A stretch of 53,143 nt of DNA from a virus. The position numbers and the translations under genes were made by a program. Position 1 is the first letter of the stretch. Each line of letters starts with the position of its first letter. Below, piece after piece: positions 1-53,143 of this stretch. Under the pieces are notes generated by a model. That model ran no database searches and was not told the DNA's origin. It was given only the letters and a program-made list of their open reading frames with translations. The stretch covers positions 1 through 53,143 of IMG/VR virus record IMGVR_UViG_3300046028_008563; one strand, 5' to 3'.

Positions 1-333
1 AGAGCCTACCTGTGCAGCCGCAGCGCGCACGTCATGAGCCTTGATGACCTCAAGACTCGCATCACCAAGGGCTACCCCACCGGGACGCTCGCAGGCTTTG
101 CGCGCAAGCTCAAGCTCGATGACCTCGCCCACATGAGCGACCCCGAGCAGGACAAGGAGCGCCGCGCCCTGCTCGCCGCTGCGATCCTCGCCAAGATCGA
201 GGGCATCGACTCAGGCGACGCACCCGCCGAGGAGCTGGCCCGCCACGCTGCCCCCGCCTCCCCCAAGAAGACCTCCAAGAAGGTCAAGGCGGCGGCGGCT
301 GATGGGGCCGAGGCGCCTGAGGTCCAGTCGTGA
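1..333 (+). CDS. Head-region protein, 3' part of a gene split by the window ends
   Basis: The reading frame is open from base 1, and joined to the segment at 52919-53143 it makes one protein of 142 residues. The ATG at 34 is internal (residue 44 of the joined protein). The C-terminal third is rich in Ala, Pro and Lys, a tail that could touch nucleic acid. The gene lies just after the major capsid protein and before the connector genes, so a small head protein is plausible, but I recognise no family. The next gene starts within its stop region (4-bp GTGA overlap), which suggests translational coupling. Confidence 0.75.
   Translation, partial: RAYLCSRSAHVMSLDDLKTRITKGYPTGTLAGFARKLKLDDLAHMSDPEQDKERRALLAAAILAKIEGIDSGDAPAEELARHAAPASPKKTSKKVKAAAADGAEAPEVQS
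4..129. repeat. Terminal direct repeat, left copy
   Basis: These 126 bases are identical to 53018-53143 at the other end. The first three bases of the window do not match. The overlap means the molecule is circular or terminally redundant, or that an assembler closed the contig with a k-mer overlap. Unit length is then 53014 bp. Confidence 0.95.
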
Positions 334-752
334 GCATCGCCGTCTTTGGTCTCACATGGCAAGACGTCTTGCCTGAGCTGCCCTTTGATACAACCTCGAT
401 CGGCACCACCTCGACGCCCTCATCTGGCGACCTCACGGACTACCTTGAGGATGCGGGGAGCCAGCTCGCAGGCGTGCTGGCCAAGGCGGGCATCTCGCTC
501 ACGGGGCTTGACGACAACACGACGCGCCAGGTGCAAGACGCCTGCAAGGCCTACGCAGCGGCCAAGGCGATGGCGCGGATCGGATACAGCGGGCGCGAGC
601 GCGATGCGCGTCAGGCCCGCTTTGATAAGCTGCTCGCCGACTTCGCTGCCCGTCCCCAGCTGCTCGTGGCGGGGCAAGCCTCGCCGCGCACAAACGTGGA
701 CACCTCGTCAAACAAGACGCCGCGCACCTACGGGCTCGGCTACAAGTGGTGA
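330..752 (+). CDS. Probable head-tail connector/adaptor protein
   Basis: A 140-residue protein starting at a GTG that overlaps the previous stop. The centre is helical, with a run around residues 70-95 that includes DACKAYAAAKAMARIGYSG, followed by a basic segment and an aromatic C-terminus (YGLGYKW). Size, helical character and the position between capsid and tail-completion genes fit gp6-type connector proteins. No signature residue proves this; it is mainly a synteny call. Confidence 0.6.
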   Translation: MSIAVFGLTWQDVLPELPFDTTSIGTTSTPSSGDLTDYLEDAGSQLAGVLAKAGISLTGLDDNTTRQVQDACKAYAAAKAMARIGYSGRERDARQARFDKLLADFAARPQLLVAGQASPRTNVDTSSNKTPRTYGLGYKW

Positions 753-758
753 TGCGCC

Positions 759-1268
759 GTGGCCGACAAGACCCCTGACACGCTCGCCAAGGTGATGCGT
801 GAGCTTGGCGAGCGCATCACCCGCTGGCAGGACACCTCTCCGAAGCTCCACAAGTGGCTGCTGCTGCGCATCAAGCAGCAGATCGAGAGCCAGGGGCAGG
901 CCGAGGGGACGCCGTGGCCAGCGCTTGAGCAGAGCGAGCCGCGGTGGGCGAAGCTCAAGGCAGCGCTCGGCGCGGACCCCCGGCCGCTGCGCTGGAAGCC
1001 TGGTGAACAGGAGCGGCTCGTGCCCTCGCTCATCAACCCGCGCCACCCGCTGCACATCTTCGCGGCCCGCGGCGATGCGCAGGTCTTCGGCACGGCGGTC
1101 CCCTACGCCGCCCGCCACCAAAATGGCACGGGCACCAACCCCTTTGGCGAGCCGATCCCCAGACGCCCGCTCGTGACGCTCTCGGAGCGCTCACGCAGCC
1201 GTCTGGCGCAGCTGCTCGCCATCTACATCGCCCGCGGTCAGACACGCGGCAACCGCTGGGATCAGTGA
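759..1268 (+). CDS. Phage virion morphogenesis / tail completion protein (Mu gpG / P2 gpS-like)
   Basis: 169 residues from a GTG. The C-terminal half has the layout of this family: FGTAVPYAARHQNG (around residues 110-123), then IPRRPLVTLSE, then a helical tail, matching the usual 'G..vpYA..hq.G....PaRpflg' pattern. Family members act at the head-tail joining step. The gene follows the connector candidate and overlaps the next gene by 4 bp, as expected for a head-tail interface operon. Confidence 0.75.
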   Translation: MADKTPDTLAKVMRELGERITRWQDTSPKLHKWLLLRIKQQIESQGQAEGTPWPALEQSEPRWAKLKAALGADPRPLRWKPGEQERLVPSLINPRHPLHIFAARGDAQVFGTAVPYAARHQNGTGTNPFGEPIPRRPLVTLSERSRSRLAQLLAIYIARGQTRGNRWDQ

Positions 1269-1846
1269 CCATGGCGCAGATTAGCATCGCAGAGAGCAGG
1301 CGGCTCGCCCTTGAGCGCGTGCGCACGGTGCTCGCCGCACAGCTCGGCGCCGAGATCACCGCGAGCGTGGTCGCCACCTCGCTCGCGCTGGAGTGTCCCG
1401 CCCCGACTGGTCTGTTCTTGCAGCAGACCATTGACTATACAGCGATCGCACGGGCGCACAGCTGCTTCGTCGTGATCGCCCCCGACGCCCCGCGGCGCAT
1501 CGTGCAAGCCGCGTCGGGTGGGCCGTCCACCTACAAGGCGACGAGTGAGCTCGACGTCGCGATCGCGCTCGCCTACCAGTACCGCCCACAGGTCCCCATC
1601 TCTGTCGGCGGCGTGCCGCTGCAAGCTGATGAGCTGATGCTGCGGCGCGGTGAGGTCTACCTCTCGGCGCTGCTCAACTGCCTGCACAAGTACCTGTGCG
1701 ATCAGGTGGCGGTGCACGACCTGACGCCGATCTCTGACGTCGCCGACGTGATCGCAGAGGACGGCTTCCCGGCGTGGGGTGTCGCCCAGCTCACGCTCAC
1801 GCTCACGCAGCTCCTCGCCATCCCGCAGCGCCGCCCGCTGCCTTGA
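1265..1846 (+). CDS. Unknown structural protein, tail-terminator position
   Basis: 193 residues if translation begins at the GTG at 1265, which overlaps the previous stop; the ATG at 1271 would give a product two residues shorter. The protein is mixed alpha/beta with no transmembrane segment. It sits directly before the tail tube gene, where a tail terminator or a second completion protein is usually encoded. I recognise no motif, so the role is inferred from position. Confidence 0.6.
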   Translation: MTMAQISIAESRRLALERVRTVLAAQLGAEITASVVATSLALECPAPTGLFLQQTIDYTAIARAHSCFVVIAPDAPRRIVQAASGGPSTYKATSELDVAIALAYQYRPQVPISVGGVPLQADELMLRRGEVYLSALLNCLHKYLCDQVAVHDLTPISDVADVIAEDGFPAWGVAQLTLTLTQLLAIPQRRPLP

Positions 1847-1876
1847 CCTTCCCGCTCGCACAAGGAGACCTGATAA

Positions 1877-2974
1877 ATGGCTGACATCTCAGCAAACTAC
1901 AAGCGCATCCTCGCATACTCCGAGGGCACCTATGGCACCGACGCGGTAGAGCCGATCCTCACCACGGCGACAGCGGATATCGTCTGGCAGGACGTCCGCC
2001 AGAATTTTACCATCGCGCCTGTGCGCACGGTGGTGGAGATCGATCGGGCGCGTGGCTCGCAGTCGGGTGTGCCCCACAAGACGATCGCTGACCGGGCGAC
2101 CATCACGGGCGACATCCCGCTGTCAGGCTGGATCAGCGGCGACGCTGGCGAGGAGATGCCTTACTATGCGTGGGCGCTCAAGGCGTGCGGCATGAGCGAG
2201 ACGATCGTGTCTGCGACCTCTGCGACCTATCGCCCCTCGACCGCCCAGCAGGCAGGCGCCACGATCTACCTCTACACGCGCAACCTCGACGACAACAACT
2301 GGCGCCTCCAGTACACGACGGGCGTGCGCGGGTCGGCGAACTTCCAGTTCGCCTTGAACCAGGAGGCGTTCTTCTCGTTCAACGGGACGGGGCGCTACAC
2401 CGAGGAGATCAGCGACGCGGCGGCCTTCATCGGCGCGAGCACGGGTGCAGCGGCCCTCTTGAAGGATGGGTCCACGGCGGTCACAGCGCGCTCGGGCGGC
2501 GGCACCGAAGCCTACGCCAACAAGAGCCCGATCATGTGCACCAACATGACGGTCACGGTCGGCGGCAACACCTACTGCGTCAGCGCCTTGAACCTCGACC
2601 TGAACTGGACGCAGGACGTCAAGCAGTGCATGGGCGCAGCCGCCAACGTGCGCAACGTCTACCTCACCCGCGCCGCGGCCCAGCGCATCGCCGGGAGCTT
2701 CGACCTGCTCGACGGCGCCACGGCGCATGATCAGGTCGTGGACAGCTTCGTCAGCGGGGCGGAGCTCGCCTTCTCGATCGTGCTCACCGAGGGCACTGGC
2801 GCGACGGGTTCGGCTCGCATCACCATCTCGGGCTCAAAGCTCCAGATCGGCGCCTACTCCCGCGGCGCCGAGGGCGGCATCCAGAACCTCACCGTCCCCT
2901 TCTTCCTCAACGGCGGGTGGGGTGACCTCACGCAAGATGACGATTTCTCAATCGTTTATGATGAGGTGCCCTGA
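1877..2974 (+). CDS. Major tail tube protein
   Basis: 365 residues, starting at an ATG preceded by AAGGAG. The N-terminus (ADISANYKRILAYSEGTYGTDAV) has the 'i..k.E.tyGtda.pt' style common in tube proteins. The rest is beta-rich with a segment like SGWISGDAGEEMPYYAWALKACG, also typical. It precedes the two short genes and the tape measure, the standard order in siphoviruses. At 365 residues it is longer than many tube proteins, so an extra surface domain is possible. Confidence 0.82.
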   Translation: MADISANYKRILAYSEGTYGTDAVEPILTTATADIVWQDVRQNFTIAPVRTVVEIDRARGSQSGVPHKTIADRATITGDIPLSGWISGDAGEEMPYYAWALKACGMSETIVSATSATYRPSTAQQAGATIYLYTRNLDDNNWRLQYTTGVRGSANFQFALNQEAFFSFNGTGRYTEEISDAAAFIGASTGAAALLKDGSTAVTARSGGGTEAYANKSPIMCTNMTVTVGGNTYCVSALNLDLNWTQDVKQCMGAAANVRNVYLTRAAAQRIAGSFDLLDGATAHDQVVDSFVSGAELAFSIVLTEGTGATGSARITISGSKLQIGAYSRGAEGGIQNLTVPFFLNGGWGDLTQDDDFSIVYDEVP

Positions 2975-3590
2975 TCCATGGCGGCAGGCGGCGGGCGTGG
3001 TGTGGTGGGCGCTGCCGCCCGTGGAGGCTCAGGACGTGCTTGAGCTCATCGCCACGGGCGGCGCGCTGCTGCCTCCCCGCGCCGACCGCCTGACCGCGTG
3101 GCTCGCCGCCCGCATCGTCGAGGTGGAGGGGGTGGAGGGCGAGGGCGGGGCGCCGCTTGCGTGGGGCGACATCCCCATCTGGCGACGTCCCCGCGTGCTT
3201 GATCTGCTGCTCACATGGGGCGAGCAGCAGCAGCTCGCCCACCACCTGCTCGCCTCCGTCTCACTCACCCGCGAGGCCCATGGGGCGCTCACGGCGGCGT
3301 GTCGTGTCCTGTGGGATGGCGGGTGTGAGTGTCCTGTCTGCAAGGGTGAGGCAGGCCCGGCGCACATCCCCTGCCGCTACACCCCGCCCCAGCGGGCAGC
3401 GCTCGCCCAGCTCCTCGCCCACACCCCACAGCTTGATCAGCCCGACCTGTCCGCGCCGTGGTGGCTCTGGCAGATGAGCGCGATCTGGCGACACAGCAAG
3501 ACAGCCAAACAGGCAGACGCCCGCAAGCAGCGCCAGGAGCGCGAGCGCGTGCGTGACCGCCTCTCTCAGCTCGGACTGGTGCCACAATGA
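2958..3590 (+). CDS. Cysteine-containing protein in tail-chaperone position
   Basis: 210 residues from the tandem ATGs at 2958/2961, which overlap the end of the tube gene; the reading frame stays open further upstream but only inside that gene. A CxCPxC cluster around residues 117-122 and another Cys near residue 133 could bind a metal. The C-terminus is highly charged. It lies between tube and tape measure, where tail assembly chaperones are encoded, and overlaps the next gene as ATGA. No G/GT-type slippery site was found. Start choice is moderately uncertain. Confidence 0.6.
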   Translation: MMRCPDPWRQAAGVVWWALPPVEAQDVLELIATGGALLPPRADRLTAWLAARIVEVEGVEGEGGAPLAWGDIPIWRRPRVLDLLLTWGEQQQLAHHLLASVSLTREAHGALTAACRVLWDGGCECPVCKGEAGPAHIPCRYTPPQRAALAQLLAHTPQLDQPDLSAPWWLWQMSAIWRHSKTAKQADARKQRQERERVRDRLSQLGLVPQ

Positions 3591-4036
3591 TGAAGTTTTA
3601 CGGTGATGGTGTCTGGCTCAAGGTCCGCGTCCACGGCTCGCTCGTCAAGCTCAAGCGGCCCGCGGGCTCTCAGATCGCCTCGCTCGCGGACCGCGTGCCA
3701 AATGTCATGCGGGCCACCCGCATCGCAGCCGAGGCCCGCGCCGAGGATGCACAGGACATCAAGGTGGCGGTGCCTGCCGAGGAGATCCGCGAGGTGTGCG
3801 CCCTGCTCGCCGACCTGACCCTTGAGGTCGAGGGGCTTGACTGGGCAGGGCTTGACGCCGCCGCCCGTGAGCGCTGCTGGGACGAGCAGGGCGCCTCTCA
3901 GGTCTTCCGCACCTTCGGGCTCGTCTTCGGCGCGCACCTCGTGCCTGCCGCGGTCGAGGCGATCAACGCGACCTGTGACCCGATCCAGCCAGCCGCTGCC
4001 CCTGTGAAGAAGTCTCGCACCAACAAGAAGGTCTGA
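3587..4036 (+). CDS. Probable tail assembly chaperone-like protein
   Basis: 149 residues, ATGA-coupled to the upstream gene and ending one base before the tape measure gene. The mostly helical acidic body and Lys-rich C-terminus (KKSRTNKKV) resemble small proteins encoded just before tape measures. The central part contains AEEIREVCALLADLTLEVEGL. I see no frameshift product. The assignment rests on position. Confidence 0.55.
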   Translation: MMKFYGDGVWLKVRVHGSLVKLKRPAGSQIASLADRVPNVMRATRIAAEARAEDAQDIKVAVPAEEIREVCALLADLTLEVEGLDWAGLDAAARERCWDEQGASQVFRTFGLVFGAHLVPAAVEAINATCDPIQPAAAPVKKSRTNKKV

Positions 4037-4037
4037 C

Positions 4038-6485
4038 ATGTCAGCCGCCGAGCAGGTCGTCATCATCATCCGCGTCAAGGACGACGCCGCGACAGACGCG
4101 CTCGCACGCGCCGCCGAGGAGGCAGAGCGTCTGGGCAAGGCGAGCGAGGGGGCAGGCAAGGCGACCGAGGAGGCGGGCGGCAAGTCTGACCGCTGGGCGA
4201 CCGTGCTCACCGGGCTCTCAAGCGGCCTTGAGCTGGCCCGCTCCGCTGCGGCGCTCGCCGCGTCTGCGATCACTGGCGTCGCTGGTGCGATCTCTGGCGC
4301 CGTGGAGGCGTACCGCGAGCAGGAGGGCGCGAACCGCCTGCTGATCGAGTCGCTCTCAAGGGCGGGGCTGCAAGGTGAGGCGCTTGAGACCCGCTTTGAT
4401 ACCCTGGCGGCGGCGGCGGCAGACTTCGCGGACCGCACAGCCTTCGGCGATGAGGCGATCTTTGCGGGCCTCTCCAAGTATATCCAGCTCACGGGGCAAG
4501 CAGAGGTCACCACCAAGGATCTCTCGATCATCCTCGGCATCGCTGCCCGCCAGCAGATCGAGGCCAAGGATGCCGCCGACCTGTACGGCAAGGCGATCAA
4601 GGGCGACATCGGCCCCCTGATCGATCTCGTCGCGATCACCAAGGATCAGGAGGCGGTGCTTGAGGCGATCCCCACCTCGGCGGGCAAGGCGGCGGCTGCA
4701 CAGAAGCTCCTCGCGGAGAGCTATGCGGGTGCGGCGGAGGGCGGCAACGCCAACTTTCAGAGCCTCAAAAACCTGACAGACGCGACGGGTGAGCTGACGC
4801 AGAAGGTCGGTGAGGTCATCGTCGAGTCGGGCCTCTTTCAGGCTGTCTTGCAGCCGCTCACCAAGGCGCTGCGTCTGGTCGAGGGGATGGTCGAGGAGAA
4901 CAAGGAGGGGCTCCAAGGCCTGATCCTTGACGGGCTGGACATGGCGATCGATGCCGTCCAGTCGTTCAGCATCACGCTCGCACAGAACGCCGATTTTATC
5001 GCAGGTGTCGTGACGGTCGTGCGCCTCGGCGTCAACGCCTTCCGCGCCATGTTCGACATTATCACCGCCGTCAACAAGGTGGTGTTCGCCTTCGTTACGG
5101 GTGCGCTGACTGGTGTGGTCGAGGGCTTGAGCCAGCTTATCAACCTCGCCGCGCTCGCCGCCGAGAAGGTAGACGAGGATCTTGCAGTGTCGCTGCGCGG
5201 TGCGTCTGCCGCAGCGGGCGAGATCAGCGAGCGGCTCGCGGGGCTCTCGCTTGGTGCGCTGGAGGGGGCGGCTGAGAATATCGGGGATCTTGGGCAGGTC
5301 TGGGAGAACGTCGGCGAGGCGCTCGATGACACGCTCCCGATCTCCAACAAGCTCGCCGCCGCCTTCGGTGAGGTCGGCACACAGGCCGCGAGGAGCCGTC
5401 TGCAGGTGCAAGAGCTGCGCAAGGAGATCGGCAAGGAGCAGGGGGGCGACGGCAAGAAGAAGCCACCACCCCGCCCGCCCGCCTCGGTGGACGGCGCGGC
5501 CAAGGCCGAGGAGGCGCGCAAGAAGCGCTTTGAGGAGCAGCTCGCAGGCATCCGGCTCGCTGCGCTGGAGACAGAGGACAAGCGGGCGCAGGCCCAGCTC
5601 GAGCTCAACGCCAAGCTCCTTGAGATCGAGCGCGACAGGCTGGAGGGCAACAGCCGCCTGCTCGCGACCGCCGAGGCGACGGTTGCCTACAAGCAGCAAA
5701 TCGCCACGCTGGAGCGCGAGGCCGCCGAGGCTGCGACCAGGGCCGCCGAGGAGGAGAAGAAGCGTCAGGAGGAGGCGCTGCGCACGCTCGCCGCGAGGAT
5801 CGAGCAGGAGCAGGCGTTGAATGACGCCATCACCTCCCAGCTTGACAGCTTCGCCACGTCGGGCGGCACGCTCGGGCGCGTGGCGGCTGGCGCGGCGCGG
5901 CTCAATGAAGTGCTCGGCAAGAGCGTCACCATCAGCCGCAACCTTGAGGCGGGGCTGATCGGCGGCGCCGAGGCAGCACAACAGGCGATCGGCGTCGCGG
6001 GCGGGGCGGCTGTCACGTTTGCCTCCCAGCTCGGCGCCTCCGCGTCGGAGCAGGCGGGCATCCTCGCGCTCTTTGAGGGTGCGGCGGCGCTCGCGAGCTT
6101 CGCCGTGGGCGACCTGCGCGGCGGCGCCCAGCACGCCGCCGCCGCCGCCCTGTATGGGGTGGTCGCAGGGACAGGGGCCGCCGCTGCGTCAGGCCCCTCT
6201 GGTGGCAGCGCTGGTGCCTCGACAGGTGGCGGCGCGGGCAACGCGTCGGGTGCGTCTGGGGAGGACGGTGCGCGACGTGGGGCGCAGGTGCTCGCCGAGG
6301 AGATCGCATCAGCGATGGGTGAGTCGTCGGCGCCCATCGTCATCAACTACGACCAGCGGGGGAGCTTCCTCGTGGACAGCCCGGCAGGTCAAAGGATGCT
6401 GTTCAATGCGGCGGCAGGCGGCGGCCGACAGGTCGGCGTGGACCTCGAAGACCTCAAGGCGAGCAGACAGGGGAGGCGAGTATGA
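4038..6485 (+). CDS. Tail tape measure protein
   Basis: 815 residues, the longest gene of the tail assembly block and directly after the chaperone-position genes. It is Ala-, Glu- and Gln-rich, with long heptad-like helices (about residues 15-45 and 480-610), hydrophobic stretches near residues 68-95 and 330-380, and a Gly/Ser/Ala-rich zone near 715-740. Such proteins set tail length; the family rule of about 1.5 angstrom per residue would predict a tail somewhat over 100 nm. ATGA overlap with the next gene. Confidence 0.88.
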   Translation: MSAAEQVVIIIRVKDDAATDALARAAEEAERLGKASEGAGKATEEAGGKSDRWATVLTGLSSGLELARSAAALAASAITGVAGAISGAVEAYREQEGANRLLIESLSRAGLQGEALETRFDTLAAAAADFADRTAFGDEAIFAGLSKYIQLTGQAEVTTKDLSIILGIAARQQIEAKDAADLYGKAIKGDIGPLIDLVAITKDQEAVLEAIPTSAGKAAAAQKLLAESYAGAAEGGNANFQSLKNLTDATGELTQKVGEVIVESGLFQAVLQPLTKALRLVEGMVEENKEGLQGLILDGLDMAIDAVQSFSITLAQNADFIAGVVTVVRLGVNAFRAMFDIITAVNKVVFAFVTGALTGVVEGLSQLINLAALAAEKVDEDLAVSLRGASAAAGEISERLAGLSLGALEGAAENIGDLGQVWENVGEALDDTLPISNKLAAAFGEVGTQAARSRLQVQELRKEIGKEQGGDGKKKPPPRPPASVDGAAKAEEARKKRFEEQLAGIRLAALETEDKRAQAQLELNAKLLEIERDRLEGNSRLLATAEATVAYKQQIATLEREAAEAATRAAEEEKKRQEEALRTLAARIEQEQALNDAITSQLDSFATSGGTLGRVAAGAARLNEVLGKSVTISRNLEAGLIGGAEAAQQAIGVAGGAAVTFASQLGASASEQAGILALFEGAAALASFAVGDLRGGAQHAAAAALYGVVAGTGAAAASGPSGGSAGASTGGGAGNASGASGEDGARRGAQVLAEEIASAMGESSAPIVINYDQRGSFLVDSPAGQRMLFNAAAGGGRQVGVDLEDLKASRQGRRV

Positions 6486-7399
6486 CCAGCTATCGACAGG
6501 GACAGGACGTCTGGCTCTACCCCGTGGTGGTGCCCACGAGCTGCAGCATCGCGTGGACCGAGACGGCAGGCGATCAGGTGGCATCAGTGCCCGCTGGCAC
6601 CTATTGGGCCTACGCGGGGGCGACCCTGCCGGGATACCCCTCGCTGCTCAACGCGCTCGCGGCTGCGATGAGCGCGGCGAGCGCGTTTGCGGGTGACGTC
6701 GTGACGTACTCGTCGCGTGCCCTCACGCCCATACACTCCCCGGAGCAGACATGGGCAGGCATCGCGCTCGTGGGCAGCTCAGCTGACTTCCTGTCGCTGG
6801 ACCTCGACAACACCCACGAGCTGCTGCGCAAGGTCTTGGGCTTTGACGCCGCGCTCACCGCGACCATCTCCACGGTGGTCGGCACCACGAGCGCTCGCCG
6901 CGAGGTGCAAGGGCGCTTTACGAGGTGGGGCGCGTGGCTCTCCCCGGCGCCCGCGTCAAGCAGGATGCGCTCGCCCCGCCGCCTCATCGAGTGGGCCACT
7001 GAATACACCGAGCGCGATGATGCGTATGCGGTGGATCACGGCGACAGGTCCACCCGCGAGTGGGTCTATGAGTGGATCCTCGGCGGCCATGTCTTCTCGG
7101 CGCTGGCGCTGGATATCCAGTACGCCGACGCCGCGGGGCTCGCCGTGGGCGACGTCTACAACGCGTTTGAGGACGTGTGGCGGGCGCTCGCGCAGCTCGA
7201 TGAGGTTGTAGTGATCCACCACAACGAGGGCGACGCGGTGGATCTCGCGGTCATCACCCACGCCTACGACGTGGTGCGGCTCGCGAACCGGGACCAGGCG
7301 CGAGACTTCCGCCGCGTGGCAGAGCTGCTGCGCACCGCGGGCGAGTATTACAAGCTGACGGTCGAGTGTGCGATAAGGGTGAGCGGCGATGGCTACTAA
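6482..7399 (+). CDS. Distal tail protein candidate
   Basis: 305 residues, coupled to the tape measure stop. The N-terminus is beta-rich with Trp and Tyr (YRQGQDVWLYPVVVP); the rest is mixed. No transmembrane segment or catalytic motif. The gene after the tape measure in siphoviruses usually encodes a distal tail (Dit-like) protein, but the sequence is not recognisably Dit. The next start codon lies inside its last codons. Confidence 0.6.
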   Translation: MTSYRQGQDVWLYPVVVPTSCSIAWTETAGDQVASVPAGTYWAYAGATLPGYPSLLNALAAAMSAASAFAGDVVTYSSRALTPIHSPEQTWAGIALVGSSADFLSLDLDNTHELLRKVLGFDAALTATISTVVGTTSARREVQGRFTRWGAWLSPAPASSRMRSPRRLIEWATEYTERDDAYAVDHGDRSTREWVYEWILGGHVFSALALDIQYADAAGLAVGDVYNAFEDVWRALAQLDEVVVIHHNEGDAVDLAVITHAYDVVRLANRDQARDFRRVAELLRTAGEYYKLTVECAIRVSGDGY

Positions 7400-9635
7400 G
7401 CGCGTGCTGATCGGCTTCCAGTTCGAGGGCGTGGGGCTCGATACGGACAAGGCAGGCGGCCTGTGCGTCTCGTGGGGCCGCTGGTCCCCGCATGCCAGCT
7501 CCGCTCTGGAGTGGGTGGAGGCGCTCGCGAGCTTACCCGCCGCGGTGTCCACGGAGGTCAACCCGTATACTGGCGACTGGAGCACCTCATCCTTTAGCGT
7601 CCAGCTCCTCGCGAGCGACCGGCTGGCGCGGCTGTTCCTCTCCGACCAGCGCCGGGCGCAGGGCGCGTTGACCGTCGCGATCGGGGCGGGTACCACGTCC
7701 GGGATCTCGGTCGGCCTCACCACGCTCGCAGGGCAGGTGATCTGGGTTGACGATGAGGCGATCCTGCTCGGCGAGCACACCTCCGGCGGCGCCTACGTCG
7801 ACTGCGTGCGCGGCTTCTGGGGCAGCTCGGCGGTGAGCCATGCGCTCGGCGCGCTCGTCTACACGCGCATCCCCCAGTGGCAGATGCGGCTCGTGCGGCT
7901 CATCGAGCATGACGTGGACACGGGCACCGAGCGGGTGCGCTGGCGTGGGCTGGTGCGCGACATCGACATGGACCGGGGGATGATCACCGTGTCGTGTGAT
8001 GAGTACCTCGCGGCGCTGACGCGGGCCTCCGTCAACCGCAGCGCTCGCGATCTGGCGCAGGGCGCGGGGCTCAGATGGGAGGTGCGCCCGGCCTCGGTGG
8101 TGCTGCGCGGCGCGTCTGCCATCGCGGCGCCGAGCAGCGTGGCGCAGGGCACTGGCTCGCTCCTGTACGTCGAGGCGGAGGGCTACATCTCCTCGATTGA
8201 GCAGGTCACGCTGGAGGGCGGCGCGCCCCTGTTTGTGGACCAGTGGAGCTACGGGCGGCGTCCCGAGGCGACCGATGGGGACACCTACAGCGGCTCGCTC
8301 TGGGAGGTGCTGGTGCTCCCCGACACGCTGGATGGGCTTGTCACCGCCTACCCCCACGCCCACCCGCTGACCTGTGCGCTGGCGCTGCTGACCTCATCGG
8401 GCACTGGCTCGCTCGGCGACTTCGACGCGCTCGGCGTCGCGTGGGGCTTGGGGCTCGACGTGGTGGACCTCGCGTCATGGACCGCGGAGATCGAGCGGAC
8501 GCCCTACCTCGCGATCGATCATCTCGTGCTGGGCGCAGGCGGCGAGGCGGTCAACGCCCTGCAGGTCGTGCAAGACACCCTGCTGCGCCCCTTCGGGTAC
8601 TTCTTGGCCGTGACGATCGAGGGTCTCCTCTCGATCGCAAGACTCGGCCTGCCCACCCTTGCTGCGCAGGCGGCGGCGGGCAGCGGCGCGAGCGTCTACC
8701 CTGACGGTCCGCTCGTGCTGGAGCGGGCGCTCGGAGAGCAGGCGCTGGAGGTGTCCGCGCAGGTCGGCGGCACGCCCGGCACAGGTGATGGGCGCTCGGT
8801 GCTGCTGCGCGAGCCGAACAGCTACACGCGCCGCTCCCAGCTCGGCGACGCCCGCCGCCTCTCCTACGACCTCCAGGCGATCAGCCCGCGGCGCCTCTCC
8901 ACGCTCCGGCGCGGCGGTGGCGCGCTCGTCTCCGCGCTCGCCTCGCTGCTCTCGCTGGGGCTCGACACCGTGCCTCGGCTGCGCGTGCGGATCGCTGACC
9001 ACACGGTCACGGGCACCGCAGCGCCAGACCTCGGCGCGTGGGTGACGCTTGCAGACCTTGGACCGCTGCAAGACGCGTGGCTCGTGAACGCAGATGGCGA
9101 GCGGGTGAGCGATGTGACAGGCCCGTCGTGGATCGGGATGGTCACAGGCCGCGCATGGGATCTCTCAGACCACAGCTACACGCTCACGCTGCTGCTGCTC
9201 GGTTACCGCGTCGGCGCCTACGTCCGCGAGCGTGCGCCCGCGGCGGTGGTGTTCAGCTACAACGCAGGCACGCTCACCATCGTAACGGAGGACAGCATCT
9301 TTGGCGGCGACCCGTATGACGCCACAGCGTTCACGGTGGGTGATGAGGTCGCGCTGTACGAGCGGGATGGCAGGCTCGCGAGCTTCGACGTCAGGACGGT
9401 GACATCGGTGAGCTTCAACGCCATCACCATCTCGTCAGCCTTCAGTTCTGCACCCTCGGCAGGTCGCGTGCTGGGCCTGCCATACTCCAACGAGTTCGCC
9501 AACACCTCCCGCTACCCCGCGACGCCGAGGCCCTACGCTGCGATCGCAGACGTGGGCGAGGGGATCATCGAGGAGCTGGACGGCTCCAACAGCCCGCCCG
9601 ACATCTACGGCTCGTCAGTCTATGGAGGTGTGTAA
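7389..9635 (+). CDS. Tail hub / tail-associated protein
   Basis: 748 residues, starting 11 bp before the end of the upstream gene. It is beta-rich throughout, with repeated Gly/aromatic patterns such as the HTSGGAYVDCVRGFWGSSA region near residue 135. Size and position (second gene after the tape measure) suit a tail hub or baseplate protein that binds the fibres. No lysozyme or peptidase motif was seen. The function is inferred from synteny. Confidence 0.65.
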   Translation: MATKRVLIGFQFEGVGLDTDKAGGLCVSWGRWSPHASSALEWVEALASLPAAVSTEVNPYTGDWSTSSFSVQLLASDRLARLFLSDQRRAQGALTVAIGAGTTSGISVGLTTLAGQVIWVDDEAILLGEHTSGGAYVDCVRGFWGSSAVSHALGALVYTRIPQWQMRLVRLIEHDVDTGTERVRWRGLVRDIDMDRGMITVSCDEYLAALTRASVNRSARDLAQGAGLRWEVRPASVVLRGASAIAAPSSVAQGTGSLLYVEAEGYISSIEQVTLEGGAPLFVDQWSYGRRPEATDGDTYSGSLWEVLVLPDTLDGLVTAYPHAHPLTCALALLTSSGTGSLGDFDALGVAWGLGLDVVDLASWTAEIERTPYLAIDHLVLGAGGEAVNALQVVQDTLLRPFGYFLAVTIEGLLSIARLGLPTLAAQAAAGSGASVYPDGPLVLERALGEQALEVSAQVGGTPGTGDGRSVLLREPNSYTRRSQLGDARRLSYDLQAISPRRLSTLRRGGGALVSALASLLSLGLDTVPRLRVRIADHTVTGTAAPDLGAWVTLADLGPLQDAWLVNADGERVSDVTGPSWIGMVTGRAWDLSDHSYTLTLLLLGYRVGAYVRERAPAAVVFSYNAGTLTIVTEDSIFGGDPYDATAFTVGDEVALYERDGRLASFDVRTVTSVSFNAITISSAFSSAPSAGRVLGLPYSNEFANTSRYPATPRPYAAIADVGEGIIEELDGSNSPPDIYGSSVYGGV

Positions 9636-11278
9636 TGCCAGCAGGTTATGATGGCGATGAGTTCGTGGGGATCGACGAGGAGTGCATCGAGCCGAACGGG
9701 GCGGCGGCGCGCTTCTGGTCCACCTACTTTGACAACGCACTGGCGAACAACATCCAATACGTCGCCGAGCTGGGGCATGAGGTGGCGTGGGCGCCGCTCA
9801 CGAACAACGGCGGCGACTACAACAACAAGGAGGGGGTGCGCCCCTACACCTCGCTCAACAGGACGTCCGTGTTTGTGGTGCCGTGGATCTTCGCCGAGGA
9901 CGTGACGCAGCTGCAGCTCGGGCTCATCGCCCGCGTCGCAGATGAGCCGGGCGACGGGCAGGGTGTGGGCGTGGCGTTGCAGCGACGCACCGCCGACCTC
10001 GCCACGATCGTGCGCTCCTCGACCACCGCCTCTCTCGGCTCCACCGTGGGCGCCTCGCCGGAGTTTCAGGACCACAAGATCCTGCTGCCCACAGGTGAGC
10101 AGGTGAGCGACGTGGTGGGCGCCGTCGCCTTCTGGGTGACGGGGGTAGCCCCCAACGCGGACCTCGCCACCACGCTCGGCGGCGGCTCACAGCGCACCTC
10201 CACGATCTACAAGGCCGACGACACCGACTTCTACCTTGACGGCTCGCTGTCAGGCCGCCCTGACGCCGACTCGCTCGATCTCCAGTACACCAGCCTGACA
10301 GGGGTAGGGACAAAGGCGGAGCACGTCTTCTATCCGCAGGGGCTTGGGAGCGCAGACGGCGAGGTGATCGGGACGCTCGGACCGACGCGCCCGGTCCCAA
10401 ACCAGCTCGCGCGTCGCGCCCTGTCGTACCTCCAGATCAAGGGCGCGACGCTGTGGCAGACCTTCACCGACGCGACGCGACCTGACGTGCAAGCCTACGC
10501 CGCCCAGCGCGCCATCGTGGGTGAGGTGGCGGTGACACACGCGCTCAGGACCGACGCGGTGTACACGCGCCCGCGGCCTGTCTGGATGGGGCCTGTGGGC
10601 TACCTCCCCGATCCCGAGGCGAGCGAGTGGCCGACAGGATACGCGTACCGCTTCGGGCGTGTGTACGGCGACAGCGCCTCGACGCAGCGCCTGATGTCCG
10701 CCTCGCTCGCGCTGGAGACGGTCAACCCGATCGTGCGGGTGATGGCGTATGTCGCGCCGCTGCACGTCTTCCCGGTGACACAGCCCGAAGGCGCAGACCT
10801 CGCAGCCCTCACCCCGCAGATCGAGTGGGAGCACACGCTTGAGCTCAAGCAGCTCGCAGACGGCGACGCCTCGTGGGCAGACGCTACACCCCTCGGCGAC
10901 GTGGACGCTGTGGTGCGCCACGCCCACCGTCCCTATGAGGAGGGCTCGCTGCTGTGTGTGACCGAGGCTGCGATCCGCTACCCGTTCAGCGGTGACCCTG
11001 CTGGACAGGGTTACGCGTACCGCGAGGGGCAGCTCTCCGAGGAGGATCTGTCGCGGCTGGAGCTCGTGAGCTTCGACATCCAGACGACCTACGACCCGAC
11101 CGCGGACCGCCCGATGCTGCTGACGTGGGACGTGCTGACCCTGAACCCGATCGAGGAGGACTGGGGCAACGTCGGGGATGAGCCCAACCCCTTCTTTCCC
11201 GACACGGAGCGGGCGCGTGACCTCGACACGCTCGGCCTCCTGCTGGTCGGCGTCACGATCTGGGAGGTGCCGCGGTGA
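9635..11278 (+). CDS. Tail/baseplate structural protein, unknown family
   Basis: 547 residues. Its ATG shares one base with the stop of the upstream gene (TAATG). Soluble, beta-rich, with many Trp and Tyr and an acidic bias. It is one of four large proteins downstream of the tape measure, so it probably belongs to the tail tip. It ends with a GTGA overlap to the next gene. No family recognised. Confidence 0.65.
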   Translation: MPAGYDGDEFVGIDEECIEPNGAAARFWSTYFDNALANNIQYVAELGHEVAWAPLTNNGGDYNNKEGVRPYTSLNRTSVFVVPWIFAEDVTQLQLGLIARVADEPGDGQGVGVALQRRTADLATIVRSSTTASLGSTVGASPEFQDHKILLPTGEQVSDVVGAVAFWVTGVAPNADLATTLGGGSQRTSTIYKADDTDFYLDGSLSGRPDADSLDLQYTSLTGVGTKAEHVFYPQGLGSADGEVIGTLGPTRPVPNQLARRALSYLQIKGATLWQTFTDATRPDVQAYAAQRAIVGEVAVTHALRTDAVYTRPRPVWMGPVGYLPDPEASEWPTGYAYRFGRVYGDSASTQRLMSASLALETVNPIVRVMAYVAPLHVFPVTQPEGADLAALTPQIEWEHTLELKQLADGDASWADATPLGDVDAVVRHAHRPYEEGSLLCVTEAAIRYPFSGDPAGQGYAYREGQLSEEDLSRLELVSFDIQTTYDPTADRPMLLTWDVLTLNPIEEDWGNVGDEPNPFFPDTERARDLDTLGLLLVGVTIWEVPR

Positions 11279-11868
11279 GCAAGACAACCAACGCGCTCTA
11301 CGATCCGCCCTCGCTGGTGCGGTACTCGGCGGGCGAGCAGATCCTGTACCCCGACGCGTCGGCGCTCGTGAGGAACGGGCACCACCTGTGGAGCCGCGCA
11401 GGCGCCCGCGCCCCGCTGCTCACCAAGACCCTCAACCCGTTTGAGACGACGTCTGCCACGCTCACCGCGAGCGACGACGGCCCGGATGGGCTTGACCTCA
11501 CCCGCACCGACACGGCGATCCAGCTGCTGCGCCCCGTCGTGGTGTCTGGCAACACGCGCCATCAGCTCATCTGGCGCGTCTACGGGCGCGACTTCGTGGT
11601 GCGGCTCTCGGTGTATGCACCAGACGGGGCCACCCTGCTCACCACACAAGACCTGACACGGGCGGCGGCGGCGGGCTGGGGCTGGTCCACAGGCACGATC
11701 GACCTGACCCCCGCACAGGTGGGCGACGGTGGCGTGGGAGGGGCAGCGCCGCGGATGATCGGCCTCTCGCTCACGGCGCGTCGTGAGACGACCAAGGCGG
11801 AGCTGTGGCAGGCGTGGGCGCAAGAGGTGGTTGCAACGGCATCAAGCTACCTGCCCACAGGAGCATGA
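11275..11868 (+). CDS. Tail-tip associated protein, unknown
   Basis: 197 residues from a GTG overlapping the previous stop. The predicted fold is a beta-sandwich: strands alternate with loops, for example LIWRVYGRDFVVRLSVYAPDG followed by WGWSTGTIDLTPAQVG. It is the last gene of the first tail block. The reverse-strand lipoprotein stop begins at the next base (TGATCA). Confidence 0.6.
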   Translation: MSKTTNALYDPPSLVRYSAGEQILYPDASALVRNGHHLWSRAGARAPLLTKTLNPFETTSATLTASDDGPDGLDLTRTDTAIQLLRPVVVSGNTRHQLIWRVYGRDFVVRLSVYAPDGATLLTTQDLTRAAAAGWGWSTGTIDLTPAQVGDGGVGGAAPRMIGLSLTARRETTKAELWQAWAQEVVATASSYLPTGA

Positions 11869-12231
11869 TCAGTAGCAGTAGCGGCGGTCACCAGGCGCGA
11901 TGTCGAGGCGGGGCGACGGCGGACCCCCGGAGCCGCCGTCATCACAGGTCAGCAACATGCGGTCGTTCCCCTTGCCGCAGAACACGGTGCCCACCCACTC
12001 CCCCTCGACCTCATAGGGCCAGCCCGAGCATGTGTCTGTGCAGTAGACCCGGCCTGTACCCTCAAGGCGGACCTTCACAAAGAAGCGCCCATCGATGTCG
12101 CAGGAGGCGTCAAGCGCCTCCATGCCGAGCAGCGTCGGCGTCCAGTCGCGGGGCTTCGGCTCCTCGACATCTTCACCACACGCGCTGACCAGCAGCGCAC
12201 CCATCACAAAAACCATCACGAGTCGTCTCAT
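11869..12231 (-). CDS. Phage-encoded lipoprotein (moron), possible superinfection exclusion factor
   Basis: 120 residues, from an ATG with an AGGAGGT site 6-7 bases upstream; the frame extends further but without such a site. Residues 1-19 form a lipoprotein signal (basic MRR, hydrophobic core, lipobox VSA before Cys). Residue +2 is Gly, not Asp, so outer-membrane sorting is possible. The mature part has several Cys (CTDTC, FCGKG, LTC, YCY) that suggest disulfides outside the cytoplasm. It is the only reverse-strand gene in the structural block and has its own promoter-like sequence at 12253-12280. Phage lipoproteins such as T5 Llp block the receptor; that role here is inference. Confidence 0.75.
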   Translation of the reverse strand: MRRLVMVFVMGALLVSACGEDVEEPKPRDWTPTLLGMEALDASCDIDGRFFVKVRLEGTGRVYCTDTCSGWPYEVEGEWVGTVFCGKGNDRMLLTCDDGGSGGPPSPRLDIAPGDRRYCY

Positions 12232-12252
12232 CGCAGACCTCCTGTGAGAGCG

Positions 12253-12280
12253 ATCATGCACCCCGCTGCGTGATCGTCAA
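12253..12280 (-). promoter_or_regulatory. Promoter-like sequence and inverted repeat for the lipoprotein gene
   Basis: On the reverse strand TTGACG (12280-12275) is followed after 16 bases by CATGAT (12258-12253), a fair sigma70 match. A near-perfect inverted repeat (12251-12260 with 12267-12276, one wobble pair) overlaps the same bases and could be an operator or a hairpin. It lies 22 bases upstream of the lipoprotein ATG. Confidence 0.5.
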
Positions 12281-12305
12281 GACACCACCCTGTAAGGAGC
12301 CCGTC

Positions 12306-12719
12306 ATGCCTACTGCCTACAAGCGCCGCAAGCCCTCTCCCACCAACACCACCGTGGTCGCCGCTGGTGATGGCGCCGTCACCACGATCGATCTCGCAGG
12401 CTCCGCCATCCCGATCCCGCTCGATGCTGAGGATGCGCTGCTCGCCGCCGCCGATCGAGGCTGGATTGACCTGCGCGGGCAGCGCTCGATCTTCGCCAGC
12501 GGCAGCGCGGCCGGAGCGCAGGCGACCTTCACGGCGCAGATCAAGGCCCACAAGGATGCGCCCGCCGTCGCGCTCGCGCTCACGGACGGCGTGGTCGCCA
12601 GCGGCGCACACGAGATCCTGATCGATGCCGACTCGCGAGCGGCCTTCATCCGCTTCCTCGTCGCTGGCACGGCCTCGCCAGGCGTCAATATGGCGAACCT
12701 CTACTTCGTCACCAAGTGA
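12306..12719 (+). CDS. Small structural protein, fibre region
   Basis: 137 residues, starting at the ATG preceded by TAAGGAG; an in-frame upstream start at 12270 lacks a site. The N-terminus is basic (MPTAYKRRKPSP), the rest beta/Ala-rich. It is the first gene after the lipoprotein interruption, in a run of small adhesion-related genes, so a fibre or decoration component is likely. No family recognised. Confidence 0.6.
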   Translation: MPTAYKRRKPSPTNTTVVAAGDGAVTTIDLAGSAIPIPLDAEDALLAAADRGWIDLRGQRSIFASGSAAGAQATFTAQIKAHKDAPAVALALTDGVVASGAHEILIDADSRAAFIRFLVAGTASPGVNMANLYFVTK

Positions 12720-12728
12720 GACTTCATC

Positions 12729-13052
12729 ATGGGAAATATGACGCTCGCCCCTCGCTATCAGGGCGAGGCGGTGGATCTGGTCCTGACGTGCACGGCGTCG
12801 GGCACCCCGATCGATCTGACCGGGGCCACGGTGGTGGCGCGGATCGGCGTGCGGGGCAACGAGCTCATCAAGAGCCCCACCGTCACGCTCACCACGCCTG
12901 CCGCTGGCGTGATCACCGTGGCGCTCGCCGCCGCCGACACCCAGCTCGCGCCCGGCGCCTACACGCTGGAGGTGCGGCGCACCTCTGGATCGCCGCTCAC
13001 GCTCGCCGTGGGCACGCTCACGATCCTCGACTCACTCTTCTTTGAGGGCTAA
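12729..13052 (+). CDS. Baseplate upper protein N-terminal-like beta-sandwich module
   Basis: 107 residues. It has the pattern seen in BppU_N-type phage domains: QGEAVDLVLTCTASGTPIDLTGATVVARI, then T-rich strands, then LAPGAYTLEVRR near the C-terminus. In lactococcal and other phages such modules anchor receptor-binding proteins. A second protein with the same plan is at 14080-14397. The start is an ATG with a weak site. Confidence 0.6.
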   Translation: MGNMTLAPRYQGEAVDLVLTCTASGTPIDLTGATVVARIGVRGNELIKSPTVTLTTPAAGVITVALAAADTQLAPGAYTLEVRRTSGSPLTLAVGTLTILDSLFFEG

Positions 13053-13055
13053 ACC

Positions 13056-14054
13056 ATGGCGACTGAGACGATCACGGTCAACGTGGGCGGCCAGCCCGCG
13101 CTTGCTGTCGCGGTGGAGGTGGAGCAGGTCAGCGGCACCGCCCCGCCCGACTTTGTGGCGACGCTGCGGGGTCTGTCGCCCGGCGACGACGTCCCGATCA
13201 ACACCTACGCGACCGACCTCGATACCTATGTGACGGGCATCGACGAGGCGCAAGACCTGCTCGACGCCGCGCAGGCCGCGGGAGACGTCGCGACTGCGAT
13301 CGCGCTGCTGTCGGGCAGCGCGCCTGCGACCTTCGCTGACCGCGCCGACGCGCTCATCGACGGCGATACCGCGGTGATGATCGTCCCCACCCCTGCCGCC
13401 TCGCCATACCTCACAGACCTCGTGGGGGCGATCGCGAGCGGCGGGTGGTCTGCCGCGCTCACGATCCTCGCAGGCACGGAGGCGGGTGGCTACGCAGGCC
13501 GCAGCGGCACCTCCACGACGGTGGGAGCAAGCGGCCCCGTGCAGATCCCAGGGGCAAGCTCGATCCACCTCGTGATGAGTGATTTGTCCAGCGGGGGCAG
13601 CGTCGGCTACCTCGCGTCCGTATCGGGCGCCGGGGAGACCGAGGCAGCAAACTACCTGTGGTCAATCGAAGCCCAGCCAACGATTTACGGCTACTTTGCC
13701 GAGACAGGGGCAGGCTCCAATCAGAGCGCGACGTGGACGCGCACGATGTCCGCCGCCAAGTCGCGGACGGTGCTCCTGAGCCTCACCCGCTCCTCCTCCG
13801 GGCGGCTGCGCCTGTACGAAAACGGCACGCTGCTCACGGCCACAGCGGTGAGCGGATCAGGCGGCAGCGTCGGCCCGGCAGGGGCTTACGTCGATCTGCC
13901 GCTCCCCACGGGCGGCTCCTCCTCACAGCTCTGGTGGGGGTCTGACCCCACCGAGCCAAGCCCCAGCGCAGAGATATCCCTGATCGGGATCTACGACGTG
14001 GAGCACGACGCGACCAAGGTCCTCAGCGTGGCGCAAGCGCTGGGCTTTGCCTGA
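13056..14054 (+). CDS. Tail fibre-like protein with C-terminal lectin-like domain
   Basis: 332 residues. The first about 110 are helical/Ala-rich and start with a beta segment (ETITVNVGGQPALAVAVEVE). Residues about 150-332 look like a jelly-roll of the LamG/concanavalin type: a YAGRSGTSTTVG turn, paired strands such as RTVLLSLTRSSSGRLRLYENG, and the ending EISLIGIYDVEHDATKV. Such domains bind cell-surface sugars in fibres. The specificity is unknown. Confidence 0.55.
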   Translation: MATETITVNVGGQPALAVAVEVEQVSGTAPPDFVATLRGLSPGDDVPINTYATDLDTYVTGIDEAQDLLDAAQAAGDVATAIALLSGSAPATFADRADALIDGDTAVMIVPTPAASPYLTDLVGAIASGGWSAALTILAGTEAGGYAGRSGTSTTVGASGPVQIPGASSIHLVMSDLSSGGSVGYLASVSGAGETEAANYLWSIEAQPTIYGYFAETGAGSNQSATWTRTMSAAKSRTVLLSLTRSSSGRLRLYENGTLLTATAVSGSGGSVGPAGAYVDLPLPTGGSSSQLWWGSDPTEPSPSAEISLIGIYDVEHDATKVLSVAQALGFA

Positions 14055-14079
14055 CCACCACAACCCATAAGGTGACGTA

Positions 14080-14397
14080 ATGACTGCACTTAATACGACA
14101 TTGGTGATAGGGGAGGATCGAGAGCTGACCCTTGACCTCAAGGAGTCGGACGGCACCACCGCGCTTGTCGTGGCGGGCTGGACGATCGAGCTGAGGCTTG
14201 GATCTGGCACCGCCTCACGCCTCACCAAGGCGCTCGCGGTCGATGGCGGGGTCACCGGGCGCGTCTCGTGCGACTTCACCCCCTCGGAGCTCGTCGCGGT
14301 GGGCTCAGGATCGGCGCAGTACAGCGTGTGGCGCACAGACGCCGGGGCACGCACGTTGCTCGCCCACGGCACCGTCACCGTGCTGGAGGTGCTCTGA
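14080..14397 (+). CDS. Second BppU_N-like beta-sandwich module
   Basis: 105 residues, ATG after AAGGTGACGTA. The order of elements parallels 12729-13052: LVIGEDRELTLDLKESDGTT, an AGWTIELRLG strand, and a C-terminal SAQYSVWRTDAGARTLLAHG. Two such single-domain proteins flanking a lectin-like fibre suggest stacked adaptor discs or linkers. Its stop overlaps the next ATG by one base (TGATG). Confidence 0.55.
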   Translation: MTALNTTLVIGEDRELTLDLKESDGTTALVVAGWTIELRLGSGTASRLTKALAVDGGVTGRVSCDFTPSELVAVGSGSAQYSVWRTDAGARTLLAHGTVTVLEVL

Positions 14398-14678
14398 TGT
14401 GTCGCTTCACCCTCGTCACGCGCCGCCCGCTGCTCGCCGCGCCCGTCACGACGCGCCCGCCTTACGCCGCCGCGCCGCTCACCACACGCGCTCGCCCCGC
14501 TGCCCTGCGCGTCGTGTCGCGCCTGCCGTGGGCAGCCCTCCCGCTCGCCACGCTGGCGCGCCCCGCTGCCCTGCGCGTCGTGACGCTCGCCACGCAGCTG
14601 CGCCTCCTCACCCAATCCGGCGCCTACCTCGTCACACAGGACGGCCGCCGCCTCGTCGTGGGGGTGTGCTATGCCTGA
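14397..14678 (+). CDS. Small Arg/Ala/Leu/Pro-rich repetitive protein
   Basis: 93 residues, starting at the ATG in the TGATG overlap. The sequence RPAALRVV occurs twice about 23 residues apart, each followed by a Leu/Ala run, and the corresponding DNA is nearly identical, so an internal duplication is visible. No hydrophobic stretch is long enough for a membrane helix. Position between fibre modules suggests a structural peptide. Function unknown. Confidence 0.5.
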   Translation: MCRFTLVTRRPLLAAPVTTRPPYAAAPLTTRARPAALRVVSRLPWAALPLATLARPAALRVVTLATQLRLLTQSGAYLVTQDGRRLVVGVCYA

Positions 14679-15015
14679 CGACATCTCGATCCCCGGACTG
14701 CCAGCCGCCGCCGCCCTGACAGGTGACGAGCTGATCCCTGTGGCGCAAGGCCCCACCACGGTCAAGCTGTCCACGGGCGCGCTCGCCGCCTACGCGCAGG
14801 GCACCGCGCCGCTCACATGGACGGCGCTCGCGACGTCGTGGACGACACCCCCGACGCTCGCCGCCACCATCGCTGCGGGCCAGGTCTACGCCTACCCGCT
14901 GGGCGGCACGACGCGGTATCGGCTCGTGCCCTCACCTTACGACGCGGCGGATGACGCCTTCTATACAACTTTTGCAGGCGGCATCTTGAGCGGCCTGATC
15001 GCAGCGCGAGGCTAA
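14671..15015 (+). CDS. Fibre-associated protein with 'LPAA..LTGDELIPVAQG' domain
   Basis: 114 residues, overlapping the preceding gene by 8 bp. The N-terminal ISIPGLPAAAALTGDELIP, then VAQGPTTVKLSTGALA, is a widespread short domain at the start of phage fibres and tip proteins. Here it is a separate small protein just before the giant fibre, which suggests a fibre attachment or tip component. Confidence 0.6.
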   Translation: MPDDISIPGLPAAAALTGDELIPVAQGPTTVKLSTGALAAYAQGTAPLTWTALATSWTTPPTLAATIAAGQVYAYPLGGTTRYRLVPSPYDAADDAFYTTFAGGILSGLIAARG

Positions 15016-15021
15016 AAGAGC

Positions 15022-18000
15022 ATGGCTAACCAGACAGTTACAACCGTCGTTAATTATGATGACGCTGCGATCTCCGGCCTCTTGAATGGCGAGAGCATCA
15101 CCATCAACGGCGGGACGGTCACGATCGATGCTGACGTGCGGCACAATCAGCAGGCGGCGGTCTTCGGCGCTGTGACCCTGTCCGCGTCGCTTGGCGGCTC
15201 GTTCCTGCTGGACGGTACGCGGATCTGGGAGGTGCCCTTCTCGGCGTCCACGGGCAACGTCCCGGCACAGCTGGCGCTCGGGTCCAATGGGGTCACGGGC
15301 GGCACGAGCGGCGCGACGGGTGAGCTGACGCGCGTATGGGCGACTGGCTCGCTCACACCGGCGGCGGCGGGCGGCGCGATGCCCGCGTCAGGCTACATCA
15401 AGCTTCGCAGCAAGACGGGGGACTTTGGGGTCGGCGAGGTCATCACACTACCAGGCGGCGCGACCATCACGACGTCCAGCGCGGGCAAGCGGAGCTGGAT
15501 CCACGTGGTCGGGCGAGGCACCACCACGGGCACGGCCTCGCTCCTCACGATCCCGCGCCTCGGAGTCTTTGAGGCGAACGGCGACTGGTACGAACTGGGC
15601 ACGACGAACGGCGCGGACAACCAGACGCTCCAATACCCCGTCGCCGACCAGTGCCCCGCCATCTGGATCGAGACGGCGCCTGCGTCGGGTGTCTATGAGG
15701 TCTGGCTCAATGCGGGCGACCGCTGGTCAAACGGGGCTGTAGCGCTCACGGATCGGCGCGGGATGTACTTCGGCTGCGTGACCGCCACGGGCGTCATCAC
15801 GCTCGCCCTGCGCGGCGGGAGCAATGCCGGGCTCAAGCCCCCGACAGGGTGTAGGGTCCGCATCCCCAATGTCATCATGTCGCAGGCGAACGGCACGGCG
15901 CCTGACTACAATTCAAACATCCTGCCCGCTGGTCTCACGTCTCGATACAGCTTCGTGACGACGGGCGCCGGATCCATCACGATGGATAAGGTGTCGTGTA
16001 ACTGGTATATCATTACTGCGTCAGCGTTTGGCATCGACATCACCGACAGCGGCATCGGCGGTTCTGTGTCGTTTTCGAACACAGGCACCACCATCAACAT
16101 GTCGAATTGCGGGATCGGCATCGTGGACACCGTCGCACAGACGCCCCTCGCGATCACGACAAGCTTCGGCGGTGGCACGCTCACCGACGTCTTCTGCTCG
16201 CGTCGATTGGGCGCCACCAACTCCTTCAATGTCGTGCTGACAGATACGGCAGACTTCACGCTAACGCGCTGTCGGTCTGACGTTTTTGGTGCTGTAACCA
16301 CGAACGTCCCGATCGTGTCACATTCGTGTTTTGAGACGGCGCGTGCCATCAACACGACGATGGTGGACTGTGTCGCGATCGGCGGAATCGGCATGGACGC
16401 ACAGCCCGCCTTCGGACTGAGCATCACGGGCCTGCGCTACGCCTCCCGCACGATCGGCACGACGCAGACCTCGGAGACGGCCGCTGCCATCAGCGCGGGC
16501 GTCGGGTCTACTGATCTCTTTGTGGACGGCTACGACAACTTTGACAATGTCGCAAACGTCCACCCTTATGCCAACATCATCCTCACCGCATCCGGCATGA
16601 ATGCTGTGGAGATCCGCAATATTGGCACGCCCGCTGCCCCCTATAATATGGGAACCGCCAACCCGTGCGGCGTGGTGCTCAGCGCGAACGTGACACGCAG
16701 CGTGATCGTGCGGCGCGTCTACACGCAGAACACGCGCACGGCGCCCTTCGGGGTGGCAAATACTGTGCAGGGGTTTGAGGTGTATAACTTTTGGGGTGAC
16801 GGCGCCGACGCTCAGGCGAACGCGGCGATCAACTCGACGATCCGCGGCGGGCGCTACACCCCGGCAACCACGGGCCAGGTGGCAGTCTACGGCACGCACT
16901 GGCAGGACATGTGGGTGTCGACGACGGCAGGGCGCCTGATCATCGCGTGCAACGAACCCACTGCTGACACGGCGGATCAGTGCACCTTCACGCTCAACAC
17001 GGCGTCGGGCTCTGGCTTCACCAGCGCGGGCAACGTGAGTATGAAAACGCTCACCGATTCAGTCACTTGGGAGATGCCATACTATGCGCTTGGCATCACA
17101 GGATTTGCTGCTGTGGCCCCGACGATCACAGGTACAAATGCTGGAAATCACACGTTCGATTTTCAGTATGACTTGAACGACGGTGCGGGCTATAACGGCA
17201 CATGGCTCACCCTTAACTCGACAAACCTGTCTGCGATCACGGTGGACCCTGCTGACGGCGTCAAGCTCAAGGTACGGGCCACGGTCAACACGGCCAATAC
17301 AGGCAACCTGTTGACATACATCCGCATTGACACCGTCACCAACTCGGTCGCGCAGCAAACAGAGTACCCGCTCCCGGTGGTGCTCAACACCGCTCAAGTC
17401 ACGAATATCCTGACGGGCTCGCGTATCCGCGTGTACAACACCACGACGGCGACTGAGATCGCAAATGAGATCGTCGTGGGCACGTCGTGGACGCTGCTCT
17501 ACGTCGAGGGCGCGGGCTTCACGTCGGGCGACGTCCTCAATATCAGGCTGACCCGCTGCGATGGTGCCACCGCCTCGCTTGGCTTCCAGGCGACAGCGAT
17601 CGCGGGGGCGTCGGGCTGGTCACTCTTCGCCGCGCAGATCAACGATACGGTGTACGCCACGAACGCGATTGACGGCAGCGCTGTTGACGAGTTCACACTC
17701 GACTATCCGAATGTGCAAGTCGACATTGACGACCCGGACGGCACAAGCACAATCACCCGCCTATATGCGTGGTTTGTCAATGAGCTGACCACCGAGCAGG
17801 GTATCAGAACACTCGTGGGTGGGCTGTTCGCTGAGGACGTGGCAAACTATAGAATCAACGCCAGCGTCCTGAATCTCAAGCTCGACAATGTGGCGGCGAC
17901 GGGTGTGCAGTTTGTCGGCGACCTGCGCCTCTACCGCGACGATGGCGCCTCGCCTGTGGTCGCGACCACGACGGGCGGCGGCTCGATCGTGCTCTTTGCT

Positions 18001-19014
18001 GGCAAGGTCTACACGGTGGAAGGGGGCGGCGGCGGCGGCGGTGCGACGGCGCTGGAGATCTGGACATACAGCTCTCGCACCCTGACCGCGAACCCCGGCC
18101 CCACAGCAGCGGCCACGGCGTCTGCTGTCCGCACTGAGCTCGCAACGGAGCTGGCGCGTGTGGACGTGGCGACCTCTACACGGCTCGCCACGGCGGGCTA
18201 CACGGCGCCGGACAACGCCTCGATCAGCGCGATCCTCGTGGACACGGGCACCACCCTCCCGGCGCAGATCGCAGCGCTCCCAGCTCCGCTTGACGCCACG
18301 GCGACACAGGCCGCCGCCGCCGCCGCCTTGACTGCCTATGACGCTGCGACTGCAGCCGACCTGACCCCGCTCGCGACTGCCTCAGCGGTGGCCGCGATCC
18401 CCACCACCCCGCTGCTCACGGGTGATGCGCGACTGAACAACCTCGACACGCCGATCTCGAGCCGCCTCGCCACCGCTGGCTACACCGCGCCGCTCAACTC
18501 TGGAGCGACGCAGGCCGCCGCCGCCGCTGCCCTGACGGCTTATGACGCCGTGACTGCAGCCGACCTCTCAGGGCTCGCCACCGCAGCCGCCGTGGCAGCG
18601 ATCCCCACGACGCCGCTGCTCACGGGCGACACGCGGCTTGACGCGCTGGACGTGGCGATCTCCAGCCGCCTCGCAGCTGCGGACTATGACGCGCCGCTTG
18701 ATGCGACAGCGACACAGGCGGCGGCGGCGGCGGCGCTCACCGCTGCGGAGCCGCTGGATGCCAATGTGACGCAGGTCGCGGGCGGCGCGGTGGCAGGCGT
18801 AGCGGACTTCCGCGCTGACCTGACGGGCGTGCTGGCGGCCATCGCAGCGCTCCCTGAGGAGGTGCGCACAGAGCTCGCCGTGGAGCTGGCGCGGATCGAT
18901 GTCGCCACCTCGACAAGGGAGTCCAACACCAACGCCCTCTCTCGCGCCACCACGATCAACGAGGGCGTCCAGAAGGCCTCGCTGCTCATCCCGCACACCG
19001 GCTCGATCACCTGA
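15022..19014 (+). CDS. Large tail fibre / tailspike-like protein
   Basis: 1330 residues, the biggest protein of the genome. The first about 950 residues are Gly/Thr/Ser/Asn-rich with repeated short strands (for example ITITDSGIGGSVSFSN-type turns), as in a beta-helix or trimeric fibre shaft. After a Gly-rich linker near residue 1000 (DNA 18020-18050) comes a helical, Ala-rich C-terminal part with 68-residue repeats. This is the likely main host-binding fibre. No catalytic motif is obvious. Part of the gene (about 16000-17300) has visibly lower GC than its neighbours, which hints at exchange of the adhesin part. Confidence 0.72.
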   Translation: MANQTVTTVVNYDDAAISGLLNGESITINGGTVTIDADVRHNQQAAVFGAVTLSASLGGSFLLDGTRIWEVPFSASTGNVPAQLALGSNGVTGGTSGATGELTRVWATGSLTPAAAGGAMPASGYIKLRSKTGDFGVGEVITLPGGATITTSSAGKRSWIHVVGRGTTTGTASLLTIPRLGVFEANGDWYELGTTNGADNQTLQYPVADQCPAIWIETAPASGVYEVWLNAGDRWSNGAVALTDRRGMYFGCVTATGVITLALRGGSNAGLKPPTGCRVRIPNVIMSQANGTAPDYNSNILPAGLTSRYSFVTTGAGSITMDKVSCNWYIITASAFGIDITDSGIGGSVSFSNTGTTINMSNCGIGIVDTVAQTPLAITTSFGGGTLTDVFCSRRLGATNSFNVVLTDTADFTLTRCRSDVFGAVTTNVPIVSHSCFETARAINTTMVDCVAIGGIGMDAQPAFGLSITGLRYASRTIGTTQTSETAAAISAGVGSTDLFVDGYDNFDNVANVHPYANIILTASGMNAVEIRNIGTPAAPYNMGTANPCGVVLSANVTRSVIVRRVYTQNTRTAPFGVANTVQGFEVYNFWGDGADAQANAAINSTIRGGRYTPATTGQVAVYGTHWQDMWVSTTAGRLIIACNEPTADTADQCTFTLNTASGSGFTSAGNVSMKTLTDSVTWEMPYYALGITGFAAVAPTITGTNAGNHTFDFQYDLNDGAGYNGTWLTLNSTNLSAITVDPADGVKLKVRATVNTANTGNLLTYIRIDTVTNSVAQQTEYPLPVVLNTAQVTNILTGSRIRVYNTTTATEIANEIVVGTSWTLLYVEGAGFTSGDVLNIRLTRCDGATASLGFQATAIAGASGWSLFAAQINDTVYATNAIDGSAVDEFTLDYPNVQVDIDDPDGTSTITRLYAWFVNELTTEQGIRTLVGGLFAEDVANYRINASVLNLKLDNVAATGVQFVGDLRLYRDDGASPVVATTTGGGSIVLFAGKVYTVEGGGGGGGATALEIWTYSSRTLTANPGPTAAATASAVRTELATELARVDVATSTRLATAGYTAPDNASISAILVDTGTTLPAQIAALPAPLDATATQAAAAAALTAYDAATAADLTPLATASAVAAIPTTPLLTGDARLNNLDTPISSRLATAGYTAPLNSGATQAAAAAALTAYDAVTAADLSGLATAAAVAAIPTTPLLTGDTRLDALDVAISSRLAAADYDAPLDATATQAAAAAALTAAEPLDANVTQVAGGAVAGVADFRADLTGVLAAIAALPEEVRTELAVELARIDVATSTRESNTNALSRATTINEGVQKASLLIPHTGSIT
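18301..18750 (+). repeat. 204-bp in-frame tandem repeat in the fibre gene
   Basis: A GCGACRCAGGC motif followed by GCC/GCG runs recurs at 18301, 18505 and 18709, exactly 204 bp (68 codons) apart. It encodes TQAAAAAALTA..., then LATA.AVAAIPTTPLLTGD.RL and ISSRLA.A.Y.AP. About 2.3 copies are present. Such repeats in fibres usually form coiled or triple-helical stalks and vary in copy number. Confidence 0.85.
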
Positions 19015-19041
19015 TCCCCACCACCACCACAAGGAGACCCC

Positions 19042-20118
19042 ATGTGTACCACCCCCACGCTCACCTGGCGCGAGCTGCGCGCCGCCCACCCCGACCACGA
19101 CGTCGCGATCCTCCAGCGCCTCGGCATCGACCAGAGCGGCCGGGCGCTCGTCTGTGATGGCAAGGTCGGGCCGCGCACCGAGGGCGCCGTCTACCTTAAT
19201 CCTGCCGCCGTCGTGACGCCTGTGGCCAAGGTCGCGCTCGCGGAGCTGATGCGCGGCGCGGGCGAGAGCCTCGGCAACAACCGCGGCCCGGACATCTCCA
19301 AGTACATGGACGACGACAACCCCAGCGCGCAGCAAGGCCCGTGGTGTGCGGGGTTCGCCACGTGGGCGATGCGGCAGGTCTACCCCTCGGCGCCCCGCTC
19401 GCTCAACGCACGGCGCTCTGTCTCCCAGCTCCGCCACAAGGTGATCCAGCGCCTGATCCGCCCCGACGACCTGATCGCGTGGGAGCGCGAGGTGGACGGC
19501 AAGATCAGCGACGTCCATGGGCACGTCGAGATCGTGGCCTTGGTGGTCGGCGACACGGTGTGGACGATCGGCGGCAACGTCGACGTCCGCCCCGGCGCTG
19601 CTGGTGATGGCGTGGCGGCGCGCAGCTACTCGCTCGCAGCTGGGCTCGTGAACAGGAGCGGCAACCGCTGTGTGGGGATCGGGCGACATGTGCAGCTCGC
19701 GCCCGCGCCGCCGCAGATAGTCGTGGGCCCGCTCGCCTTCACGCTGGCGCAGGCGTCTGAGGCGCTCGCGATCCCCGTCGTCAACCTGACCGCCACGCAG
19801 GCCGTGATGGGCCTCGCAGGCTTGGGGGCTGCGCTCGCGGTGCTTGTGGAGGTGATCAAGCAACTCCTCCCGGTGCACGTCAAGGCGGGCCACGCGTGGG
19901 CGAAGGTCCTCCCGGTGCTTGCGCCGCTGCTCGGCGCGCTGCTCGCCCCGCTGCTCGCCGCGGGCTGGTCCGTGGAGGGTGTGCCGCTGTCCCTTGGCGC
20001 GCACGCGCTCGCGGGGCTCGTGGCGGGCTCGATGTCCGGCGGCCTGTATTCGGTCGTGGCGCAGTCGCTGATGGGGCGCGATCGGCGCCTCGGGGCGGGC
20101 GGCACCAGCGCAGAGTGA
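19042..20118 (+). CDS. Endolysin with C-terminal three-helix (holin-like) membrane domain
   Basis: 358 residues with a good AAGGAG site. Residues 15-50 resemble a peptidoglycan-binding repeat (DGKVGPRTEGAV). Residues 75-215 look like a CHAP/NlpC-type cysteine hydrolase: Cys102 in PWCAGFATWAM, His161 in GHVEIV and Asn179 in GGNV as candidate triad. Residues 253-276, 287-309 and 316-341 are hydrophobic and predicted to span the membrane, ending in a charged tail. The reading frame is continuous, so hydrolase and membrane part are one polypeptide. It heads the lysis block after the fibre. An alternative is a tail-associated cell-wall hydrolase. Confidence 0.75.
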   Translation: MCTTPTLTWRELRAAHPDHDVAILQRLGIDQSGRALVCDGKVGPRTEGAVYLNPAAVVTPVAKVALAELMRGAGESLGNNRGPDISKYMDDDNPSAQQGPWCAGFATWAMRQVYPSAPRSLNARRSVSQLRHKVIQRLIRPDDLIAWEREVDGKISDVHGHVEIVALVVGDTVWTIGGNVDVRPGAAGDGVAARSYSLAAGLVNRSGNRCVGIGRHVQLAPAPPQIVVGPLAFTLAQASEALAIPVVNLTATQAVMGLAGLGAALAVLVEVIKQLLPVHVKAGHAWAKVLPVLAPLLGALLAPLLAAGWSVEGVPLSLGAHALAGLVAGSMSGGLYSVVAQSLMGRDRRLGAGGTSAE

Positions 20119-20126
20119 CCTGATGC

Positions 20127-20200
20127 GGCGGCGCCATGATGCGCGCCGCCTTCACCCCACCCTCCGGCGCAACGCGGGGATGCGCCGTGCCGGAGCTTTT
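20127..20200 (+). terminator. Two tandem hairpins after the endolysin gene
   Basis: The first stem is GGCGGCGC (20127-20134) with GCGCCGCC (20143-20150). The second pairs CTCCGGC (20162-20168) with GCCGGAG (20189-20195) and is followed by CTTTTC, as in a factor-independent terminator. They lie between the endolysin stop and the next membrane gene. Confidence 0.5.
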
Positions 20201-20204
20201 CGCC

Positions 20205-20609
20205 ATGTATTTAGCTACTTGGGACAGCAGGTATGCCGTGGAAGACACATCACAGAAGACCCCAGCCCGCACGCTGGCTGAGAGCCCGTGGACGCAGATC
20301 CTTGCGCCTGCGGTGATCTCGATCCTCGGCGTCGGCGCCATGCTGTGGCAGCAATCCGCCGTCACACATGCCCGCCTCACCGCGCTGGAGAGCCAGCAAG
20401 CAGCCCTTGAGGCACGGCTTGCGCAGGTGGACCGCGCCCAGCTCTCCCTTGAGGCAGACCACAGGGCGACCAAGGAGCAGGTCACGCAGGTGCGAGATGC
20501 GATGACTGAGATCCGCAACTATCACGCGGCGACCATGAAGGAGGTGCGCGATCTAGGTGTAGGTATGGCTAGAATTGAAGGAACCATCAAGAAGGAATCG
20601 AGAAGATGA
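20205..20609 (+). CDS. Membrane-anchored coiled-coil protein (inner-membrane spanin or holin-like)
   Basis: 134 residues if the ATG at 20205 is used; a GTG at 20238 and an ATG at 20136 are alternatives. The 20205 ATG has GGAG upstream, but that GGAG is part of a hairpin stem. One transmembrane helix (about residues 34-50, ILAPAVISILGVGAMLW) is followed by a 75-residue coiled coil and a basic end (KKESRR). One N-terminal helix plus a coiled coil is the plan of Rz-type inner spanins and of some XhlA-like holins. ATGA overlap with the next gene. Confidence 0.6.
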   Translation: MYLATWDSRYAVEDTSQKTPARTLAESPWTQILAPAVISILGVGAMLWQQSAVTHARLTALESQQAALEARLAQVDRAQLSLEADHRATKEQVTQVRDAMTEIRNYHAATMKEVRDLGVGMARIEGTIKKESRR

Positions 20610-21112
20610 GACACTACAACACGCCTTATTACTATCGTCTGGGCGAGGTGATCCACACGGTCACCACCCTGCGCGCCCTGCGCTTCGTCGTGGACCCGCC
20701 TGAGCCCGTGGATCCCGATCCTCCTGACCCCGTCCCGGTGGACCCGCCCGACCCCGCGCCGTCCCCCGACCCTGAGCCCCCGCCCAATCCTGAGCCGACG
20801 CCGCTCCCCGACAACGATCCGCCGCTCCCGCCCGATCCTGACCCCGTCGATTACGACGATCCGATCTTCGCCGGCGCTATGGTGCTCGCCAACGCCAAGC
20901 ACGCCAAGTCACAGGATGGCGACTGGTGGTGGCAGATCACGGACGACGTGCTGGATGGGTGGCAGCCGCAGAATGCGCGGCACCTGCTCAGGATGCTCGG
21001 CAAGATCGCCACACCGCAGCGCTCGTGCGTCGCCTTCACGCTGAGTCAAAGTCGTGGCTGGTGGGAGCTTGTGGCCCAGCTCACGCCCCGCGGCCTCGTG
21101 ATCCTCGACTGA
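20606..21112 (+). CDS. Proline-rich protein of the lysis region
   Basis: 168 residues, coupled to the membrane gene before it. Residues about 30-85 are made almost only of Pro, Asp, Glu and Val in PDP/PEP repeats, an extended rod. The C-terminal 80 residues are globular with several Trp (GDWWWQITDDVLDGW). There is no signal peptide. Such a rod could be a spacer across a compartment, but no function can be assigned. Confidence 0.6.
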   Translation: MRHYNTPYYYRLGEVIHTVTTLRALRFVVDPPEPVDPDPPDPVPVDPPDPAPSPDPEPPPNPEPTPLPDNDPPLPPDPDPVDYDDPIFAGAMVLANAKHAKSQDGDWWWQITDDVLDGWQPQNARHLLRMLGKIATPQRSCVAFTLSQSRGWWELVAQLTPRGLVILD

Positions 21113-21116
21113 CACC

Positions 21117-21147
21117 GACAGGGCGCCTCGCGGTGAGGCGCCCTGTC
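21117..21147. terminator. Perfect 13-bp hairpin after the proline-rich gene
   Basis: GACAGGGCGCCTC (21117-21129) pairs fully with GAGGCGCCCTGTC (21135-21147) around a 5-base loop. It begins 4 bases after the stop codon. No T-run follows, so it may stop transcription weakly, process RNA or protect a 3' end. Confidence 0.55.
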
Positions 21148-21163
21148 ACAAGGAGATCCGACA

Positions 21164-21568
21164 ATGACCCCTCACCTTCTGGCGGCGGCGGCGGGCGCGC
21201 TCGTGTGCCTCGCCGCCGTCATCCTCATCACCAGGCGGGCGCAGATCGTGAGCGCGGCGCGTCGCTCCCCGGCTGTGTCAGGCGCGCTCGTCACGCTCGC
21301 CGCGGCCGCTGTGTGGCTCGCCCACCTCGCAGGCCGCCGCCGCCTGCCCCCTGTCCCATCACCAGATCGGGATATGACCCCCACCCCGCGCGTGCCGCCT
21401 GTGCCGCCCGCGCCTCGCCCCGCAGAGGTTGATCATGCCGCGCACCTGCCTCCTGACACCGTCCCTGACCCCGCCGCCCCGCTGGTGGCTGATCCTGATC
21501 CTGACCTTGGCGCTGTGGTGGACCACCTCGATCAACGCGCTCGCTCACGCTCAGGCACCGCCGAGTGA
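21164..21568 (+). CDS. Two-helix membrane protein, holin candidate
   Basis: 134 residues with an AAGGAG site. Hydrophobic segments at about residues 4-22 (LLAAAAGALVCLAAVILIT) and 39-57 are separated by a short basic loop (RRAQ..SAARR). The remaining 75 residues are Pro/Asp-rich and soluble. Two helices and a charged tail fit a class II holin. The next gene starts inside it in another frame, a typical lysis-cassette arrangement. Confidence 0.55.
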   Translation: MTPHLLAAAAGALVCLAAVILITRRAQIVSAARRSPAVSGALVTLAAAAVWLAHLAGRRRLPPVPSPDRDMTPTPRVPPVPPAPRPAEVDHAAHLPPDTVPDPAAPLVADPDPDLGAVVDHLDQRARSRSGTAE

Positions 21569-21869
21569 GGCGGAGCTTGTGCGTGTGCCTGTGAGGGTGC
21601 TGCGCCAGTGCGAGCAGGACGCCGCCGCTGTGGACGGGCTTGAGAGCCGCTTGCGTGCGTGTCAGCGTGACCTCGACGCGGGGAGCGGGGCGCTGGGGGA
21701 GAGCCAGCGGAGGGAGCTTGAGCAGCGGGTGGAGGTGGCGCGGCTGACCCTGCGCGTCGCGGAGTTGGAGCGGCAGGACGCGGCGCGCTGGAGCCCGTGG
21801 GCGTGGATCGGGGTGGGCGCAGGCGGGGCGCTCGTCGCGGTGGTGGTCGCGGTGATCGTCGCCAGATGA
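21435..21869 (+). CDS. Exported coiled-coil protein with C-terminal membrane helix (spanin-like)
   Basis: 144 residues from an ATG with AGAGG 6-7 bases upstream; its first 134 bp lie within the preceding gene in a different frame. Residues 15-40 look like a signal peptide (WWLILILTLALWW, then ALAHAQ as a cleavage site). Residues 45-115 are charged coiled coil. Residues about 119-143 are a second hydrophobic helix at the very end. An exported N-terminus, a periplasmic coil and a C-terminal helix resemble unimolecular spanins, but there is no lipobox Cys. Embedded overlap also recalls Rz/Rz1 pairs. Confidence 0.55.
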   Translation: MPRTCLLTPSLTPPPRWWLILILTLALWWTTSINALAHAQAPPSEAELVRVPVRVLRQCEQDAAAVDGLESRLRACQRDLDAGSGALGESQRRELEQRVEVARLTLRVAELERQDAARWSPWAWIGVGAGGALVAVVVAVIVAR

Positions 21870-21905
21870 ACAACGCCCCGCTGAGAGCTCTCAGCGGGGC
21901 GTTGT
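21870..21905. terminator. 36-bp perfect palindrome, bidirectional terminator
   Basis: A perfect inverted repeat centred on GAGAGCTCTC. It separates the end of the rightward late operon (stop at 21869) from the end of the leftward operon (stop at 21913). Position between convergent operons indicates a shared terminator, although the flanking T-runs are short. Confidence 0.75.
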
Positions 21906-21912
21906 GGACTGG

Positions 21913-22152
21913 TCAGGCGCGGGCAGCGCGCATCACCTCCCAGCTGATGCTTGCGGCCTCGCTGTGGCCGATGATCGTGCCGAGATCCACGACGATCTCA
22001 ACGGTGCGGTGGAGCGCGGCACAGGACCACTCGTAAGCGTCCATCTCCTCGTCGTGGCGGCGCTCGTCGAACGCCGCGTCACGGGTGCGCCACGCAGCAA
22101 CGCGCAGTGCGTGGGTCGCCTTGAGATCATCGATCAATTCATCCTTGCTCAT
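21913..22152 (-). CDS. Small acidic protein, last gene of the leftward operon
   Basis: 79 residues from the second of two adjacent ATGs, the better spaced one behind GAGGAGAG. Helical, acidic, with two Trp. No membrane segment and no family recognised. A 95-bp gap with two small hairpins (one at 22184-22199) separates it from the HTH gene upstream, so it may be expressed at a different level. Confidence 0.65.
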   Translation of the reverse strand: MSKDELIDDLKATHALRVAAWRTRDAAFDERRHDEEMDAYEWSCAALHRTVEIVVDLGTIIGHSEAASISWEVMRAARA

Positions 22153-22246
22153 CATCTCTCCTCATGCCCCGTGGGGCGTTGGTGTCGCCTCATGGCGACG
22201 TGGTGTAGACGCGGCCCGCAGCGCTCGCTGACAGGTCGCGGGATCT

Positions 22247-22516
22247 CTATTCTGTCTCGTGGAGGTCGAAGCTCACCCCCACCTCTACCCGCATCCCCAC
22301 AGCGGCGGCGTATGCGGCGAGCTGGGCGTAGGGGATCGGCCTGTCGCCGCGCTCATACTGCCCCACGCGGAGCTGGGCCTGCTTTGGGGTCAGGCCCATC
22401 GCCTCCCCCACTTGACGCTGGCTCATCCCCAGCGCCTCGCGCCGCTCGCGGAGCTTGCGCACCGCATCAAGGGCGGCGGCCTCGCGAGCCGCCGCGAAGA
22501 TCGTCTTCTCGCTCAT
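22247..22516 (-). CDS. XRE-family HTH regulator
   Basis: 89 residues. After an Ala-rich helix, residues about 20-75 form a Cro/C1-type HTH: LRERREALGMSQRQVGEAMGLTPKQAQLRVGQYERGDRPIPYAQLAAYAAAVG. All elements are present: the M-S-Q-x-x-V-G start of helix 2, the recognition helix and the YERGDRPI helper region. The C-terminus is a short beta stretch. Starting upstream would add sequence without an RBS; the chosen ATG has GAGG/GAGAG behind it. Likely a late switch for the leftward operon. Confidence 0.75.
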   Translation of the reverse strand: MSEKTIFAAAREAAALDAVRKLRERREALGMSQRQVGEAMGLTPKQAQLRVGQYERGDRPIPYAQLAAYAAAVGMRVEVGVSFDLHETE

Positions 22517-22526
22517 CTCTCGCACC

Positions 22527-22985
22527 TCACAGCAGGACGTAGAAGGTGGTGGCGCCCATGGTGCGGGCGTCGTCATAGAAGAGGCCGCTCGCTTGAATGA
22601 GCGGCGCACTCACACGGCGCAGTCGCCACGGCGCCCACACGAGGCCGGGGAGGGCGCGGGGTGCATCCTTGGCGCACAGCAAGGGCTGCGGCTTGGCGAG
22701 CATCACGCCGCACAAGGAGAGCGCACCCGGCGCTGCCTTGCCCATATCGAAAGATGCAGCCCGCAGCGCCTCGCGATCTGTGACCTGCCCGATCCACACA
22801 TCGACCTCCTCGCCGTGCGTGAGGTAGCCGCGCACGAGCTCGGCATCCTCGGCGCTGATGTGGGCGCTGTACTCCATCAGGACTCCCCACCACCCGAGGG
22901 CGAGGAGGGCGCGCACGTCGCCTGTGGTGAGCATCTTGCCACGGGTCCAAGCTCCAGCGCGGAAGGGTGCGATCCAGTCTGCCAT
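22527..22985 (-). CDS. Unknown protein of the leftward operon
   Basis: 152 residues, ATG 8 bases after AGGAG. Trp-rich and mixed alpha/beta (WWGVLMEYSAHISAEDAELVRGYLTHGEEVDVWIGQV). Contains two isolated Cys. No transmembrane helix, no motif recognised. It follows the 151-residue gene after a short gap, so co-transcription is likely. Confidence 0.65.
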   Translation of the reverse strand: MADWIAPFRAGAWTRGKMLTTGDVRALLALGWWGVLMEYSAHISAEDAELVRGYLTHGEEVDVWIGQVTDREALRAASFDMGKAAPGALSLCGVMLAKPQPLLCAKDAPRALPGLVWAPWRLRRVSAPLIQASGLFYDDARTMGATTFYVLL

Positions 22986-23016
22986 GATGTGATCTCCTGT
23001 GGGGGTGTGGGGTGTA

Positions 23017-23472
23017 TCAGGCCGCAGCGAGCCAAGCAAAGCCGCCATCCTCGACGCGATCCAGCGGCCCGATGTGGACCACATCGCCCGACGCCATCAC
23101 GGCGTGAAGCTGGACGGCGTAGGCGCGGACGGGGGCGTTGGGGCGGTTGGCGACCACAGCGTAGTGGGCGACCTCACGCAGCGCCACCACGCGAGCTGCA
23201 TCCGCCTTGCGCATCCGCCCGGAGGCGAGCTGTGCGATCCAGGCGACCATCTCGGCGTGGTCAATGCCCGCCTTGCTCGCCATGTCCGCGACCATCATCT
23301 CAGCGGCGATCTTGTCGCCGTGCTTGGGGGCCGCGACCTCGACGATGCCCAGCGACGTCTTCAGCACGTCCAGCGAGCGCGCCAGAGAGGCAGCGCGCTT
23401 GCCGTTGATGTCGTACACAAAGCCCGTTGCCTTGCGGCAGGAGTAGGTGCGGATCAGCGTGAAGGTGTTCAT
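23017..23472 (-). CDS. Unknown soluble protein, first gene behind an internal promoter
   Basis: 151 residues starting with MNTFTLIRTYSCRKATGFVYDINGKRAASLARSLD. Mixed alpha/beta, Ala-rich. A clear promoter-like sequence lies 54 bases upstream (23554-23526), so this gene and the three to its left can be expressed apart from the Mom/ThyA group. No family recognised. Confidence 0.65.
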   Translation of the reverse strand: MNTFTLIRTYSCRKATGFVYDINGKRAASLARSLDVLKTSLGIVEVAAPKHGDKIAAEMMVADMASKAGIDHAEMVAWIAQLASGRMRKADAARVVALREVAHYAVVANRPNAPVRAYAVQLHAVMASGDVVHIGPLDRVEDGGFAWLAAA

Positions 23473-23525
23473 CGGGGGCTCTCTTGCGCGGGAGGCGACA
23501 CACCGTGCGTCGCGTCCATGTCCTC

Positions 23526-23554
23526 AAACTACCCACCCTCTCCCCTTCTGTCAA
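23526..23554 (-). promoter_or_regulatory. Sigma70-type promoter, leftward
   Basis: Reverse strand: TTGACA (23554-23549), 17-base purine-rich spacer, TAGTTT (23531-23526). The spacer (runs of G and A) resembles that of the other leftward promoter at 33543-33515. A short inverted repeat CAATCC/GGATTG around a T-run adjoins the -35. Confidence 0.7.
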
Positions 23555-23701
23555 TCCTTTTTTTGGGATTGTGCGCAGAATCTTTCTTGGGCTGGTGTCA
23601 CCCTTCAAGACGCGCCAGCGAGGCGCCGCTGACAGCCCCACCCCACTTTTCTCTTGCCAGCCGCCGCCGCCCCTAAATCCTAATATGAATCAATAAAATA
23701 A

Positions 23702-23717
23702 GGCAGGCGGCGGCAAG
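23702..23717 (+). repeat. GC-rich element in the gap right of the internal leftward promoter
   Basis: GGCAGGCGGCGGCAAG followed by CTC. Directly preceded by an AT-rich stretch (ATAAAATA). Here no start codon follows on the plus strand, and read leftward the element would lie near the end of the Mom transcript. Confidence 0.55.
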
Positions 23718-23743
23718 CTCAAGCCACGCGCACCGCTGCCAGC

Positions 23744-24619
23744 TCATCCACCCTTGACGGGGTAGGGCAGGCCGATCATCGGCTTCGTCGGGCGCTTCCT
23801 GTCGCGCTGCCAGACGTAGGCGTGATTGCCCGGATGCCACACCTTGCCGATCCTGCCCGACGCAAGGCAGCGCGCCAAGAAGCTCTCCCCGCTCTCGCCC
23901 TGCCAGCGCTTCAGCTCGCACGCCTGCTCAAGCTGGCGGGTGGCGTACTGCCAGCCCTTCTCGTCATTGACCAGCTTGGAGATCGTGCGCTCGCTGATCA
24001 CATCCCCCGTGGCGAGGTCCACCGTGTGCGTGCGGCCCTTGGCGCGGCCCTCGTAGCTCCAGCCAAGCGCCTTGTAGATCCCGCCGATATGCCCCGGCTT
24101 GAACACCTCGCCCGCCGCGTTCCTGCGCTCGACCGGGTCCGCGTAGGAGAGGATCGCGTGGAGCTGGGGATGCGCCTCGATGAGCGCCCGCTGCGCCCGC
24201 GACGCGAACCAGCTCTCGGCATTGTATGGCTCCTCATCGGCCAGCACGAGGCGGTTGCACTCCAGCGCCCCCACGACGCCGTCTCTCACAGGCCCGACGC
24301 CGCACCAGGCGCGCAAGATCCGCTCGCCCATCCCCTCGCCGTAGGTGATGACGCCGACAAGCTCGGGCTTCACCACCCCGCCGCGCGTCTTGTACAGCCC
24401 GTAGCGGGCCACAGCAGGCGCCGGATTGCGAGCGTAGTGGTGGGTCCGCAGGTAGGCGCACGACGTCTCATAGTCCAGCTCCTCGACGCCGTAGAGCCGC
24501 GTGTCCATCACCGTGTGGTGCGGCACCCAGCGCTCCCGCTTGTGGCTCCAGCGCTGCGCCCATTCGACGAGATCGAGCTGCGCAGACGGGGCGGCGGGAG
24601 GCGTGTGGCACTTGCTCAC
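23744..24619 (-). CDS. Mom-like DNA modification protein (GNAT-like fold)
   Basis: 291 residues from the GTG that overlaps the upstream stop (GTGA), with GGGGAG behind it. The centre matches phage Mu Mom and relatives: residues 88-95 VGVITYGE, 120-125 ECNRLV, 133-138 NAESWF, 158-161 SYAD, 177-184 HIGGIYKA and then WSYEG. Mom converts adenine in phage DNA to a carbamoylmethyl derivative that resists many restriction enzymes. The last about 100 residues (after KLVNDEKGW) go beyond the Mom core and may bind DNA. The chemistry in this phage is not proven. It shares the operon with a C5 methyltransferase, which supports an anti-restriction role. Confidence 0.75.
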   Translation of the reverse strand: MSKCHTPPAAPSAQLDLVEWAQRWSHKRERWVPHHTVMDTRLYGVEELDYETSCAYLRTHHYARNPAPAVARYGLYKTRGGVVKPELVGVITYGEGMGERILRAWCGVGPVRDGVVGALECNRLVLADEEPYNAESWFASRAQRALIEAHPQLHAILSYADPVERRNAAGEVFKPGHIGGIYKALGWSYEGRAKGRTHTVDLATGDVISERTISKLVNDEKGWQYATRQLEQACELKRWQGESGESFLARCLASGRIGKVWHPGNHAYVWQRDRKRPTKPMIGLPYPVKGG

Positions 24620-24978
24620 AGCCCGCTCTCCCCGCCGAGATCCTCGACAAGCGAGCGCCCCAAGCTCTTGCGCCACGCCGCGACCAGACGCCCCCACGCG
24701 TCCCCCACCACCTCGCCTTGCGGGCCTGTGGCGGGGATGACGTAGCCGTCCACAGACCAGCCATCGACCCGCCACGACTTGAGCCGCGGCAGGTAGTGGA
24801 GGATCGCCACAAGCTCCAACTCGGAGCGGCAGAGATAGAGCGCGGTCCCATCCTCGCCCTCGCTGTGGAGGGCCACGGCGGCGCGGGGGAGCGCGATCTT
24901 GAGCCGCGCCTGAAGCTCCTCAAGGGTGCGCGCCCGCTCACCCCCAAGCGCGCTCGCGACGGACATGCACGCGCTCAT
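24616..24978 (-). CDS. Unknown protein between DHFR and Mom-like genes
   Basis: 120 residues; its ATG shares one base with the stop of the DHFR gene and has AAGGAAGG upstream. Mixed alpha/beta (LEELQARLKIALPRAAVALHSEGEDG, then ALYLCRSELELVAILHYLPRLKSW). It overlaps the Mom-like gene as GTGA. Tight coupling could mean a partner or helper of the modification protein. No family recognised. Confidence 0.65.
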   Translation of the reverse strand: MSACMSVASALGGERARTLEELQARLKIALPRAAVALHSEGEDGTALYLCRSELELVAILHYLPRLKSWRVDGWSVDGYVIPATGPQGEVVGDAWGRLVAAWRKSLGRSLVEDLGGESGL

Positions 24979-25595
24979 CACACACCTTCCTTGAGCCACA
25001 CGCTGGACAGATCCGATCCCATGTCCGGCTCATACAGCGCCACATGCACCGGGTCGCGCACGAGCCGCAGCTGCGTCCAGCCGTGCGGCGCCCCCTCCTC
25101 GGCGGGGCGGTCCATGCGCGCCGCCACCACCCACCCGTGCCACGAGAGCGCAGGGAAGGTCACATCATGCGCCCACCCTTCGGGCTGGTGGATCACGCTC
25201 AGGTGAATCACGTCCACCACGTCCGCCTCAAGGGCTGCGCGGTAGACCTCCCCGCCGCCGATGATGACGATGCCGCCGCCGCCACGCCCCTCGAACTTTG
25301 CCGCCGACTGTGCCGCCCAGATCGCCGAGTTGATGTGCTGCTCAACCGTGTACGGATCGTTGTCCTCCGGGCGCTGCATCGTGTGGCTCAGGATGATGTT
25401 GTGACGGCCCTTGAGCGGCCTGTGCTGCTCGGGCAAGCTCTCCCAGGTCTTGCGCCCCATGATGACCGCCTTGCCCTTCGTTACCCGCTGGAACAGTGCC
25501 ATGTCGCCCTTGATGCGGGGCCATGGCATCCCGCCCTGAAACCCCAGCTCCCAATGCGGCCCGACCGCTGCGATCAGCTCAACGTGCTGCCTCAT
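24978..25595 (-). CDS. folA: Dihydrofolate reductase
   Basis: 205 residues from the ATG at 25595 (ATGA overlap with thyA). DHFR features in order: VELIAAVG at the N-terminus, [19 protein letters not shown] (Trp and acidic folate site), [34 protein letters not shown] (NADPH loop) and [22 protein letters not shown]. It reduces dihydrofolate made by ThyA back to tetrahydrofolate. Length is slightly above the usual 160-190. Gene pairing with thyA is common in phages. Confidence 0.93.
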
Positions 25596-26509
25596 ACCGC
25601 CACCTCTCCCTTGATCGCCGCGTGGCACCTGTAGCCCGCCAGCTTGATCTGATCCGCCGTCCATCCATCCACGCTCTCCAGCGAGCCTGCCAGCTCAAGC
25701 TCCGGCGCGTCGAACGGCTCGCGCCCCAACTGCTCTCTCACCTGATCCAAGTGATTCAGGTAAATATGCGCGTCGCCCAGCGTGTGAACAAAGCGCCCCG
25801 GCTTTAGTCCTGTCACGCGAGCGACCATGTGCGTCAACAGCGCGTAAGATGCGATATTGAAGGGGATCCCAAGGAGCGCATCCCCGCTCCTTTGATATAA
25901 CTGACAATCGAGTCTTGCGCCACCTGTAATATAGTCTCCACGGCGCACATAGAACTGAAATAAAAGGTGACAGGGCGGCAGTGCCATCTGATCCAGCTCC
26001 GCCACGTTCCAGGCGGAGACGATGAGGCGGCGGCTGTCGGGGTTGCGGCGGATCTCATCGATGACCCACGCGATCTGGTCGATCCAGCGCGTCGGGCTCC
26101 TGTCTTTAGCAATGTTGTGGTGCATGCGCCCGGGCTCGTAGCTCCACATACTCCCCGGCTGCGGCACATCAAGGAAGGACGCGACCTGATGGCCCCACGA
26201 GCGCCACTGCTTGCCGTAGACCGGGCCAAGCTCGCCCCCCTCGCGCTCCCATGCGTCCCAGATGTGGACGCCCTTCTCTTGCAGCTCGCGGGCATTGGTG
26301 CTGCCGCGCAGGAACCACAGCAGCTCCTCCACCACCCCGCGCCAGAACAGGCGTTTGGTGGTCACAGCTGGAAAGCCCTGCGCGAGATCGTAGGTGGATT
26401 GGTGCCCAAATATGGAGATGGTCCCCGTCCCGGTGCGGTCCTCTCGGCGCTCGCCCTCGCTCAGAATGCGGTGCAGAAGGGCGTGGTATGTCGTGTCGTG
26501 TGGGTTCAC
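25592..26509 (-). CDS. thyA: Thymidylate synthase (ThyA type)
   Basis: 305 residues. Motifs: [13 protein letters not shown] near the start, [24 protein letters not shown], catalytic Cys180 in [14 protein letters not shown], then [24 protein letters not shown] with the Asn (218) expected of a dUMP enzyme rather than a dCMP hydroxymethylase. It makes dTMP from dUMP and feeds DHFR. About 40 residues between Gly107 and Trp142 differ from short ThyA forms. Bases 25890-25970, encoding the conserved core, are more AT-rich than the surroundings. Confidence 0.95.
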
Positions 26510-26961
26510 TTTGAGCCTCCAAAGAGTGCGGTGTGGATCATGGCGCGGGGCGGCATCACCACCTCGCGCACCTCGATGAAGCTGTCTTGCTGCTCGTAGA
26601 TCGCCAAGAGCTCCACGGCGCGATCCCCGTCAAGGAGCGCCACGAGCGCAAACAGCGCCTCCGGGTCGGTGTCGTGGAGCGCGAGCAGCGGGCAGCCGTG
26701 GGCGCGTAGCAGCGCGGCTCCTGTGCGCGGGCGGACGGCCACGCCAAGCCCGGTGGCGATCCGCGGCAACTCCACGACGCGCAGCGGGCGCTCCTCATCG
26801 AGCAGCTCTGCGACGTCGCGAGGGACGGCGACAGGGAGTAAGGCGACCCAGCGGCGCTCCCCGAACATGTCCGCCTCGCAGATCGTGGCGGTCGGGGCGT
26901 CGTGCGCGGTGCATCGGGAGATGGCGCCCCAGCGGGCGGCAGGCTTGCGGTGTGTGGTCAT
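26506..26961 (-). CDS. Unknown protein upstream of thyA
   Basis: 151 residues, ATG behind GGAG. Contains [27 protein letters not shown] near the start, then a helical segment with a [14 protein letters not shown]-type strand. Ends ATGA-coupled to thyA and starts ATGA-coupled to the gene upstream. No membrane segment; function unknown. Confidence 0.65.
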
Positions 26962-27878
26962 GGTGTCTCCAGTATGAGCTTGACTTGATTGGTGGTGGTG
27001 TTCGCCACCGTGGCGATCTGTTCCACGCTCCCGCCCGCGCCGCGCATCGCCCACACCGCGATCCTCAGCAGCGCATCAAGGCGCGCACGAGCCTCTTGCT
27101 CAAGCTCACGCTTGACCTTGAGCCCGGCCTTTTTGGCGACGTCGCGCACCACCCCATCGCTCACGTCGAAGGCGGCGGCTACCTCTTTGGTGGCGAGCCC
27201 CTGCTTGAGCAGCGCTGCGATATTGGCGTTGCGCTCGCTCTGATCACAGCCGCGCATCGTGACGCCGCGCCGCTTGAGCGCCGAGAGGACCGTGGAAGGG
27301 GAGAGCTCGAAGCGCTTGGAGAGGGTGTAGCTACCCACGCCGGACTCGTAGAGCCTGACGATCTCCATGTCCCGCGCCTCTCCGGTCAGCGTCTTGAGCC
27401 GCCCCGTGTCATCCTGCGCCGCCTTCTTGGCTGCCCACAGCTCGCGCCTGCGAGCGTTGCGGGCGAGGCGCTTCACATCCACCTTGCCCACCCGCTCGCG
27501 TATCTTCGTCTTGGGGGCGGCGGCCCGCTTGGCTCGTCGCTCCTCCACGAGCCGCTTGCTCCGCTCTTCATCCGCCCGCCTCAGCGCCGCTTGCGCCTCA
27601 CGCCGCGCACGCACTGCCTCTTTGTCGGGCGGCACCGTGGGCGCCTTCTCCTTGACCTTCACAGCAGGGGCAGGCGGCGGCGGCAAGCTCTCAGCGACGC
27701 GGGGCAGGGGCAGCTCGTGATACGCACACCAGCGCGCCACGTCGTCCGCGCCGTCAAGCCCCAGCTCCTCGGCGATCTCCGCAGCGGTCCACCCGCTCGC
27801 GAGGCAGTCGGCGAGCGCGTCGCGACTGACCTCCTCGTCAAGATCCAGATCGAGCTTGCCCGGCTCACAGCGGCTCAC
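26958..27878 (-). CDS. DNA-binding protein with several HTH segments
   Basis: 306 residues from a GTG behind GGGGAGGTGGTGAA. At least four HTH-like blocks: residues 17-42 (VSRDALADCLASGWTAAEIAEELGL), 170-205 (IVRLYESGVGSYTLSKRFELSPSTVLSALKRRG), 220-250 (IAALLKQGLATKEVAAAFDVSDGVVRDVAKKAG) and 280-306 (VEQIATVANTTTNQVKLI). Between residues 85 and 150 it is very basic and Ala/Arg-rich. Resembles terminase-small-like or multi-HTH phage regulators. Likely binds repeated DNA sites. Confidence 0.65.
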   Translation of the reverse strand: MSRCEPGKLDLDLDEEVSRDALADCLASGWTAAEIAEELGLDGADDVARWCAYHELPLPRVAESLPPPPAPAVKVKEKAPTVPPDKEAVRARREAQAALRRADEERSKRLVEERRAKRAAAPKTKIRERVGKVDVKRLARNARRRELWAAKKAAQDDTGRLKTLTGEARDMEIVRLYESGVGSYTLSKRFELSPSTVLSALKRRGVTMRGCDQSERNANIAALLKQGLATKEVAAAFDVSDGVVRDVAKKAGLKVKRELEQEARARLDALLRIAVWAMRGAGGSVEQIATVANTTTNQVKLILETP

Positions 27879-28456
27879 TTCACCACCTCCCCTGTCTGCG
27901 CGGGCGGCGTCGCGCCCGTCTGCCCCTGGTAGTGACTCCCCAGTTCCTTCGACCCATACGGGTGATCCGTCACGCTGGAGAGGCGGGCGACCTTGAACTG
28001 CCCCAGCGGCGCCCGGTCAAGGATGCGGATCGGGCGCGGCCCCGCGTTGTGCAGCTCAAGCGTCACCTGCCCCTTGAAGCCCGGATCGCACCAGCCCGCC
28101 GTGACGTGGATCGCGAGGAACAGCCGCCCGATGGATGAGCGCCCGCACACCTCGATCGCGAGGTCAGGCGGGATCTCCACATGGTCCAGCGTCGTGACGA
28201 GCGCGCACTCCCCCGGCTTGAGCAAGAGCCCCTCGACGCATGGATCGTGGAGGTACTTCGCGCCCGTGATGCCGCCCGGCCCCACCACGATCTCCCCCTC
28301 GGCGTCTGGATCTGGTCGCTTGGCGCCGCCCGACAGGTCCACGACAAAATCGATAGACGCGGGCTGCACTCTTGCCGCGTCTGGTGGTGGGTCCACCACG
28401 AGGCCGCCGCCAGCCGCCAGCCGCCGCTTAATATCTCGATCTGATAGAATGGTCAT
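27875..28456 (-). CDS. dcd: dCTP deaminase (dUTPase superfamily)
   Basis: 193 residues from ATG 28456 (ATGA overlap upstream). Family motifs: QPASIDFVVDL (31-41), CGRSSIGRLFLAIHVTAGWCDPGFKG (104-129) and VTLELHN (131-137) with Glu134 in the place of the catalytic Glu. It deaminates dCTP to dUTP, the route to dUMP for ThyA. A bifunctional deaminase/dUTPase cannot be excluded, because no separate dUTPase gene is visible. Confidence 0.9.
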   Translation of the reverse strand: MTILSDRDIKRRLAAGGGLVVDPPPDAARVQPASIDFVVDLSGGAKRPDPDAEGEIVVGPGGITGAKYLHDPCVEGLLLKPGECALVTTLDHVEIPPDLAIEVCGRSSIGRLFLAIHVTAGWCDPGFKGQVTLELHNAGPRPIRILDRAPLGQFKVARLSSVTDHPYGSKELGSHYQGQTGATPPAQTGEVVK

Positions 28457-28803
28457 TCGATGTTCTCCGCTGCTCTCAGCTTGTTCCGCACCGTCTTCGC
28501 ACACACGTTGTATCTCGCCGCGATCACGTCCCATGTCTCACCCCGCGCCCGCGCCGCCCGCACCTCATCGAGCGGGAGATCCTTGCGAGGCTTGCCCCCT
28601 CTGCCCTCCCGCTCCTTGCGCGCCGCCTTGCGCTGCTCAAGCGTGAGCGGCGGTCTCAAGCTCTGGCGCCGCTGCTCACGGCTCATCTCCAGCTGGCGCA
28701 TCACGCGGCACACCTCATCGACCGTGACGCCCTGATCCCAGGCGATGTCGTCGATGGTCCAGCCGCTCGCCATCGCCTGCTTGACCACCTCAGCGGGGAG
28801 CAT
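28453..28803 (-). CDS. Two-HTH DNA-binding protein
   Basis: 116 residues. An N-terminal HTH (AMASGWTIDDIAWDQGVTVDEVCRVMRQL) and a C-terminal HTH (LDEVRAARARGETWDVIAARYNVCAKTVRNKLRAA) flank a basic linker. The architecture is like a shortened form of the 26958-27878 protein. Overlaps its upstream neighbour by 14 bp and dcd by 4 bp. Probably a regulator. Confidence 0.65.
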   Translation of the reverse strand: MLPAEVVKQAMASGWTIDDIAWDQGVTVDEVCRVMRQLEMSREQRRQSLRPPLTLEQRKAARKEREGRGGKPRKDLPLDEVRAARARGETWDVIAARYNVCAKTVRNKLRAAENIE

Positions 28804-29080
28804 CAGCCGCCCCCTTGACGAGCGCCATCAGGTCGCCCCCGCACGTCCCACCCTCGACGCACCACAGCTCATCCACGAGCGAGATCACCACCTGCTTGCG
28901 CTGCGGCCCCGCGACCACGATCCGCCACGCCGCCATGTCGAGCTGCATCAGCCGCACGCCTGCCACCTCCCCACACAGCAGCGCCCGCGCCGTCTCTTGG
29001 AGGTCTGCGCGCCTGTCACGCCGCAGCCTCGCCAGAGCGAGCGCGCCATCTGCTCTCTTCACCTGCTCACATGCGCTCAT
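28790..29080 (-). CDS. Small unknown protein after the methyltransferase
   Basis: 96 residues, overlapping both neighbours by 14 bp. Helical basic N-half (LALARLRRDRRADLQETARALL), then a beta part (MAAWRIVVAGPQRKQVVISLVDELWCVEGG). The tight overlaps argue for a real, coupled gene. No family recognised. Confidence 0.65.
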   Translation of the reverse strand: MSACEQVKRADGALALARLRRDRRADLQETARALLCGEVAGVRLMQLDMAAWRIVVAGPQRKQVVISLVDELWCVEGGTCGGDLMALVKGAADAPR

Positions 29081-30545
29081 CGCTCACCTCCCATCCCCGG
29101 ATCACATAAGCAGGCCCGACCCACACAGGCTCGCCGCTCATCAGCAGGCCGCCCGCGTCACAGGCTATCAGGGTGCGCAGACAGCTCGCCCCGATAGCGC
29201 GGGCGGCGGGCGGCGGCACCGCATTGCCGATCCGCTTGATCCAGCCCTGCTTGGAGTTGCCATCGAGCTTGATCCAGCGCCCATCCTCGCCACAGGGCTC
29301 AAAGCCTTGCAGCGCGAACAGCTCGAGCGCGGTCAGCGGGCGGTGCCATGTCCCATCCTCCGCCTCGATGACAGCGTGGATCGGGCGCTTGTCCTCCAGT
29401 GCTGGCAGCGGCCCCGCGCCGTCCAGCTCCACAAGCGGCACCCTCGGATCTGCGCAGCTCGCCCAGCTGACGTCCACGTTTGCATGAGCGATGACCGCGT
29501 GAGCTGGATCCTGCCAGCCGTTCACCCCGTAGCCCCCATTCTGGCGCCCGCGGCGCGTCGCAAGCCGAGGGTCGGCAACCTGGAGCGCCGTGTTCTGGAT
29601 GCTGGCAGCGCCGATCACAGCGTGCGTCGGGCTCGCCCACCCCGTCACACCCAGCGCACCCTCACGACGGCTGCACACGCTGCGAGGGTCGCAGATCGCC
29701 CACATGCCATTGTCGATGCGCGCCTCGCCCACGACGGTCCCGCAAGCCGCCTGCCACCCATTGACCCCATACACACCCGAGCGAGGCGCACACGCGACGG
29801 CGACGCTCTCAGGCAGCGCCCGCCAGTCCTTGCCAGCGGGGATCAAGGCGAGCCGGATCCAGTTGAGCAGGCTCAAGCGCGGCAAGGCGTGCATCGCCCC
29901 GCCCTCGGCGCTGTGAGGCAGCGGCACGGGCAGCGCCTCCAGCACCTCCCCGATCCCGCGCACGCGCTGCATGGGCGGCTCATAGAGGAACTCCGGCACC
30001 TGTGCGCGGTGCCTCGCCACGCCGAGGAAGCGGCGGCGGTGCTGCGCGAGCCCGCCCAGCTCGCCGCAGTCGTGCGTCGTCTCCCTCCACGCGTACCCGT
30101 AGGAGGCGAACAGGGCGGCCAGATCATCAAGCCACTCCCTGCCCCGCGACTGGATGCGGGGCACGTTCTCAATCAGAATGAGCGGCGGCGGGCTGTCCTG
30201 CCACGCTTCCAACGCGAGCCAGATCCCCCGGAACGCCAGCGACGAGATCGCCTGGTACTCAGGCGTCACGCTCTGGGCTTGCGGCAGGCAGCCGGAGAAC
30301 GCGACGCACGGCGGCGAGCTGATCAGCACGTCAGGCCGCACGGGCGACAGGGCGCGCAGCTCATCCGGCGTCATCGTGGCGAGGTCTGCCACCGTCGCGG
30401 CGTCGCCGCAGATCGTCTCGTGGTCGCGGCAGGCGGCGGCGTCGAAGTCCACCGCGAAAGCCTGCTCAAGCCCCGCATCCTTGAACCCGCGAGACAGCCC
30501 GCCGAGGCCCGCAAACAGCACTCCGAACCTGTAAACTTTGCTCAT
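29067..30545 (-). CDS. C5 cytosine-specific DNA methyltransferase with repeated target-recognition segment
   Basis: 492 residues. Motif I FAGLGGLSRGF (11-21), motif IV SSPPC with catalytic Cys80, motif VI ENVP (126-129), motif VIII QHRRR (168-172) and motif X RIGNAVPP (438-445). The region between VIII and IX is unusually long. It contains three units of about 40 residues starting at 259, 298 and 339, each with (Y/L)GV(N/T)GW, a central (G/H)(T/A)V and an ending DPR, plus a partial fourth near 388. These may recognise several DNA targets. It would mark phage DNA against restriction. ATGA overlap upstream. Confidence 0.92.
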   Translation of the reverse strand: MSKVYRFGVLFAGLGGLSRGFKDAGLEQAFAVDFDAAACRDHETICGDAATVADLATMTPDELRALSPVRPDVLISSPPCVAFSGCLPQAQSVTPEYQAISSLAFRGIWLALEAWQDSPPPLILIENVPRIQSRGREWLDDLAALFASYGYAWRETTHDCGELGGLAQHRRRFLGVARHRAQVPEFLYEPPMQRVRGIGEVLEALPVPLPHSAEGGAMHALPRLSLLNWIRLALIPAGKDWRALPESVAVACAPRSGVYGVNGWQAACGTVVGEARIDNGMWAICDPRSVCSRREGALGVTGWASPTHAVIGAASIQNTALQVADPRLATRRGRQNGGYGVNGWQDPAHAVIAHANVDVSWASCADPRVPLVELDGAGPLPALEDKRPIHAVIEAEDGTWHRPLTALELFALQGFEPCGEDGRWIKLDGNSKQGWIKRIGNAVPPPAARAIGASCLRTLIACDAGGLLMSGEPVWVGPAYVIRGWEVSDERM

Positions 30546-30925
30546 CTCACCACCTCCACGCCCGCTGCCCGCCTTGCCTCTTCAAAAGCCCGCACCACCC
30601 CTTGCGACACGGACTCCCCATCCTCGGCATCCTCCAGCGGCCACACGGTGACGGTGGCCAGCCAGCCGCCGCCGCTGACCTGGTGTACTGAGCAGGTCGC
30701 CACGCCCTCGCGCTCCCCGCAGATCACCCCGTTCTTGTTGACCGCCCACCCCCACTGAGGGTGCCGCTCGCGGAGCTGGAGCAAGGCGGCGCGGATCTCC
30801 TTGCTGTGCGTGCTGCCCGTCCCGTAGCAGGCCGCGCAAGCCTCGCGGCGCACCACCTCATCACCCCAGAACTCATGCACCTCGCGGGTCTCCCCGCAGC
30901 CCTTGCAGGCGTCGCAGATGCTCAT
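30542..30925 (-). CDS. Small protein with DnaJ-like zinc-finger Cys pairs
   Basis: 127 residues. The N-terminus holds CDACKGCG and, 23 residues on, CAACYGTG, two CxxCxGxG-type pairs as in the DnaJ zinc centre. The rest is mixed alpha/beta with two more Cys. No J-domain is present. Similar short zinc proteins are common in phage early regions. ATGA-coupled to the methyltransferase. Confidence 0.7.
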   Translation of the reverse strand: MSICDACKGCGETREVHEFWGDEVVRREACAACYGTGSTHSKEIRAALLQLRERHPQWGWAVNKNGVICGEREGVATCSVHQVSGGGWLATVTVWPLEDAEDGESVSQGVVRAFEEARRAAGVEVVR

Positions 30926-31434
30926 GTTGCCACCTCATCGAGCTGCACAGGCGGCGCATCCAGCGCCTCGATCATCGCCCACACCTCATCGCTCACCCGC
31001 ACCTGCCACAGCAGCTCGCCGTCGCGATCCTCCTGACACCACTCCAGCTCTGCGACCAGCGCTGCCTTGCTGCGCGGCTCGTACCAGTCCGGCCCCACGC
31101 CCGTCTCCGCCGCCCACTCGCTCACCAGCGCATCGATGCGCTCCGCGAGATCCTTGCGCTGCGCGTCGCTGATGGCGAGGTCGCTTGAGCCCACCGGGCC
31201 GTTGTCCCACCAATGCTCCGCAAGCATTTCAGGGACGCGGTAGCCGACGCGGGGCAGCTTCGCCTGGTCGCAGAAGTAGACCTCCAACTTGAGCGCGCCG
31301 CGATCTTCCACGTCCCAAGCGCGGTCCCAATTATACAACTCGATCATGCTCGCCACGGCCTCACAAGCCGTGGGGCTCACGGTCCCGCACTCATCGTCGG
31401 GCCAGCCGTTCAACTGCGCGATCCACATCCTCAT
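30922..31434 (-). CDS. Unknown acidic protein
   Basis: 170 residues, acidic and rich in Trp (for example YNWDRAWDVEDRGALKLEVYF and AEHWWDNG). Predicted soluble alpha/beta. ATGA overlaps on both sides. No motif identified. Confidence 0.65.
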   Translation of the reverse strand: MRMWIAQLNGWPDDECGTVSPTACEAVASMIELYNWDRAWDVEDRGALKLEVYFCDQAKLPRVGYRVPEMLAEHWWDNGPVGSSDLAISDAQRKDLAERIDALVSEWAAETGVGPDWYEPRSKAALVAELEWCQEDRDGELLWQVRVSDEVWAMIEALDAPPVQLDEVAT

Positions 31435-31607
31435 CTCCTCTCACGGTACATAGCGGCCCGGCCTCTGCCGATCCTGGCGCCCTCGTAGCGCCTGCCGCTG
31501 GTCACTCCCCGGCGCGGTCGCGGGCCGCGCTGCCAGTCTGTGAGCTGGTCGGGGTGGGGGGTCAGGTCAAAACAGGGGCGGCATCGCCTCAAGTTCGCGC
31601 TCATCAT
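31431..31607 (-). CDS. Possible small Arg/Pro-rich protein
   Basis: 58 residues if started at the ATG pair inside the upstream gene. Very basic C-half (RGPRPRRGVTSGRRYEGAR). It fills the only gap in this stretch and its stop overlaps the next start as ATGA, which is why I list it. The start is uncertain and the composition could be a GC-rich artefact. Confidence 0.35.
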   Translation of the reverse strand: MMSANLRRCRPCFDLTPHPDQLTDWQRGPRPRRGVTSGRRYEGARIGRGRAAMYRERR

Positions 31608-31809
31608 CCTCAGTCCAGGCGCTGATCGCCTTCGGCGGCAGTGGCCCCAGCGACAACTCAACATCCTCATTATCCATCTCGATGGTGACGCGCTCTTGCT
31701 CGTTCACCGCCTTGATCGTCCAGCGCTGCCCTACAAACATCCCCATCTTCAAACCCTTGAGTATGGCATCGCTTAACCTACACTTATCGCCTACCTTGAA
31801 CTCGCTCAT
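31567..31809 (-). CDS. Small beta-rich protein
   Basis: 80 residues with AAGGAG upstream. EFKVGDKCRLSDAILKGLK, then QRWTIKAVNEQERVTIEMDNEDVELSL look like a small KOW/SH3-type barrel. The C-terminus is acidic (TEDDERELEAMPPLF). Start overlaps the short membrane gene upstream as ATGA. Function unknown. Confidence 0.65.
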   Translation of the reverse strand: MSEFKVGDKCRLSDAILKGLKMGMFVGQRWTIKAVNEQERVTIEMDNEDVELSLGPLPPKAISAWTEDDERELEAMPPLF

Positions 31810-31949
31810 CTCGTCTCTCCTTGTAGATACTCCACGACCATCACCACCACGAGCGCGAGGGCCACAGACCCGCACAGCATCAGCACCTCATGTGCCGTCC
31901 GCTGCGTCGCGCTCTCCGCTATCAGCAGGGCGCCTCCGATCTTCGTCAC
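31806..31949 (-). CDS. 47-residue single-pass membrane peptide
   Basis: Reads from a GTG that overlaps the upstream stop (GTGA) to a TGA that overlaps the next ATG (ATGA), so it fits the operon exactly. A polar N-half (TKIGGALLIAESATQRTAHE) is followed by a hydrophobic stretch (VLMLCGSVALALVVVMVVEYL) and a charged end (QGETR). One helix, probably N-out. A small inner-membrane effector is possible; the role is unknown. Confidence 0.6.
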   Translation of the reverse strand: MTKIGGALLIAESATQRTAHEVLMLCGSVALALVVVMVVEYLQGETR

Positions 31950-32293
31950 GCCCTCACCCCGATCCTCGCGAGCAGCGCATCAGCCACCGCCCGCCCACCG
32001 TTGCTCCCGCGCACCACAGGCGCGGGCGCCATCACCTCCGGCACATCCAGCTCGACGCGCCGCCCGCCATCCTGTGGAGCATCCCAGCGCACCACCGCGC
32101 CCTGCGCCGCATCATCCGGCACCATCACCCGCACCACTTCCCCATCCATCCCCTCGCAGAACACGACGCGCCCCCACCCCATCACTGCACAGCTCGCCCC
32201 GTGCGCCTCAAGCGCGCCGCACAACGCCAGCGCCTCACGACGGGGCACTTCTCTAATTCCAATGTGACGGTAACTTTGAAGTAGGCTTGCCAT
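31946..32293 (-). CDS. Unknown small protein
   Basis: 115 residues with a strong AGGAGGT site. ASLLQSYRHIGIREVPRREA opens the protein; a beta part follows (SCAVMGWGRVVFCEGMDGEVVRVMVPDD) and the end is Ala/Val-rich. Soluble. No family recognised. A 67-bp gap upstream shows no clear promoter. Confidence 0.65.
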   Translation of the reverse strand: MASLLQSYRHIGIREVPRREALALCGALEAHGASCAVMGWGRVVFCEGMDGEVVRVMVPDDAAQGAVVRWDAPQDGGRRVELDVPEVMAPAPVVRGSNGGRAVADALLARIGVRA

Positions 32294-32360
32294 AGCATCA
32301 CCTCCTGAATCGACATTAGCGGCTGGATGATCGCGTGTCCATAGGGGACTGGATTAAAAT

Positions 32361-32699
32361 TCAGCACCCACCATCAAAGGGCGGCTGGCGGCGGCCATGC
32401 CGATCAATGATCTGCTGACGATACTCGGCAAGCTGGCGGGCGTGCTGCTCGTGAGCCTCGGCGCGATCCGCCCAGATCTCAGCGCCCTCGACATCACCCC
32501 GCGCCTCGCAGCGCGTCGCGTTGCGCCTCGCGTGAGAGGCGAGGCGCGCCACGTCCGCCCGGTGCGCGTCGATGTCGGCGGCCATCACCTCCAAGCCGTG
32601 CGGGTGACACAGCAGATCGGCGAGCGCCTGCTGTACGCCCGCCTCGCGACGGCTCAACACTTCGACCACCTCAACCTCGACCACTTCACAATCGCTCAT
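32361..32699 (-). CDS. Helical Ala/His-rich protein preceded by the GC-rich element
   Basis: 112 residues from the second ATG of an ATGATG pair. Starts SDCEVVEVEVVEVLSRREAG, then a long helix with many His, Ala and Arg. The leader carries a 21-base copy of the GC-rich element (32732-32752, reverse strand) ending 32 bases before the start. Function unknown. Confidence 0.6.
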   Translation of the reverse strand: MSDCEVVEVEVVEVLSRREAGVQQALADLLCHPHGLEVMAADIDAHRADVARLASHARRNATRCEARGDVEGAEIWADRAEAHEQHARQLAEYRQQIIDRHGRRQPPFDGGC

Positions 32700-32731
32700 C
32701 ATATCCTCGCCTTGTGCTGCCCGTCGCTCAA

Positions 32732-32752
32732 CTCTTGCCGCCGCCGCCTGCC
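32732..32752 (-). repeat. GC-rich leader element, copy in reverse orientation
   Basis: Read on the reverse strand this is GGCAGGCGGCGGC plus one extra GGC and then AAGAG, base for base the same as 43092-43112 on the plus strand. It lies in the gap between two leftward genes, 32 bases before the downstream start. Confidence 0.7.
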
Positions 32753-32755
32753 CTG

Positions 32756-33046
32756 TCACCCCAGAATCTTCTTGCACCAGCCCATGAACAGCTCCCCGAA
32801 CGACTCCTCATGCAGCCCCATCGGCACCGGGCGCGTATCGAGCGCCCCCGTCGCAGCCTTGAGCGCCGCCCGCTCACACGCCTCCTCGATGATCCGCTCC
32901 CGCTGCGCAGCGACACCGCGACGCATCACCTCAACCGCCGACTGCTCGGGCGCGGGCATCTTGAACTTCACGATGTCCCCAACCTGGAGAGCCTGAACCA
33001 CCTTGCGCTCATGCGCGCTGCGCTCGAACCCGTGACACTTCGCCAT
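32756..33046 (-). CDS. Unknown small protein
   Basis: 96 residues from the ATG behind GAGGTGTGAG; a longer reading would run into the tRNA-like structure upstream. Contains VVQALQVGDIVKFKMPAPEQ and a helical region with EEACERAALKAA, ending FMGWCKKILG. No family recognised. Confidence 0.6.
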   Translation of the reverse strand: MAKCHGFERSAHERKVVQALQVGDIVKFKMPAPEQSAVEVMRRGVAAQRERIIEEACERAALKAATGALDTRPVPMGLHEESFGELFMGWCKKILG

Positions 33047-33095
33047 CTCACACCTCATCTTGTCGTCTTGTCTGTGTGCGCCGCCATCAGCGGCA

Positions 33096-33159
33096 GGACC
33101 AGTGCGGGAGTTGAACCCGCTGCGCACCGTGCCTGACACACGGTGCGCCCTGTCTGGTC
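33096..33159 (-). ncRNA. tRNA-like fold without a D-arm
   Basis: Reverse strand, 64 bases. Ends pair as an acceptor-like stem: GACCAG (33159-33154) with CTGGTC (33102-33097). A perfect T-arm look-alike follows: GCGGG, loop TTCAACT, CCCGC (33120-33104). Between them is a 10-bp stem GCGCACCGTG/CACGGTGCGC with a 7-base loop TGTCAGG; the loop centre would be a UCA anticodon. There is no room for a D-arm, position 33 is G instead of U, and no CCA is encoded. It begins at the stop of the upstream gene. It could be a degenerate tRNA, a tRNA mimic or simply a hairpin pair. Confidence 0.35.
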
Positions 33160-33463
33160 AGTAGGGGAAGTCAGCGACGGGCGGCGCGGGCGGGGCGCTG
33201 TCCTCAACCCGGCGCATCTCGCCGAGGATGAACGCCGCCAACTCTGCGCACTGGACCTCGCGCTTGCTGTAGTCCAGCCCCGCCGTGGTGTGGGCGATCC
33301 ACAGACCCGGCTGGATCGCTGCATCAGCCGTGACCGAGCCGTTCGCGTGGTGCGTCGTGATGTGGCCGCACACCGCATTGAACCCGACAGACCAGCCGCG
33401 GCGACCAGCCATCATCTCCAGCGCCTCATCGATCACACCGTCAACCGCATCAAACTCGTACAT
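33158..33463 (-). CDS. Unknown protein, first gene of the leftward operon
   Basis: 101 residues from an ATG with GGAG 6 bases upstream. Starts MYEFDAVDGVIDEALEMMAGRRGW and ends in a Pro-rich tail (APPAPPVADFPY). It is closest to the main leftward promoter (33543-33515), so it should be expressed early. Function unknown; first genes of such operons are often takeover or anti-defence factors. Confidence 0.65.
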   Translation of the reverse strand: MYEFDAVDGVIDEALEMMAGRRGWSVGFNAVCGHITTHHANGSVTADAAIQPGLWIAHTTAGLDYSKREVQCAELAAFILGEMRRVEDSAPPAPPVADFPY

Positions 33464-33514
33464 CACACGCTCCGTCAGGTAGTTGCGGTGTGCGTCATCG
33501 CCACCGTGAGAATG

Positions 33515-33543
33515 ATAATAGCGCCTCCCCTCCCCTCAGTCAA
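33515..33543 (-). promoter_or_regulatory. Strong sigma70-type promoter of the leftward operon
   Basis: Reverse strand: TTGACT (33543-33538), 17-base G/A-rich spacer, TATTAT (33520-33515). It is 52 bases upstream of the first leftward gene. An operator-like palindrome touches the -35 box, so repression or activation at this spot is likely. Confidence 0.78.
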
Positions 33544-33565
33544 GCATTTTGCTAAACATTTTGCT
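33543..33565. promoter_or_regulatory. Operator-like pair 1
   Basis: AGCATTTTGCT (33543-33553, palindromic apart from its centre) and AACATTTTGCT (33555-33565), start-to-start distance 12 bp. Located at the -35 of the leftward promoter. A second pair with the same spacing is at 33712-33734. Likely bound by the XRE protein encoded at 33809. Confidence 0.6.
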
Positions 33566-33611
33566 AAAACTTTTGTGGTCAGGAAAGAGATCGTGACCAC
33601 GTTGAGGGGCA

Positions 33612-33627
33612 GGCAGGCGGCGGCGGC
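33612..33627 (+). repeat. GC-rich element, TCACTCG subtype
   Basis: GGCAGGCGGCGGCGGC followed by TCACTCG. The copy before the large terminase (45960) is followed by TGACTCG, so these two form a subtype distinct from the AAGAG copies. Confidence 0.55.
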
Positions 33628-33711
33628 TCACTCGCTCGCATGCCGATCAGCTCCCATGCGCCTCTGACGGCTCATGCGGGGCTGGTGCGGGCCACACTGA
33701 ACATGCGTCTA

Positions 33712-33734
33712 AGCATCCTGCTAAGAATTGCGCT
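33712..33734. promoter_or_regulatory. Operator-like pair 2
   Basis: AGCATCCTGCT (33712-33722, AGCA/TGCT arms) and AGAATTGCGCT (33724-33734), again 12 bp apart start to start. Lies about 75 bases before the HTH gene, where its promoter should be, consistent with autoregulation. Confidence 0.55.
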
Positions 33735-33808
33735 AGGCGTATTTACAAGCGCGCTGCTCATGTGGCAGGGCTTGTGGTGGTGGCATGGCCCGACACATGG
33801 AGGTCAAG

Positions 33809-34090
33809 ATGGGCGATCAAAGGCTGGAGACGATGACACAAGAAGACAAGCTGGAGCTGGCACGGGCGGTCACGAGGCTGCGCGAGTTCGTGGGGAAGTC
33901 GCAGAAGGACGTGGCAGAGGCAGCGGGCATCCCCCGCTCCACCTACACGAACATGGAGCGGTACGGCATGGGCTCGCCGGAGACCTTCACCAAAGCCCTC
34001 ACCGCGCTCAACACAGACCTTGACCGTGTGCGCGAGTGGTACGCGGGCGCCCAGCTCCTGACCAGCAAGGCGACGGGGACAGCGGGATGA
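33809..34090 (+). CDS. XRE-family repressor-like regulator
   Basis: 93 residues from the ATG behind GGAGGTCAAG; an upstream in-frame ATG at 33785 has no site. HTH at about residues 20-60: LREFVGKSQKDVAEAAGIPRSTYTNMERYGMGSPETFTKALTALN. Short C-terminal tail without a peptidase domain. It opens an operon with ParA and ParB (ATGA overlap), so it may regulate partition as well as the divergent leftward promoter. The paired 11-bp sites are its likely operators. Confidence 0.75.
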   Translation: MGDQRLETMTQEDKLELARAVTRLREFVGKSQKDVAEAAGIPRSTYTNMERYGMGSPETFTKALTALNTDLDRVREWYAGAQLLTSKATGTAG

Positions 34091-34839
34091 CCCACACCCT
34101 CGCCATAGCCACCCAGAAGGGCGGCAGCGGCAAGACAACCACGGCGGTCAACCTCGCCGCCGCGCTCGCAGCGGCGGGCCAGCGCGTGCTGCTCATCGAC
34201 CTTGACGGGCAGGCGAGCGCGAGCGCGTGGCTTGGCGCGTCCGCTCAGGACGGCGGCACCTTCGACGTGTTGGCCGGGGAGGCGGAGCTGGGGGCCGTGC
34301 TGACCACCCCGCTTGAGAGGCTGGACGTGTGCGCCGCCGACGCCCGCCTGTTCCGCCTTGACCGGGCGCTGGGTGGGGAGCCAGGGGCAGAGGCCATACT
34401 GCGCGCCGCGCTCGCCGCCGCCGCCCCCTCCCATGACTGGATCATCTGCGACTGCCCCCCGGCGCTGGGGCTCGCCACGACGCAAGCTCTCGTCGCGATG
34501 AGGCGCGTGCTTGTCCCGGTCGAACCCTCGGCGCTCGCCCTGCCCGGCGTGACGGAGCTGGACGCGGCGATCAAGCGCGTCCAGCGCATCGAGCAAGGCG
34601 TGCATGTGGGCGCGGTGGTGGTGGTGAGGGCAGACGCGAGGACGAAGATCACAGGCGAGGTCACAGACCAGCTCCGCGCCCATTGGGGTGAGCTTGTGTG
34701 CGCCACCCAGATCCGGGAGGACGTGAAGCTCAAGCAGGCGCCCGCCGCGCACCTCCCCGCCCATCTCTACGCCCCCGACTCGCGGGCCGCCGCCGACTAC
34801 GCAGCGCTCGCCGTCGAGCTCAAAGCGAGGTGGGCATGA
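34087..34839 (+). CDS. parA: ParA-type partition ATPase
   Basis: 250 residues, ATG overlapping the HTH stop. Deviant Walker A KGGSGKTT (11-18) right at the N-terminus with LLIDLDGQASAS (35-46), and the Walker B region DWIICDCPPALG. No N-terminal HTH, so it is the short type Ib form; the separate HTH gene upstream would supply DNA binding. ParA positions plasmids before division. Its presence in a phage points to maintenance as a plasmid. Confidence 0.9.
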   Translation: MTHTLAIATQKGGSGKTTTAVNLAAALAAAGQRVLLIDLDGQASASAWLGASAQDGGTFDVLAGEAELGAVLTTPLERLDVCAADARLFRLDRALGGEPGAEAILRAALAAAAPSHDWIICDCPPALGLATTQALVAMRRVLVPVEPSALALPGVTELDAAIKRVQRIEQGVHVGAVVVVRADARTKITGEVTDQLRAHWGELVCATQIREDVKLKQAPAAHLPAHLYAPDSRAAADYAALAVELKARWA

Positions 34840-35975
34840 GCGCCAAGAACATCATCACCCGCGCCCTGCCCGCGGACTATGTGGAGAGGTTGATCGAGCG
34901 GGCCAAGCCTGTGACGCGGGCCAACCCGTTCAGCGAGGGCAAGCTGGCGGCGGCAGGTGTCGAGGTGCCACTCGATGACATAACCCGTGATGAAACCTTG
35001 CAGCCCCGCGACGGGCTCAAGGATGCGCATGTGAGGGCGATCCAGACGGCGCTGGAGTCGGGGGTCGAGATGCCGCCCGTCGTGCTGTACCAGCTCGGCG
35101 ACACGCTCGCCCTGGTGGATGGCTGGCACCGCTTCGCAGCGCATCAGCGGGCGGGCAAGGTCAAGATCAGCGCCGACCTCTACGACGGCGACAGGGACGA
35201 CGCCATCGCTCACGCGGGCGCGGCGAACGTGGGGGACAAGCTCGGGCTCACGGCGAGCGAGCGGGTGAGCTTCCTGCTCGCGCTGCTCAAACTCCCCAAG
35301 TACCGCAAGCTGTCTGACCGGGCGCTGGCGAGGATGGTAGGCGTCGCCGCTGCGACCGTCGCCAAGTACAAGCGCCAGATCGATCAGGGCGCCGCTCAAA
35401 ATGAGCAGCCCGACACCCGTTCAGTATCGCTCGCCACCGCCGCCGCCGATCTCGAAGGGATCACACAGCATCCCGCGCCCGGTCGTGTCCTGCGCCGCTC
35501 CGAGGGCCGCGCCGATGAGATCCAGCCCCGACACGTCCAACCAGGTGAGGCGCTCACCGTGACGCAGATCGTACCGCCCGCGCCTCCCGAACCTGCTGTG
35601 CGCCACGTCGCGGCGTACACCTCGCGCAAGCGGGTGGTGGGGGTGGGCTGGCTGCGCGAGTGCGAAGACGACAAGATCGCGATCCTCTACTGCCCGGACC
35701 GCGTGCCTGTGGGTCTGACCGACTTCCTCCGATCCTCGCAGATCGTGGCAGGCGGCGCCGTCATCATCCCGCTTGAGCTGCACAGCGAGGGGACGTGGGC
35801 GGAGCTGGTCAAGCAGGGGCTCGCCCTCCTGTGGTGGGCGACCGGGCCGGGCGGGGAGGTGTGGCTTGTGTGGGGAGCGGGGCGCCCACCGCGAGGTGTG
35901 CCGTCGAGGGTGGGAGATCTGGGGGAGCTTATCAGCGCGCTCGATGCCGGGCGCGGGCTGCTTGTGGAGATATGA
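34836..35975 (+). CDS. parB: ParB-like partition/nuclease-fold protein
   Basis: 379 residues, ATGA-coupled to parA. ParB/Srx N-terminal domain: VPLDDITRDETLQPRDGL (45-61), ALESGVEMPPVVLYQLGDTLALVDGWHRFAAH (72-103; the WHR box replaces the GERR of chromosomal ParB). An HTH follows (RALARMVGVAAATVAKYKRQ, 162-181). The C-terminal about 150 residues form a separate alpha/beta domain (RKRVVGVGWLRECEDDKIAILYC onwards) that I do not recognise. It should bind the centromere site and load onto ParA. Confidence 0.8.
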   Translation: MSAKNIITRALPADYVERLIERAKPVTRANPFSEGKLAAAGVEVPLDDITRDETLQPRDGLKDAHVRAIQTALESGVEMPPVVLYQLGDTLALVDGWHRFAAHQRAGKVKISADLYDGDRDDAIAHAGAANVGDKLGLTASERVSFLLALLKLPKYRKLSDRALARMVGVAAATVAKYKRQIDQGAAQNEQPDTRSVSLATAAADLEGITQHPAPGRVLRRSEGRADEIQPRHVQPGEALTVTQIVPPAPPEPAVRHVAAYTSRKRVVGVGWLRECEDDKIAILYCPDRVPVGLTDFLRSSQIVAGGAVIIPLELHSEGTWAELVKQGLALLWWATGPGGEVWLVWGAGRPPRGVPSRVGDLGELISALDAGRGLLVEI

Positions 35976-36029
35976 AAAATGCTGATGTCCGCCGATACCA
36001 CTAGACAACTGTTCAAGGAGACCGCTACC

Positions 36030-36593
36030 ATGCCGAAGCCTACCACACAACCTGCCATCCCAAAGCAGGCGGCGGGCGCAAAAAACAACCCCCCGGCATC
36101 TGTGGAAGGAGGCGGGGGGTTGTCGTCGAGGTCCGATCACGAACCCAAACACGAGGTGAACTTACCCGCCAACGAACCAAAGCACAACGAACATTTTGAT
36201 CGTGGGGAGACCGAAAACTCTCTTGGCCAAGAAAGGCGAGAGCCCCAAGACCGCTACAGTCCGGGGCTCTCTGACCACTCCAGGGTCAACGAGGGAGAGT
36301 TTAGTCTCGACCAGTGGTCGCGTCAAGTGTTCAGTGCACGAATTGACGCGACCAGCAAGCTCCTCTTGCTCGCCATGGGCCAGCTCGCAGACACCAGCGG
36401 CGTCTGTTGGCCGACGCAGGCGACGCTCGCGCACATGCTCAACTCCGGCCGCGGCACCGTGATCAGCGCCATCACCCGCATGGAACAAGCGGGGTGGCTT
36501 CTTGTAGATAGGGACAGGACCGCGCAGGGGCACAAGCTCCATCACTACATACTGTTACCGCTCATCAACGACGAGAGCCATGTTCAAAAATAG
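36030..36593 (+). CDS. Winged-helix initiator-like protein
   Basis: 187 residues from an ATG with AAGGAG upstream. Residues 1-90 are polar, low complexity and encoded by DNA with strong hairpins. Residues about 92-180 are a winged helix: FSLDQWSRQVFSARIDATSKLLLLAMGQLAD, then VCWPTQATLAHMLNSGRGTVISAITRMEQAGWL, as in helix-turn-helix replication proteins. The same layout occurs in the next gene, so the two look like paralogues. Either a second initiator or a replication regulator. A later start (for example GTG 36156) is possible. Confidence 0.6.
   Translation: MPKPTTQPAIPKQAAGAKNNPPASVEGGGGLSSRSDHEPKHEVNLPANEPKHNEHFDRGETENSLGQERREPQDRYSPGLSDHSRVNEGEFSLDQWSRQVFSARIDATSKLLLLAMGQLADTSGVCWPTQATLAHMLNSGRGTVISAITRMEQAGWLLVDRDRTAQGHKLHHYILLPLINDESHVQK
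36085..36123 (-). terminator. Hairpin with T-run on the reverse strand
   Basis: ACAACCCCCC (36085-36094) pairs with GGGGGGTTGT (36114-36123). On the reverse strand the stem is followed by a T-run, as in a factor-independent terminator for leftward transcription. It sits inside the coding frame of the winged-helix gene. Confidence 0.55.
36215..36302. other. Nested inverted repeats inside the winged-helix gene
   Basis: Outer arms AAACTCTC (36215-36222) and GAGAGTTT (36295-36302) enclose inner arms GAGAGCCCC (36238-36246) and GGGGCTCTC (36263-36271). Just upstream ACGAAC occurs three times (36139, 36172, 36187). The block could be a structured mRNA leader or a centromere-like site next to parB. 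Confidence 0.5.
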
Positions 36594-36607
36594 TACACAC
36601 CTATTCG

Positions 36608-36636
36608 TTGACAGAACATGGCCAACCCCCTACACT
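36608..36636 (+). promoter_or_regulatory. Sigma70-type promoter of the replication operon
   Basis: TTGACA (36608-36613), exact 17-base spacer, TACACT (36631-36636). It is 77 bases before the ATG of the iteron-bearing initiator gene at 36714. Confidence 0.75.
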
Positions 36637-36713
36637 GACTCTCGCGGTTGAACCTACGCTACCCGGCATCGCCGGTGGTTCCTCCGAGCGACAAAGACAC
36701 TCCAAGGATCAAC

Positions 36714-37769
36714 ATGACCTCCCCCACCTCTGGGCAGAATTACTTTGTGGACAGATGGCGTAAACTAGCTTTCAAGCTGAGGATCAAGGGCGATGCGAAG
36801 CTGGTGCTTCTCGCTCTGGTCGAACTCTACGCCGGTCACAAAGACGGTTCCAACTGCTACCCCTCCATCGACTCCCTCGTCTGGCACACTGAGCTGTCCA
36901 GGCGCACCGTCCAGCGGGCGCTGGATCTGCTTGAGGAGCGCTCCATCGTGACGCGCATCCAGTGCGTCGGCACCTCCAACCTCTATGAGTTTGGCGACGC
37001 CGACAAGCTGGAGAGCGCCATCCCGGAGCGCCCCGCTCGTCAAGCACGGGTGTCACAGGGACACCCCCGTCAGGCTGACACCAGTGTCGCGCTGACACCC
37101 CCGTCAGGTCACGCTGACACCCCCCCTGTGTCACAGGGACACCCCCCCTGTGTCAGCGTGACACCCTACCACTCGCAGGGAACACCCTCATTAAACACTC
37201 CCAATGAGCAGGCGGCAGCCACACGCACGCATGAGGGCGAGCGCACGCATGAGGCACGCCAGCCAGCCGCCGCCCCCAAGGGTCAGGATTTGAATCTTGA
37301 CCATGACCAGCCCAAGCAGGCGGCGGCGGCAAGCAGGGAGCCTGCTCAGACCTCCACAGCGGCCTCGCAGGACGAGCCGTCTGAGGAGCTGGTGGTGTGG
37401 CTCGGGACGACGATCAAGGAGCGCGTGGCGGGGCTCGTGCAGACGCCCGGCGAGGTCAAGCGCGGACAGGTCAAGGCAGCGGCGCGGACGCTGAAGCGCT
37501 GGGCGAAGGGCGATGAGGCGCAGGTGAGGGCATACCTCGCCGATGAGCTGGACCGCCAGGAGGGCCGCGACGATTCGGGCAAGGCGCGGAACGTGGGGAA
37601 GCTCATCGAGTGGATCGCCGACCGCAAGGCGTGGGAGAGGTGGCAGGCGAGCGAGACGGCGCCGACGCCGGAGCATCACCGCGCCACGGTGCGGGGCGGC
37701 AAGCGCCATGGGAGCGCGTTCTTACACGAGCCAGAGACGTCGGCATGGGCTGCGACGCTTGAGCGCTGA
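36714..37769 (+). CDS. Replication initiation protein with in-gene origin
   Basis: 351 residues from the ATG behind AAGGATCAAC; a TTG at 36648 is a less likely start. Residues about 10-95 are a winged helix: YFVDRWRKLAFKLRIKGDAKLVLLALVELYAG, then NCYPSIDSLVWHTELSRRTVQRALDLLEERSIV. Residues 110-155 are encoded by the iteron cluster and are probably disordered (SQGHPRQADTS). A Gln/Ala-rich linker leads to a helical C-terminus (VVWLGTTIKERVAGLVQTP onwards). An initiator gene that contains its own iterons, followed by a helicase loader and helicase, parallels lambda O-P. Recruits the loader, by analogy. Confidence 0.78.
   Translation: MTSPTSGQNYFVDRWRKLAFKLRIKGDAKLVLLALVELYAGHKDGSNCYPSIDSLVWHTELSRRTVQRALDLLEERSIVTRIQCVGTSNLYEFGDADKLESAIPERPARQARVSQGHPRQADTSVALTPPSGHADTPPVSQGHPPCVSVTPYHSQGTPSLNTPNEQAAATRTHEGERTHEARQPAAAPKGQDLNLDHDQPKQAAAASREPAQTSTAASQDEPSEELVVWLGTTIKERVAGLVQTPGEVKRGQVKAAARTLKRWAKGDEAQVRAYLADELDRQEGRDDSGKARNVGKLIEWIADRKAWERWQASETAPTPEHHRATVRGGKRHGSAFLHEPETSAWAATLER
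37050..37164. other. Iteron cluster, probable origin of replication
   Basis: The pentamer GTGTC or its complement GACAC occurs ten times in 115 bases (from 37050, 37060, 37077, 37084, 37094, 37116, 37128, 37138, 37150 and 37160), usually with GGGACACCC or GCTGACACC context. The right half is an inverted repeat: ACGCTGACAC (37111-37120) with GTGTCAGCGT (37150-37159). Located within the initiator gene, as in lambda. The cores alternate in direction, so binding by dimers is likely. Confidence 0.72.
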
Positions 37770-37787
37770 ACTACAAGGGAGGACGAG

Positions 37788-38606
37788 ATGACATCGAAGC
37801 GTATGGATGATCTGACAGGGCTCTTGGGCGAGGTGAGCGAGCGCCCCCAGCCCGGCAAGTGTGAGCGGTGCGGGCAGGCCGTGCCGCCGATGGACACGAA
37901 GATGGGAGGCTGGTTCACCCCGCCGATCTGCACACCGTGTGTGGAGGGCGAGCGGGCGGCGCAGCGCAAGAATGAGCGGGCGGCGCGCATCAAGGCGTGG
38001 ACCAAGGAGCTTGAGCGGCAGCAAGGCGGGCCGCTGTGCGTGAAGCGGCGCGTGGACCTGCCCGACCTGCTCGCCGCGTTCGTGGTCGGCGGCGGCTGGC
38101 TTGAGGGGCAGAGCGCGGTGTACCTGACGGGGCACACGGGCACCGGCAAGACGCAGGCGATGACCGAGATGGCGCAGCGCCTGATCGAGCGGTACGCCGA
38201 TGAGCCGCGGGCGACGTCGCCTGTGGCGTATGTGTCGATGCAAGACCTGCTCGATATGCTGCGGGCGCGGGAGGATGTGAGCGCGCTCACGTCGGCGCCC
38301 TGGCTGTTCCTCGATGAGATCGGCGCTGTGGCTCTGACCGATTGGGGGCATGAGCAGGTGTTCAAGCTCATCAGCGCTCGCTGCCACTCGGAGCGCCCGA
38401 CGGTCTACGCGTCGAACCACCACCTCATCGACCTGCTGTTGTGGGCGGGCGAGTCGACGTCGCCGGGCGCGTTCTACGGCGTCGCCGGGTGGGACCACCG
38501 CATCACCACCCGCTTGCTCGCAGCGATCGGCGGGCAGGATGAGCGTAAGCGCTTGCCCGGTGTCATCACCTTCGAGCGCCGCTGGCGTCTGGAGGTGCGC
38601 CGATGA
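37788..38606 (+). CDS. DnaC-type helicase loader ATPase
   Basis: 272 residues with GGGAGG upstream. An N-terminal zinc finger (Cys25, Cys28, Cys48, Cys51), a helical linker, then an AAA+ core: Walker A GHTGTGKT (115-122) and Walker B LFLDEIG (173-179), and later ERPTVYASNHHL (sensor-type). This is the DnaC/IstB-like loader plan. It lies between the initiator and the DnaB helicase and overlaps the latter as ATGA. Confidence 0.87.
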   Translation: MTSKRMDDLTGLLGEVSERPQPGKCERCGQAVPPMDTKMGGWFTPPICTPCVEGERAAQRKNERAARIKAWTKELERQQGGPLCVKRRVDLPDLLAAFVVGGGWLEGQSAVYLTGHTGTGKTQAMTEMAQRLIERYADEPRATSPVAYVSMQDLLDMLRAREDVSALTSAPWLFLDEIGAVALTDWGHEQVFKLISARCHSERPTVYASNHHLIDLLLWAGESTSPGAFYGVAGWDHRITTRLLAAIGGQDERKRLPGVITFERRWRLEVRR

Positions 38607-39991
38607 GCCGCAATCAGGACGCGATCCGCGTCGCACCCCACAACGATGAGGCGGAGCGCTCGATGATCGGCGCTGCGCTCGTCGACAACCGCATGATCCA
38701 GCAGCTCCGCGCCATCGTCGCGCCGGGCGACATGTACCGCGAGGGGCACCGCCACATCTGGCGCGCCATCGACGCGTTGCACGAGCGCGGCGACGTGGTG
38801 GACGTCATCACGCTCGCCGACCAGCTCCACGCCGAGGGGCTGCTTGAGGCAGTCGGCGGCCCCAACGTGCTGCTCGCCCTCACAAGGGAGCTGCCCAGCG
38901 CGGCGAACAGCACCTATTACGCGCAGATCGTGGCCCGCAAGGCCCAGCTCCGCGCCATCATCAGCGCCTCGCTCGCGACCGCAGACGCGGCGTATGAGGA
39001 TCTGGACGGCGAGGATCACGACGCATGGTGCGCCCGCACCGCCACGCGCCTCACGGGCCTGCTCGTCGCGCAGCATGGGAGCGACACGGCGCACCATGCC
39101 GAAGAATTTACGAAGGCGCTCACCGCGCACATCTACCACGGCGCAGAGCTTGGCCCGCGCTGGGACACACCGTTCCCCTCGTTCAACGCTGCGCTTGACG
39201 GCGGGCGCTTTGAGGCGGGCCAGCTCATCGTGGTGGGCGCGAGGCCGGGCGGCGGCAAGACGGCGTGGGCGCTTCAGGTGGCGCTGCACAACGCGATGGC
39301 GGGGCACAACAGCCTGTTCTTCAGTATGGAGATGATGCGCGTCCAACTGGCCCTGCGGATGCTCGCCTGCCACTCCCGCGTGGATGCGCCGATCATCAAG
39401 GCGCGGTCGATGAGCGACCGCCAGTGGTCGCGCATCATCGACAGCTTGCAGGCGATCCGGGATGCGCGGATCTGGGTGGATGAGCGCACCTCGCTCACGC
39501 TCGCCCACGTCGAGGCGGAGTGTGCGCGGCTCGCGAGCGTCGGGCATCCTCCCGCGATCGTGGTGGTCGATTATCTCCAGCTTGTGCGGCCTGCGCAGTC
39601 GAGCGCCAACAAGGCCGACCAGCTCGATCTCATCGCGCAGGGCTTGCACGAGATCGCCCAGCGCCAGCGGTGCGTGGTGATCGCGCTCGCCCAGCTCAAC
39701 CGCAGCTCCGGCGCCGCCGAGGGCAGCCCAGGTCAGGGATCGTTCAAGGGCTCAGGCGGCATCGAGGCGGCGGCAGACGTGGCGCTCGTGCTGTGGCGCG
39801 AGGATGGCGGTGAGGACAAGGACAAGAAGACAGGTGCCGAGGGCGCTCCGGCGCGGCATGATGCGGGTGGCCCGGTGGCCATCAAGGCGGCCATCGTCAA
39901 GAACAGGTCGGGCTCTATCGGGCCGCTCGAATTCAACTTCCACGGAGCGCAGTACCGCTTCGAGGATCCCACAGCAGAAGACGACAGATAA
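38603..39991 (+). CDS. dnaB: Replicative DNA helicase, DnaB family
   Basis: 462 residues. N-terminal domain (NDEAERSMIGAALVDN, then MYREGHRHIWRAIDALHERGDVVDVITLADQL) and RecA-like C-domain: Walker A GARPGGGKT (212-220), SMEMMRVQLALRML, VVVDYLQLV (Walker B) and the SGAAEGSPGQGSFKGSGGIEAAADVALVLWR end. Full family length. Unwinds DNA at the fork; loaded by the upstream ATPase. Confidence 0.95.
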   Translation: MSRNQDAIRVAPHNDEAERSMIGAALVDNRMIQQLRAIVAPGDMYREGHRHIWRAIDALHERGDVVDVITLADQLHAEGLLEAVGGPNVLLALTRELPSAANSTYYAQIVARKAQLRAIISASLATADAAYEDLDGEDHDAWCARTATRLTGLLVAQHGSDTAHHAEEFTKALTAHIYHGAELGPRWDTPFPSFNAALDGGRFEAGQLIVVGARPGGGKTAWALQVALHNAMAGHNSLFFSMEMMRVQLALRMLACHSRVDAPIIKARSMSDRQWSRIIDSLQAIRDARIWVDERTSLTLAHVEAECARLASVGHPPAIVVVDYLQLVRPAQSSANKADQLDLIAQGLHEIAQRQRCVVIALAQLNRSSGAAEGSPGQGSFKGSGGIEAAADVALVLWREDGGEDKDKKTGAEGAPARHDAGGPVAIKAAIVKNRSGSIGPLEFNFHGAQYRFEDPTAEDDR

Positions 39992-39998
39992 GACCCCA

Positions 39999-40046
39999 GA
40001 CGCACCCCACGCACACTCGATTGGAACCCGAATGCGTGGGGGCGTC
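39999..40046 (+). terminator. Hairpin after the helicase gene
   Basis: An imperfect long stem: GACGC and CCCCACGCA on the left (39999-40013) pair with TGCGTGGGG and GCGTC on the right (40033-40046). It begins 8 bases after the dnaB stop. No T-run follows. Confidence 0.5.
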
Positions 40047-40090
40047 ACCAACCCACAAATGAGCCGTAGATGACGGCGAAGGATTAGACC

Positions 40091-41341
40091 ATGACGACGT
40101 GCAACACAAGCCCCAACGCCCCCCACATCCCCATGCGCGACCGCCTGCGCGCCGCCCGCCTCGCCTTGAAGGCCAAGCAGGACGATCTGTCTGCGCTGTG
40201 GGGGCTCTCCAACCGCCAGGTGGTGAGCGACTGGGAGCGCGACCGCCAGCCGATCCCCGATGAGGTGGTGCCCAAGATCGAGCAGCTCGAAGGGTGGGCG
40301 GCGGCAGGCGGCACACTCGACGCGGTGCGTGAGGAGATCGCGAAGATCAAGGATGCGGAGCTGGCGGCGCAGATCGAGCGCGCCCACAGCAAGGCGACCA
40401 GCTGGCAGGCGATGGGCTCGCGCCCTGTGCCGCTGATCGAGCAGCCCGCGCAGCTCACCCTTGAGGGTGCCGCGCCCATGACGCCCGCGCCTCGCCCTGA
40501 GCCTGCCGCCGCCGCTGCCCCCTCGCCTGACACCTACACCACGATCTCATGGGAGAGCTTTGTGGTGGAGGTGGACGGCAAGCGCGGGGTGTCGCTGCGG
40601 GCGCTCGTTGCGGCGGGCCTGTTCTCGCGCTTGGATCACGGTGTTGATGCGCTCACGCGCGCAGGGGTCCAGTTCTCCCGCGTTCGCGGGGGAACCTCCG
40701 CGCAGGGTGGGCGGCCACAGGAGGATCATCTGATGGGCTTGCGCGAGGCGCAGCGCTTCTGCGCTCGCGTGCGGACCGCTGTGGGTGAGCGCATCCTTGA
40801 TCAGATCCTTGACCACCATGACGAGCTCCAGCGGCTCATCGCTGGCGACGCCGACGCGCACCAGCGGCTCGCCGATGTGCAGCCGCCCGCCCCCACCCCT
40901 GCCCTCTCGCCCACGATGGTTGCCTTGCAGGCCGCGCTCGAGCATGAGGCGAAGATCATCCAGCTTCAGCACGACGTCGCGGCGCTCCAGCGGGCAGAGG
41001 CGATCCGTCGCGAGGAGAGCGAGCGGATGCTTGCGCGGCTCAAGGGCGCGGGCCTGCCTGAGCCCACGGTGGATGCTCCGGCGCTCACCACCCGCAAGGC
41101 GCTCGTCGCCCAGCTCGCCCGCGTCGGGGTGGACGCTGGCAACGGGCGCGACCACCACCACGCTGCGTGGGTCCACCTGTACAGCCAGTATGAACACCGG
41201 GCAGGCGTGGATCTCAAGACGCGGGCCAAGAACGCGGGGCAGACGGTGCTTGACTACGCGGAGACGCACGACCACCTCGACGCGCTGTATGCGCTGGCGT
41301 GTGAGCTGTGGCCGACAGACGGGGCAGGGGCGCGGGCCTGA
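40091..41341 (+). CDS. HTH protein with antirepressor-like middle part
   Basis: 416 residues. Residues 14-60 are an XRE-like HTH (MRDRLRAARLALKAKQDDLSALWGLSNRQVVSDWERDRQPIPDEVV). A Pro/Ala-rich linker is followed at about 150-260 by a compact domain (ISWESFVVEVDGKRGVSLRALVAAGLFSR, later LMGLREAQRFCARVRTAVGERI) that resembles phage antirepressors. The C-terminal half is coiled coil and a helical end. It may counter the repressor at 33809; this is inference. Confidence 0.6.
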   Translation: MTTCNTSPNAPHIPMRDRLRAARLALKAKQDDLSALWGLSNRQVVSDWERDRQPIPDEVVPKIEQLEGWAAAGGTLDAVREEIAKIKDAELAAQIERAHSKATSWQAMGSRPVPLIEQPAQLTLEGAAPMTPAPRPEPAAAAAPSPDTYTTISWESFVVEVDGKRGVSLRALVAAGLFSRLDHGVDALTRAGVQFSRVRGGTSAQGGRPQEDHLMGLREAQRFCARVRTAVGERILDQILDHHDELQRLIAGDADAHQRLADVQPPAPTPALSPTMVALQAALEHEAKIIQLQHDVAALQRAEAIRREESERMLARLKGAGLPEPTVDAPALTTRKALVAQLARVGVDAGNGRDHHHAAWVHLYSQYEHRAGVDLKTRAKNAGQTVLDYAETHDHLDALYALACELWPTDGAGARA

Positions 41342-41364
41342 TCCAATAACAAAGACATGAGGGC

Positions 41365-41382
41365 GGCAGGCGGCGGCAAGAG
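41365..41382 (+). repeat. GC-rich leader element, AAGAG subtype
   Basis: GGCAGGCGGCGGCAAGAG, ending 31 bases before the ATG at 41414. No -10-like sequence is obvious just upstream. One of three copies at nearly the same distance from a start codon. Confidence 0.65.
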
Positions 41383-41413
41383 ATGCGCGCCGTGTGCCGC
41401 TGGAGAGAGGGTG

Positions 41414-42139
41414 ATGATGGACGAGAGGATGATCGAGGTCGCGGATCTGCGCGAGGGTGACGTGTTCGAGCTGCCCGGCGTCGGCACGTTCGGCGTGGTG
41501 CGCATATGGGGTGGCGGTGAGGTGCGAACGATCCACCTTGAGGCGTGGACGCAGGGCGCGGGCTGTGAGCTGAGGCTGCGGAGCGCGCTCAAGGTGCGGC
41601 TCTTGAGCAGGGCGCCGGATGACCTGCTGAAGCGTGTGCAGGATGAGCGGCGGGATGCGTCGCTGGCGAGCCTCGACGCGCTGTTCCGCGAGGTGGATGA
41701 GGCGCCCGACGCTGAGGAGGCGCCCGATGACGGGCTCGCTCACGACGATTGGGAGATGCCGCCCTCGCTTGAGGGCGTGGCGCAGGTGCGCGAGGCGCTG
41801 CGGCGCGCTGACCTCGCGCTGGCGGGGCTGCGCAACGCGCTTGTGGTAGAGCGTGAGCTGCAAGCCAGGTGCGCGGAGCTGGAGCGGGAGCGTGATGAGC
41901 TCATCGCAACCGCCGCCGCTGGTGCCGCCGAGATCGCCAAGTCGCGCCAAGAGGAGCGCGACTACAAGGCGCAGATCGCGGCGCTCAGGTGCGAGTTGGA
42001 TAAGGTGACCGAGGCTCGGGACATGGCCGTGTACCTGATGACCCGTCGGCAGGGTGAGTATGACCAGATGCAGGCGGAGCGTGACGCGGCGCGGGCGGAG
42101 CGTGACGCCCTGCGCGCAGGTATGGGAGGTGCGTCATGA
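41414..42139 (+). CDS. Coiled-coil protein with small N-terminal barrel
   Basis: 241 residues from an ATG pair behind GAGAGGGTG; an earlier ATG at 41384 would put the GC-rich element's 3' flank into the protein. Residues 1-55 look like a KOW-type beta barrel (LREGDVFELPGVGTFGVVRIWGGGEVRT). Residues 85-110 are acidic, and 125-241 form a long coiled coil (ARCAELERERDELIATAA onwards). Possibly a scaffold or DNA-associated factor. ATGA-coupled to the next gene. Confidence 0.6.
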   Translation: MMDERMIEVADLREGDVFELPGVGTFGVVRIWGGGEVRTIHLEAWTQGAGCELRLRSALKVRLLSRAPDDLLKRVQDERRDASLASLDALFREVDEAPDAEEAPDDGLAHDDWEMPPSLEGVAQVREALRRADLALAGLRNALVVERELQARCAELERERDELIATAAAGAAEIAKSRQEERDYKAQIAALRCELDKVTEARDMAVYLMTRRQGEYDQMQAERDAARAERDALRAGMGGAS

Positions 42140-42555
42140 ACAGGCGGCAGGCAGAGGAGGCAGCGGCGGCGCTGCGTGTGGCGTTCCCGGACGTGGTGTG
42201 GTCGCTGTACGAGGCGCGCAGCACTACGCGTCTGGACGTGTGCGGGGAGCTTGGCGGGTTGCGTCATGCCATCGTGCGCGACCATCACCGGGGAGGCTAC
42301 ACCGCCGACACGCTCATCAGGCCCGACAACGAGTGGGCTTTGGATGTGGATGATGTGGGGCGTGGCATGGGTGATGACCCGGTGTCTGCCATGCGCGATG
42401 CGCTCACGCAGCATGACGGGCGCTGGGAGAGTGAGGAGCTGCGCCGCGCATACGTCCTGACGCTGTTGCGCGAGCGCGAGGCATACCTGGTGGCGCAGCT
42501 GGAGGATTGCCGGGCGGGGATCGCGGACTTGGAGAGCAAGGGAGGTGGCAGATGA
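42136..42555 (+). CDS. Unknown small protein
   Basis: 139 residues. N-part alpha/beta (AALRVAFPDVVWSLYEARSTTRLDVCGEL), then an acidic centre with WALDVDDVGRGMGDDP, and a C-terminal coil. ATGA overlaps on both sides show one operon. No family recognised. Confidence 0.65.
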   Translation: MNRRQAEEAAAALRVAFPDVVWSLYEARSTTRLDVCGELGGLRHAIVRDHHRGGYTADTLIRPDNEWALDVDDVGRGMGDDPVSAMRDALTQHDGRWESEELRRAYVLTLLREREAYLVAQLEDCRAGIADLESKGGGR

Positions 42556-42923
42556 CCAGCTGCAAGGCTCCTGACCACCGCGACGCTGCCACCACCCTCT
42601 ACGACGCGCTGCGCGATGAGCTTCGCGCCCAGCGCTTCGACGCCAAGCAGGTGGATGGCACGGCGTTGCTGATGATGGGCGACCTCTTGGAGTGCACCAA
42701 GGGCGTGGTGAGCGATCTCTTGGAGGGGCGTGAGGTGTGCGCCCGCGTTCTGTGTACCCTCAAAGACAGGACGGCTGGCGGCGGCGGCCTGCAAGGTGCG
42801 CGTGACCAGCGGGCGCGGGAGTGGCAGAGGATACAGGAGCGGCAGGACGCGGCGATCGAGGGCGTCAAGGAGGAGGTCGCGGCGGGCAAGGTGGAGACGT
42901 GGCAACCGGGGATGTCTGGGTGA
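42552..42923 (+). CDS. Unknown helical protein
   Basis: 123 residues, ATGA-coupled. Mostly helical and charged, with EECAG-poor composition and a basic/acidic C-terminal helix (RAREWQRIQERQDAAIEGVKEEVAAGKVETWQ). The Gly run GGGGL falls in the middle. Function unknown. Confidence 0.6.
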   Translation: MTSCKAPDHRDAATTLYDALRDELRAQRFDAKQVDGTALLMMGDLLECTKGVVSDLLEGREVCARVLCTLKDRTAGGGGLQGARDQRAREWQRIQERQDAAIEGVKEEVAAGKVETWQPGMSG

Positions 42924-43058
42924 TATGTTGATTGTGTCCACGCCCACCGTGCTTCAAGACTGTGGACACGATGTGCCTATATCGAGCGTGTGATGTCTAT
43001 GGGCGTGGAGATCACACGAAAAAAGTGCAGGATCGTGGATAAAAAATAGGTTGATTGG

Positions 43059-43086
43059 TTGATTCATTTGGTCAATCTGTTATAAT
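43059..43086 (+). promoter_or_regulatory. Sigma70-type promoter, rightward
   Basis: TTGATT (43059-43064), 16-base spacer, perfect TATAAT (43081-43086). The GC-rich element begins 6 bases after the -10, so it would form the very start of the transcript. Drives the small-gene block from 43146. Confidence 0.78.
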
Positions 43087-43091
43087 AGTTG

Positions 43092-43112
43092 GGCAGGCGG
43101 CGGCGGCAAGAG
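43092..43112 (+). repeat. GC-rich leader element at a transcription start
   Basis: GGCAGGCGGCGGC plus GGC plus AAGAG, identical over 21 bases to the reverse copy at 32732-32752. It directly follows a perfect -10 and ends 33 bases before the start codon, so it would be in the 5' leader. Confidence 0.72.
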
Positions 43113-43145
43113 CTGTGCGTCGCGAGGCTTTTGAGAGGTGATGTG

Positions 43146-43379
43146 ATGAGTCATTGTGCAGCGGGGCTTGAGCCCGCCCCGAACATCGTCGAGTTCGTCT
43201 ATGAGAACCACCGCGGGGAGGTGCGCCCCGTGCGCATCGACGCGGCGACGACTCACCTGTGGAGCGGCACGACGGCGTACTACCCGGAGCATCAGCCGCT
43301 GCTCACCGCGTGGGATATGGACCGGGGTGAGGAGCGGACCTATGCGCTCAAGCGCGTGCGGTCGTGGGGAGGTGTGTGA
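43146..43379 (+). CDS. Mini WYL-like protein
   Basis: 77 residues from the ATG behind GAGAGGTGATGTG. The core reads IVEFVYENHRGEVRPVRIDAATTHLWSGTTAYYPEHQPLLTAWDMDRGEERTYALKRVRSW. The order 'Y.n..GE.R..ri.....w.Gt..y.pe..lL.AwD.d.g.eR.yal.ri' is like the beta core of WYL domains, which sense ligands or nucleic acid in defence regulators. Here the domain stands alone, without an HTH. Confidence 0.6.
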   Translation: MSHCAAGLEPAPNIVEFVYENHRGEVRPVRIDAATTHLWSGTTAYYPEHQPLLTAWDMDRGEERTYALKRVRSWGGV

Positions 43380-43735
43380 TGCGGGCCTGGTTGGTGGTGT
43401 TGGAGCGGCGCGGCGTGTTCATCTGGCCGCTGCGCGTGGTGGTGCATGTGGCTGCGCTGTTGCCTGTGGGGTGGCTCGTCAGCCTTGGTGCGCATGAGCG
43501 TGATTTTGTCGTCACTGCGTGTATGGGCATCCTGCTTGGTGGGCTCACCACGACGCTGACGAGCCATGTGCATGTCTTCGGGCTCATGATCCTTGAGGCG
43601 CTTGAGCAGTCGGCTCGTGCTGCGCTTGAGGATCTGCGTCAAGAGGTGCGCAGGGTTGAGATGGGCGAGGAAGCGGCGGCGGCTCAAGCTGGCGCGCTGT
43701 CCGTTTTTGAGCAAGATGGGGAGGGTGTGCGATGA
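43379..43735 (+). CDS. Membrane protein with two helices
   Basis: 118 residues; the ATG shares one base with the stop before it. Hydrophobic segments at about residues 15-38 (FIWPLRVVVHVAALLPVGWLVSL) and 45-68 (FVVTACMGILLGGLTTTLTSH). The C-terminal half is an acidic coiled coil facing the cytoplasm by charge. Function unknown; early membrane proteins are often exclusion factors. Confidence 0.62.
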   Translation: MRAWLVVLERRGVFIWPLRVVVHVAALLPVGWLVSLGAHERDFVVTACMGILLGGLTTTLTSHVHVFGLMILEALEQSARAALEDLRQEVRRVEMGEEAAAAQAGALSVFEQDGEGVR

Positions 43736-43947
43736 GTAAGTGGTCAAGATCGGGGTTGACGCCCCGTGTCGCCATCCCCGGCGTGTGGGTGACGGTCGGC
43801 GCTGATGGTGTATCCAGCGTGAGCATTGAGCCGCAGGCGATCCGGGCGTCGTGTCGTGAGGCGACGGCGCACGGCTACACCGCGCAAGAGGCGCTGCTCA
43901 AGGCGATCAAGGCGTGGCAGCGGGAGAAGGCGAGGGCCGCACGATGA
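43732..43947 (+). CDS. Small unknown protein
   Basis: 71 residues, ATGA-coupled to both neighbours. Beta first half (GVWVTVGADGVSSVSIEPQ), helical basic second half (ALLKAIKAWQREKARAAR). No family recognised. Confidence 0.6.
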   Translation: MSKWSRSGLTPRVAIPGVWVTVGADGVSSVSIEPQAIRASCREATAHGYTAQEALLKAIKAWQREKARAAR

Positions 43948-44180
43948 AGCGTTCTGACTATGCCCGCGCCTCGCTGGCGATAGGTATGCTGACCACCGTG
44001 GGCTCGCTCACCCTCTTGGATGAGGGTGGCGCCGATGAGCTCATCGCCCGCCTCGACAAGCAGCGCGAGCAGGAGCTTTGGGCGCTCGGGCTGGGTCCGC
44101 GTCGCACACCACCCAAGCCCGTTGGGCAGCGTCGCGCCAAGAGCGCCGCCCGCCGCCGCCGCCTGAGGGGGCAGGGATGA
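43944..44180 (+). CDS. Small basic protein
   Basis: 78 residues, ATGA overlap. A helical N-part is followed by a very basic end (RRAKSAARRRRLRGQG) that could bind nucleic acid. It is coupled to rusA by overlap, so an accessory role in recombination is conceivable. Confidence 0.6.
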   Translation: MKRSDYARASLAIGMLTTVGSLTLLDEGGADELIARLDKQREQELWALGLGPRRTPPKPVGQRRAKSAARRRRLRGQG

Positions 44181-44575
44181 CCGCCTGCCCCAGCTCCATC
44201 GTCTTCGACGTCCCCGGCAAGCCTCGCCCCAAGGCCCGCCCGCGTGTCACCTCTCACGGCACCTTCACCCCCAAGCACGTCGCGGACTGGGAGAAGGTCG
44301 TGGGGCAGTACGCCCTCCTCGCGGGGCTGCGGCCGGTGGATGGTGCGTGTGAGGTGCGCGTGTGGCTGTGTGGCGTGGGGCTCACAGGCGACGTGGACAA
44401 CTACCTCAAAGCGATCCTCGACGGGCTCAACGGGGTCGCCTACGCGGACGACAGGCAGGTCAAGGCGGCGCACGTCTACAAGCTCGCCGGGCGCGGGGCG
44501 CTGTGTAGGGTCGAGGTGGTGCGGCTGGAGGTGGGGTGGGAGGAGCAGGTGGTGATGCCGGAGGTGGTGAAGTGA
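44177..44575 (+). CDS. rusA: RusA-type Holliday junction resolvase
   Basis: 132 residues. The RusA signature is clear: FDVPGKPRPKARPRV near the N-terminus, GDVDNYLKAILDGLNGVAYADDRQV at 71-95 with Asp72, Asp74 and Asp91 as the metal-binding triad. Cuts four-way junctions before packaging. It is the last gene before the terminase block, a frequent place for resolvases in phages. Confidence 0.92.
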   Translation: MTACPSSIVFDVPGKPRPKARPRVTSHGTFTPKHVADWEKVVGQYALLAGLRPVDGACEVRVWLCGVGLTGDVDNYLKAILDGLNGVAYADDRQVKAAHVYKLAGRGALCRVEVVRLEVGWEEQVVMPEVVK

Positions 44576-44593
44576 GTAGACACACGGGGCGGC

Positions 44594-44611
44594 GGCAGGC
44601 GGCGGCAAGAG
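44594..44611 (+). repeat. GC-rich element before the terminase operon
   Basis: GGCAGGCGGCGGCAAGAG in the 48-bp gap between rusA and the small terminase gene, 12 bases before the GTG. Here the following AGAGAGGTGGTGAGG also serves as RBS region. Confidence 0.6.
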
Positions 44612-44623
44612 AGAGGTGGTGAG

Positions 44624-45097
44624 GTGAAGAAGGGCGATCGATTAAGCGAGAAGCAGCGCCGCTTTGTGGATCTGTACATGGGGGAGGCGGCAGGCAACGC
44701 GACCGAGGCGGCGCGTCTCGCTGGCTACAAGGGGAGCGATGGCACGCTGCGCGTCGTCGCGACCGAGAACTTATCAAAACCTAACATTCAAGCGGCGATC
44801 CGTGAACGGGTCAGCAAGCGGCCAGAGGTGGCGAGCCGGGATGAGCGACAGGAGTTCTACTCGGCGATCATGCGCGGGGTGGATCCGTACAGCCGCGACG
44901 ATGGCGAGCCGATCCCGATCAAGGACAGGCTCAAGGCGTGCGAGACGCTCGGCAAGATGCAAGGCGACTTCCTTGAGAGGCACGAGGTCAAGCTGACGGG
45001 CGAGACGACGACGACGCTCAGGATGGGCGAGCTGTCTGACGCTGCGCTGCTGGAGCTGGTCAAGGCGGTCGCGCCCAAGACGGGAGGTGAGCAGTGA
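44624..45097 (+). CDS. terS: Terminase small subunit
   Basis: 157 residues from a GTG. N-terminal 'LSEKQRRFVDLYMGEAAGNATEAARLAGY' followed by 'NLSKPNIQAAIRERV' is the Terminase_2-type HTH arrangement. A central helical region and an acidic C-terminus follow. Recognises phage DNA for packaging. GTGA overlap with the next gene; the large subunit is two genes further. Confidence 0.85.
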   Translation: MKKGDRLSEKQRRFVDLYMGEAAGNATEAARLAGYKGSDGTLRVVATENLSKPNIQAAIRERVSKRPEVASRDERQEFYSAIMRGVDPYSRDDGEPIPIKDRLKACETLGKMQGDFLERHEVKLTGETTTTLRMGELSDAALLELVKAVAPKTGGEQ

Positions 45098-45636
45098 GCG
45101 CATGTGACCTGATCCCTGATGAGCATGACGTGGTGCGTGAGTACGCCACGGCCCGCGAGGCGGCGAGCGTTTACGGTGCGCTGCGTGAGAGCGCACCTGG
45201 CACCTGCCGCGCACAGGACTACTCCAAGCTCGTGCTCGCTGGCGTCCAGATGAACGCCGGGCCTGACGCGGGCATGTGGCAGATCGAGGCGCTCGATGCG
45301 CTGCGTGACCTTGAGCGGGCCTTTGAGGCAGCGCGGGCTGTGGTGCTCACGTGGGAGGAAGGCGAGGGGATGTGGCGTGTGTGGTGGCAGGTGCGCGTGG
45401 AGCAGGTCAGTCTGCGCAAGGTGCCAGACGTCGCCCGCTCGACCGCCGACCGCATCACCCGCAGCGTGGATCGCGCCGTGCAGGACGCGCTTGATGCCCG
45501 CGAGCTGCGCCGCCTCACCGTGAGCGAGGGCCGCAGCGCCGAGCTCAACAGCCCTGCTCCACAAGTGCGCACCTGCATGATCCTGTATGGCGATGAGACC
45601 TTTCGTGACGCGAAGAGCAAGGAGGTGGTGAAGTGA
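45094..45636 (+). CDS. Unknown protein between the terminase genes
   Basis: 180 residues from a GTG overlapping terS. Mixed alpha/beta with a Trp-rich middle (EEGEGMWRVWWQVRVEQVSL) and a helical C-half (RITRSVDRAVQDALDARELRRL). Ends GTGA-coupled to the next gene. No family recognised; possibly linked to packaging by position. Confidence 0.62.
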   Translation: MSACDLIPDEHDVVREYATAREAASVYGALRESAPGTCRAQDYSKLVLAGVQMNAGPDAGMWQIEALDALRDLERAFEAARAVVLTWEEGEGMWRVWWQVRVEQVSLRKVPDVARSTADRITRSVDRAVQDALDARELRRLTVSEGRSAELNSPAPQVRTCMILYGDETFRDAKSKEVVK

Positions 45637-45902
45637 GCACATGCAAGCGGTTCGTCCTGAACGTGATCGAGCGCAAGATGGGCGTGCGGCAGGCAGCACG
45701 CGCTGCTGGCTTTGCGCAGGGCGTGCCCTCACCCCAGGCCCGCCGCCTGCTCAAGATGGCCCAGCTCATCCGCGAGACTCCGGGGATGGCCGACGCGGTG
45801 GCACGCGATCACGCCCTCGCGCAGTCCGCCCTCGCCCGCGCCGCCGACAAGGCAGCCTCCGCCTCGGCGTGGCATGAGGCGCTCACGATCCTCAAGGGCT
45901 AG
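45633..45902 (+). CDS. Small HTH-like protein
   Basis: 89 residues from a GTG. The N-half FVLNVIERKMGVRQAARAAGFAQGVPSPQARRLLKMAQ has a plausible HTH resembling that of terminase small subunits; the C-half is Ala-rich helix. May be a second DNA-recognition partner. Moderate confidence in the gene, low in the role. Confidence 0.55.
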   Translation: MSTCKRFVLNVIERKMGVRQAARAAGFAQGVPSPQARRLLKMAQLIRETPGMADAVARDHALAQSALARAADKAASASAWHEALTILKG

Positions 45903-45959
45903 CGTAGACAGCCAAGCTCACTACACCGCCCAACCTGTCTCACCTCAAAAAATGGGCAT

Positions 45960-45975
45960 GGCAGGCGGCGGCGGC
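45960..45975 (+). repeat. GC-rich element before the large terminase gene
   Basis: GGCAGGCGGCGGCGGC followed by TGACTCG, the same subtype as at 33612. It is in the 126-bp gap before terL and ends 53 bases from its GTG. The gap has no other clear signal. Confidence 0.6.
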
Positions 45976-46028
45976 TGACTCGTGGTGCGTCAAGGGGGCC
46001 ACGTTCTGCACAGGGTAGAGGTGCACGC

Positions 46029-47558
46029 GTGGTGACACAGACCCTGACCCTACACGAGCCGCCCCACCGCTTGCGTGAGCGGGCAGAGGCAGAGCTTGCG
46101 CGCCGCTCGCTCGCGTACTTTGTGCGCTGCGCGTGGCACGTCGTGGAGCCGGGGACGCCGCTCGTGTGGAACTGGCACATCGACCTGATCTGTCAGCGCC
46201 TCGAAGCAGTCACCCGCAAGGAGTGTCTGCGGCTGGTCATCAACATCCCGCCGGGCCATATGAAGTCGCTGCTCGTGGCGGTCTTCTGGCCCGCGTGGGA
46301 GTGGCTGACACGTCCCGAGGAGCGCACCCTCTTCCTCGCCAACTCCGCCGACCTCGCAGCGCGTGACTCGCGCCGATGCCGTGAGGTGATCCAGAGCGAG
46401 TGGTATCAGCGCGTGCTGGCCTTGACGAGCAGTGAGCGCGGCCTTGAGCCGTGGACGCTCGCGGGCGATCAGAATGAGAAGATCAACTACGAGAACACCC
46501 GCCGCGGCTTCCGCGAGTGTCTCTCGATCGGCGCCAAGGTCACGGGCAAGCGGTCAGACAAGCAGGTCTTGGATGACCCGTATGACGCCAAGGAGCTCCA
46601 GATCGGCAGCCCGGAGCAGGTCGCCCGACGCCTCCACGAGGTGACGGCGATCTATGACGGCGTGCTGGCCTCGCGCTTGAACGACCTCGCGACAGGCGCC
46701 CGCGTGCTCATCATGCAGCGCCTGCATATGGATGACCTCGCGGCCCATTGTATCGCGGCGGGCTACGAGGTGGTGTGCCTCCCCACCGAGTATGACCCGG
46801 CCCACCCCCACGTCTGCCCCGATGACCCGCGGCAGGAGGCGGGTGAGCTGCTCTTTGAGGCCAAGTTCGGACGCGCTGTGATCGAGGAGATCAAGCGCAA
46901 CCCCCTGTCAAACTACGGGGGCCAGCACCAGCAGACCCCCCGCCCACAAGGCGGCGGGCTGTTCCGCGCTGCCCACTTCCCACGCTTTGACGTCGCGCCC
47001 ATCCAAGCCCCCGGTACCTGGTATCAGAGCTGGGACTTTCGCCACGGCGGCAAGGGCAAGGAGACAAGCTATGTCGTCGGCAACCTCTACTTCCGGCCCT
47101 CCGCAGCCCCCGCCACCGTCTACCTTGTGGATGTGGTGCGTGATCGCTGGGATCCTGACGAGAGCTTGCGGCAGTTCGACCTGCGCCAAGCCGACCCCCT
47201 GTGGGGCCGCGCCAAGGTGATCTTGATCGAGGAGAAAGCCGACGGCATCACGGTCCTGTCCATGAGACGGCGGCAGGTGGCAGGCATGATCCCGGTCAAG
47301 CCGCTCACCGACAAGGAGAGTAGGGCGCGGGCAGTGCAGCCGATCACGCAGTCCGGCTGTGTGCTGCTGCCAGAGTCCGCCCCGTGGCTCGCCGAGTGGG
47401 AGCGTGAGGTGTTCGCGTTCCCGGCCACCTCGCACGACGATCAGGTTGATACCCTGTCCCAGATGCTTGAGTACCTCCACGGCATCCTCAAGCCGAACTT
47501 CTCACAGCTCCCCACCTTCGCGGCCCGCAAGGGCCACGTCCCCTCACCGATCAGGTAG
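46029..47558 (+). CDS. terL: Terminase large subunit
   Basis: 509 residues from a GTG. Packaging ATPase: INIPPGHMKS (71-80, Walker A type), the TLFLANSADLA strand, VLDDPYDAKE (Walker B with acidic pair) and a coupling region. Nuclease domain: YQSWDFRHGGKGKETSYVVG and ILIEEKADG, closing with HDDQVDTLSQ. Full length. Cuts DNA and pumps it into proheads through the portal encoded next. Confidence 0.95.
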   Translation: MVTQTLTLHEPPHRLRERAEAELARRSLAYFVRCAWHVVEPGTPLVWNWHIDLICQRLEAVTRKECLRLVINIPPGHMKSLLVAVFWPAWEWLTRPEERTLFLANSADLAARDSRRCREVIQSEWYQRVLALTSSERGLEPWTLAGDQNEKINYENTRRGFRECLSIGAKVTGKRSDKQVLDDPYDAKELQIGSPEQVARRLHEVTAIYDGVLASRLNDLATGARVLIMQRLHMDDLAAHCIAAGYEVVCLPTEYDPAHPHVCPDDPRQEAGELLFEAKFGRAVIEEIKRNPLSNYGGQHQQTPRPQGGGLFRAAHFPRFDVAPIQAPGTWYQSWDFRHGGKGKETSYVVGNLYFRPSAAPATVYLVDVVRDRWDPDESLRQFDLRQADPLWGRAKVILIEEKADGITVLSMRRRQVAGMIPVKPLTDKESRARAVQPITQSGCVLLPESAPWLAEWEREVFAFPATSHDDQVDTLSQMLEYLHGILKPNFSQLPTFAARKGHVPSPIR

Positions 47559-47560
47559 CG

Positions 47561-50257
47561 ATGACAGCCGACAAGACGATGCTCGCGGTGCTCAAGCGCT
47601 ACGGGCTCAAGCCCTCCACCTTCGCCGCGCCGCCTGAGCCGCAGGTGGTGCGCCTTGAGGAGTGGGCCGCTGACGACAAGGAGCCGCGTGAGCTGGTCGA
47701 GTCGCTGACGGGTGGCAAGCACGCGAGCGCCAAGCTCCTGCAGCTCGCCGAGGAAGATGAGGCGCTCAAGCCCTACCTCTCGGATATGCCCGCGCCCGAC
47801 GTCGAGATCGGCACGCCTGGCACGCCGATCTACGGCGGCATCCTGCGCGTGGACCCCTCCTACCGCATGTCGCCCTTTGTGGCGCGTGGTCACGCCTCCT
47901 CGCTCGGCGTGTATGAGGAGCACCTGCGCGAGCCGCTCGTGTATCAGTGCTTCCAGACGCTTCGCCAGCTGCTCGTGACGGGTAGCTGGACCATTCAGAT
48001 GCCGGAGCTCGCACAGGAGTGGATGACCCCTGCCCAACTCGGCGCGCTGGAGCGCGAGATCGACACGATCTGGTCGGCGCTGCTCAACACGGAGGATGGC
48101 TGGGACCACTACGTCGAGCACGCCGCGACCGCGATCATCTTCGGCTTCTCGATCTTCGAGGTGGTGTGGCGCCAGACCTCCAAGGGCTGGCTCCCCTCAC
48201 GGCTCGCCTTCCGCGAGGCGTCCACGGTGGACCAGTGGTTGATGACCGCACGTCAGGATCGGCTGGTCGGCGTGCGCTTTGCCACGGGCTCGCCCGGCTC
48301 CACCTACGTCCTGCCCGCATGGGGTGACACGCTCACCTCGCGCCGCGTCCTGCTCAACACGCTCGGCGGTCGGGGCAACAACTTCGAGGGCATCCCCCCG
48401 ACGCGTCCCATCGACACGCTGATCACCTACAAGAAGCTGCTGCTCACGATCGCGGCGGCGGCGGCGGAGCGCTTCGGGTCGCCCGTCCTGCTCGCCAAGG
48501 TGGACGCGGGGCTCAAGGATCTGCCGGGCTTTAACCCCTCACAGGAGCAGTGGGACGGCTTCATGGCGATCCTTGAGACGATGCGCGCGTTGGAGACCCC
48601 CACGCTCGCCGCGCCTCCTGGCCTTGACGCTGCCTATCTTGGCCCTCCCGGCACGATGCCGGACCTGCTCGGCCAACTGGAGTATTGCGACAAGCAGATC
48701 ATGCTGGCCTTCAGCAACCAGGGGAGCTTGCTCGGACAGGGCGCCCACGGCTCCTACGCGCTCGCTGAGGTGCAAGACAACCAGCTCCTGCGCTCCGCCC
48801 CCTATTACGCGCAGGTCATCACGCGCTCGCTCAACGGGCTCATCCGCGACCTGCTGCGCTCTCGTGGGTGGACGCTCCCGCAGTACCCGCAGATCAAGTG
48901 GCAGGTCGGCGGGGCCGCTGACGCCTCGCGCCTGCTCGCCGATCTCGGCTCCTTTATGTCGCAGGCTGGCAGTTGGCCGCGTGCTGCCCAGCAGCTCGGG
49001 CTGAAGCTCATGGGTCTGCCGGCTGACACGTTTGAGGCAGGGGATGCCTTTGATCCTCAAGATGACCAGCGGCAGGCGGCGGCGGCGGCTGATGCGCCCA
49101 CGCTCAACGCCGAGCATGGCGCTGGCTGTGGGTGTGGCGATGCGCTGACCGCGCTCGCCGAGAGCTACACGCCGCCCAAGGGTGTGCAGGATAACGCAGC
49201 CCGCGCCCTCGCGGTGCGTGAGGATAAGGTGGAGAGCGAGCGCGGCATGACCCCCGTGGGGATCGCCCGCGCCCGCGACCTCTCCAACGGCCGCCCCGTG
49301 AGCGAGGACACGCTGCGCCGGATGGTCGCCTACTTTGATCGCCACGAGAGCGACAAGCAGGGCGAGACGTGGGACGAGCAGGGCAAGGGGTGGCAGGCGT
49401 GGCACGGCTGGGGTGGTGATGAGGGCTGGCGTTGGGCCAAGCAGATCGTTGAGCGCCTCGATCGCGAGCGTGACGAGCTCGCCGACGCGCTCGCGCAGGG
49501 TGAGCTTGTGCAGCTCGCGGAGAGCGACTGGCCGCCCGCCGCCGCCGCCCTGATGGATGCCGCCGAGGCAGAGCTTGCGAAGGCGTTTGGGCAGATCCAG
49601 CGCGCCCAGCAGCAGCGGTGGCGTGAGCTGATCCGCGACAACACCGACGCCGCCGATCTCCTCGCAGACCGTGACCAGATCCGGCGTGAGTACCAGCCGC
49701 GCTACCTTGAGGCAGTGCAGCTCGTGATCGAGCAGGTGGGCGAGCGCGCTGGTGTGCAGCTCGGTAAGCAGCTCGGCGTGGAGCTTGGTATCCCCTTCGA
49801 GGTCACGCCAGAGCTCTCGCTGCTCGCCGCCAACGTGGCAGACGAGATGACGAGCCGCACGATCGGGCTCATGTCGTCTGCACAGGTCGAGCGGGAGCGA
49901 GGCTCCTCACGCCTCGCGGTCCCCATCCTCGCGACGGCGACGCTCACGCTCATCGCCTCACGCGCCGTCTCTGGCGCCTTCAACGCTGGTCGCGATCGCA
50001 TGATCCAGTCCGTGCTTGAGGCGTTCAAGAAGCGCACCGAGCAGACGCCCCGCTTCATCGCGGAGCGCTCGGCGGTGCTGGACCCCGCGACCTGTGAGAC
50101 CTGCGCCGCGCTCGATGGGGTGCAGGTGCTCGTGGGCAGCAAGCGCTACCGCGACCTCTCACCGCCGAACCGCTGCAAGGGCGGGGAGCGGTGTCGCTGT
50201 GTCTGGATCTACCGCGTGCCAGCCGGCATCGCGGACGTGCTCAAGGTGGAGACATGA
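47561..50257 (+). CDS. Portal protein fused to MuF-like head morphogenesis domain
   Basis: 898 residues. Residues 1-490 resemble DUF935/Mu gp29-type portals: an N-terminal VARGHASSLGVYEEHLREPLVYQ region, YVEHAATAIIFGFSIFEVVW, and the IMLAFSNQGSLLGQGAHGSYALAEVQ segment. Residues 540-640 are a small domain known from phage head proteins (VQDNAARAL, TPVGIARARDLSNGRPVSEDTLRRMVAYFDRHE, then WHGWGGDEGW). Residues 700-898 are MuF-like, ending DPATCETCAALDGVQV, then RCKGGERCRC. Mu has portal and MuF on two genes; here the frame is continuous. RBS is weak, immediately after terL. Confidence 0.88.
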   Translation: MTADKTMLAVLKRYGLKPSTFAAPPEPQVVRLEEWAADDKEPRELVESLTGGKHASAKLLQLAEEDEALKPYLSDMPAPDVEIGTPGTPIYGGILRVDPSYRMSPFVARGHASSLGVYEEHLREPLVYQCFQTLRQLLVTGSWTIQMPELAQEWMTPAQLGALEREIDTIWSALLNTEDGWDHYVEHAATAIIFGFSIFEVVWRQTSKGWLPSRLAFREASTVDQWLMTARQDRLVGVRFATGSPGSTYVLPAWGDTLTSRRVLLNTLGGRGNNFEGIPPTRPIDTLITYKKLLLTIAAAAAERFGSPVLLAKVDAGLKDLPGFNPSQEQWDGFMAILETMRALETPTLAAPPGLDAAYLGPPGTMPDLLGQLEYCDKQIMLAFSNQGSLLGQGAHGSYALAEVQDNQLLRSAPYYAQVITRSLNGLIRDLLRSRGWTLPQYPQIKWQVGGAADASRLLADLGSFMSQAGSWPRAAQQLGLKLMGLPADTFEAGDAFDPQDDQRQAAAAADAPTLNAEHGAGCGCGDALTALAESYTPPKGVQDNAARALAVREDKVESERGMTPVGIARARDLSNGRPVSEDTLRRMVAYFDRHESDKQGETWDEQGKGWQAWHGWGGDEGWRWAKQIVERLDRERDELADALAQGELVQLAESDWPPAAAALMDAAEAELAKAFGQIQRAQQQRWRELIRDNTDAADLLADRDQIRREYQPRYLEAVQLVIEQVGERAGVQLGKQLGVELGIPFEVTPELSLLAANVADEMTSRTIGLMSSAQVERERGSSRLAVPILATATLTLIASRAVSGAFNAGRDRMIQSVLEAFKKRTEQTPRFIAERSAVLDPATCETCAALDGVQVLVGSKRYRDLSPPNRCKGGERCRCVWIYRVPAGIADVLKVET

Positions 50258-51354
50258 CCCTGCACAAGCTTGGCGAGGCGAGCCGCCGCCGCTTCCAGAT
50301 CTTCACCTGGGGGCCTGTCGCTCACGAGGACGGTGACTTCCTCGTCGATGGTCAGTTCTACGAGGACCACAAGGCCTACCTCGCGGCGCGGGCGGCGGAT
50401 GGGTACTATGTCCCCATCTGGCGCAAGCACACCGACGAGGGGATCTCCTACGGGCTGCTGCTCGATCTCATCGCCACCGAGGCGGGCATTGACGCCGTGG
50501 TCGAGTTCGCGGGCGGGTGGGAGAAAGCCTTTGATGAGGGGCACCTGCCGCACTGGTCGCCCTCGTTTTACACGGGCTGGACCGACAGCACCGGGCAGAC
50601 GTGGGCGCGTGCGATGCGCGAGCTCTCGTTTGTCGGCGTGCCACATATGAAACAAGTACCTGTCGCGGGTACATTTTACGCGCTGTCCGAAGGGCTTGCG
50701 CGCAGAGAGGAGGTCAAGAGAATGGACGATGAGCTGATCGTGGTGCCCGTGCCTGAGGGCGACGAGGAGAGCGAGCCGATGGATCAGGAGCTGGCGGAGC
50801 CGCCCTATGAGATGGGTGACGTCAAGCGCGACATGGGCGAGGTGCGCTCGCTGCTCCAGCGCCTGATGGAGCTGATGGGCGCTGGCAAGGATGAGGAGCC
50901 CGCGGCGATGGCCGACGAGGAGAAGCCCGAGGAGATGGCGCTGGCCGAGCAGGTCCGCACCCTCAAGGCGGAGCTGAAGCAGCTCCGCGAGAGCAAGGCT
51001 CGCACCGAGATCCGCGCCGCGCTGCCCAAGGCAGACGAGGCGAAGATCAAGCGGCTCGTCGCGCTCTCCGAGGCAGACGAGGGGGTCTATCGCGACACCC
51101 TCAAGATGCTGTCCGAGGCGGCGGCGGCAGGCGGCAAGCAGGCGCCCACGCCCACCACCACCCCGGAGCGGGGCCAGCAGGGCAGCGCCGCGGCGACGGG
51201 CACTCCCACGCTCAAGCAGCTCTGCGAGCAGGCCAAGCGCGAGAACGTCACGCCGGGCCTGCCGCTGACCAAGTACCTCTCCACCAAGGGCGTGGATTGG
51301 CACAGCGTCAGCGAGGACGAGTACAAGCAGGCAAAGGCCGCCGTCTGGGGCTGA
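50254..51354 (+). CDS. Head maturation protease/scaffold (Mu gpI-like)
   Basis: 366 residues, ATGA overlap with the portal. N-terminal about 165 residues resemble the Mu protease: FQIFTWGPVAHEDGDFLVDGQFY, a HTDEGISYGL stretch with its His, and ELSFVGVPHMKQVPVAGTFYALSEG. The rest is acidic then coiled coil and helical (MALAEQVRTLKAELKQLRES), as in a scaffold. Probably cuts itself and the scaffold during capsid maturation. The catalytic residues were not fixed with certainty. Confidence 0.75.
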   Translation: MTLHKLGEASRRRFQIFTWGPVAHEDGDFLVDGQFYEDHKAYLAARAADGYYVPIWRKHTDEGISYGLLLDLIATEAGIDAVVEFAGGWEKAFDEGHLPHWSPSFYTGWTDSTGQTWARAMRELSFVGVPHMKQVPVAGTFYALSEGLARREEVKRMDDELIVVPVPEGDEESEPMDQELAEPPYEMGDVKRDMGEVRSLLQRLMELMGAGKDEEPAAMADEEKPEEMALAEQVRTLKAELKQLRESKARTEIRAALPKADEAKIKRLVALSEADEGVYRDTLKMLSEAAAAGGKQAPTPTTTPERGQQGSAAATGTPTLKQLCEQAKRENVTPGLPLTKYLSTKGVDWHSVSEDEYKQAKAAVWG

Positions 51355-51422
51355 CCGCTCCCGACTCACACACAACCCACCACGGGACATAAACAACCCA
51401 CCTCACCAAAAGGATAGAGGAC

Positions 51423-51788
51423 ATGGACGGTTACATCATCAACAAGGTGACGAGCGCTGCGGTCAACCAGTACGCGCCCGTCAAGATCTCCTCCAACGCC
51501 GTCGCCCACTTCGCCGACGACACCGACACCCTGTTCGGCATCGCGACCGCCTCGGCGGACAGCGGCGCCAACGTGGGCGTGCAGGTCAACGGCGTCGCGC
51601 AGGTGCTCGTGGACGGCAGCGGCACCGCCGTCGTCGCGGGCGACCTGCTCATGGGCGGCGCGGCCAAGCTCGTCAAGTACGCGAGCGGCACGGGCCACAA
51701 GGCTGTCGCCCGCGCTCTGGAGCCTGCGAGCGTCTCCAAGGTCATCCGCGTGCAGCTGCTGGCCGATCGCCAGACCGCCGACGCCTGA
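51423..51788 (+). CDS. Capsid decoration/stabilisation protein (DUF2190-like)
   Basis: 121 residues from the ATG behind AGGATAGAGG. A small beta-rich protein (INKVTSAAVNQYAPVKI, FGIATASADSGANVGVQVNGVAQVLVDG, VVAGDLLMGGAAKLVKY) with the usual plan of DUF2190-type head decoration proteins. Lies between protease and capsid genes, as usual. Confidence 0.78.
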   Translation: MDGYIINKVTSAAVNQYAPVKISSNAVAHFADDTDTLFGIATASADSGANVGVQVNGVAQVLVDGSGTAVVAGDLLMGGAAKLVKYASGTGHKAVARALEPASVSKVIRVQLLADRQTADA

Positions 51789-51851
51789 TCCCCCTCACAC
51801 GCCCACGCTGGCCCATCCGGGCTGCCTGATCCCCACATAAAACACAATCAG

Positions 51852-51890
51852 AGCCCGATGCGCGCACAGACGCCATCGGGCTTTTCTTTT
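51852..51890 (+). terminator. Factor-independent terminator before the capsid gene
   Basis: AGCCCGATG (51852-51860) pairs with CATCGGGCT (51874-51882), followed by a run of eight T interrupted by one C. The cleanest terminator in the window. The capsid gene starts 15 bases later behind AAAGGAGG, so its transcript must come from read-through or processing. Confidence 0.85.
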
Positions 51891-51904
51891 GAAAGGAGGC
51901 CCAG

Positions 51905-52840
51905 ATGGGCGTCAACGTCGGCTCTATCCCCAACATCCTCGTCGCCGAGATCATGCAGCAGCTCATCACGAGCGAGCCTGCCCAGGCGGACACCATCTGC
52001 ACGCGGCGCACCGACCGCAGCACGCTGTCTGGCAGCATCCCCGTGCTCCAGTCCATCACCACGCTCGCCCGCGCCGAGGATGTCGGTGTGGGTCCCTTCG
52101 CCGAGGTCGCGGACCACGGCGGCTCGATGACCACGGCGGCCTACAACTGCCTCGCCCGCGTCGGCTCCTCGCACATCTCTGACGAGGAGGTCAACGACAT
52201 GGGCGCGCTCGGGCAGGATGCCATCGCCCTGCACCTCGGCATCTGCCGCGCCGTCGCGAACTTCAAGACGGACTTCGCGCTGGCTACGGCCCTCACGTCC
52301 GGCTCGCTCAACGGCACGTTCAACTGCAACTCGGATGGCGCTGGCGAGTGGGACGACAAGACCAACGGCACGCCGCTTGAGGATCTGCTCAAGGCGTCGC
52401 GCACGTTCGCCCCCGACGCCGACACGCTCGTGATCGGGCGCCGCGTCGCCGAGGCGCTGATGGCGCAGCCCGACATCAAGGCGGAGTCGTCGATGTTCTC
52501 GGCGGGTCAGCTCGACTACAACAGCCTTGAGGCGTACCTGCGCCGCAAGATCCCCAACATCCGCTTCATCCACATCCTCGACAAGCTCTACAACACCAAC
52601 TCGCTCGGCCAGACGCCCGTGGTGAGCCGCCTGTTCGAGATCAACGCGTGGCTCGGCTACAAGCGCGACCTGATCCTCGTCGAGCCTGCTGGCGCGCCGA
52701 TCCAGAACAAGGTGGAGCAGGAGCGCGTGGTCCGCAAGCGCGCCACGCTGCTCCAGTATGAGCGCTACAACGACATCCTGCGCCCGTCAGCCTCGCTCGG
52801 CGTGCGCTTCACCAACGTCATCACGGGCGGCTCCTACTGA
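51905..52840 (+). CDS. Major capsid protein
   Basis: 311 residues with a very strong RBS, right after a terminator. Balanced alpha/beta with a long helix candidate near residues 55-85, then the SFSAGQLDYNSLEAYLRRKIPNI region and the closing LRPSASLGVRFTNVITGG strand. Position after protease and decoration genes and the strong RBS make it the HK97-fold capsid protein. The exact family was not identified. Confidence 0.82.
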   Translation: MGVNVGSIPNILVAEIMQQLITSEPAQADTICTRRTDRSTLSGSIPVLQSITTLARAEDVGVGPFAEVADHGGSMTTAAYNCLARVGSSHISDEEVNDMGALGQDAIALHLGICRAVANFKTDFALATALTSGSLNGTFNCNSDGAGEWDDKTNGTPLEDLLKASRTFAPDADTLVIGRRVAEALMAQPDIKAESSMFSAGQLDYNSLEAYLRRKIPNIRFIHILDKLYNTNSLGQTPVVSRLFEINAWLGYKRDLILVEPAGAPIQNKVEQERVVRKRATLLQYERYNDILRPSASLGVRFTNVITGGSY

Positions 52841-52853
52841 CCCATGATCGACC

Positions 52854-52883
52854 GCACAGGCGCGGTGCGCACCGCGCCTGTGC
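52854..52883. terminator. 30-bp perfect palindrome after the capsid gene
   Basis: Self-complementary arms around GGTGCGCACC, 13 bases after the capsid stop. No T-run follows. Probably a transcription pause or RNA-stabilising hairpin for the abundant capsid mRNA. Confidence 0.6.
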
Positions 52884-52918
52884 ATCCCCCCTCCCCTCTC
52901 TCCACAAGGAGCCGCATC

Positions 52919-53143
52919 ATGAGCCACAAGATCATCGCCGTCCGCGACGGCTTCAAGGATGAGGACGGTGTCTACTGGGACGCCTTCAAGATCGCGTCCG
53001 TCTCCTCGGCACACGCCGCCTACCTGTGCAGCCGCAGCGCGCACGTCATGAGCCTTGATGACCTCAAGACTCGCATCACCAAGGGCTACCCCACCGGGAC
53101 GCTCGCAGGCTTTGCGCGCAAGCTCAAGCTCGATGACCTCGCC
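52919..53143 (+). CDS. Head-region protein, 5' part of the gene split by the window ends
   Basis: Starts at the ATG behind AAGGAG and runs off the end; joined to the start of the window it is 142 residues. The first 44 residues (SHKIIAVRDGFKDEDGVYWDAFKIASV, then SSAHAAYLCSRSAHV) are alpha/beta with many Tyr and Ser. Follows the capsid gene after a palindrome. See the first entry for the rest. Confidence 0.8.
   Translation, partial: MSHKIIAVRDGFKDEDGVYWDAFKIASVSSAHAAYLCSRSAHVMSLDDLKTRITKGYPTGTLAGFARKLKLDDLA
53018..53143. repeat. Terminal direct repeat, right copy
   Basis: Identical to 4-129. Same gene, same frame. Confidence 0.95.

Follow-up and report, generated by a model that had tools for sequence, protein, structure and literature searches.

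The antitermination sites of the lambdoid phages (nut, put and qut) are short sequences placed in operon leaders, possibly more than one per genome. Other dispersed sites have been described in mycobacteriophages. The SAS of cluster K are asymmetric 13-nt repeats with the consensus GGGATAGGAGCCC, located immediately before start codons, and their function was not known in the paper describing them (PMC3203893). The stoperators of cluster A are asymmetric 13-bp repressor sites present in promoters and short gaps, and oriented with transcription (PMC9283540).

The element described here shares several properties with these systems: i) like SAS and ESAS, it has an asymmetric 13-nt core with several copies per genome, located before genes and nearly all oriented with transcription, ii) like the stoperators, it places an asymmetric 13-bp core in short gaps, with an orientation following transcription in six of the seven copies (P 0.06) and in a further copy from a distant relative (L205), iii) like nut, put and qut, it consists of short sites in leaders, several per genome. 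It is a member of the broad kind of dispersed intergenic phage motifs. Since it shows neither the start adjacency of SAS nor the presence at early promoters (here predicted ones) of stoperators, it belongs to neither family.

The window, that is, the whole stretch of DNA analysed, comprises 53,143 bases and is the entire virus record IMGVR_UViG_3300046028_008563. Its ends share about 120 bases of overlap (positions 1-130 and 53014-53143) and are joined in a near relative, contig L042, which shows around 94 to 96% DNA identity to the window over most of its own length; the map is therefore circular. A gene starting near 52919 crosses the junction. The genome has a GC content of 67% and corresponds to a tailed phage; DNA and protein searches of phage and plasmid collections gave no close relative of the window. 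The gene map, built by hand, contains 71 genes (a few starts are uncertain) and assigns about 50.6 kb to genes and about 2.5 kb to non-coding DNA. Thymidylate synthase, dCTP deaminase and cytosine methylase are encoded too, together with the following genes:

22247-22516: XRE-type protein
23744, minus strand: Mom-like protein
33785-34090: XRE-type protein
34087: ParA
34836: ParB-like protein
36648: replication-initiator-like protein
38603: DnaB
40091-41341: XRE-type protein
44177 to 44575: RusA
44624, plus strand: terminase small subunit
46029, plus strand: terminase large subunit
47561: Mu-type portal protein

In the portal gene, the part coding for the C-terminus differs by replacement between the window (49050-49460) and L042 (750-1070), in surroundings otherwise about 94% identical in DNA, and is a local recombination spot. 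The segment covering residues 535-684 of the portal protein is also present in hundreds of viral contigs.

The core of the element is the 13-mer GGCAGGCGGCGGC, with 12 exact occurrences in the window, seven in non-coding DNA and five inside genes according to the hand-made map. These copies, and a degenerate partner of one of them, are the following:

23651-23672, minus strand: degenerate partner GGGCGGCGGCGGCTGGCAAGAG, reading towards the leftward gene 23472-23017
23702-23717, plus strand: element GGCAGGCGGCGGCAAG, directed at the 3' end of the Mom-like gene, which runs leftward
32732-32752, minus strand: element equal to the 43092 copy, preceding the leftward gene 32702 (or 32699) to 32361
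33612-33634, plus strand: element with tail GGCTCACTCG, within the long leader belonging to the XRE/ParA/ParB block
41365-41382, plus strand: element GGCAGGCGGCGGCAAGAG, exact match, in the gap of 72 nt that leads to gene 41414-42139
43092-43112, plus strand: element GGCAGGCGGCGGCGGCAAGAG, exact match, preceding gene 43146-43379
44594-44611, plus strand: element in the gap between the RusA gene (end 44575) and the small terminase gene (44624)
45960-45982, plus strand: element with tail GGCTGACTCG, preceding the large terminase gene (46029)
6413, 21336 (minus strand), 27669, 30428 and 49071: exact 13-mer copies inside genes

The seven intergenic positions are those named in the original prediction, and all of them lie in non-coding DNA. 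The identity over 21 bases announced for the copies at 32732 and 43092, on opposite strands, extends to 22 bases (GGGCAGGCGGCGGCGGCAAGAG). The intergenic copies have in common the prefix GGCA, and the two expected tails were found at six of them: AAGAG at 41365, 43092, 44594 and 32752 (minus strand), and T[CG]ACTCG at 33612 and 45960. The 23702 copy continues with AAGCTC and matches neither. All seven are located between 23.7 and 46.0 kb, a region made up of the non-structural half and the terminase genes, and both strands are represented. Of the 12 gaps measuring 20 nt or more in this interval they occupy 7; the virion-gene half holds no exact intergenic copy. At 2983, close to the start of a gene, there is a copy with one mismatch; it diverges further in L042 and was set aside. 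Six of the seven copies read towards the next gene, in agreement with the proposed link to gene heads, and this orientation bias taken alone is weak (P = 0.06). The only exact intergenic copy not pointing to a gene start, 23702, forms with its degenerate partner an inverted pair across an AT-rich spacer (16-nt arms, 81% complementary). The complement of 23702 is followed by TTATTTTATT and may act as the 3' arm of a terminator hairpin; the terminator-like fold there is not better than those of shuffled sequences.

A composition artefact has to be considered, because the element is made of GGC runs such as those produced by Ala and Gly codons. Among the 13-mers of the window's genes, GGC runs are the most frequent, and the exact copies in genes (five) exceed the 0.12 expected under synonymous shuffling; for these reasons the core inside genes proves little, and it was on the intergenic copies that the original prediction had relied. 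These are different in kind. The coding rate predicts 0.25 copies in the gaps, against seven observed (P about 1e-8), an enrichment that had been chosen beforehand as a check, and Markov models predict 0.001 to 0.6, the highest value being that of a 5th-order model for which the gaps themselves served as training set. Moreover, the GGCA prefix is present in 7 of the 9 GGC tracts located in gaps, compared with 5 of the 54 within genes (Fisher P = 4e-5), the AAGAG tail is shared by four of the seven intergenic copies, and the coding copy at 49071 is missing from L042. An origin in composition is thus hardly credible.

Concerning the distance to the next gene, the AAGAG end lies 31 nt before the start in the 41365 copy (ATG 41414), 33 nt in the 43092 copy (ATG 43146) and 32 nt in the minus-strand copy at 32752 (ATG 32699; 29 nt if the start is 32702). 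The conserved spacing put forward at first holds for these three and is lost at 44594, 45960 and 33612, where the tail-to-start distance is 12, 46 and at least 150 nt, respectively. A translation-linked leader similar to SAS, in which an RNA element would help or control ribosome loading on the next gene, would suit the three copies at 31 to 33 nt and the one at 12 nt, as well as the orientation towards the gene and the asymmetry of the 13-mer, which SAS share. We consider it unlikely, however, because the distances vary, 33612 and 45960 are too distant, and the close cases have a separate purine-rich ribosome-binding stretch of their own between element and start. SAS, besides, lie immediately upstream of the start, whereas the element is found at 12, 29-33, 46, 72 (L205) and at least 150 nt from it; the core GGCAGGCGGCGGC differs from GGGATAGGAGCCC, and the extended inverted repeats of SAS/ESAS are absent.

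The sites that may bear on transcription are the following:

33515-33543, minus strand: promoter-like site TTGACT-17-TATTAT, lacking the element, for the leftward block
33542-33565, plus strand: direct repeat AAGCATTTTGCT, two copies, a candidate repressor operator separate from the element
36608-36636: promoter-like site without element
43059-43086, plus strand: sigma-70-type promoter-like site TTGATT-16-TATAAT, with 10 of 12 consensus positions and TG before the -10 box, a sequence match only

The 43092 copy begins 5 nt past the -10 box of the latter site. A place at the head of a transcript, as first suggested, is therefore supported by sequence only for this copy and perhaps for that of L205; directly upstream of the copies at 41365, 44594, 32752 (minus strand) and 33612 no promoter could be recognised. 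Dispersed repressor sites that halt transcription in the prophage state, as stoperators do, would explain the 13-bp asymmetric core, the short gaps and the orientation with transcription, which is the cluster A pattern, and ParA/ParB and the XRE-type regulators suggest a temperate life style. Nevertheless, the probable early promoters at 33515-33543 and 36608-36636, which are themselves predictions, carry no element; there are 7 to 8 sites of another sequence instead of more than 20, and no stoperator-type repressor was recognised in the PDB sequence search, where 40091-41341 matched only the P22 C2 HTH, weakly, and 33785-34090 matched nothing. The immunity-like region, in turn, has its own direct repeats: between 33533 and 33730, that is, between the leftward promoter-like site and the XRE gene, AAGCATTTTGCT/AAACATTTTGCT are found together with a looser copy, AAGCATCCTGCT, farther on, and they are likely to constitute the immunity operator. 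Such a repressor function is accordingly quite unlikely for the element. As the element is asymmetric and not a palindrome, a classical dimeric operator is unlikely too.

The leaders of 41365, 43092 and 32752 (minus strand) are alike beyond AAGAG (9 to 10 of 16 bases, P 0.007 to 0.017). A coding origin was rejected, given that these three most similar leaders have their core 49, 54 and 50 nt from the start, so that each is in a different frame with respect to its gene, and that an in-frame stop precedes the gene after 44594. A conserved RNA hairpin was rejected as well: the folding z-scores of the eight sense leaders were -5.3, -0.8, 0.2, 1.0, -0.3, 1.2, 0.4 and 0.15, so only one (41365, z -5.3) folds significantly better than shuffles, and in the 32752 (minus strand) leader the positions that pair in other leaders are A, which breaks the stem. 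The element leaders thus differ from nut, put and qut in having no consistent hairpin (boxB or put stem-loops), and they gave no match in Rfam; four copies in a row with the same direction are a further difference.

The viral scan for GGCAGGCGGCGGC, followed by at most three bases and AAGAG, covered 2.9 million viral contigs and gave 41 stretches, most of them resembling coding sequence, often P-loop coding. One of them, contig L001 (full record L205), has by far the most AT-rich upstream flank and, independently, L205 has the most proteins matching those of the window among the 41. L205 is a distant relative (portal 35% identical, four other virion proteins 29 to 37%). Ahead of its terminase genes, an AT-rich gap contains the 18-mer GGCAGGCGGCGGCAAGAG without mismatch, preceded by an AT-rich stretch and pointing to the next gene, with a tail-to-start distance of 72 nt. 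This copy lies 77 nt past the stop of a gene whose product is 39% identical over 46 residues (E = 5e-4 in a small comparison) to that of window gene 45633-45902, the one directly preceding the 45960 copy, and both genes are likely homologues. The large terminases of both phages are not recognisably alike, so both phages have the element although its neighbour gene was replaced or diverged beyond recognition. For the L205 contig, the number of 18-mer copies predicted by Markov models is about 1e-5 to 3e-5. A second exact 18-mer is found there inside a gene, so non-regulatory copies can arise. Conservation, the other check fixed beforehand, is thus observed in one relative, L205, at a comparable place. 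Searches with DnaB, the RepO-like protein, ParB, the L205 large terminase and a portal alignment gave no further relative with the element; those with the window large terminase and portal gave many distant loci, none with the element; and scanning for the form extended by GGC, preceded by AT-rich DNA, gave unrelated matches only.

These data bear on the idea that the element has no function, being a leader duplicated with gene cassettes or merely a short patch of homology at their borders. The three leaders related beyond the core could reflect such duplication, and 41365, 43092, 44594 and 45960 are located where small blocks of genes meet, at intervals of about 1.4 to 1.7 kb. Nevertheless, the core is exact although the flanks have diverged, and a relative whose portal is only 35% identical also has it unchanged, where a neutral relic would have decayed; we regard this explanation as unlikely.

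A centromere bound by ParB, or a packaging or replication site, could be imagined because ParA/ParB are encoded, two copies adjoin terminase genes and 23660/23702 form an inverted pair. In contrast to parS, the element is asymmetric and spread over 22 kb, neither palindromic nor clustered near parAB, and most copies are single; such a role is very improbable. The spread and the orientation likewise make the recombination or packaging signal once proposed unlikely, and a leader or antitermination-type site is the best among the readings offered originally. A better candidate for the centromere is the perfect 12-nt inverted repeat TGGTCGCGTCAA/TTGACGCGACCA at 36315-36354 (16-nt spacer), just 3' of parB, in DNA with lower third-position GC, which is a candidate parS or origin.

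With regard to the hosts, the pattern WWWWNNNNGGCAGGCGGCGGCAAG with AT-rich upstream DNA was searched for in 84,980 bacterial and archaeal species (one genome per species), giving 34 scattered single hits. No sequenced lineage among them carries the pattern in number, which makes a host element unlikely; on these data, the element belongs to the phage.

The non-virion-gene half, between 23744 and 45902, also contains all the proteins of a particular N-terminal type. About 13 of the 71 predicted proteins begin with M/V-[S/T/A]-x-C (MSAC, MTSC, MTTC, MSHC, MSDC, MAKC, VSTC and others), and their gene starts are the following:

24634, 24978, 27878, 29080, 30925, 32699 and 33046: minus strand
40091, 42552, 43146, 44177, 45094 and 45633: plus strand

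Cys is found at position 4 in 11 proteins by plain count, or 13 with two corrected starts, compared with 0 to 2 proteins for other early positions and 1.2% Cys overall. Given that both Cys codons and several position-2 codons are used, the pattern resembles an N-terminal tag at the level of the protein, and not a motif of the DNA.

Taking these results together, the reading that we favour, tentatively and at somewhat less than an even chance, is that of an asymmetric cis element specific to this phage lineage, of the form GGCAGGCGGCGGC(GGC) usually followed by AAGAG, placed in the leaders heading the non-structural gene blocks and the terminase genes. It would serve as a sequence-specific site, either as double-stranded DNA or as unpaired nascent RNA, and we infer that a phage-encoded regulator reads it and so sets transcription into the downstream genes, by control of elongation or of the antitermination type near the 5' end. 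An asymmetric, orientation-biased site at gene heads fits a phage factor acting during transcription. Against this regulator-read site stand the 23702 copy, which faces a gene end, the four copies with no recognisable promoter, the range of start distances (12 to at least 150 nt) and the two promoter-like sites that carry no element.

It is also possible, although doubtful, that the element represents a new class: an unstructured leader motif free of U, from a phage lineage not described before. A phage-encoded factor would read it and coordinate the terminase genes and, on both strands, the non-structural blocks, and it would be common to phages with virion proteins as far apart as about 35% identity. 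Genome annotation misses the regulatory systems to which dispersed intergenic phage motifs, for example SAS and stoperators, point. The element is a well-supported motif with a candidate role in the control of non-structural genes, and a core unrelated in sequence to those systems and exact across large protein divergence is a testable candidate for a phage-wide regulon.
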